Source: a virus
Virus record (IMG/VR): IMGVR_UViG_3300030117_004712
Span: 5,272-33,278 of that record
Length of the DNA: 28,007 nucleotides
Strand: one strand, 5' to 3'
Positions 1-28,007 of this stretch are shown here, piece after piece. A model generated the notes under the pieces. The model made no database searches and was not told where the DNA came from. It worked only from the letters and a program-made list of their open reading frames with translations. The position numbers and the translations under genes were made by a program. Numbering within the stretch: the first letter of the stretch is position 1; the number at the start of each line of letters is the position of its first letter.

Positions 1-56
1 CTAATTTGGGTAATGCAAAAGGGTGTATAGTTACAGTTCTTGTAAGGGAAATGTAA
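1..56 (+). CDS. 3' end of upstream virion gene (partial, possibly major capsid protein)
   Basis: Reading from base 3, an open frame enters from the left edge and stops at TAA 54-56, giving a 17-residue tail ending CIVTVLVREM. It is followed after 3 bases by the next gene. Its position directly before a zinc-knuckle protein and the head-tail connector is where siphoviruses usually carry the major capsid gene, so a capsid C-terminus is the likeliest identity. This rests on gene order only, because too little sequence is visible to recognise a family. Confidence 0.5.
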   Translation, partial: NLGNAKGCIVTVLVREM

Positions 57-59
57 AGA

Positions 60-230
60 ATGTCTTGGGACGAGTTGTTGCAAATAAAAAAAGCAAATAT
101 AGAAATTGCAAATGAAGAGGCGAGGCAAAGACCAAGTTCTTGTCCTGTATGCGGGCAGGCTCCTCTTGATGAAAATCAACAGGGAGTATTGAATTGTCCT
201 ATCGGGGATTTTAGGAGTGATCAAGTATGA
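60..230 (+). CDS. Small zinc-knuckle phage protein (56 aa)
   Basis: An ATG at 60 opens a 56-residue protein. The N-terminal half is a charged helix (WDELLQIKKANIEIANEEA), followed by CPVCG (about residues 28-32) and a single later Cys in NCPIGDF. This resembles half of a treble-clef or zinc-ribbon knuckle. Small proteins with a helical start and a CPxCG element commonly sit between capsid and connector genes in tailed phages, and their function is unknown. Its stop overlaps the next start by 4 bp (ATGA), so translational coupling is likely. I am confident it is a gene and uncertain of any role. Confidence 0.75.
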   Translation: MSWDELLQIKKANIEIANEEARQRPSSCPVCGQAPLDENQQGVLNCPIGDFRSDQV

Positions 231-1060
231 GAATAGACGGAAACAGTTACGGAAATTTAACAACATTGAAAACTCAATTAGGAATCACAGGCACTGGGGA
301 AGATACTTCTCTTTTGCAATCTCTTGAAACGGCATCTCGTTCTATAGACACTTATTGCAAAAGACATTTTTACAGTAAATCCGAAACAAAACAATTTAGA
401 GGTTCAGGTAATCGGCTATTGTTGAATGCTGATTTATTATCTATTACTACATTAACTACATTGAAAGATGATAGAAGTACCGATAAAACTTGGGCCTCAA
501 CAGACTATGAACTTTTTCCACTTGGCGACACAGTATATCCAAAAGAATGGATAGAATTAGCTGATAATACTTCGGCAGGTTCATTCGCCAGTGGTATTAA
601 AAGAGGAGTACAAATAGCAGGTATATTTGGTTACGGTGACGGAACTTCGTCTACTCCTTATCTGTCAGCAACAACAACGAATGATGGAAGTTTTAGTTCA
701 AGTGATACTACATTTACTGCAACTGCGGGAGCAAATTTAAATATTGGGGAAACAATATTAATAGATAGTGAGCAAATGTATATTACAGGGATTTCTTCTA
801 ATACTATAACAATACAAAGAGCCATGAACGGCACTTCTGGGGCAAGTCATAGTACAGGAGCAACTGTTTATGTTTATCAATATCCACAAGAAGTAGTTAA
901 TGCTTGTTATTTACAGGCAGGCCGTGTTTCAAAACGATGGCATACTGCTTATGCAAGTTCGTTAGGAACTCCTGAAATGAGTCCATTTGATGTAAGTACG
1001 GCATTAGACGGAGATGTTCAACGATTATTAAATCCTTATAGAATACAAAGGATAGCATAA
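227..1060 (+). CDS. Head-tail connector (gp6-like / adaptor) with an inserted beta domain
   Basis: This 277-residue protein starts with a helical region of the gp6-like connector type (TSLLQSLETASRSIDTYCKRHFY) and ends with a matching helical section (PQEVVNACYLQAGRVSKRW). These normally build the ring under the portal that joins head and tail. Between them, about residues 150-220, is a Thr/Ser/Gly-rich beta segment (SSDTTFTATAGANLNIGETI, then ITGISSNTITIQRAMNGT) that looks like an inserted surface domain and makes the protein longer than a minimal connector of about 100-200 residues. The start overlaps the upstream stop and the stop shares bases with the next ATG at 1060, as expected for one head-neck operon. 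The assignment combines family resemblance with gene order. Confidence 0.75.
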   Translation: MRIDGNSYGNLTTLKTQLGITGTGEDTSLLQSLETASRSIDTYCKRHFYSKSETKQFRGSGNRLLLNADLLSITTLTTLKDDRSTDKTWASTDYELFPLGDTVYPKEWIELADNTSAGSFASGIKRGVQIAGIFGYGDGTSSTPYLSATTTNDGSFSSSDTTFTATAGANLNIGETILIDSEQMYITGISSNTITIQRAMNGTSGASHSTGATVYVYQYPQEVVNACYLQAGRVSKRWHTAYASSLGTPEMSPFDVSTALDGDVQRLLNPYRIQRIA

Positions 1061-1440
1061 TGAGAATTACTGCTCGTTTTAAAGGCGACAAAGAATTAGA
1101 AAAAAAATTAAAAGATAAAAGTAATGTAAAAAAACCTTTAGAAACATTTTTAGATTTGGCTCGTACTATAGTAACTCGTCAAGTAAAAGAATATTCTCCT
1201 GTAGATACAGGAACTCTTCGTGCAACCTGGACCAGCAATTTGAATGCTAACTCAAAACCTATGACTGCTACTGTGTCGGCAGGAGTGGTTTATGCTTTGC
1301 CCTTGGAAACCAGTGGGTATAGTCCAAGAGGTGACGGAAGAATACCTTTCTTAAGACCTGCTATAGATTATTGGTTAAGAAATAAAGATCAATATTTTAA
1401 AAAATTAGGAGACGACATAGAGAAGAGGTATAAAAAATGA
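1060..1440 (+). CDS. HK97 gp10-like neck / tail-joining protein
   Basis: This 126-residue basic protein carries the hallmark PVDTGTLRATW (about residues 47-57) and a C-terminal FLRPAIDYW, as in HK97 gp10-family neck proteins. The family forms part of the head-tail interface in siphoviruses and lies immediately after the connector, which fits here. It starts on the final base of the connector stop region and overlaps the following gene by 4 bp. The length is typical for the family. Confidence is high for family membership, while its exact place in the particle is inferred. Confidence 0.85.
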   Translation: MRITARFKGDKELEKKLKDKSNVKKPLETFLDLARTIVTRQVKEYSPVDTGTLRATWTSNLNANSKPMTATVSAGVVYALPLETSGYSPRGDGRIPFLRPAIDYWLRNKDQYFKKLGDDIEKRYKK

Positions 1441-1841
1441 GCTTAAAAGGCATCAGGGACGCGGTTCAAACCTCGCTTGATAATATATCAGGCCTGAGAG
1501 TTTATGACACCGTTCCTGACCAAATACAAGAACTTCCTGCAGTTTGGGTAAAACCTAATACAGGCAATTATAATGACACTTTCAGCGATGGCATGACACA
1601 TGAATTTGAATGCACAATTTTAGTTGCTAGAGGTGGAAACCTTGACGAAGTGCAAGATACATTAGATGATTTTTTAGAACCTACAGGAAGTGGCTCAATA
1701 CCAGCATATATACATTCAACAAGTTTGAGTACTCATGGTTCTGATATTTTAGTAACTGGGTACAGGGATTACGGTGGTTTAGAGTTTAATGGAACTCCGT
1801 ATATTGGGGCAAAAGTAGATTTTCAAGTAATGGTTGATTAG
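1437..1841 (+). CDS. Tail completion / tail terminator-like protein
   Basis: This 134-residue protein has an N-terminal helix (LKGIRDAVQTSLDNISGLRVYDTVPDQ) and then alternating beta segments ending in VDFQVMVD, the layout of tail completion (terminator, lambda gpU-like) proteins. Gene order supports this: such proteins sit between gp10-like neck proteins and the tail tube gene. They cap the tail and join it to the head. The start overlaps the upstream stop by 4 bp. No residue-level signature is decisive, so the call relies on length, fold pattern and position. Confidence 0.7.
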   Translation: MSLKGIRDAVQTSLDNISGLRVYDTVPDQIQELPAVWVKPNTGNYNDTFSDGMTHEFECTILVARGGNLDEVQDTLDDFLEPTGSGSIPAYIHSTSLSTHGSDILVTGYRDYGGLEFNGTPYIGAKVDFQVMVD

Positions 1842-1849
1842 GAGTAATT

Positions 1850-2047
1850 ATGACAGAAAAAAGAAAAGATGAGTATTATGAAGTTTTAAAAGGAAGATTG
1901 AAGTTTGATTTTGGTAAAACTGTAGTAAATGTCGGCGATGTTGTTGTGTTAGGCCAAGCTGATATAGACAATGGATATGATATTGATTCCTTAGTGGCAA
2001 CAAAATTTTTGAAAAAAATTAGAAAACCAAGAAAAAAGAAGGAGTAA
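1850..2047 (+). CDS. Small basic-tailed structural-module protein (65 aa)
   Basis: This 65-residue protein has a beta-like core (YYEVLKGRLKFDFGKTVVNVGDVV) and a very basic end (KKIRKPRKKKE). The GKTVVNVGDVV stretch resembles small phage proteins lying next to tail-tube genes whose function is not established. It is preceded by GGAG 5 bp before the ATG and ends 3 bp before the tail-tube start, so it belongs to the same transcript. I do not recognise a named family. Confidence 0.65.
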   Translation: MTEKRKDEYYEVLKGRLKFDFGKTVVNVGDVVVLGQADIDNGYDIDSLVATKFLKKIRKPRKKKE

Positions 2048-2050
2048 TAC

Positions 2051-2803
2051 ATGGCAAGATTAAGTGGAAAAAGTACCGATATATATATTGATACTCATGC
2101 AGTAGAAGGATATGCCAATTCATTCACACTTGGAGTAGATGTTAATTTGCCTGAAGTAACTACATTTGGAGATAGTGCAACAACATTCGTTGAGGGAAAG
2201 CCTACACCAAATTTTAGTATGAATGCTTTTTTTAGTCCTACAGATAATGAATCAGATGAAATAATCAATGATGCTTTGACAGGTACTAGTGAAATATTTT
2301 ATACACCAAGTGGAATGACGATTGGTAATATTGGTTATCATTTTCAAACTAATTTAACTAATAGAGCAATAGAGAATCCAGCAGACGGGGCAACTGCTTT
2401 AAATGTATCAGGTCAAGGAAGTAGTAATTTTGGCCGACATGCTATTTTATATACGGCAGGTTCTACGGCTTTGACAGGCACTGGGGCAGTTTCAGCCTCT
2501 AGAGTAGATACAGGAAGTACATCTATTGTAGGTAGTTTGTCAGCAGGTACAATAAAACGAGCAACATTAAGAGTAACTGCCGTGAGTGGTAGTGGTACTG
2601 CTACAATCAAAGTACAAGATTCGTCATCAAGTGGAAGTGGATATGCTGATTTTGTTGCTTTTTCACAATTTAGTGGAGTAGGAACAGAAACAGTAAGCAC
2701 TACAGATGCTTGTAATCGATATTTACAAATTAATGTTACACAATATAGTGGATTAACGAATTTTAATTGTGTAGTTACATTTGGAGTTGATAGTGGCTCA
2801 TAA
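2051..2803 (+). CDS. Tail tube (major tail)-like protein A with extra C-terminal beta domain
   Basis: This 250-residue protein begins MARLSGKSTDIYID and contains EVTTFGDSATTFVEGKPTP at about residues 35-53, a pattern shared with the next gene. Proteins of this type form the tail tube in siphoviruses. The first about 130 residues are the shared tube-like domain. The remainder (from about GRHAILYTAG) is a Ser/Thr/Gly-rich beta domain with an ATLRVTAVSGSGTATIKVQD core, consistent with a decoration or Ig/carbohydrate-binding-like domain facing outward. It sits between the tail completion gene and the tail chaperone. Whether this copy or the shorter paralogue is the main tube subunit cannot be told from sequence alone. 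Confidence 0.7.
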   Translation: MARLSGKSTDIYIDTHAVEGYANSFTLGVDVNLPEVTTFGDSATTFVEGKPTPNFSMNAFFSPTDNESDEIINDALTGTSEIFYTPSGMTIGNIGYHFQTNLTNRAIENPADGATALNVSGQGSSNFGRHAILYTAGSTALTGTGAVSASRVDTGSTSIVGSLSAGTIKRATLRVTAVSGSGTATIKVQDSSSSGSGYADFVAFSQFSGVGTETVSTTDACNRYLQINVTQYSGLTNFNCVVTFGVDSGS

Positions 2804-2851
2804 TATGTTTATTAAAAATTTTATTTATTTATAAAAAAAGAGAGGTAAAAC

Positions 2852-3259
2852 ATGGCAAGACAAGCGGGTAAGTCAGCAGACTTTAGTTTCAATTCGGTAG
2901 CAATCGAAGATGAATTAAATAATATTACTCAAACTACTGATGTAAATATTGTTGAAGTTACGGCATTTGGAGATGCGGCTGGCACTTTTGTTGAAGGACT
3001 TCCAACAAGTTCTTATTCTTTAAGTGGGTTTTTTGACCCTGCGGCATCGCAAGGAGATGCTACATTATTTACAAGAATAGGAAGTGGAGCGGCAACAGCA
3101 AGTTTTGAAACGACAGGTGCGGCGGCAGGAACGAATGCACCAGTTTATTCAGGCTCTGCATTTGTTTCAAGTTATAGCATATCTTCAGAAGTAGGTGGGG
3201 CAACAACATACACTGCTGACCTACAAGTGAGTGGTGCATTAACTAGAGCAGTAAGTTAA
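2852..3259 (+). CDS. Tail tube (major tail)-like protein B, paralogue of the preceding gene
   Basis: This 135-residue protein begins MARQAGKSADFSFN and has EVTAFGDAAGTFVEGLPTS followed by YSLSGFFDPA, matching the upstream protein across its whole length (EVT.FGD.A.TFVEG.PT, then FF.P). It lacks the extra C-terminal domain. Its length suits a minimal tail-tube subunit, so this may be the principal tube protein and the upstream gene a decorated minor version. A clear GAGAGG ribosome site precedes the ATG. A 48-bp AT-rich spacer separates the two copies; I see no convincing terminator in it. Confidence 0.75.
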   Translation: MARQAGKSADFSFNSVAIEDELNNITQTTDVNIVEVTAFGDAAGTFVEGLPTSSYSLSGFFDPAASQGDATLFTRIGSGAATASFETTGAAAGTNAPVYSGSAFVSSYSISSEVGGATTYTADLQVSGALTRAVS

Positions 3260-3283
3260 TAATTTTTAAACAGAGAGGCAATT

Positions 3284-3754
3284 ATGGAAAAAAAGTTTAA
3301 AATACCTCCTAAGAAAATAGACTCGTCTGATTGTGTTGTTCATATTGGGCAACACATTCAAGACGGGAAAGTTGTAGACAAAGGAGAACCATTTTCAATA
3401 CACGAAAATGAATGGGTAAAAATAATTCCTGTAACTACTATGGGAGAAAGTTTGGCATTAATGAACATCACGACAATAGATACAGAAACTGGGGCCAATG
3501 CTCAAGAATCTTTTGCTGTATTATGCGATTCTTTATCTAAAAGAGTAGTTGATTGGAATTGGACAGGTATCGACGGAGAGCCGATGCCTAAACCGTATAA
3601 AAATCCAAAAGTTTTCAAGGATTTGCAAAATGAAGAACTGATATGGCTTGTAAGTGCAACAGTTGGAGAAACACCAAGTGAACAAAAAAACGAATCAAAA
3701 GACTCGCTGAATACACTCTCGGCGGGAGTAAACAACAACCTCCCGAGTCGTTGA
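3284..3754 (+). CDS. Tail assembly chaperone, short form (gpG-like)
   Basis: This 156-residue protein lies between the tail tube and the tape measure, the invariant position of the gpG/gpGT chaperones that load the tape measure protein before tube assembly. It has a beta-rich N-terminal part (DCVVHIGQHIQDG, FSIHENEWVKIIPV), a helical middle and a low-complexity Ser/Asn/Lys end. At codon 135-136 it carries the slippery heptamer A AAA AAC, and a -1 open frame continues for 85 codons beyond it. The frameshift, rather than motif recognition, makes the chaperone assignment strong. Without the shift, translation ends at TGA 3752-3754. Confidence 0.85.
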   Translation: MEKKFKIPPKKIDSSDCVVHIGQHIQDGKVVDKGEPFSIHENEWVKIIPVTTMGESLALMNITTIDTETGANAQESFAVLCDSLSKRVVDWNWTGIDGEPMPKPYKNPKVFKDLQNEELIWLVSATVGETPSEQKNESKDSLNTLSAGVNNNLPSR

Positions 3755-3948
3755 TAAGTATAATTTGTGACACATTCAGTTGTACTCCAAGTGAGGCTAT
3801 GGAACAAGACCCTACCGTTGTATATGCCGTTTTAGATTATAAAATGGCTGAAAATGTTAAAAGGCAATTTAATGATGATGCTAGTCAAATGTCAGTTGAA
3901 CAAGTTGAATTTATGAAAAGATTAAATGAGGAATTAGAAAATGGCTAA
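3284..3948 (+). CDS. Tail assembly chaperone, frameshifted fusion (gpGT-like, about 221 aa)
   Basis: A -1 slip at 3685-3691 joins 136 codons of the upstream frame to 85 codons ending at TAA 3946-3948. The -1 frame is open from just after TGA 3679-3681, only a few bases before the heptamer. After the shift it reads RIKRLAEYTLGGSKQQPPES and then a helical domain (ISIICDTFSCTPSEAMEQDP, VVYAVLDYKMAENVKRQF). The second domain is typical of the T part of chaperones that contacts tail tube subunits. It could instead start alone at TTG 3751, which overlaps the gpG stop, but that codon has no good ribosome site. The final 8 bases overlap the tape measure gene. Confidence 0.8.
3685..3749 (+). other. 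Programmed -1 ribosomal frameshift signal
   Basis: The heptamer A AAA AAC at 3685-3691 is in phase with the upstream frame (CAA AAA AAC) and is one of the best-known slippery sequences. Nine bases downstream, GACTCG (3701-3706) can pair with CGAGTC (3744-3749). Inside, CGGGAG (3723-3728) can pair with CTCCCG (3740-3745), which partly competes with or stacks on the outer stem. Spacer length and stems are as expected for a stimulatory structure. Efficiency cannot be judged from sequence. Confidence 0.85.
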
Positions 3949-5650
3949 TATAGGCGATTTAAAAGTTTTATTGAGTGCTGATGATAAAGCGTCAGGACAG
4001 ATTCAAAAATCAGCAGGTAAAATAAAACAAAATATAAATCAAATGAAAACCAGTTTTTTAGTATTGGGTGGCATTATCACGGCAACTTTTGCGGCCTCAG
4101 TTAAAGATTTCATGGAAACTGGCGATGAATTGCATAAAATGTCTCTTCGTACAGGAATGGCAGTTGATGCCCTGGACCGTCTTGGATATGTTATGAATTT
4201 ATCAGGTAATTCATTAAAAGATGTTGAAATTTTAGTAAAAATGTTAACAATGAAACTCAATGATTTCAGGGACGGTGGCCTTATGGGTGCCGAGGCGATT
4301 GAAAAACTTGGTATAGAATTTGAAGAACTTGATAAATTAGACACCGAAGGTAAATTACTCAAAATATTTGAAGTTTTGGCCCAAATGGAAGATGAAACTG
4401 TTCAACTAGATGCGGCGATGGCAATATTTGGTAACAAAATGGGTATGACCGTAATTCCTGTAATTGACGCTGGTGTTTTAGCTTTGCATGACATGATTGA
4501 AGAGGCTAGAGAAAATGCCAAAATGACACAAGAACAAGCAGATAAAGCGGCGATATTGACAGATAAGATGTTTGCATTAAAAGAAAGAACTCAGGCAGTA
4601 AGTATAGAAATGGCTGAAAGTTTAACTCCTGCTATGCTCGATATAATTGAAGGTCTTAATGATTTAGTAACTGGTTTAAACAAAGCATCTGAATTTATGA
4701 ACGTCAATATGCCTACTGCGATAGCCGCATTGATAACTTCTATAAATTTATTGAAAGTAGCGGTTATGGCATTAGGACGTCAAGTTACGATAGCAACTTT
4801 CGGCTTGAATTTAGTAGTAGCAGGTTTGATTACTTTTGGGGTATGGCTAATAAGTACTCAAGATAAAGTTAAGAAATTTCAAACATTTTGGAAAAACACT
4901 TGGACTCAAGTTGTAAATACTTGGAAAACTTGGATAAATAATATTATTGAAGGGATAAACAGTTTTACTGATATTTTAGGAATAAAAGCAATTCCTCTTT
5001 TGAAATATGATGTGCCTGATGCCGTGCATACACTTACGGATTCTTGGCGAGTAAATAAAAATGCTACTCAAGAAGTTACTGATTCTTGGAAAAGTAATAC
5101 AGAAACTATGACAGTAGCTCAAGATGTAGCTTTAACAATGACGAACACTTTGTTAGACCAAAACGAAGTATTGAGTGCGAATAGTGGTTGGACTACAACT
5201 GCAACTACTGTTATGGAAGATTTTACTCATGCTCAGGGAGAAGGAACAAAAAAAACACAAAGCCAGACAAAAGCCGTCAACAATTTATCTAATGCTATGA
5301 AAGGATTAAGATCAGCTACAGGTGGAGCAGTTGGTGGTTTAGGTGGTGGCTTAAGTGGAGCAGGTGGTGGTGGTGTGTCTATAGGCCAAATGTATAATGA
5401 TTTTCCAAGTTTACTTGGTCCAGGAGCTCAAGGGGCATACAATGCGGCAGTCGCACAATTATTAAGTAGAAGAAATGGAGGCACTGGTGTTGGTGGTGCA
5501 GTTACAAGTGGCGATATTTCAAATTGGAGAAGTGAACACGGAGCATTTCAAACTGGTGGCATGATTGTAAATACGGTTACTTCGTCAGGGGTAACTAAAT
5601 TGCTAAATGATGCTAACAAAAGAGGTGCCCATGTTGGACAAGCAATGTAA
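3941..5650 (+). CDS. Tail tape measure protein (569 aa)
   Basis: This is the longest gene of the tail module and directly follows the chaperone. The N-terminus (LKVLLSADDKASGQIQKSAGKIK) is typical of tape measure proteins. Next come long helical stretches, a hydrophobic segment at about residues 36-53 and a larger hydrophobic region near 255-310, presumably involved in membrane passage of DNA. From about residue 440 the sequence is Gly-rich (GGAVGGLGGGLSGAGGGGV). At about 1.5 angstrom per residue, a usual rule, it would specify a tail of roughly 85 nm. The start overlaps the chaperone end by 8 bp. No lytic transglycosylase or peptidase motif is visible inside it. Confidence 0.85.
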   Translation: MANIGDLKVLLSADDKASGQIQKSAGKIKQNINQMKTSFLVLGGIITATFAASVKDFMETGDELHKMSLRTGMAVDALDRLGYVMNLSGNSLKDVEILVKMLTMKLNDFRDGGLMGAEAIEKLGIEFEELDKLDTEGKLLKIFEVLAQMEDETVQLDAAMAIFGNKMGMTVIPVIDAGVLALHDMIEEARENAKMTQEQADKAAILTDKMFALKERTQAVSIEMAESLTPAMLDIIEGLNDLVTGLNKASEFMNVNMPTAIAALITSINLLKVAVMALGRQVTIATFGLNLVVAGLITFGVWLISTQDKVKKFQTFWKNTWTQVVNTWKTWINNIIEGINSFTDILGIKAIPLLKYDVPDAVHTLTDSWRVNKNATQEVTDSWKSNTETMTVAQDVALTMTNTLLDQNEVLSANSGWTTTATTVMEDFTHAQGEGTKKTQSQTKAVNNLSNAMKGLRSATGGAVGGLGGGLSGAGGGGVSIGQMYNDFPSLLGPGAQGAYNAAVAQLLSRRNGGTGVGGAVTSGDISNWRSEHGAFQTGGMIVNTVTSSGVTKLLNDANKRGAHVGQAM

Positions 5651-5659
5651 GGAGAATAT

Positions 5660-6469
5660 ATGGCAAACGAATTAAAACATGGAACAGTAGGAACAGAATT
5701 ATCACAAAGTGAATTTGAAGGTGTTGGCCTTCATGTATTTGATTCACAGGCTACAGGGGATATCCCTTATGCCAGTTCTAGTACCCAGTTATCAAGATTG
5801 GCAAAAGGTGCCGATAATACATTTTTACAAATGGGTGGTAGCAATATACCTGAATGGGTACAAGATATTACGGTCCAGGGTGCGAGTGGAAGTGCTATGA
5901 ATCAATATTGGTTTGCTGATGCAGGAGAAGATGCGGCAGATAAATGGCGATGGAGTGTAGCAGACGGTGGGACAATGACACTAGATAGTTTTATAAGTGG
6001 TTCTTATGTTACACATGTAACAGTAACTCCTAACTCTACAGTTGCTAGTTCAAGTGTAACTATTCATGGTACTTTAACTATGGGTAGTACTGCCACTTTA
6101 ACAAATGCAGGATTAGTTGCAGTTGCTAATCAATCTAATATAACAGGATTAGGAACTATTGCTACTGGCACTTGGGAGGCAACTGATGTTGCAGTAGCAC
6201 ATGGTGGCACAGGAGCATCAACATTAACTGCAAATGGAGTTTTAATAGGTAATGGTACATCAGCAATTACATCTGTTGATATGGGTACTAAAGGTCAAAT
6301 ATTAATAGGTGACGGAAGTGGAAATCCGTCAATGTTAACAGTAGGCAGTAATAATCAAGTGTTGACTGCTGATTCATCTGTAACACATGGAGTGAAATGG
6401 GCTGATGCAGGTGGTGGTGGGATTAGTGATGGCAAAGCAATTGCTTATGCTTTAATTTTTGGAAATTAA
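5660..6469 (+). CDS. Tail fibre-like protein with GGTG repeats
   Basis: This 269-residue Ser/Thr/Gly-rich protein has no long helices. Residues about 160-245 contain repeat patterns common in phage fibres: LGTIATGTWEATDVAVAHGG, GASTLTANGVLIGNGTSAIT and KGQILIGDGSGNPSMLTVGS. The HGGTGAST element and alternating beta residues indicate a fibrous trimer, probably at the tail tip or side. It follows the tape measure with GGAG 6 bp before the ATG. The fibre assignment rests on these repeats; its receptor is unknown. Confidence 0.75.
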   Translation: MANELKHGTVGTELSQSEFEGVGLHVFDSQATGDIPYASSSTQLSRLAKGADNTFLQMGGSNIPEWVQDITVQGASGSAMNQYWFADAGEDAADKWRWSVADGGTMTLDSFISGSYVTHVTVTPNSTVASSSVTIHGTLTMGSTATLTNAGLVAVANQSNITGLGTIATGTWEATDVAVAHGGTGASTLTANGVLIGNGTSAITSVDMGTKGQILIGDGSGNPSMLTVGSNNQVLTADSSVTHGVKWADAGGGGISDGKAIAYALIFGN

Positions 6470-6484
6470 TAAAGAGAGGATATT

Positions 6485-6847
6485 ATGGCAACACCAAATT
6501 TAGTAAATGTAGATACAATAACACCGAAGAATAATAGTGCGGTCTTAGCAAATACAAACAGAACAGATATTGTTGATGTTACTGCTGAGTATTGTGCAAA
6601 AGTAAATACACTTTTAATTGGTAATGCAGACGGAACAAATGACGCAACTGTAACTGTAGAAACTTCTAGAGATAATGGTTCAAGTTATGTTGTGTTTGTT
6701 AAGACAGTTAATGTTCCTGCAGGGTCAACATTAAGTATATTACCTGCACCGATATGGTTAGATGAAACTGATTTGTTAGCAGTTACCGCATCTAATGCAG
6801 ATGATATAAGTTATTTTGTGTCATACGAAGAAATGAAGGATAGCTAA
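6485..6847 (+). CDS. Small beta-rich virion-associated protein (120 aa)
   Basis: This 120-residue protein is almost entirely alternating beta pattern (KVNTLLIGNADGTNDATVTV, then YVVFVKTVNVPAGSTLSILP and LDETDLLAVTASNADDISYF). The pattern resembles small jelly-roll or immunoglobulin-like head or tail surface proteins found beside fibre genes in environmental phages. GAGAGG lies 9 bp before the ATG, and the stop is 1 bp from the next start. Function is unknown and a structural role is inferred from context. Confidence 0.6.
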   Translation: MATPNLVNVDTITPKNNSAVLANTNRTDIVDVTAEYCAKVNTLLIGNADGTNDATVTVETSRDNGSSYVVFVKTVNVPAGSTLSILPAPIWLDETDLLAVTASNADDISYFVSYEEMKDS

Positions 6848-6848
6848 T

Positions 6849-8081
6849 ATGAAATATATTGGCAGGCATCCGCAAGAAGGATTTCCTCTTGTTGAGTCAA
6901 ATAGTCTTAGCAGTGCAAGTGTTTTAACACAACAAAATACTTTCATTTCAAAGGGTGATGATACAGGAACAGGTGGGTACGGGCAAAGTGGCATACATCA
7001 CGATATGTATTTGTGTGAAGTTGTAGAAATGAGTAGCAGTGGCGATTCAGATGCAATGAAACATAAATGGATTGACAATAGCGGAAGTGATATAGATGGC
7101 GAGTACAGAAGAGTACAGGCTTATCACAGTTCAACTACAACTAGCAGTGGTTACACAACAAATAATGCAAACTCTTCAAGTCCATATGGACATAACATGG
7201 GAACAGGAATTGGAAATGCAAGTGATGATTCAATAAGTGGGTTTGCTTGGTGGACACCATTCGGATATCAAAAGAGAACAAGGCACAGATTAACAGGTTC
7301 AAATGATGGCGATTATGGTGGTAGTGGCGATTTTTTCCATGTAGACCAAGCAACAATTAGAAAAGATTCATCTTTAGCACATGGATATGAAATTGCTATG
7401 CATAGTGGTTCTAACATGACAGGCGATGTAAGAGTTTATGGAGTACCTAAACATCACAAACATCATAGTGTATGGAATATAAATCAAAGCAATCCATTAA
7501 TGGGTCATGTTGATGATGGATATATTGGCAAAATCCCCAGTGGACAAGGTTGGGTCAAACTAGCTGAGTCAACTGCAAGTGATGGCGATACCAATTTGGA
7601 TTTTCAATCAAAGTTTACAGACGAATATGATACATATCAAATTGTTTTTAGAGATTGTAAACCAAACACAGATGGCGGTAGGAATTTGTTTATGTTATAT
7701 ATGAGTGGTGGTTCGGCGGCAGGGGCATATACCGATTATGATTGTGCATATCATTCAGTTGATTCAAATGGTGGCACAGGCGAAGGTCATGCTCATGACC
7801 AAGCAGATTTGCCAATGTTAGCTAACAATACAGGTAGCAATACAAGAGAACATACAAGTGGATATATGTTACTTTGGCCAAGAGATTCAGCAAAGCAACG
7901 AAAAAATTGGTATTCAACTATGACAGTTATGGAAGATGGAACATACAGGGCAATGGACGGCTTTGTTTCTTATCCTTCAAATACTGCATATGATGGTATT
8001 AGATTTTTTTGGCAAAGAAGTACAACAGTTTACGAATGGGAAAGTGGAACAATTATGTTATATGGATTGAAAAAACAATGA
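6849..8081 (+). CDS. Virion surface protein with C-terminal jelly-roll-like domain (410 aa)
   Basis: The N-terminal half is Ser/Gly/His-rich, with a His cluster (PKHHKHHSVWN) near residue 200. The C-terminal about 180 residues have the pattern SKFTDEYDTYQIVFRDCKP, later GYMLLWPRD and GIRFFWQRS, ending in GTIMLYGLKKQ. This pattern recurs in the next gene (FTSDFNWYEIYMYELQ ... GGAIYIYGYK) and appears to be one conserved beta-sandwich domain used in phage tail or fibre proteins. A host-recognition or decoration role is inferred. The start has no strong ribosome site but is 1 bp after the upstream stop. The stop overlaps the next ATG by 4 bp. Confidence 0.6.
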   Translation: MKYIGRHPQEGFPLVESNSLSSASVLTQQNTFISKGDDTGTGGYGQSGIHHDMYLCEVVEMSSSGDSDAMKHKWIDNSGSDIDGEYRRVQAYHSSTTTSSGYTTNNANSSSPYGHNMGTGIGNASDDSISGFAWWTPFGYQKRTRHRLTGSNDGDYGGSGDFFHVDQATIRKDSSLAHGYEIAMHSGSNMTGDVRVYGVPKHHKHHSVWNINQSNPLMGHVDDGYIGKIPSGQGWVKLAESTASDGDTNLDFQSKFTDEYDTYQIVFRDCKPNTDGGRNLFMLYMSGGSAAGAYTDYDCAYHSVDSNGGTGEGHAHDQADLPMLANNTGSNTREHTSGYMLLWPRDSAKQRKNWYSTMTVMEDGTYRAMDGFVSYPSNTAYDGIRFFWQRSTTVYEWESGTIMLYGLKKQ

Positions 8082-8650
8082 GTTATATAGGTAAAGGACA
8101 AGCAGGAAATCCTGTATTAATAGCATCAGATATAAATATAAGTGGGGCAAGTTCTGTTTCTTTTGATGATGTGTTTACTTCAGATTTTAATTGGTACGAA
8201 ATTTATATGTATGAATTGCAATCTGATTCAACTACAGGCGACACATATTTAAGAATAAATTTAAGAGCAGGGGGAAGTGATTTAACTGCAAATGATTATG
8301 ACCAAGCATGGCAATTACACAGTTTTAATACGAGTTCAAGTGTTTTTCACAATTATGCAAGTACAACAACTTTGCAACTTGCACCTCCAAGCAGATTAGA
8401 TAATGACAACGGAAGTTCATGTACTGCTGTTATGAGAATAGACCCTAATACACCAAATGTGATTTTCTTTTATATGGATTATTTACACATAGACGCAGGA
8501 GCAGGCAACAATGACTGGGGTGGCAGAGGGGCAATTGGTTATGATAATAGTGGTACGGCAGTTGATGGATTTAAAATTTATTTAACAACATCATCTAGTC
8601 CTAATGAAGATTTTAATGGTGGGGCAATTTATATATACGGTTACAAATAA
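8078..8650 (+). CDS. Virion surface protein, paralogous domain of the preceding gene (190 aa)
   Basis: ATG 8078 overlaps the upstream TGA as ATGA, giving MSYIGKGQAGNPVLIAS. I prefer this to an upstream in-frame TTG at 8009 because it restores the YIGK N-terminus seen in the neighbour (MKYIGRHPQEG). The body carries the same domain as the C-terminal part of the upstream gene: FTSDFNWYEIYMYELQ, a central strand-rich region and a final GGAIYIYGYK. Tandem duplication of a tail-surface domain is therefore likely. The receptor or enzyme activity is unknown. Confidence 0.6.
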   Translation: MSYIGKGQAGNPVLIASDINISGASSVSFDDVFTSDFNWYEIYMYELQSDSTTGDTYLRINLRAGGSDLTANDYDQAWQLHSFNTSSSVFHNYASTTTLQLAPPSRLDNDNGSSCTAVMRIDPNTPNVIFFYMDYLHIDAGAGNNDWGGRGAIGYDNSGTAVDGFKIYLTTSSSPNEDFNGGAIYIYGYK

Positions 8651-8659
8651 GGAATAATT

Positions 8660-9028
8660 ATGGCAGATAAAACAAAAGCAGAATTTTTACAAGAATTAAA
8701 AGATGCTAATACAAAAATTTACGACAATGTGAATGGAGCAAGAATAGAAATTACAGGCTCAGAATTTGATGCAAGATTAGATGACAAGGCACAAGGGTTA
8801 TACGATTCTCAAGAGTATGACAAAATTGTTACTAGTGGTGGTCAACATTCTGATTACCTAAACATGAGAATTGATGCTATAAATAAAAATACTAAAATGA
8901 ACAGTTTTGTTAATTTTTTAAATAATTTTATGACCGAAATTGGCGATGGTCATTTTGGTGATGATGCTAAAAACTCTGAAGTCTATAAAGAGTGGAAAGC
9001 TATACAAGATAAATACACCAGTACATAA
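8660..9028 (+). CDS. Helical tail-region protein of unknown function (122 aa)
   Basis: This 122-residue protein is predicted to be mostly helical, acidic and without membrane segments (KAEFLQELKDANTKIYDNVN at the start, KNSEVYKEWKAIQDKYTS at the end). It sits between two virion genes with a GGA site 9 bp before its ATG and a 9-bp gap to the next gene. A small assembly or baseplate accessory role is plausible from context only. I do not recognise a family. Confidence 0.55.
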   Translation: MADKTKAEFLQELKDANTKIYDNVNGARIEITGSEFDARLDDKAQGLYDSQEYDKIVTSGGQHSDYLNMRIDAINKNTKMNSFVNFLNNFMTEIGDGHFGDDAKNSEVYKEWKAIQDKYTST

Positions 9029-9037
9029 AGGAAATAA

Positions 9038-10615
9038 ATGGCTACTACAAATTACAATTTATTTGTTGATTGGAATAATGACGGCGATTTTGATGATTCT
9101 GACGAAAATATTTCAAGTTATGTTCAAAGACTTGAATGGGAAAGAGGCCGTGATTTAGCTAATAACCTTACAGGCGAATATGTTAGTGGTATATTAAAAG
9201 TAGTTTTAAGAAACACCTCAGGAATATTTAGTTCGTTCAACACTGGTTCCGATTTGTATGGAAATATATTACCTTCAAGAAAAATTAGATTATCTATGGG
9301 TGGTGGTAGTTTTCCTTACACATTTCCAATTACATACAATCAAACACAATGGGTAGGATATTTAGATTCGTTAGTACCATATCCTGATATGCAAGGTAAC
9401 GATATAGCAATATTGACTGCTATTGGGCCGTTAGCATATTTAAATAAAAAAACAATTAAAGTAGCAAAACAAACTGATAGAAATACAGGAACTGCTATAG
9501 GCGACATATTAGACGCGGCAGGTTGGCCTGCTGACGACAGGGATTTAGATACAGGAAATACTACAATAACCAGATTTACAATTCCTCAAGATACAAAAAC
9601 AATAGATGCTTTAAGAATGGTTGAAAATTCAGAAAATGGATTTGTTTCAGAAACTAAAGACGGTAAAATTAAATTTGAGAAACGTCAAGCTAGGCAAACT
9701 GATTCAAATGCAACAACATCACAAGCAACATTATCAGATGCTACTAGTACAAGTAATTTCAGTTTTCACACTATAGAACAAGAAGATAGCCTAGACAATA
9801 TATTTAATGAAGTAAATGTTAATGTACAATTTTTTAATACTGATAGCGATGCTGACATTGTTTGGATTCATGCTGAAACTGGTTCTGATTCGCCTTCAAT
9901 CCCCACTGGGCAATCACGGATTTACAGAGCATTTTTTCCTCAATTAACGGCTGACACAACACAAACACACTACACAAATGCTGACAGTATTGACACCTGG
10001 ACCACGACTGCCGCAACGACAGATGTTTTAGCAAATACTGCGGCGAATGGAAGTGGCACGAATGCTACAGGGGATTTAACTATAGTAAATACCAAAACAT
10101 CAAACTACATGGATATTAAATTAACAAATGGAAATGCTAATACGGTTTATATAACTAAACTACAAGCTAGAGCAACAGTAACTAGGGCAACAGACCAAAC
10201 ACAAATCACTGCTAATGACACTACAAGCGAAACTGCATTTGGAAAAAGAGTTTTTAATGGCACGGCTCGATTTATTCCTACAAGCGAAGAAGGTTTTAGG
10301 TGGTGTCAATATAATCTTGTAAGATTTAAAGACCCTTTACAAATGTTGAAAGTAACAATACCTGCAAACAGAAATGACACTACAATGAGTGCAGTACAAA
10401 CTTTAGAAATATCTGACAGGATAACCTTAGATGCTCATACGAAAACTGGTTTACTAGCCGCAGACAAAGATTTTTTTATTGAAGGAATTAGTCATATCGT
10501 TGAAAGTAAACATCAACATACAGTACAATTATTGCTATCCCCAGTTAGTTCACTATCAAAATTTTGGCTACTAGGGGTAAGTTTATTAGAAAGTGAAACA
10601 TATATAGGATATTAA
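9038..10615 (+). CDS. Minor tail / tail-tip hub protein (525 aa)
   Basis: This 525-residue protein opens with FVDWNNDGDFDDSDENISSY, which has a DxNxDGDF calcium-loop-like spacing. It continues with features common to tail-tip or baseplate hub proteins: SRKIRLSMGG and QWVGYLDSLVPY (a beta hub domain), then IPQDTKTIDALRMVENSENG and GKIKFEKRQARQ. A Thr-rich domain at about residues 310-400 looks like an inserted beta module, after which the hub pattern resumes (LEISDRITL, KDFFIEGISHIVESKHQHTV). Such proteins close the tail tube and contact fibres. Its location after the tape measure and fibre genes agrees. The precise structural class is not certain. Confidence 0.65.
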   Translation: MATTNYNLFVDWNNDGDFDDSDENISSYVQRLEWERGRDLANNLTGEYVSGILKVVLRNTSGIFSSFNTGSDLYGNILPSRKIRLSMGGGSFPYTFPITYNQTQWVGYLDSLVPYPDMQGNDIAILTAIGPLAYLNKKTIKVAKQTDRNTGTAIGDILDAAGWPADDRDLDTGNTTITRFTIPQDTKTIDALRMVENSENGFVSETKDGKIKFEKRQARQTDSNATTSQATLSDATSTSNFSFHTIEQEDSLDNIFNEVNVNVQFFNTDSDADIVWIHAETGSDSPSIPTGQSRIYRAFFPQLTADTTQTHYTNADSIDTWTTTAATTDVLANTAANGSGTNATGDLTIVNTKTSNYMDIKLTNGNANTVYITKLQARATVTRATDQTQITANDTTSETAFGKRVFNGTARFIPTSEEGFRWCQYNLVRFKDPLQMLKVTIPANRNDTTMSAVQTLEISDRITLDAHTKTGLLAADKDFFIEGISHIVESKHQHTVQLLLSPVSSLSKFWLLGVSLLESETYIGY

Positions 10616-10617
10616 TT

Positions 10618-10902
10618 ATGGCATGGACGAATGTACCTTATGTAGATGTAGGAACACAAATCACAGAAAGTTTTATGGACACTTATGTGAAAGCTAATTT
10701 TGATGTATTAGGAGCTCATACTCACACTGGGGCAAATGGTTATGGTAGCAGTGCATTAGATAATGTAGATACAATTATACATGACCATCAAGGAAGTGAC
10801 CCATCAGCACCGACTTCAGGGCATTGCATTGTATATTTCAAATCAGGTGGTTTATTTATAAGACAAGCAGGTGGAAGTGCAGTTCAAGTCCAAACTGCTT
10901 AA
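10618..10902 (+). CDS. Short tail fibre-like protein with HxHxG motif, copy 1 (94 aa)
   Basis: This 94-residue protein contains HTHTGANGYGSSALDNVDTI followed by DHQGSDPSAPTSGH and a short C-terminal strand pair (GGLFIRQAGGSAVQV). The HTHTG block recalls the metal-binding HxH motifs of trimeric phage fibre tips. It aligns with the first about 95 residues of the next gene, so the pair is a tandem duplication. It starts 2 bp after the hub gene stop. A fibre role is inferred from motif and position. Confidence 0.65.
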   Translation: MAWTNVPYVDVGTQITESFMDTYVKANFDVLGAHTHTGANGYGSSALDNVDTIIHDHQGSDPSAPTSGHCIVYFKSGGLFIRQAGGSAVQVQTA

Positions 10903-10913
10903 AGGAGTAAATT

Positions 10914-11588
10914 ATGGCATGGAGTACACCAAGAGATTGGTCAGCAAACGAATTAGTAACACATACAATCATGAATGCTCATATTAAAGATCAATTTGAT
11001 GCTTTGAGTTTGCATACACATTCAGGAGCCGCAGGTGACGGCTCGTCAGCATTAGCAGATGTTGATACTATAACTTATGATCATCAAGGCTCGGATCCTT
11101 CGGCACCAGCGTCAGGTCATACAACATTATATACAAAATCAGATGGATTATATTATAGGGCATACGGTGGTTCAGCTACTAGGTTAGCATTATCATCTGA
11201 TGTTTTAACTATAGGTCAAGTCGTTGAATCTACAGGTAGTGGAATACAACAAAATTATGGCGATGGCGATACTGATGAAGAAACAATAGTTACTTTAAAT
11301 ATAACTGCGGGAGGAGCAGGTCGGTATTATGTAATTACTGCAGGAGCATGCACGAGAGCAAGTACTGCCTCAACAGTTAATGCAACATTCAAATTATATT
11401 ACGATACAACAGTGCTTGAAACTGTAAATGATACTAATTTGCTATCGGGTGATGCAATTACTTTTAGTCAAACACAATCAAATCCCGCAACATCTTCAAA
11501 AGAAATCAAATTAACTGTGCAAATTGCAAGTGGTGGTTCACACATTACAATGGGAACATTAAGTGTTAGAGAAATTTATACTGCATAA
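10914..11588 (+). CDS. Tail fibre-like protein with HxHxG motif, copy 2 (224 aa)
   Basis: Residues 1-95 repeat the architecture of the preceding gene (LHTHSGAAGDGSSALADVDT, DHQGSDPSAPASGH, SDGLYYRAYGGSATRL). Residues about 100-224 add a beta-sandwich end domain (IVTLNITAGGAGRYYVITAG, then ATFKLYYDTTVLETV) resembling fibre-tip or adhesion domains. The histidine motif could bind metal in a trimer. GGAG 7 bp before the ATG gives a good start. This is the last gene of the tail module, since a structured intergenic element follows directly. Confidence 0.7.
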   Translation: MAWSTPRDWSANELVTHTIMNAHIKDQFDALSLHTHSGAAGDGSSALADVDTITYDHQGSDPSAPASGHTTLYTKSDGLYYRAYGGSATRLALSSDVLTIGQVVESTGSGIQQNYGDGDTDEETIVTLNITAGGAGRYYVITAGACTRASTASTVNATFKLYYDTTVLETVNDTNLLSGDAITFSQTQSNPATSSKEIKLTVQIASGGSHITMGTLSVREIYTA

Positions 11589-11589
11589 T

Positions 11590-11693
11590 ATTCAAATTGT
11601 TCGCAATTTGAATTTGGTAGGGCCTTGCGTTGAATTGTAGTTGCCTCGCATCAACAAGAAATTTTGCTTAGGATAAATTTCTATAGGCCCTAC
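11590..11693 (+). ncRNA. Candidate structured RNA element (UUCG hairpin plus three-way junction)
   Basis: The 120-bp gap holds two structures. First, ATTCAAATTG (11590-11599), loop TTCG and CAATTTGAAT (11604-11613) form a perfect 10-bp hairpin with a UUCG loop but no following T-run. Second, GTAGGGCC (11617-11624) pairs with GGCCCTAC (11686-11693). It encloses GAAATTT/AAATTTC (11658-11664 with 11675-11681) and a bulged stem TTG-CG-TTGA with TCAACAA (11625-11633 with 11651-11657). The result is a compact three-stem junction of 77 nt ending just before an AAAGGAG ribosome site. It could be a terminator or processing element, a small RNA, or a translation control element; no known family is recognised. 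Confidence 0.55.
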
Positions 11694-11708
11694 TTAAAAG
11701 GAGATAAT

Positions 11709-11894
11709 ATGAAAGAAAAAAAAGAAATCACAGAACAGGATTTGGAAATTTTACAAAAACATATCAATACAACAAAATTAAGAATTATTGATATGAACAA
11801 TCAATTCAATAAAGCACTGGGGAAAATTCGTGGTACAATAGTAATACTCACTATCTTACTTGTAATTGGTTTATCAATAGGGTATATATTATGA
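11709..11894 (+). CDS. Small tail-anchored membrane protein (61 aa)
   Basis: The ATG at 11709 is preceded by AAAGGAG at good spacing, so I prefer it to an in-frame TTG at 11664, which lies inside the structured RNA. Residues 1-38 are a charged amphipathic helix (EQDLEILQKHINTTKLRIID). Residues 42-60 form a membrane segment (GTIVILTILLVIGLSIGYI), giving a C-terminal anchor. The layout resembles small phage membrane proteins of the lysis region (antiholin or spanin-like accessories), but nothing is diagnostic. The stop overlaps the next ATG. Confidence 0.65.
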   Translation: MKEKKEITEQDLEILQKHINTTKLRIIDMNNQFNKALGKIRGTIVILTILLVIGLSIGYIL

Positions 11895-13204
11895 ATATGA
11901 AAATAAAAAAACCTACATTAAAAAAACTTGATTTAAAAAAAATATTAAAAGGTGTTGGAAAATTTATCTTAAATACCTTTACTATAGTTACTATCAGTAT
12001 TGGTTCTATATTACTATTTGTTAGTTATATAAATCCAACACCGTATATTGCTGAATATTTTCCAAATTTAAAATTAGGAGTTTACACACTTGAAACACTT
12101 TACACAGATGTCAAATTTTTTCAAGAGCAAGGTTACATAGCATGGTCTATATCAGGTGGTATGATTGCATTTGGTTTAGCAATTCATATAAGGAGTATAG
12201 GTAAGTTAATCCGTGCAATTAAATCTAGTCCTAGAGCAATTATTAATTTTCCAATAAATGCTTATAAAAAATTAAAAGCTACTAGAGATTGGGTATTTGA
12301 TAAAGTAGAGTATCTTAATAGCGAATCAAAAAAATGGCGAACTGCTTTTAACATAGCAAAAAGTCCATATACATTACTTAGGGCATTAGGATTTAGTCCT
12401 CAAATGGCTCTCGGTTTGCTTACCATTGGTGGTAGTGTCGGTGGTGGTGTTGTTGTCAACGAAACTGTATTAAAAGACAGGACATTTGAAAATGGAGATG
12501 CAGGAATATATGCCGCTCCTCATAATATCCCTTCTGAAACTCTTGAGTCAGCTATGATGTTTAGAAAAGAAAACAAACAAGACAATACTTTACGAATTGT
12601 TTTGGCAAGTACTCCTGTATCAGAGATTGGCATTTATGATGTAACAATCGGTACGGCATACACCTCATCTACTTTGCCCAGTGGTAAAACCGAGGCAGTA
12701 TTAGTAGAAGGAACAGATGTAAGTGGAGGTACTGCTACTAGATTAGAAATAGGAGAGTTAATTTTTGAAAAGTCTAGATGTAAATCTTTAGATTTTTCAG
12801 ATATAAATGCACATACAATTAATATTATTGGCAATGCCAGTGACGGACAATCTATTTCTCAAACTGCAGGAACTTCACGAATGAGGGCAATAGGTGGTGG
12901 TCATCATCAGGCAAGTGCTATGGAAACTCGTGGTGGCACATACGACAGAATTTGGATAGACGCTCCTAATAGTGGAGTAAATGGTAAAGTAGATAAATTA
13001 ATATTATCTAATTTATGGACTAAAGGTGGTTCGTGTACATTAAGGCAAATGGATATTGGTACATTAACTATAAAATTAAATGAAGTAGGACAGGGGAATG
13101 GATTTGATAGCAAAGAATTTACTGTAGCTACTACTGTTACGGCATCAGTATGGAATGTTACTGGGAATGTAGAAGTTTATATCGCAGAGCCGACTACTCA
13201 ATAA
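11891..13204 (+). CDS. Membrane-anchored protein with C-terminal beta-rich domain (437 aa)
   Basis: The N-terminus is very basic, followed by hydrophobic segments at about residues 26-46 (LNTFTIVTISIGSILLFVSY), 82-100 (YIAWSISGGMIAFGLAIHI) and a weaker one at 172-190 (MALGLLTIGGSVGGGVVV). Residues 195-437 lack hydrophobic helices and are strand-rich (TLRIVLASTPVSEIGIYDVT, FSDINAHTINIIGNASDG, DKLILSNLWTKGG), suggesting a beta-helix or adhesin-like outer domain. Gly-rich segments join the parts. A role in host membrane interaction or DNA passage is possible, but the family is unknown to me. The gene overlaps its upstream neighbour by 4 bp and ends 2 bp before a CCTGGACC copy. Confidence 0.6.
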   Translation: MNMKIKKPTLKKLDLKKILKGVGKFILNTFTIVTISIGSILLFVSYINPTPYIAEYFPNLKLGVYTLETLYTDVKFFQEQGYIAWSISGGMIAFGLAIHIRSIGKLIRAIKSSPRAIINFPINAYKKLKATRDWVFDKVEYLNSESKKWRTAFNIAKSPYTLLRALGFSPQMALGLLTIGGSVGGGVVVNETVLKDRTFENGDAGIYAAPHNIPSETLESAMMFRKENKQDNTLRIVLASTPVSEIGIYDVTIGTAYTSSTLPSGKTEAVLVEGTDVSGGTATRLEIGELIFEKSRCKSLDFSDINAHTINIIGNASDGQSISQTAGTSRMRAIGGGHHQASAMETRGGTYDRIWIDAPNSGVNGKVDKLILSNLWTKGGSCTLRQMDIGTLTIKLNEVGQGNGFDSKEFTVATTVTASVWNVTGNVEVYIAEPTTQ

Positions 13205-13236
13205 CACCTGGACCAAGACAAAAATTATGAGGCAAC

Positions 13237-13389
13237 ATGAAAAAAAAATTTAAAATAGCATTAAGCACTATAATACTTACTACTACTGTAAGTTATCTCG
13301 TACAATATTGGTTCAAGCATTCTGGCTTGGAAGATAAAACTCTCAATAAATTTGATGATTTAAAAAATGTATTTAAAGGCGGCAAATAA
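13237..13389 (+). CDS. Small signal-anchor protein (50 aa)
   Basis: The ATG at 13237 follows GAGGCAAC and opens MKKKFKIALSTIILTTTVSY, a basic start and short hydrophobic helix, followed by a polar end with FDDLKNVFKGGK. It is 50 residues long. It could be a membrane anchor or a short exported peptide. The stop TAA shares its last base with the next start (13389). The tight coupling to two further membrane-region genes supports it as a real gene; function is unknown. Confidence 0.6.
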   Translation: MKKKFKIALSTIILTTTVSYLVQYWFKHSGLEDKTLNKFDDLKNVFKGGK

Positions 13390-13547
13390 TGAATTGGCTT
13401 GGCAAATTACGACCTCAAATTTTCTTATCAATTATTGTTCTAGGTATATTATCTGTAGTTGGAATAATACATGGGCATAATGAAATTGCTAGTGGAGCTA
13501 TCGGAGGAATTATTGCACTGGGCATGAAAGTATTGGAAACAGAATGA
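13389..13547 (+). CDS. Two-helix membrane protein, holin candidate (52 aa)
   Basis: ATG 13389 uses the last A of the upstream TAA. The protein has a short basic N-terminus (MNWLGKLRP), hydrophobic helices at about residues 10-27 (QIFLSIIVLGILSVVGII) and 32-48 (EIASGAIGGIIALGMKV), and a short polar end. Small two-helix proteins in this position, between tail and accessory genes, are usual holin candidates. No endolysin is visible beside it, so the lysis role is unproven. Its stop overlaps the glycosyltransferase start (ATGA). Confidence 0.6.
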   Translation: MNWLGKLRPQIFLSIIVLGILSVVGIIHGHNEIASGAIGGIIALGMKVLETE

Positions 13548-14260
13548 TACCAAAAAAAATACATCAAATATTTTTTCAAATACATAAACCATTAGACCAA
13601 TTTCCGATATTTTTGAAAAGCATATCAGCAATACAAAAATATGCTCCTGAATATGACTACAAATTGTGGAATGAAACTGATTGTTTGAATTTGTTAGAAA
13701 AAGAATACCCAGTTTTTTTAAAATTTTATACAAAATTGCAAAAAATACAACAAATAGATTTTATGAAATATATTCTTATGTATCATTACGGTGGTTTTTA
13801 TATTGATTTAGATATTATTATGCTACAAAGTCCAAATGATTTAACAAATAAAAATTTATTATTACCTAAAGATTCAGGAAGAGCAAAATACAGAAATTCC
13901 ATGTTTGGTAGTGTGCCTCATCATGAATTATGGTTTGAATTATTAACTAATTGCGACACTAATTATAACGAAAAGAAAAAAATAGAAATATATCAAAAAT
14001 GGAAAGGCAGATTTGTTTTACAAACCACTGGCCCGTGGTATATGAGTAGGATTGCAAAAAAAGTGCTACCAAATCACAATGCCGATAAAGATATAATTTT
14101 TGACAGAGAATGTTCTGGCGAGTTAGAAGATAAAAATTATTATTTTATAGATTATGTGATTAACAGTTGGGTTGACCCTAAAAATAAAAATGCTTATGTA
14201 GCTACTTCTCCAAAAATGCAAAAATTTATAAAAAAATATTCAAGTAAAATCAATGAATAA
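13544..14260 (+). CDS. DXD-motif glycosyltransferase (Gly_transf_sug / OCH1-like)
   Basis: This 238-residue protein begins IPKKIHQIFF, the standard opening of the Gly_transf_sug family. It contains DFMKYILMYHYGGFYIDLDI at residues 72-91, with the metal and nucleotide-sugar binding D88-L-D90 within the usual YGGxYxDxD context. These enzymes transfer a sugar from a nucleotide donor. The acceptor is unknown and could be host surface glycan, a virion protein or hydroxymethylated DNA base. It is coupled by a 4-bp overlap to the holin candidate and by 8 bp to the methyltransferase that follows. Family assignment is firm and substrate is open. Confidence 0.85.
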   Translation: MIPKKIHQIFFQIHKPLDQFPIFLKSISAIQKYAPEYDYKLWNETDCLNLLEKEYPVFLKFYTKLQKIQQIDFMKYILMYHYGGFYIDLDIIMLQSPNDLTNKNLLLPKDSGRAKYRNSMFGSVPHHELWFELLTNCDTNYNEKKKIEIYQKWKGRFVLQTTGPWYMSRIAKKVLPNHNADKDIIFDRECSGELEDKNYYFIDYVINSWVDPKNKNAYVATSPKMQKFIKKYSSKINE

Positions 14261-14879
14261 TTTATATAAACATATAAGCGAAATAGACAACATAATAGGC
14301 GATGAAGAATTAGAAGGGAATTGTTTTTATGAACATAAACAAAAAGGTGTAGTAAGAAATGCTCAATCAGTTCGTGCTATGCGAAACAATTTAAAAACAT
14401 TAGGAAGTAAAGCAAAAAATATTTTAGAGATCGGATTTAATGCAGGTCATTCAGCAGTTTTATTTTTACATGATAATCCAAATGCTAAATATGTAGGAGT
14501 TGATATTGGTCGCCATGAATATACCGTGCCTTGTTTTTTATATTTAAAAAAGCATTTTAATATGGAATTAGAAATAGGGAATAGTAGAGAAGTTTTGAAA
14601 AATTATAAAACCTCAATTCCATTTGATTTGATTCACATTGACGGAGGTCATGGAAAAGACGCGGCATTAGCTGATTTACTTTTATGTAAAAAGTATTCAA
14701 ATGAAAATACATTGATTATTTTAGATGATACATCAACAATTCCTCATGTGAAAAAATTAGCAGAATTATTAATTGACTCTAAATATATAAAAGAAATAAA
14801 AATGAATGACATAAAATGTTTGGATACCGTACATCATAAAGTTTACAAATATAATTTTGAAACACCTGGACCAAGATAA
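14253..14879 (+). CDS. Class I SAM methyltransferase (Methyltransf_24-like)
   Basis: This 208-residue protein carries motif I ILEIGFNAGHSAVLFL (about residues 56-71), then VGVDIG, and a FDLIHIDGGHGKDAALADLL segment and LIILDDT typical of the Methyltransf_24 family of small-molecule and sugar O-methyltransferases. It overlaps the glycosyltransferase by 8 bp, suggesting methylation of the same glycan or acceptor. A CCTGGACC copy (14865-14872) lies in its final codons (ETPGPR). The true acceptor is unknown. Confidence 0.8.
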   Translation: MNNLYKHISEIDNIIGDEELEGNCFYEHKQKGVVRNAQSVRAMRNNLKTLGSKAKNILEIGFNAGHSAVLFLHDNPNAKYVGVDIGRHEYTVPCFLYLKKHFNMELEIGNSREVLKNYKTSIPFDLIHIDGGHGKDAALADLLLCKKYSNENTLIILDDTSTIPHVKKLAELLIDSKYIKEIKMNDIKCLDTVHHKVYKYNFETPGPR

Positions 14880-14883
14880 AATC

Positions 14884-15486
14884 ATGTATCAATTTAAAGA
14901 AAAATTTACACATATATACGATAAAGAACTTTGGGGAAAAGGAAGAGGCTCAGGCACTGGGAGTAGTTTGTTTTCAAACAAAAATTATATTCCATTTTTA
15001 GAAAAATTTTTAAAAGAAAACAATATTAAAAATGTACTTGATTATGGTTGCGGGGATTGGCAGTTTAGCAAATATGTTGATTGGGGCAATACAAATTATA
15101 CAGGAATAGATGTAGTTGATTCTGTTATAGAAAACAACAAACAACAATTTACAGAACACACTTATATATGCGACGATAATCCGTTTCCATATTTAAAAAA
15201 TAAAGATTTAATAATCATAAAAGATGTTTTACAACACTGGCCGAATATAGAAATAACAAATTTTATGGATAAATTAATTAAAGAAAATATTTTGATTCTT
15301 TTAGTTAATCAGGCAAATAATTCTGGTTTGCAAAATGGAAAAAGAAATATAAAAATTGGAGGATTTGCTACTTTAAAATATAACGAAGAACCATTAAATA
15401 AATATAATCCGAAATTAATTTTTAAATTTAGAAACAGGCAAGTATTATTGATAAAAGGAGGAACCAATGGATTTTCATCAATATAG
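14884..15486 (+). CDS. Class I SAM methyltransferase, second copy (200 aa)
   Basis: I place the start at ATG 14884 (MYQFKEKF), 4 bp after the upstream stop, rather than an in-frame TTG at 14857 that lies inside the neighbour. The protein has motif I NVLDYGCGDWQFSKYVDWG, then YTGIDVVDSVIENN and a KDVLQHW motif, a set seen in environmental-virus methyltransferases. There is no DNA-methylase (N/D)PPY or PCQ motif, so it probably acts on a small molecule, sugar or protein. It overlaps the nuclease gene by 20 bp. Together with the glycosyltransferase and the preceding methyltransferase it forms a three-gene modification cassette. Confidence 0.75.
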   Translation: MYQFKEKFTHIYDKELWGKGRGSGTGSSLFSNKNYIPFLEKFLKENNIKNVLDYGCGDWQFSKYVDWGNTNYTGIDVVDSVIENNKQQFTEHTYICDDNPFPYLKNKDLIIIKDVLQHWPNIEITNFMDKLIKENILILLVNQANNSGLQNGKRNIKIGGFATLKYNEEPLNKYNPKLIFKFRNRQVLLIKGGTNGFSSI

Positions 15487-15979
15487 GGCAAAATTAGACA
15501 GGAAAAAAGGAATAGAATCAGTTTATGACGGTGACACTATTACAAATCTTGAAATAGATATGGGATTCAAAATTAAATATGTAAACAGTTTTAGATTATG
15601 GGGAATTGATACACCAGAAATTAGAACGAAATCTAAAATTGAAAAAATTAAAGGTTATCAGGCAAGAACAATGTTAAGGCTCTTAATTGGAGATAAAGAT
15701 TTAGCAATTAAATCTTATTCAGCAAAAGGCACTGGTAAATATGGCCGTGTATTAGGAGAATTGTTTGTTCATAACGGAGTTAGATTAAATGAGGAAGGCG
15801 AAATTGTGAGCCATAGATGGCTGAATGCAGGTTACAAATTGATTAGTTGTGGATTAGCAGTGCCTTATCATGGAGGAACGAAATCAAAAGATTGGTCAAA
15901 AGACGAATCTGATATTGATGAATATGATAAAATGATTGAAATTATAAAAGAAGGTAAAGATGAGAATATTGAAAATTAA
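15467..15979 (+). CDS. Staphylococcal-nuclease-like (SNase/thermonuclease) endonuclease
   Basis: This 170-residue protein shows all key SNase elements: VYDGDTI (residues 19-25), FRLWGIDTPE with R43, D48, T49 and E51, and GKYGRVLGEL with R94, which match the metal-binding and catalytic Arg/Glu/Arg set of the family. These enzymes are calcium-dependent nucleases that cut DNA or RNA. There is no clear signal peptide, so it likely acts in the cytoplasm, perhaps on host DNA or for nucleotide scavenging. AAGGAGG lies 6 bp before the ATG. The C-terminal 30 residues are acidic. Confidence is high for family. Confidence 0.85.
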   Translation: MDFHQYRAKLDRKKGIESVYDGDTITNLEIDMGFKIKYVNSFRLWGIDTPEIRTKSKIEKIKGYQARTMLRLLIGDKDLAIKSYSAKGTGKYGRVLGELFVHNGVRLNEEGEIVSHRWLNAGYKLISCGLAVPYHGGTKSKDWSKDESDIDEYDKMIEIIKEGKDENIEN

Positions 15980-16166
15980 ATGGAAAGAAGTTTTTAGATT
16001 TGCAATAAATAATGCATCAGCATTAGACGAATTAATGGATTTAATTGAAACATCAAAAAATGCAGTTGCAGACGGAAAAATTTCAAATGAAGAAAGAAGT
16101 CAATTAATGTCTAAATATTGGAATTTAATTAGAGCTTTAAAAGAAAATCAGAATCCCCAAAAATAG
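15960..16166 (+). CDS. Small helical protein with an EF-hand-like loop (68 aa)
   Basis: This 68-residue protein is helical (RFAINNASALDELMDLIETS), with ADGKISNEERSQLMSKYW at about residues 37-54 resembling an EF-hand-type loop (DGKIS..E). It overlaps the nuclease gene by 20 bp, uses AAGG 5 bp before the ATG and faces the resolvase, overlapping its end by 38 bp on the other strand. Its function is unknown. Small proteins with this pattern are common in environmental phages. Confidence 0.6.
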   Translation: MRILKIKWKEVFRFAINNASALDELMDLIETSKNAVADGKISNEERSQLMSKYWNLIRALKENQNPQK

Positions 16167-16602
16167 ACACCGTTTCGTAGTTTGATATGTTATATACCTC
16201 AATTACTACTTTTCGTTCGGATTTGGGGCATTTACGGTAACGATTCACAGGTATAATAGTCGTTGCATTATCGTCTATTATAATTTCACGGTCAACCAGT
16301 GCATCTTGAACTGCTTTCATTCCGTATGCAAAATTATCTAAATCAATAGACCTATTATTATAAAAAGTGTTCACAATTAATGCTTTTTCAAACGGAAAGA
16401 TCCAAGGTAATAAAGGCATAACATTTTCAGGCGATTGTATTATTTCAATTAATCTTGCTATTGCTATATTTTGGTAGCTTGAAAAATGTTTGTGAAAAAC
16501 CATTCTATGAGAACGATTATTTCCTCTTACTTCTGCTGGGGGTAGTGGCATTTCAAATTTTATAGGTAGGGAATTTGAAATTTCATTATTATCAATTTCC
16601 AT
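16129..16602 (-). CDS. rusA: RusA-like Holliday junction resolvase
   Basis: This 157-residue protein, the only convincing gene on the minus strand, has the RusA arrangement. It has MPLPPAEVRGNNRSHRM near the start, RSIDLDNFAYGMKAVQDALV with the acidic D87 and D89 and K96, and IIIDDNATTI with D110-D111. These correspond to the acidic catalytic residues and lysine of E. coli RusA. RusA resolves Holliday junctions, useful before packaging. It overlaps the convergent gene at its 3' end. Its start codon lies in the loop of a 14-bp inverted repeat, so translation may be controlled. The gene symbol marks family membership only. Confidence 0.85.
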   Translation of the reverse strand: MEIDNNEISNSLPIKFEMPLPPAEVRGNNRSHRMVFHKHFSSYQNIAIARLIEIIQSPENVMPLLPWIFPFEKALIVNTFYNNRSIDLDNFAYGMKAVQDALVDREIIIDDNATTIIPVNRYRKCPKSERKVVIEVYNISNYETVSIFGDSDFLLKL

Positions 16603-16628
16603 ATCTAAAAATCCAATTCCCTACCTAT
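16562..16628. repeat. 14-bp inverted repeat around the RusA start codon
   Basis: ATAGGTAGGGAATT (16562-16575) and AATTCCCTACCTAT (16615-16628) are exact inverted copies separated by 39 bp. The resolvase ATG (complement of 16600-16602) falls between them. In the resolvase mRNA the stem would join the 5' leader to codons about 10-14 and hold the start in the loop. It might also be an operator bound by a dimer. Confidence 0.8.
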
Positions 16629-16741
16629 TTTCAAAGGAGATGAATGATAATGAAATAATTCATTACAAATTCACTACTACAAATATATATCAACAAAAGA
16701 ACAATTTCAACCATAACCCATTAAAGAATGAATTGTTATAG

Positions 16742-16770
16742 TTGACATTATTTATTATAATGAATTAAAT
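16742..16770 (+). promoter_or_regulatory. Candidate promoter for the early gene module
   Basis: TTGACA at 16742-16747 is followed after 17 bp by TTAAAT (16765-16770); a perfect TATAAT also lies at 16756-16761 but too close to the -35 box to pair with it. It lies in the divergent gap between the reverse resolvase and the + strand regulator genes, where promoters are needed. Consensus -35 and correct spacing support a sigma-70-type promoter; the -10 box is only partial. Confidence 0.5.
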
Positions 16771-16791
16771 ACAATTTTATTGCGAGGTAGC

Positions 16792-17019
16792 ATGGCAACA
16801 CAGAATAATTCAATTCGGCAAAAAGCAACACCAGAAAAGCCAATCATTGTAGATGATTTGGTAATTTCAAGATTAAAAGAATATGATGATCATGCTTGGC
16901 ATAAATTAATGTATGTTTCTTTAATGACAGGAGTTGACGATTTAGTAAACAGAATAAATGAATTGGAAAAAATAATTGAGGAGCAAAATAATGCCAAAAC
17001 AAAAAATAGCAGAAAATGA
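16792..17019 (+). CDS. Small helical protein of unknown function (75 aa)
   Basis: ATG 16792 with GAGG a few bases upstream is preferred to an in-frame TTG at 16780. The protein has a polar N-terminus and a helical remainder ending in a short coiled coil (VDDLVNRINELEKIIEEQNN). It overlaps the next gene by 29 bp. Placed at the head of the early module, it may be regulatory, but no DNA-binding motif is visible and the family is unknown. Confidence 0.6.
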   Translation: MATQNNSIRQKATPEKPIIVDDLVISRLKEYDDHAWHKLMYVSLMTGVDDLVNRINELEKIIEEQNNAKTKNSRK

Positions 17020-17299
17020 TGTTTTAATTTTAAGAGATGAAAATCCTGATATGACTATGGCTGAAATAGGTAGGAATTTAGGAGTTTCAAGAGAAAGAGT
17101 TAGGCAAATATTAAATAATCATAATAAACCTACAAAAACGAAACCGAATGTACAAAAATATTTTTGTCCTAGATGTGGCAAAGGATATAAGCATGTTGAC
17201 CATTTTCCAAAAAAGACAGGATTGTGTTCAACTTGTTACAATAAATTACCATTATCAGTAAAACAACAACAAAGGAGGAATATGAAAAATATCTATTAA
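16991..17299 (+). CDS. HTH plus zinc-ribbon transcriptional regulator (102 aa)
   Basis: The start is ATG 16991 after a GAGG site, rather than TTG 16976. Residues about 21-42 (MTMAEIGRNLGVSRERVRQI) are a helix-turn-helix of the sigma-70 region 4 type (GVSRERVRQI is its recognition helix). Residues 59-82 form a CxxC...CxxC zinc ribbon (FCPRCGKGYK, LCSTCYNK). The combination suggests a small DNA-binding regulator of phage gene expression, perhaps acting on -35-like sites. The stop codon is part of the stem of a terminator. No core-binding sigma domain (region 2) is present, so it is not a complete sigma factor. Confidence 0.75.
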   Translation: MPKQKIAENDVLILRDENPDMTMAEIGRNLGVSRERVRQILNNHNKPTKTKPNVQKYFCPRCGKGYKHVDHFPKKTGLCSTCYNKLPLSVKQQQRRNMKNIY

Positions 17300-17345
17300 C
17301 AAGTTTAATCATATATACTTCGTATATATATAACTTGTTATTTTG
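17297..17345 (+). terminator. Rho-independent terminator after the regulator gene
   Basis: TAACAAGTT (17297-17305) pairs with AACTTGTTA (17332-17340). Inside it ATATATAC (17311-17318), loop TTC and GTATATAT (17322-17329) form a second stem, followed by TTTTG and further T residues. The first three bases of the stem are the stop codon of the regulator gene. The core palindrome recurs at 25201-25220 in the other orientation. Confidence 0.75.
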
Positions 17346-17373
17346 TTTATTAACACATTTTAGGAGATGAATT

Positions 17374-17808
17374 ATGGAAAATCAAATAAATTTACATGAT
17401 TTAAAAGATATGGATAGTTATGCTTTGGCAGAAGAGTATAACAAAACATACGAAAAATTCAAAACCGTAGAAAGGAATTTAGGAGTATTACAAGCTAGAG
17501 CCGACCAATTAAGTAGAGAAACTGGTGCAACGGTTTTCGTTGGAGATACTCATGAGTTACACATTACACAAAATTTAAAAACGGATAAAACAAAATTGAC
17601 TCCGTTATTGGAATTGATTCCACCTGAAGATTTAATTCGTGAGGGTGCCGTAGTGTTAGCTCACAAAGAAACAATAGATGTTCCTGATAAATGGAATTTA
17701 ACAAGATTAAAACCATTTGCAAAATACGGCAAGAAAATAAGTCAAATTATTGAGTCTTGCTATATTGGTGGGACAAATAAATATACATTAAAATTAAGGA
17801 GAAAATGA
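17374..17808 (+). CDS. Unknown early protein with N-terminal coiled coil (144 aa)
   Basis: This 144-residue protein has a helical, coiled-coil-like N-terminal half (LAEEYNKTYEKFKTVERNLG, VLQARADQLSRETG) and a mixed C-terminal half (LIREGAVVLAHKETIDVPDK, then YTLKLRRK). GGAG lies 7 bp before the ATG. Its position before the next gene by a 4-bp overlap, in the module with the replicative ATPase, fits a recombination or single-strand DNA accessory protein, but I see no diagnostic motif. Confidence 0.55.
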   Translation: MENQINLHDLKDMDSYALAEEYNKTYEKFKTVERNLGVLQARADQLSRETGATVFVGDTHELHITQNLKTDKTKLTPLLELIPPEDLIREGAVVLAHKETIDVPDKWNLTRLKPFAKYGKKISQIIESCYIGGTNKYTLKLRRK

Positions 17809-18596
17809 TGACGAATTCACAATCAATAAGTATGGGTAATTTAGAATGGGTAGGAGCATTTGGCAGTTGGAAAGGAGTTCCTGCATTGCCAGTAGCTTTG
17901 CCTGAATTTAAAGAAAACCATGCGAAAACTTTTCAAACTACAATAAAAATTACTGAAAAAAAAGCTACTAAAAATCAAAATTTTGTAATCAAATGCGAAT
18001 TTACAGAGTTTTCAAGTAATTTTCCTATGATACATAATGCCTCAAGTTACGAAGGATATTTTCCGTCAGCTGAAGATTTTCCTCACAATGAGGGTGATGT
18101 TATTCGTGCAGAAGTTTCAAGAGTTTATATCAAATGTGAAAGTGATAATAATAATAATGTTGTAGGAGTAAAAGACGGCACTTATGAAAATCACTTCATA
18201 CATAAAGTAAATTGGAACACCTGGACCAAAGTCGATTCAGAAGAAGTTCAATCAGAAATTCAACAAATTGACCCTAAGACACAAGACATTCAAAAACAAG
18301 TTGAAAACAATAGTAATCCAAAAACTATTACTTTCAATGACGAAAGAGGAGCTGACAGAGTTGCTAGAAATGTAAACAATTCTGATAGCATAGCAGGTAA
18401 TTTGATAATTGAATTATGGAAAGCAGGTAGGTTTCCTCAATTAAAAGAAAACACAGAATTGATAGATATAGCCGTTCAGATAAAATTTGTTTCTAAAATA
18501 TTACAAGGCGAAAATCCATTAGAAACAAAAAATGAGTATGGCAAATATTTATCTGAAAATGGTTTGAAAAATGTTCTAGATTGGGGGCAAGGGTAA
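17805..18596 (+). CDS. Unknown replication/recombination-module protein (263 aa)
   Basis: This 263-residue protein starts with an aromatic and Gly-rich segment (NLEWVGAFGSWKGVPALPVA). Strands follow (FQTTIKITEKKATKNQNFVI, IRAEVSRVYIK) in a layout compatible with an OB-like or single-strand-binding fold. A flexible Gln/Asn linker (about residues 145-170) leads to a helical C-terminal end. A single-strand DNA binding role would suit the neighbouring ATPase, but this is inference. A CCTGGACC copy sits in codons NTWTK at about 18220. It overlaps the upstream gene by 4 bp and the downstream ATG by 1 bp. Confidence 0.5.
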   Translation: MMTNSQSISMGNLEWVGAFGSWKGVPALPVALPEFKENHAKTFQTTIKITEKKATKNQNFVIKCEFTEFSSNFPMIHNASSYEGYFPSAEDFPHNEGDVIRAEVSRVYIKCESDNNNNVVGVKDGTYENHFIHKVNWNTWTKVDSEEVQSEIQQIDPKTQDIQKQVENNSNPKTITFNDERGADRVARNVNNSDSIAGNLIIELWKAGRFPQLKENTELIDIAVQIKFVSKILQGENPLETKNEYGKYLSENGLKNVLDWGQG

Positions 18597-18892
18597 TGTC
18601 AAATTATACCTATCAAGAAATTGACCAATTAGAAGAAAATTTATCTATTCCTTATGTAAAACAATCATACACATACAATGAAATACTTGTCAGGTTATTG
18701 TGTCAGGCATTAAGGCAAAATAGATATTTAGCTGACCAAATAGGAAAATCGTGTACAGAGTCAAGAATGGCTTTTAACATTGTTAGTAAATTGGAAAGTA
18801 AAATAGAAAAAATTAATAGTAATGTAAATTTTCTTTTAGGAAATAATGCTCAATTTGAAAATGACCGAATAAAAGGATTAAAAATTGAATGA
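18596..18892 (+). CDS. Helical coiled-coil protein (98 aa)
   Basis: ATG 18596 overlaps the upstream TAA by one base and is preferred to TTG 18581. The protein is helical throughout, with a long coiled-coil end (FNIVSKLESKIEKINSNVNF) after a short SYTYNEILVRLLCQALRQ helix. No known motif is recognised. It directly precedes, and overlaps by 8 bp, the RepA-like ATPase, so it could be a helper or loader, although this is context only. Confidence 0.5.
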   Translation: MSNYTYQEIDQLEENLSIPYVKQSYTYNEILVRLLCQALRQNRYLADQIGKSCTESRMAFNIVSKLESKIEKINSNVNFLLGNNAQFENDRIKGLKIE

Positions 18893-20207
18893 GCATGAAA
18901 CTGGTTTAGATTTCCTAGAAAATAAAATTGTTAAAAGAGTAGGCGACTCGTGGAATTTTGAGTTTGCTAATATAAATATTCGTATTTATGTTGATAAAGT
19001 AAAACAAAATAGGTATGTAGGTGCCGAAATGGAATTTTCTTATATTAAACCTTTATTTGAAGGAAATTCACATATACATTGGAGTTCTGTTAATTTAGAC
19101 CAGTTATCAGGAGCAAACGGAAGAACTTCGCTAATCAAGTACATATCAAATATTGAAAAAGAAATTCAATATGCTGATTGGGAAAGATTGATTGAATTTG
19201 TTTGTATAACAGTAGTTAAACAAATGAGGGAAGGCGAAGATTTTATTAATTTAGCAACTGCAAATATTGTAGAAGATGAAGGACATATATTAAGTCCTAT
19301 ATTACCATTGAATCAGCCGTCTTTAATTTACGGCGACGGTGGTTCAGGGAAATCAATTTTGTCATTATGGTTTGCTAATTTAATATATCAGGGAGTTCAA
19401 ACAGATTGGGTAACGGCTTTGAAAAAAAATGTTTTGTATTTAGATTATGAAACGAATGTCAACGAAATGTACAAGCGTAATAATAAGTTAGGAAACGGAA
19501 TGAATTTAGATGTTCCGTCTGGCATAAAGTATCATAGATGTTTTCAGCCATTGTATTACATAGCTGAAGGCATTAAAAGAAAAATACAAGAGGAAAATAT
19601 TGGCTTTGTTATAGTTGATTCTGCGGCAATCGCTTGTGGAGCTGAACCTTCGTCTGAAAAAGCAACGACAGAATATTTTCAGGCAATAAGAAGTTTAGGA
19701 GAAGATATTACCGTTTTAACTATTGGCCATACAACAAAAGCTGAGGCTGAAAAGAAAAAGCCATTCGGTAGTGCTTTTTGGGAATATTTTTCACGGTCTG
19801 TTTGGGAAATAAAAAAAGAACAAGCAACAGAAGGTGGTATTCAAAATGTAGGTTTGTATCACAGGAAAGTGAACAACGGATTTTTACATGACCCAATTGG
19901 TTACCGAATACAGTTTTTAGCGAATGAAATAAACATCAACGGCTTTAATATAACTGATAGCCAAAACAATGATGGTAATTTGTCTAGAATACAAAGGATT
20001 TTCAATTACCTAAAAACACAGAATGATTATAAATCTATCACAGATATATGCGATGCTTTAAGTTTGGATTACGAAAATGAGCCAAGTATTAAAGCAAGTA
20101 TGTCTAGGGATAAAAATATAATGCACTTTGGGGAGGGCCAGTGGGGAGTGAAAGGTAAAGATTATAGTTTGAATGTAGACGAATTGTTAGAGTTTGGGAG
20201 TGAGTAA
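18885..20207 (+). CDS. RepA-like RecA-fold ATPase / replicative helicase candidate (440 aa)
   Basis: Residues about 145-290 form a RecA-like ATPase. Walker A GDGGSGKS is at 150-157, a VLYLDYET strand at 183-190 and Walker B FVIVDS at 241-246 with D245. A VLTIGHTTKA segment follows at 277-286, the expected sensor position. This matches the AAA_25/RepA group, whose RSF1010 RepA member is a hexameric helicase. The N-terminal 130 residues are unrelated to known primases. The C-terminal about 80 residues (ITDICDALSLDYENEPSIKA) look like a winged-helix. The start is TTG 18885 with an 8-bp upstream overlap, as no ATG gives an open frame nearby. It is the best candidate replication protein in the window. 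Confidence 0.75.
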   Translation: MNEHETGLDFLENKIVKRVGDSWNFEFANINIRIYVDKVKQNRYVGAEMEFSYIKPLFEGNSHIHWSSVNLDQLSGANGRTSLIKYISNIEKEIQYADWERLIEFVCITVVKQMREGEDFINLATANIVEDEGHILSPILPLNQPSLIYGDGGSGKSILSLWFANLIYQGVQTDWVTALKKNVLYLDYETNVNEMYKRNNKLGNGMNLDVPSGIKYHRCFQPLYYIAEGIKRKIQEENIGFVIVDSAAIACGAEPSSEKATTEYFQAIRSLGEDITVLTIGHTTKAEAEKKKPFGSAFWEYFSRSVWEIKKEQATEGGIQNVGLYHRKVNNGFLHDPIGYRIQFLANEININGFNITDSQNNDGNLSRIQRIFNYLKTQNDYKSITDICDALSLDYENEPSIKASMSRDKNIMHFGEGQWGVKGKDYSLNVDELLEFGSE

Positions 20208-20561
20208 ATGAGCAAATACAAAATAACCAAACAAAAATCACTTATGCCTGATATCGTTCCTAATAAACATTTCGGCGATGTCAGGGATAAATTATTAGAG
20301 TTAAAAAATAAAAACGGGGATAAAGTTTTTGCTGAAGATAAAAAACTAGCAATAGCATTTTGGCTTGAATTTGAAGGATTGAGAGAAGTTTTAGAAAGCG
20401 GCAATCCTAAGAATTTCATTACTTGGTTTTTAACTCAATCAACGGAATATGAAAGTATTTCTAGAAGTTCAAGAAAATTAAAAGAAGAAGGTATTGTAGC
20501 GAGGTCCAGGTTTGCAGACGAAAAAGCAACTGAACATGCTGAATATTGGAAAAACCATTAA
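20208..20561 (+). CDS. Unknown replication-module protein (117 aa)
   Basis: This 117-residue protein starts 1 bp after the ATPase stop. It is basic and helical with a conserved-looking segment (FWLEFEGLREVLESGNPKNF and ITWFLTQSTEYESISRSSRK) and a charged tail. The WFLTQST-YESISRSSRKL part resembles a helix-turn-helix, and the following EEGI would suit a wing, so DNA binding is possible. A CCTGGACC copy on the minus strand overlaps codons ARSR. The family is unknown. Confidence 0.5.
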   Translation: MSKYKITKQKSLMPDIVPNKHFGDVRDKLLELKNKNGDKVFAEDKKLAIAFWLEFEGLREVLESGNPKNFITWFLTQSTEYESISRSSRKLKEEGIVARSRFADEKATEHAEYWKNH

Positions 20562-20575
20562 TAAAGGAGTATAAA

Positions 20576-21007
20576 ATGGGAAAAATAACTACATTATCAT
20601 TCAAAAATCATTTTGACGAGGACATTGAAATAGAAATAGACGAAAAAAATAATATAACGAATGTTCATTACGACAAAATTAAAATTGAATCAAAAAAAAT
20701 AGACAAAACAACAGTAGATGACGAAACTGGCTTTGTAATTCATCAGCAACAAGAATTTTCAGATAATTTTGTTCCAAATTATTTACCAACAGATAAAATT
20801 GAAAAAATGGTAAAAGGATATCATAATTATCAGCCTAGAGATTGGGAAGAAATCATGGCAAAATTGTTTATACCAATTCATGAAAAAATAATAGGAATGA
20901 AACGGTACACCAAGAAAGAAAAAAACCTTATCAACAAAAAAATAAATGAATTTATTGATATGGAAATAAGTTTCAATGAATTATTAACATATTTGCCAAG
21001 ATATTAA
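20576..21007 (+). CDS. Unknown early protein (143 aa)
   Basis: ATG 20576, with AAAGGAG 6 bp upstream, gives MGKITTLSFKNHFDED. This is preferred to an in-frame TTG at 20546 inside the previous gene. Residues 1-50 are strand-rich and acidic (IEIEIDEKNNITNVHYDKIK). The C-terminal half is helical (YTKKEKNLINKKINEFIDME). It resembles no family I recognise and lies between the replication genes and a tiny membrane protein. Confidence 0.5.
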   Translation: MGKITTLSFKNHFDEDIEIEIDEKNNITNVHYDKIKIESKKIDKTTVDDETGFVIHQQQEFSDNFVPNYLPTDKIEKMVKGYHNYQPRDWEEIMAKLFIPIHEKIIGMKRYTKKEKNLINKKINEFIDMEISFNELLTYLPRY

Positions 21008-21010
21008 TAT

Positions 21011-21103
21011 ATGGGAAACGATATGAAATTGTTTTTGTTATTTTTGGTAATTTTATGGCTTTTTTATATATGCCGCGAAATTATGACTTTGCACACTTTG
21101 TAA
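21011..21103 (+). CDS. Tiny single-pass membrane protein (30 aa)
   Basis: ATG 21011 lies 3 bp after the previous stop. The product, MGNDMKLFLLFLVILWLFYI followed by CREIMTLHTL, is a single hydrophobic helix with a short polar end. A second in-frame ATG lies 12 bases later. Small single-helix peptides of this kind occur in many phages as membrane effectors, but no function can be assigned. A 126-bp non-coding gap follows. Confidence 0.45.
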   Translation: MGNDMKLFLLFLVILWLFYICREIMTLHTL

Positions 21104-21201
21104 AGAGGGCAAATGATAGCTTTTTTTAAAAATAACTTAAACTTTGTCAAATATAACCTCTATTAATGTTGTTTTATGAGAGCAAATGAATGAAAATAAT
21201 C

Positions 21202-21218
21202 ATATATTCATTAATCAA
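21202..21218 (+). repeat. Leader repeat ATATATTCATTAATCAA, copy 1
   Basis: This 17-bp sequence lies just upstream of the ribosome site of the gene at 21230 and recurs exactly at 21699-21715, before the gene at 21728. Both copies are immediately followed by an AGGAG or GGGAG site. A shared promoter element or translation leader is likely. Confidence 0.7.
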
Positions 21219-21229
21219 AGGAGAAAAAA

Positions 21230-21688
21230 ATGAAAGACACAATTTTAGAAACAAAGAAATACGCAAGATACCACTATGTAAAAGTGGACAACATGGAAGA
21301 GTTTAGATACAACTTTTTAAGTGAGCATAGTTTTTTGAAAGACCCAAATATCAATGCAATAGGTATATTCAAAAAGCACAGTTACACAGATTGGAAAAAC
21401 ATTAAAGAAGGTGACATTGTAACTGTAAAAGATGACTATGTGTACGAAAAACCTACTCAAAATGGTTATGTTCATACTAATAAAATGAAAGTTGGTAAAT
21501 GGAAAGTAACATCATGGGACATGAGTAAAAGAGGAATGGGAACATGGAAAGCTAAATTTTACACACCTACTATGAGTGGTGTAAAACTTAAACTTAGAGT
21601 AACAAACATTGAAACAGGTATGTCAAATGTTTTACAAATGCACGAAGTAGCAAAAGTTAAAAAATTAAGCGAAATTTTTCCTAAATAA
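21230..21688 (+). CDS. Unknown early protein (152 aa)
   Basis: This 152-residue basic protein is strand-rich (INAIGIFKKHSYTDWKNIKE, VTVKDDYVYEKPTQ, KMKVGKWKVTSWDM) and looks like a small beta-barrel, possibly an SH3- or PUA-like fold. An excellent AAGGAG site precedes the ATG. Its base and codon use (many ACA, AAA, AAC) suggest high expression. Together with the next gene it is preceded by the 17-bp leader repeat, suggesting common control. Function is unknown. Confidence 0.55.
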   Translation: MKDTILETKKYARYHYVKVDNMEEFRYNFLSEHSFLKDPNINAIGIFKKHSYTDWKNIKEGDIVTVKDDYVYEKPTQNGYVHTNKMKVGKWKVTSWDMSKRGMGTWKAKFYTPTMSGVKLKLRVTNIETGMSNVLQMHEVAKVKKLSEIFPK

Positions 21689-21698
21689 AATATTTAAT

Positions 21699-21715
21699 AT
21701 ATATTCATTAATCAA
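21699..21715 (+). repeat. Leader repeat ATATATTCATTAATCAA, copy 2
   Basis: This is an exact copy of the 17-bp leader at 21202-21218. Here it directly precedes GGGAGG and the ATG at 21728. The distance from repeat to start codon is nearly identical in both places (12 bp in each). Confidence 0.7.
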
Positions 21716-21727
21716 GGGAGGAAATAA

Positions 21728-21913
21728 ATGAGTTCAAAAATAGGATTCATACAACATCAAAGAAATCACAACTGGGTAGGGTCAGAAAATGCTCCAAAAG
21801 ATTGTGAATTCTGTCAGGCAAAAGTCAAAAATTTTGCTAGAAAGAAAAGATTGGCTACCTCAAAAGAGGCTGAGTCAATTTTAAACATTATCAAAGCCGT
21901 AAGAAAATTTTAA
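21728..21913 (+). CDS. Small CxxC protein (61 aa)
   Basis: This 61-residue basic protein has NWVGSENAPKDCEFCQAKV, with a single CEFC pair and nearby histidines (QHQRNHN), so a metal site is possible. A basic helical tail (ARKKRLATSKEAESILNIIK) follows. GGGAGG precedes the ATG. It may bind nucleic acid. No family is recognised. Confidence 0.55.
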   Translation: MSSKIGFIQHQRNHNWVGSENAPKDCEFCQAKVKNFARKKRLATSKEAESILNIIKAVRKF

Positions 21914-21925
21914 AGGAGAACAATT

Positions 21926-22552
21926 ATGGGTTTCGATTTATACGGAGAAAATCCGACAATAACAAAAGGAACAATTAAACCAATTGAACCAAATGAAAAA
22001 TACAATAGTAAAGACGAATCATGGGATTTGTTTTTTGAGCAAAAAAGAGAATATGAGTCTGCTAATATAGGTGTATATTTTCGTGCTAGTGTTTGGTCAT
22101 GGAGGCCAATTTGGGCAATGGTTGAGGAATTATGTGATGATATTCTTTCAAAAGAGGAAATTAAACAGGGAAGTTACAATGACGGTTCTTTAATTAATGC
22201 TATGAAAGCTGAATTAATTGGGCAAAGATTAATTTCACAAAAAAATTATTTGAAAGAATTTTGTGAAAAACAAAAAACTGAATTTGCTTTAAAAAGAGAG
22301 TTCAATGAAAAATTGAGTGAATCAGCTACCAAGTATCTTGAAATAATGAGCAAATTAAATCCTGAATTAGATATTCAAATTCCTTTAGATTTGAAAAAAA
22401 TTAAAAATAGTAGAGCATTTCAAATTTGGCAAATGCTCGGTTCACAATTTGAAGGAATACAATATGGCGAAACTGCATACAGTTTAGATTATGAACATAT
22501 CATGCAATTCGCTGAATTTTGTACACAATCAGGAGGATTCCGAATTCATTGA
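21926..22552 (+). CDS. Conserved phage protein starting MGFDLYG (208 aa)
   Basis: The N-terminal MGFDLYGENP and the later GVYFRASVWSWRPIWAMV (residues about 48-65) recall a protein found widely in tailed phages and some prophages, where it is uncharacterised. The rest is helical, with a charged middle. AAAGGAG precedes the ATG. Its stop overlaps the cytosine methyltransferase start, linking it to the DNA-methylation genes. No catalytic motif is visible. Confidence 0.65.
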   Translation: MGFDLYGENPTITKGTIKPIEPNEKYNSKDESWDLFFEQKREYESANIGVYFRASVWSWRPIWAMVEELCDDILSKEEIKQGSYNDGSLINAMKAELIGQRLISQKNYLKEFCEKQKTEFALKREFNEKLSESATKYLEIMSKLNPELDIQIPLDLKKIKNSRAFQIWQMLGSQFEGIQYGETAYSLDYEHIMQFAEFCTQSGGFRIH

Positions 22553-23625
22553 TTAAGAATATATTTAGTGCTTTTGACGGTATATCTGTTTTACAGGTTG
22601 CCGTCAATCGCACTTTTATAGGCTCAACACTTGAAAATTATTATGCTAGTGAAATCGATTCATATGCGACGTCAATTACAAAAAGACAGTTTCCTAGTAC
22701 TATATCACTCGGCGACATACAAAAGCTCGGAATAGATAGCTTTAAACATCAAATTGACCTAATGGTCGGAGGCTCGCCATGTCAGGGATTTTCATTTTCA
22801 GGCCGTCAGTTGAATTTCAAAGACCCTAGGTCTAAATTATTTTTTGATTATGTACGATTATTGAAAGAATTAAACCCAAGATATTTTATATTAGAAAATG
22901 TGCCTATGGAAAAAATGTCTGAAAATGTGATAACTGATTATTTAGAAGTTTACCCAATGACAATAGATTCTTATAGAGTTTCAGGGCAAAATAGACGGCG
23001 ATTATATTGGACAAATATTCCTAATGTAGTTCAGCCGAAAAATAAGAATATTTTTTTAAAAGACATATTAGAAAAAGATGCTAGAGAGCCAATGTATTCC
23101 AATTACGGTAAAGGTTTTGGCGAATTAAAACCTAGAGTACATTACGGAAAATCTGTTACCTTAAGGGTAGGAGGCGACAGGCCAGTTGTAGAAACAGTCG
23201 GTCAAAATCAAATACCTGATAAATATTATTTAAGTGAAAAAATGAAAAAATATATATTAGATAATAAAGCAGGGAAAAACGGGCAATATAAATTAAATCC
23301 TGAAAAATCTCCAACACTAACGGCGACAATGCACAAAATGCACCGAGCTCATACAGACCCATATATACAGGGCCAATTTAAGCCTGAAGGAAAAACTAAT
23401 ATCAGGAAAATTCTTCCTGTAGAGGCTGAACGATTGCAAACATTACCTGATAATTACACGGCTGAAGGTGTTGTTGACGGAAAATTGGTCCAGGTATCAG
23501 ACGGACAGAGATACAAAGCAATAGGAAATTCTTTTACCGCAGATATCATTGCTCACATATTAAGATTTACTGAAAATAACCCTGAGCCACTGGGCAAAAT
23601 CAAGCAAATGAGGTTATTTTCATGA
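22549..23625 (+). CDS. C5-cytosine DNA methyltransferase (Dcm-type)
   Basis: I choose TTG 22549, which overlaps the upstream TGA as TTGA and gives MIKNIFSAFDGIS. AGGAGG lies 12 bp upstream. The 358-residue product contains motif I IFSAFDGISVLQVAVNR (5-21), motif IV GGSPCQGFS (74-82, catalytic C78), motif VI ENVP (116-119), motif VIII QNRRRLYW (147-154) and the final GNSFTADIIAHIL. The target-recognition region lies roughly between residues 180 and 290. It would make 5-methylcytosine, either protecting phage DNA or supplying the substrate for the TET-like dioxygenase encoded 4 kb downstream. Its recognition sequence cannot be read from sequence. No endonuclease partner is adjacent. Confidence 0.9.
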   Translation: MIKNIFSAFDGISVLQVAVNRTFIGSTLENYYASEIDSYATSITKRQFPSTISLGDIQKLGIDSFKHQIDLMVGGSPCQGFSFSGRQLNFKDPRSKLFFDYVRLLKELNPRYFILENVPMEKMSENVITDYLEVYPMTIDSYRVSGQNRRRLYWTNIPNVVQPKNKNIFLKDILEKDAREPMYSNYGKGFGELKPRVHYGKSVTLRVGGDRPVVETVGQNQIPDKYYLSEKMKKYILDNKAGKNGQYKLNPEKSPTLTATMHKMHRAHTDPYIQGQFKPEGKTNIRKILPVEAERLQTLPDNYTAEGVVDGKLVQVSDGQRYKAIGNSFTADIIAHILRFTENNPEPLGKIKQMRLFS

Positions 23626-23708
23626 AAAATGTCCAAAAACGACGTCCTAGAAGGACTCTAAAAAAATTTTTATATGATATAACACATAAAATTAATTTTC
23701 GTGTCTAA
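23622..23708 (+). CDS. Possible tiny basic peptide (28 aa)
   Basis: ATG 23622 overlaps the methyltransferase TGA as ATGA. The product is MKNVQKRRPRRTLKKFLYDI followed by THKINFRV, extremely basic. A short hairpin, GTCCT-AGA-AGGAC (about 23644-23656), lies within it. The overlap is what phage genes show, but the length makes this uncertain; the stretch might instead be an untranslated spacer. Confidence 0.3.
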   Translation: MKNVQKRRPRRTLKKFLYDITHKINFRV

Positions 23709-23723
23709 TTTATAAGGGGAAAT

Positions 23724-24575
23724 ATGGATAGTTTATATTTTAAAAGCAATTCAACCGAATTACATCTAGGTTCGGCCTTAGAAGTATTAAAAACTTTTGA
23801 CAATGAAATTGTTGATTGTGTTGTAACAAGTCCTCCATATTACAATTTGAGAGATTACCAAAATGACCAACAATTAGGAATGGAAAAATCCCCAGTGCAA
23901 TATGTAGCAAATTTAGTTGAAATTTTTAATGAAATAAAACGAATTTTAAAAGATGACGGTGTTGTTTGGCTTAATTTAGGCGATACTTATGCAAAAGATA
24001 AAAATTTACTAGGAATACCATGGCGAGTAGCTTTTGCTTTACAGGAAAGTGGCTGGTATTTGAGGTCGGACATAATTTGGCAAAAAACTTCTATTTTGCC
24101 TGAATCAGTAAAAGACCGATGCACAAAATCACACGAATATATATTTATGTTAACTAAATCACAAAATTATTATTACAATGCTGAGGCCATAAAAGAGCCT
24201 ACTGTGTCAAAAGACAATTATACAAGAGACCGTGATAATCCAAATAATAAAACAAATACTACGGCAGGGAGAAGTCGCATGGGTGGTATGAAACATAATA
24301 ATTATGAAACTAGGAATAAACGGTCAGTATGGACAATGGCTCCTCATGTAAGCAAAGATTACCATTTTGCTACTTATCCAAAAGAATTACCAATGAATTG
24401 TATAAAAGCCAGTTGTCGTGAAAACGGATTAGTATTAGACCCTTTTGTCGGTAGTGGTACGACGGTCCAGGTTGCCGAAATCTTAGGAAGAAAATCAGTA
24501 GGTATAGACATACAACACAAATATTTAGATTTATGCTTAAAAAAAATTCAGCAAAGGACTATTTGGTTTCATTAA
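23724..24575 (+). CDS. N4-cytosine / N6-adenine DNA methyltransferase (beta class)
   Basis: The 283-residue protein has the catalytic motif VVTSPPYYNLRDY (residues 33-45) before the SAM-binding motif VLDPFVGSGTTVQVAEILGR (237-256) and SVGIDI, the beta-class order. A Ser before PPY (TSPPY) favours N4-cytosine methylation, although N6-adenine cannot be excluded. The region NYETRNKRSVWTMAPHVSKD is typical of family C-termini. It is preceded by AAGGGG and follows the C5 methyltransferase, so two methyl marks on phage DNA are likely. A CCTGGACC copy lies in codons TVQV, within motif I. Confidence 0.85.
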   Translation: MDSLYFKSNSTELHLGSALEVLKTFDNEIVDCVVTSPPYYNLRDYQNDQQLGMEKSPVQYVANLVEIFNEIKRILKDDGVVWLNLGDTYAKDKNLLGIPWRVAFALQESGWYLRSDIIWQKTSILPESVKDRCTKSHEYIFMLTKSQNYYYNAEAIKEPTVSKDNYTRDRDNPNNKTNTTAGRSRMGGMKHNNYETRNKRSVWTMAPHVSKDYHFATYPKELPMNCIKASCRENGLVLDPFVGSGTTVQVAEILGRKSVGIDIQHKYLDLCLKKIQQRTIWFH

Positions 24576-24611
24576 TCATGAATTATAATTCAATTATTCA
24601 AAGGAGTTATT

Positions 24612-25079
24612 ATGCAAACATTTATGCCATATTCGGAATATCACAAAGTTGCCAAGATATTAGATTACAAACGATTAGGCAAACAACGGATTGAAGGTTT
24701 ACAAACATATAATCAGCTGACACTGGGCAAAGGAGGATTTCCTCATCACCCAATTAATAAAATGTGGAAATACCATGTTGAGTCTTTAGCTGAATATACC
24801 AATGCTATGATTACTGAATGGATTAATCGTGGCTACAAAAATACTATGCATTATATCAGGTGTTGCAAAAACTTTTCAAATTATAGTACAGAACACCATA
24901 TCAAGCCTGATTGGGTATTTTATTGGGAATTACAAAGATCACATCAATCTAATTTATTAAGAAAAGATTGGGAATATTACCGAAAATGTTTTGATAATGA
25001 TATTCAAACCGATATGCCTTATTCGTGGCCTGAGTATTCTCCTTATACTAATACATGGGATTATAGACCAAACAGGTAG
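24612..25079 (+). CDS. MSMEG_6728 / pyrimidine-dimer-glycosylase-like protein (155 aa)
   Basis: The N-terminus MQTFMPYSEYHKVAKILDYK and RLGKQRIEGLQ (residues 21-31), with HPINKMWKYHVESLAEYT and WINRGYK further on, match the MSMEG_6728 family. That family is annotated in databases as related to T4 endonuclease V-type pyrimidine-dimer DNA glycosylases. The role would be repair of UV damage in phage DNA. Catalytic residues are not certain from sequence alone. AAAGGAG precedes the ATG. The gene ends at the edge of the non-coding region. Confidence 0.65.
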   Translation: MQTFMPYSEYHKVAKILDYKRLGKQRIEGLQTYNQLTLGKGGFPHHPINKMWKYHVESLAEYTNAMITEWINRGYKNTMHYIRCCKNFSNYSTEHHIKPDWVFYWELQRSHQSNLLRKDWEYYRKCFDNDIQTDMPYSWPEYSPYTNTWDYRPNR

Positions 25080-25104
25080 TATGAGGGATATTAACAGATA
25101 CTGA

Positions 25105-25118
25105 ATGTTAATTAACAT
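25105..25118. promoter_or_regulatory. 14-bp perfect palindrome ATGTTAATTAACAT
   Basis: A perfect palindrome lies just after the repair gene at the start of the 1-kb mostly non-coding stretch. It is suitable for a dimeric repressor or could be part of an AT-rich origin. Further TTAACA elements occur nearby (25090-25095 and 25191-25196). Confidence 0.5.
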
Positions 25119-25190
25119 GATAACGGCCTATATGTTGCCCTGATGTAGTAATCATACTCTATATTCATTATAATGATTATCATAATATCA

Positions 25191-25228
25191 TTAACACATA
25201 TATATACGAAGTATATATATTGTGTTAA
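25191..25228. repeat. Long hairpin with GAA loop, shares core with the 17.3 kb terminator
   Basis: TTAACACATATATATAC (25191-25207) pairs with GTATATATATTGTGTTAA (25211-25228), with only one bulged base, around a GAA loop. No T-run follows on either strand, so termination is doubtful. The core (25201-25220) is the reverse complement of 17311-17330. The rest of 25080-25274 is AT-rich with no gene that I can support. Confidence 0.65.
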
Positions 25229-25274
25229 GTAATGTAAATATCAAATAGTAATTATTGTTAATGGTTTAATCGTA

Positions 25275-25601
25275 TTGAAGGGAAGTAAAAAATCAAAAAG
25301 TCTTTCGGTGTTCAAATGTGTCACTTGCCGACCTGACCCGCATCGTCCTCTTGCTCCAAGAAATCCTCGTTATCCTATTGGAGATATCAATAATAAGCAT
25401 ATACTAGATAATGTGCTGTGGTTATTGGGCGAACTGATAGGAGGAGGCCTGAGAGCAGAAGGTATCTCATGGTTCAAGCACGAACATTCGCGGCACTTAT
25501 GCTACATTGCTAACCTGGACCCCGATGCTCTAGCACGGGAGTATCAGCGAACCAAGATATTCGGTAAGTGGTCACCGATTGCAGGAAGAGGTAAGCACTA
25601 G
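25275..25601 (+). CDS. Small phage protein of foreign composition (108 aa)
   Basis: The open frame begins at TTG 25275; GTG 25310 is an alternative, and neither has a convincing ribosome site. The C-terminal half (WLLGELIGGGLRAEGISWFK, then HLCYIANLDPDALAREYQR) resembles a small phage protein whose helix ends in a LDPDAL motif. The N-terminus has a CVTC pair and a Pro/Arg-rich stretch (PDPHRPLAPRNPRYP). Its codons are far richer in G and C than those of the surrounding genes (CTG, CGG, CCC), suggesting acquisition from another genome. It carries a CCTGGACC copy in NLDP. I regard it as probably real, with function unknown. Confidence 0.5.
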   Translation: MKGSKKSKSLSVFKCVTCRPDPHRPLAPRNPRYPIGDINNKHILDNVLWLLGELIGGGLRAEGISWFKHEHSRHLCYIANLDPDALAREYQRTKIFGKWSPIAGRGKH

Positions 25602-25624
25602 AGAGCCTCATAGGAGCTGAATAA

Positions 25625-25820
25625 CCAGCCTTGACCCAGAGCATACACCAGTGCGATACCAGTCTTACACCAGCTACAATACCAGCATGATACCAGCATA
25701 CACCAGCGATTACCCAGATGAAGAGCCAGTTCGCAACCAGATGAGAGCCAGACGAAGAGCCAGATGTAAACCAGAGTAGATACCAGATGTAAACCAGATA
25801 AGAACCAGAGTAGATACCAG
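25625..25820. repeat. Phased array of 18 CCAG units, mean spacing about 11.3 bp
   Basis: CCAG begins at 25625, 25636, 25648, 25659, 25670, 25682, 25693, 25703, 25714, 25726, 25737, 25748, 25760, 25771, 25783, 25794, 25805 and 25817. Steps are 10, 11 or 12 bp. The preceding base is usually A (ACCAG); the following base is C or T in most of the first half and mostly A in the second. Intervening bases vary, apart from ACCAGAGTAGATACCAG at 25770 and again at 25804. Steps are not multiples of three and no open frame spans the array, so it is not coding. Roles to consider are a replication origin, packaging site or scaffold for a multimeric DNA- or RNA-binding protein. Confidence 0.9.
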
Positions 25821-26017
25821 AGTAGCGGAAAGTGCTGGCATCGTTACTTCACGAGTCCGTAAAGGACGTCTTAATCCTTTTTATGTGTAAACACCTGGAC
25901 CATCAGCAAACAGGACGGCAGAGGACATCGCATACAGGGGAAGGGGGGAATGTATTTTTAGCATGATCGTCTATCAGATCGCGGGACAAGTTAGCACAAT
26001 ATAGAAACTTTTGAAAA
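25821..26017. other. Non-coding stretch with no supported gene
   Basis: I see no supportable gene here. It contains an inverted CTGG (25835), a short hairpin with T-run (25861-25882), one CCTGGACC copy (25894-25901) and a G-rich run at about 25936-25949. G+C is high up to about 25985 and then drops to the AT-rich promoter region. Confidence 0.6.
25861..25882 (+). terminator. Weak terminator-like hairpin after the CCAG array
   Basis: AAAGGA (25861-25866) pairs with TCCTTT (25875-25880) around an 8-base loop, followed by further T residues. The 6-bp stem is short, so efficiency would be modest. It could end a transcript crossing the small gene and CCAG array. Confidence 0.4.
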
Positions 26018-26080
26018 TAATTGACAATATTTAATATTTTTTTAGAAAAGACCTTTATTATAATTGACAATGTTTAATAC
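26018..26080. promoter_or_regulatory. Tandem repeats with TTGACA boxes upstream of the 26.1 kb genes
   Basis: TAATTGACAATATTTAATAT (26018-26037) and TAATTGACAATGTTTAATAC (26061-26080) match at 18 of 20 positions and are 43 bp apart, close to four helical turns. Each holds a perfect TTGACA. Matching -10 boxes at 17 bp are poor, so they may be operators, activator-dependent promoters or both. The next gene starts at 26128. Confidence 0.6.
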
Positions 26081-26127
26081 ATGAACGAAAATGTTATTAA
26101 CATATTTTAAATTCAAGGGAGATAAAT

Positions 26128-26613
26128 ATGAAATTAAACGAAATTAAGATAGCCGTTGACAACTGGGCTGACGCATACAACCATAATTTTAATATGGCGA
26201 ACCGTGAGATAGTGCATTGGGAAAATTGCAGTTATTATGTAATTAAACGGCCGAAACTCATTCCATTTAAATATGAAATTGTATATAAGCCGAATATGAA
26301 TTCGGTTGGATTAACTCACAAAGACGGACATACTTTAAATGGAAAAAAATCACAATTTTATATTTGTAAAGGAATTGAGTGTACTCATGAAATGCTAGAT
26401 GTAATGGAACGATTTGAAAAGAGATTCAAACCTAGAAATTTCAACGAAACTATTGAGTTAGTAAAAAAAGAAACAGGAATAAAAATTTTCAATCGTGTTA
26501 CCGAACTAATGAACGATTTGGAATGGGAAAAAGACAGAATGTCTAGTAGTGGGCAAGAAACTTTAGATAAATATTGGAAATTGCTTGACCAATTTAGAAA
26601 AGGGAAGTTATAG
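26128..26613 (+). CDS. Unknown early protein (161 aa)
   Basis: This 161-residue basic protein has an aromatic strand-rich first half (HWENCSYYVIKRPKLIPFKY, EIVYKPNMNSVG) and a helical second half (ELVKKETGIKIFNRVTELMN, DKYWKLLDQFRKGKL). It is the first gene after the tandem TTGACA repeats and is preceded by AAGGGAG. No known motif or family is recognised. Confidence 0.55.
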   Translation: MKLNEIKIAVDNWADAYNHNFNMANREIVHWENCSYYVIKRPKLIPFKYEIVYKPNMNSVGLTHKDGHTLNGKKSQFYICKGIECTHEMLDVMERFEKRFKPRNFNETIELVKKETGIKIFNRVTELMNDLEWEKDRMSSSGQETLDKYWKLLDQFRKGKL

Positions 26614-26614
26614 T

Positions 26615-26812
26615 ATGCAAACAATGGAAATAGATAAAGCAAAAATAATACACGGCAAAGGCGACGGATATATGAATTGTTTTAGTTGTGGAACTAGAAT
26701 GACGATTGTTGAATGTGGGAAAAATAGGTTTGAAGGGCAAACTTTTTTTTATGGGTATAGAGTTGTTTCTTGGTGTGATAATTGTTATAAGGATATAATC
26801 AGAGAAAGTTAA
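26615..26812 (+). CDS. Small zinc-ribbon protein (65 aa)
   Basis: ATG 26615, 1 bp after the upstream stop and with GGGAAG upstream, is preferred to TTG 26585. Residues about 22-57 hold MNCFSCGTRMTIVECGKNRF and SWCDNCYKDI, two CxxC pairs forming a zinc ribbon, plus one extra Cys. Such proteins bind nucleic acid or partner proteins. It ends 16 bp before a large terminator, so it closes this transcript. Confidence 0.6.
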   Translation: MQTMEIDKAKIIHGKGDGYMNCFSCGTRMTIVECGKNRFEGQTFFYGYRVVSWCDNCYKDIIRES

Positions 26813-26828
26813 TCTCTCTCCTTTGAGG

Positions 26829-26900
26829 CTCCTCTTCCTATTTCACTTCGTGTTTTACATGGCTGTTGCATTAAGTGAAACACGGGAAGAGGAGTTTTTT
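26829..26900 (+). terminator. Large rho-independent terminator with competing inner stems
   Basis: CTCCTCTTCC (26829-26838) pairs exactly with GGAAGAGGAG (26885-26894), followed by TTTTTT. Inside, TTTCACTT (26841-26848) can pair with AAGTGAAA (26873-26880). Alternatively, CGTGTTTTAC (26849-26858) can pair with GTGAAACACG (26875-26884). The two inner stems share bases and cannot form together. Confidence 0.85.
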
Positions 26901-26902
26901 GT

Positions 26903-26931
26903 TTGACAATTCTTTATCCTAGTCTTAAAAT
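26903..26931 (+). promoter_or_regulatory. Consensus promoter for the ParB/TET-like operon
   Basis: TTGACA (26903-26908), a 17-bp spacer and TAAAAT (26926-26931) give a near-perfect sigma-70 promoter directly after the terminator. Initiation at the usual 6-8 bases downstream of the -10 box would fall on or beside the ATG at 26938, so the transcript may be leaderless. Confidence 0.75.
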
Positions 26932-26937
26932 AAATTT

Positions 26938-27621
26938 ATGGAAATCAAGGATAGAGTAAAAGAATTTAAACGAATAAAAGCAAGTGAATTAAAAGCCAAT
27001 CCAAAAAATTGGCGACTCCACGACTCTATACAACGAGAGGCACTTCAATCAGTTTTAAATAATGTCGGAATGGCAGGAGCCGTTGTAGTTTATGAAAATA
27101 AAGATAAAGAATTTGTTATAATAGACGGCCATTTAAGAGCTGATATAAATGATAACCAAGAAGTTCCTACTCTTATTTTAGATGTTAATGAAGAAGAGGC
27201 TGATTTATTGTTAGCTACTTATGACCCAATTTCAGAAATGGCAAAGTCAGATAATACAATGTTGAGTGATTTGTTGAAAACGATTGACACTGGCGACGAA
27301 AATTTACAGACTTTATTACATGATATTGACGAAAATTTTGGATTAATTGAGTCAGAATTGCCTGAACAAGAAACTGATGCTTTTTATTTGCAAAATCCAA
27401 TAGCTGAAAGAAATGCTCAAGACGATTTGCTAGACCCTGGACCAGACGATTCTCCAAGAGAAATAGATGAAAAAGAAGAGTTGACAGTAGTTGTAGTGTA
27501 TGTTGAAAAATCTAAACAAGAAAAATTCAAAGAAAATATTAGTAAAATGGGAACAAAATGGAGCATAGATAACCATTCTGATATCATTGTAAAAGCATTA
27601 GAGGAGTTAGCAAATGAGTGA
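26938..27621 (+). CDS. ParB-like nuclease-domain protein (227 aa)
   Basis: The N-terminal domain has FKRIKASELKANPKNWRLHD (residues 10-29) and FVIIDGHLRAD (59-69), the hallmark ParB/sulfiredoxin-fold motif found in phage ParB-like proteins. A helical part with NEEEADLLLATYDPISEMAK follows, then an acidic linker (about 133-170, holding a CCTGGACC copy in DPGPD) and a strand-helix end (ELTVVVVYVEKSKQEKFKEN). Phage ParB-like proteins often accompany DNA methylases and base-modification enzymes, which matches the overlapping TET-like gene. No ribosome site precedes the ATG, in line with the leaderless promoter. Whether it is a nuclease or a DNA-binding adaptor is unknown. Confidence 0.8.
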   Translation: MEIKDRVKEFKRIKASELKANPKNWRLHDSIQREALQSVLNNVGMAGAVVVYENKDKEFVIIDGHLRADINDNQEVPTLILDVNEEEADLLLATYDPISEMAKSDNTMLSDLLKTIDTGDENLQTLLHDIDENFGLIESELPEQETDAFYLQNPIAERNAQDDLLDPGPDDSPREIDEKEELTVVVVYVEKSKQEKFKENISKMGTKWSIDNHSDIIVKALEELANE

Positions 27622-28007
27622 AAAATTACCTGAAATAAGAGTAAGAACCAAGATTTCACAAGAAGAACTTGAGAAAAAAGTAGGCAAAATTATAACTGAT
27701 AAAGATGTTACTTTTGTAGCTACCAATAAATGTAAAGTATTAAAACCTAACGGAGATTTATTGTTCATCTATATTCCTAAAGCCGTGCCTGAAGATATAT
27801 TAGAATTATCTTACCCAGTTTTACATTCTATCCAAGATGTAACAGATAATAGAGGACTCGCCAGTGGAGCCAAAAGAGAAAAACGACATGGAGCTCGGCA
27901 AGCGAGAGCATTAGGAGTTAAGTCAAGTATTATTGGAAATATTGACAGAATGGGAGGCCGATTTCCATATTGCAGAACTACGGCTTGGACAGGTAAACAT
28001 GCCGAAG
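27614..28007 (+). CDS. JBP/TET-type 2OG-Fe(II) dioxygenase, N-terminal part (partial)
   Basis: ATG 27614, overlapping the ParB-like stop by 8 bp, opens a frame that runs out of the window after 131 residues. Residues 75-126 hold DVTDNRGLASG, a basic linker, SSIIGNIDRMGGRFPYCRTT and AWT. An NRG-x-ASG block followed by an IGxxDR...PYCRxTAxT block is, to my recollection, the N-terminal signature of phage members of the JBP/TET dioxygenase family, which oxidise 5-methylpyrimidines (5-methylcytosine to 5-hydroxymethylcytosine in TET). The metal-binding HxD and second His lie beyond the window, so activity cannot be confirmed. A C5 methyltransferase upstream would supply the substrate. Confidence 0.65.
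   Translation, partial: MSEKLPEIRVRTKISQEELEKKVGKIITDKDVTFVATNKCKVLKPNGDLLFIYIPKAVPEDILELSYPVLHSIQDVTDNRGLASGAKREKRHGARQARALGVKSSIIGNIDRMGGRFPYCRTTAWTGKHAE

Follow-up and report, generated by a model that had tools for sequence, protein, structure and literature searches.

What is served by eighteen copies of a four-letter word, set at nearly regular steps behind a small phage gene? The locus lies in a stretch of 28,007 bp, hereafter the window, which represents bases 5272-33278 of a 33,278-bp IMG/VR contig. The source virus is siphophage-like, with a capsid/tail block of the HK97 type. The features of the locus, with window coordinates unless otherwise indicated, are the following.

18885..20207, plus strand: helicase-type ATPase AAA_25 (RepA/KaiC-like), also found upstream of the locus in the relatives G001 and G012
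25191..25228, no strand assigned: AT-rich 38-bp inverted repeat, TTAACACATATATATAC-GAA-GTATATATATTGTGTTAA, upstream of P0001
25275..25601, plus strand: P0001, a small gene of 108 aa, an orphan family conserved at the locus in relatives
25625..25820, plus strand: 18 CCAG (ACCAG in most units) stepped by 10-12 nt, with random linkers
25690..25702, plus strand: ATACCAGCATACA within the array, also present in the single site that L161 has next to its G-run; G008 shares ATACCAGCATA
25714..25825, plus strand: second, younger half of the array, with 23/34-bp duplications (ATGTAAA, AGTAGATA and GAAGAG linkers)
25930..25959, plus strand: G-run element GCATACAGGGGAAGGGGGGAATGTATTTTT, of which relatives keep CATAYAGGGGGGGTATCRTATTT
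26017..26079, plus strand: AT-rich stretch in which ATAATTGACAATRTTTAATA, a promoter-like TTGACA box, occurs twice
Window 26128-26613, G001rc 16673-17458 and G012rc 21328-21920: variable gene after the G-run and promoter

The phased CCAG array is confirmed as a real feature. Its 18 copies occupy 196 bases of the plus strand, the first at 25625 and the last at 25817-25820, with successive steps of 11, 12, 11, 11, 12, 11, 10, 11, 12, 11, 11, 12, 11, 12, 11, 11 and 12. The original observation, of 18 CCAG at 10-12 steps with a period of about 11.3, is borne out by a mean step of 11.29 and a regression slope of 11.25. The longest chain of any tetramer at such steps was 5 in 2000 dinucleotide shuffles of the region, and 4 in 60 shuffles of the whole window, against the 18 observed. 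Moreover, no other tetramer chain of at least 8 was found at 10-12 steps in 1.04 Mb, namely, the window plus 86 loci from two terminase scans.

The CCAG columns have an identity of 1.0 (18/18 units), whereas pairwise identity in the linker columns is 0.23-0.40, with 0.30 expected from composition, as anticipated by the description of the linkers as largely variable. Only the base directly before CCAG, mostly A, is raised among linker columns (0.51). The combination of an invariant tetramer and linkers at background diversity calls for tetramer-specific recognition. G follows CCAG in none of the 18 units, for which the chance is about 4% given 16% G elsewhere; the explanation previously offered, avoidance of CCWGG, is weak, as this word occurs 16 times against 21.6 +/- 4.3 expected and is not significantly avoided. 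It had also been proposed that the sites wind gradually round the helix. For such a long-range helical clock the jitter test gave no support, since reordered steps are equally straight (P = 0.24) and the jitter is no better than that of independent steps; the spacing is therefore local, with no tie to the helix at longer range.

All three plus frames are interrupted by stops within the array, and it is spanned by no ORF of at least 60 aa, which rules out a coding repeat and agrees with its having been called non-coding. CRISPR was likewise rightly set aside: CRISPR arrays have unique spacers between repeats of about 23-47 bp, against a 4-bp repeat and 6-8 bp linkers here. Compared with Rfam families, the array came nowhere near any gathering score, and its RNA folding is unremarkable (z = 0.11). 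This led us to reject a structured RNA, and counts for DNA as the functional form.

The claim that the repeat is positional and not a copy repeat holds overall, with the linkers at background, but fails for the second half (25714-25820), in which 23- and 34-bp tandem duplications are still recognisable, so that the array is partly a copy repeat. Apart from these duplications, the similarity across the whole unit that defines tandem repeats or minisatellites is missing. The duplications show the mode by which the array grew.

The first CCAG begins 23 nt past the stop codon of P0001, and no intrinsic terminator was found after that stop. The GC content of P0001 and the array is 0.46-0.48, against 0.33; because the GC of P0001 is also raised in the relatives checked, the elevated value belongs to the locus and is no proof of recent transfer. 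P0001 has no family match in Pfam or NCBIfam, and its fold prediction is of low confidence (pLDDT 51.5), with no PDB match. Searching P0001 alone in viral contigs and plasmids gave no match, nor did P0001 plus three homologues as queries in the phages collection, and the six loci recovered by a TerL search of genome contigs all lack it. Homologues were nevertheless found in G001, G012, G008 and G006, as well as in L148, L150, L151 and L161, some of which are very similar phages; the alignment comprises seven sequences, several nearly identical.

The layout of the locus is a conserved one, in which an AT palindrome comes first, P0001 next and the repeats after it, before the G-run, the AT-rich stretch and the TTGACA box. 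The G-run is present in all relatives read, and palindromes comparable to that at 25191..25228 occur at the same place wherever the contig reaches. In L161 a −10-like hexamer comes after the TTGACA box, at 17 nt. The window does not exceed shuffled sequence in its number of promoter-like boxes, and the case for a promoter is therefore based on the conservation of the TTGACA box in relatives.

What occupies the repeat position differs between phages. Directly after its P0001, G001 has an unrelated 11-unit degenerate array of about 220 bp (L152:4226-4450, reversed contig), with 69% self-identity at a shift of 20 bp and at no other tested shift. CC, T9 and G15 are invariant in its ten aligned units, and its RNA folds better than shuffles (z −2.63). 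In L161 and G008 there is a single ATACCAGCATAYA beside the G-run, matching units of the CCAG array; the alignments of these sites to the array beat shuffles with P = 0.006 and 0.008, values uncorrected for the eight comparisons made. Homology between the G001 array and the single sites was rejected (P > 0.2). No long array was found at the locus in G012, L161 or G008, which indicates that the array is not essential to core function, and long arrays here are known from two phages only, the window phage and G001. A scan with the capsid protein gave 13 relatives, several of them short fragments, none with even three phased CCAG. The expectation that spacing would be conserved in relatives was thus not upheld: relatives have another array, one lone site or nothing of the kind, and position alone is conserved. 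The place is therefore a conserved one, used for repeats, with rapid replacement of the repeat itself. Given the single sites in L161 and G008, an earlier site was probably the starting point of the CCAG array, which was then kept by selection on CCAG.

The array is best read as a set of protein binding sites, as originally proposed. Our preferred reading, to which we assign a probability of roughly 0.4, is that it is a double-stranded DNA site bound by an oligomerising phage protein that controls an adjacent promoter or origin. The array would serve as a protein-loading site in duplex form, each (A)CCAG being bound by a sequence-specific protein. The most economical candidate for this protein would be the P0001 product, or otherwise another small phage DNA-binding protein; the other small DNA-binding candidates in the window are encoded at 16976-17299 and 26938-27621. 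Neighbouring protein units would be spaced by about 11 bp, slightly over one turn, and would cover or wrap some 200 bp; the one-base tolerance in spacing suits a flexible oligomer. The complex would act on its flanks, either regulating the TTGACA-box promoter that may drive the next operon or helping to open AT-rich DNA so that replication can start. Both roles are suggested by what lies ahead of the array, a promoter-like box and AT-rich DNA. Tandem duplication of one ancestral ATACCAGCATACA site next to the G-run may have given rise to the array, a direction of growth that we infer, with linkers drifting freely while selection would hold CCAG.

Several observations count for this reading, besides the invariance of CCAG among linkers at background diversity. 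The location 3' of P0001 and 5' of the conserved G-run, AT-rich stretch and TTGACA box, in a locus with AT palindromes, is common to relatives. G001 has an independent repeat array, comparable in length at about 220 bp, in exactly this position, and matching single sites occur in L161 and G008. Against it stand the lack of a helical clock, the lack of the array in G012, L161 and G008, and the lack of a fold or family match for P0001. Moreover, the G001 array is built of 20-bp, roughly dyadic units and the CCAG array of direct 11-bp repeats, which would be odd if one protein family binds both. A bolder version, which we consider rather unlikely, is that the P0001 family uses rapidly replaced DNA arrays as its binding platform, in the form of 11-bp CCAG direct repeats, 20-bp degenerate units or a single site according to lineage; this would be a novel system for filament/centromere-like or origin control, one that evolves fast and keeps nothing but tetramer and spacing. 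If P0001 does bind the array, a role is found for an orphan phage gene family, and from lineage to lineage the array unit can be paired with the protein. The array is also a clean natural case in which selection acts on four letters and their spacing while the linkers are left nearly free, and close relatives at the locus reveal how such arrays arise and are replaced.

The closest analogues are the tetramer boxes of parH (PMC7308502) and other wrapped operator or centromere arrays (PMC5016525). In the parH/OF sites of plasmid TP228, as in the array, tetramer boxes alternate with AT-rich spacers, and the small coating protein, ParG, also represses transcription (PMC7308502); parH boxes are degenerate, however, whereas CCAG is invariant. 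No ParF/ParG-like pair was found with the array. The parC site of plasmid R1 and the tubC site of TubZRC, too, are near one-turn direct repeats that serve as operators, with DNA wrapped on a protein helix, and omega and ParR, which likewise wrap short iterons, have a second role as repressors (PMC5016525). The CCAG array conserves only 4-5 of 11 bp, in contrast to the whole repeat of parC and tubC, and no ParM or TubZ gene accompanies it. Repeat lengths in these two sites are 11 and 12 bp.

This likeness of form, short repeats about 11 bp apart and near one turn in spacing, is what speaks for a partition centromere of a plasmid-like phage, of the ParR/parC, ParG/parH or TubR/tubC type. We regard this as very unlikely, as the Pfam-scanned ORFs of the window include no ParM, TubZ or ParA-type ATPase but only AAA_25, although the contig itself is short of a few kb and the absence thus not complete. 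The ParB-like partner originally suggested has a homologue in G001, which has no CCAG array, and nothing ties it to the array. Disfavoured along with partition is packaging: pac/cos had been among the suggested roles, but in relatives the TerS-like gene is reached only about 1.6 kb (G012) to about 5 kb (G001) downstream of the locus, across which contigs continue without a break. Iterons are our second choice of analogue. Phage and plasmid iterons, too, stand beside an AT-rich stretch, and those of IncQ oriV also beside a GC-rich one. In the window the array, G-run and AT-rich stretch follow in order, and the layout from AT palindromes through gene and repeats to G-run and AT-rich DNA resembles ori-lambda, whose iterons adjoin an AT-rich region (PMC7466680). 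A replication origin, with the repeats bound by a phage initiator beside the unwinding stretch and G-run so as to load the AAA_25 helicase, whose gene lies upstream in the same phages, would account for this, yet seems to us unlikely. P0001 does not adjoin the helicase gene, the array is absent from several relatives, and its 11.25-bp unit with one tetramer is far shorter than the typical 17-22 bp of iterons (about 20 bp in phages and plasmids, as in G001). The predicted GC-skew switch is also missing, the skew being positive almost throughout, a weak test where nearly all genes lie on one strand.

Read as RNA, the array would offer CC every 11 nt after the P0001 stop, and might load Rho to end the operon before the next promoter, or titrate Rho. 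Like rut sites, it has C regularly spaced downstream of a stop codon, and rut predictors seek a C/G ratio above 1 together with C recurring at 11-13 nt (PMC6407284). On the contig's sense strand no other pyrimidine-C chain at 9-13 nt is as long as that of the array (18; the next is 9), which lies in untranslated RNA, just past a stop codon that lacks an intrinsic terminator. Rho, however, does not read AG, for which rut has no requirement, and A and G are invariant in 18/18 units; the C/G ratio is only 1.29, with other segments reaching 1.8, and the pattern is missing from the G001 array, leaving this explanation quite improbable. We are equally doubtful of a functionless minisatellite, born of slippage and decaying or drifting. 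The duplications retained in the second half and the lack of conservation in relatives would agree with it, as would the finding that phased CCAG arrays in a few unrelated viral contigs are no commoner than those of the reversed word (6 versus 5), but neutral drift would strike CCAG and linkers alike, and here the linkers are randomised and CCAG is perfect. Scarcely credible, finally, is a row of primase start sites. The bottom strand carries 18 CTG, within a 5'-CTGG every 11 nt, a spacing of about one primer length. CTG is the word primed by gammaproteobacterial primases (PMC5204125), which may not be those of the host; the fourth letter and the A before CCAG go unexplained, and the G001 array has no such pattern.

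Turning to other viruses, a loose CCAG pattern was found in at least 119 stretches of viral contigs, many of which are 11-bp tandem repeats with few linker types. The stricter 12-11-11-12 phasing gave six stretches for CCAG and five for the reversed word GACC, and CCAG arrays were accordingly rejected as a widespread viral element. A coding look-alike occurs at L079:6866-7122, where 24 CCAG at exactly 11 bp apparently form an 11-residue coding repeat from an ATG.

Beyond the array, the gene after the G-run and promoter varies by lineage, being an orphan of 161 aa, a PP-loop-like protein or another orphan, and this position appears to be an exchange spot for accessory genes. Elsewhere in the window, 16976-17299 encodes a small protein, conserved in G001 and G012, that combines a sigma-70 region 4 HTH with what may be a zinc ribbon at the C-terminus. 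At 13544-15486 lie a glycosyltransferase gene and two methyltransferase-like genes for which no homologues occur in the compared relatives, likely a moron cassette. A non-coding CCAGG array with 11/12 bp spacing is shared by L123:7291-7370, L085:2861-2932 and L032; flanked in L123 by AAATTGAATG repeats, it looks like a separate element of its own.
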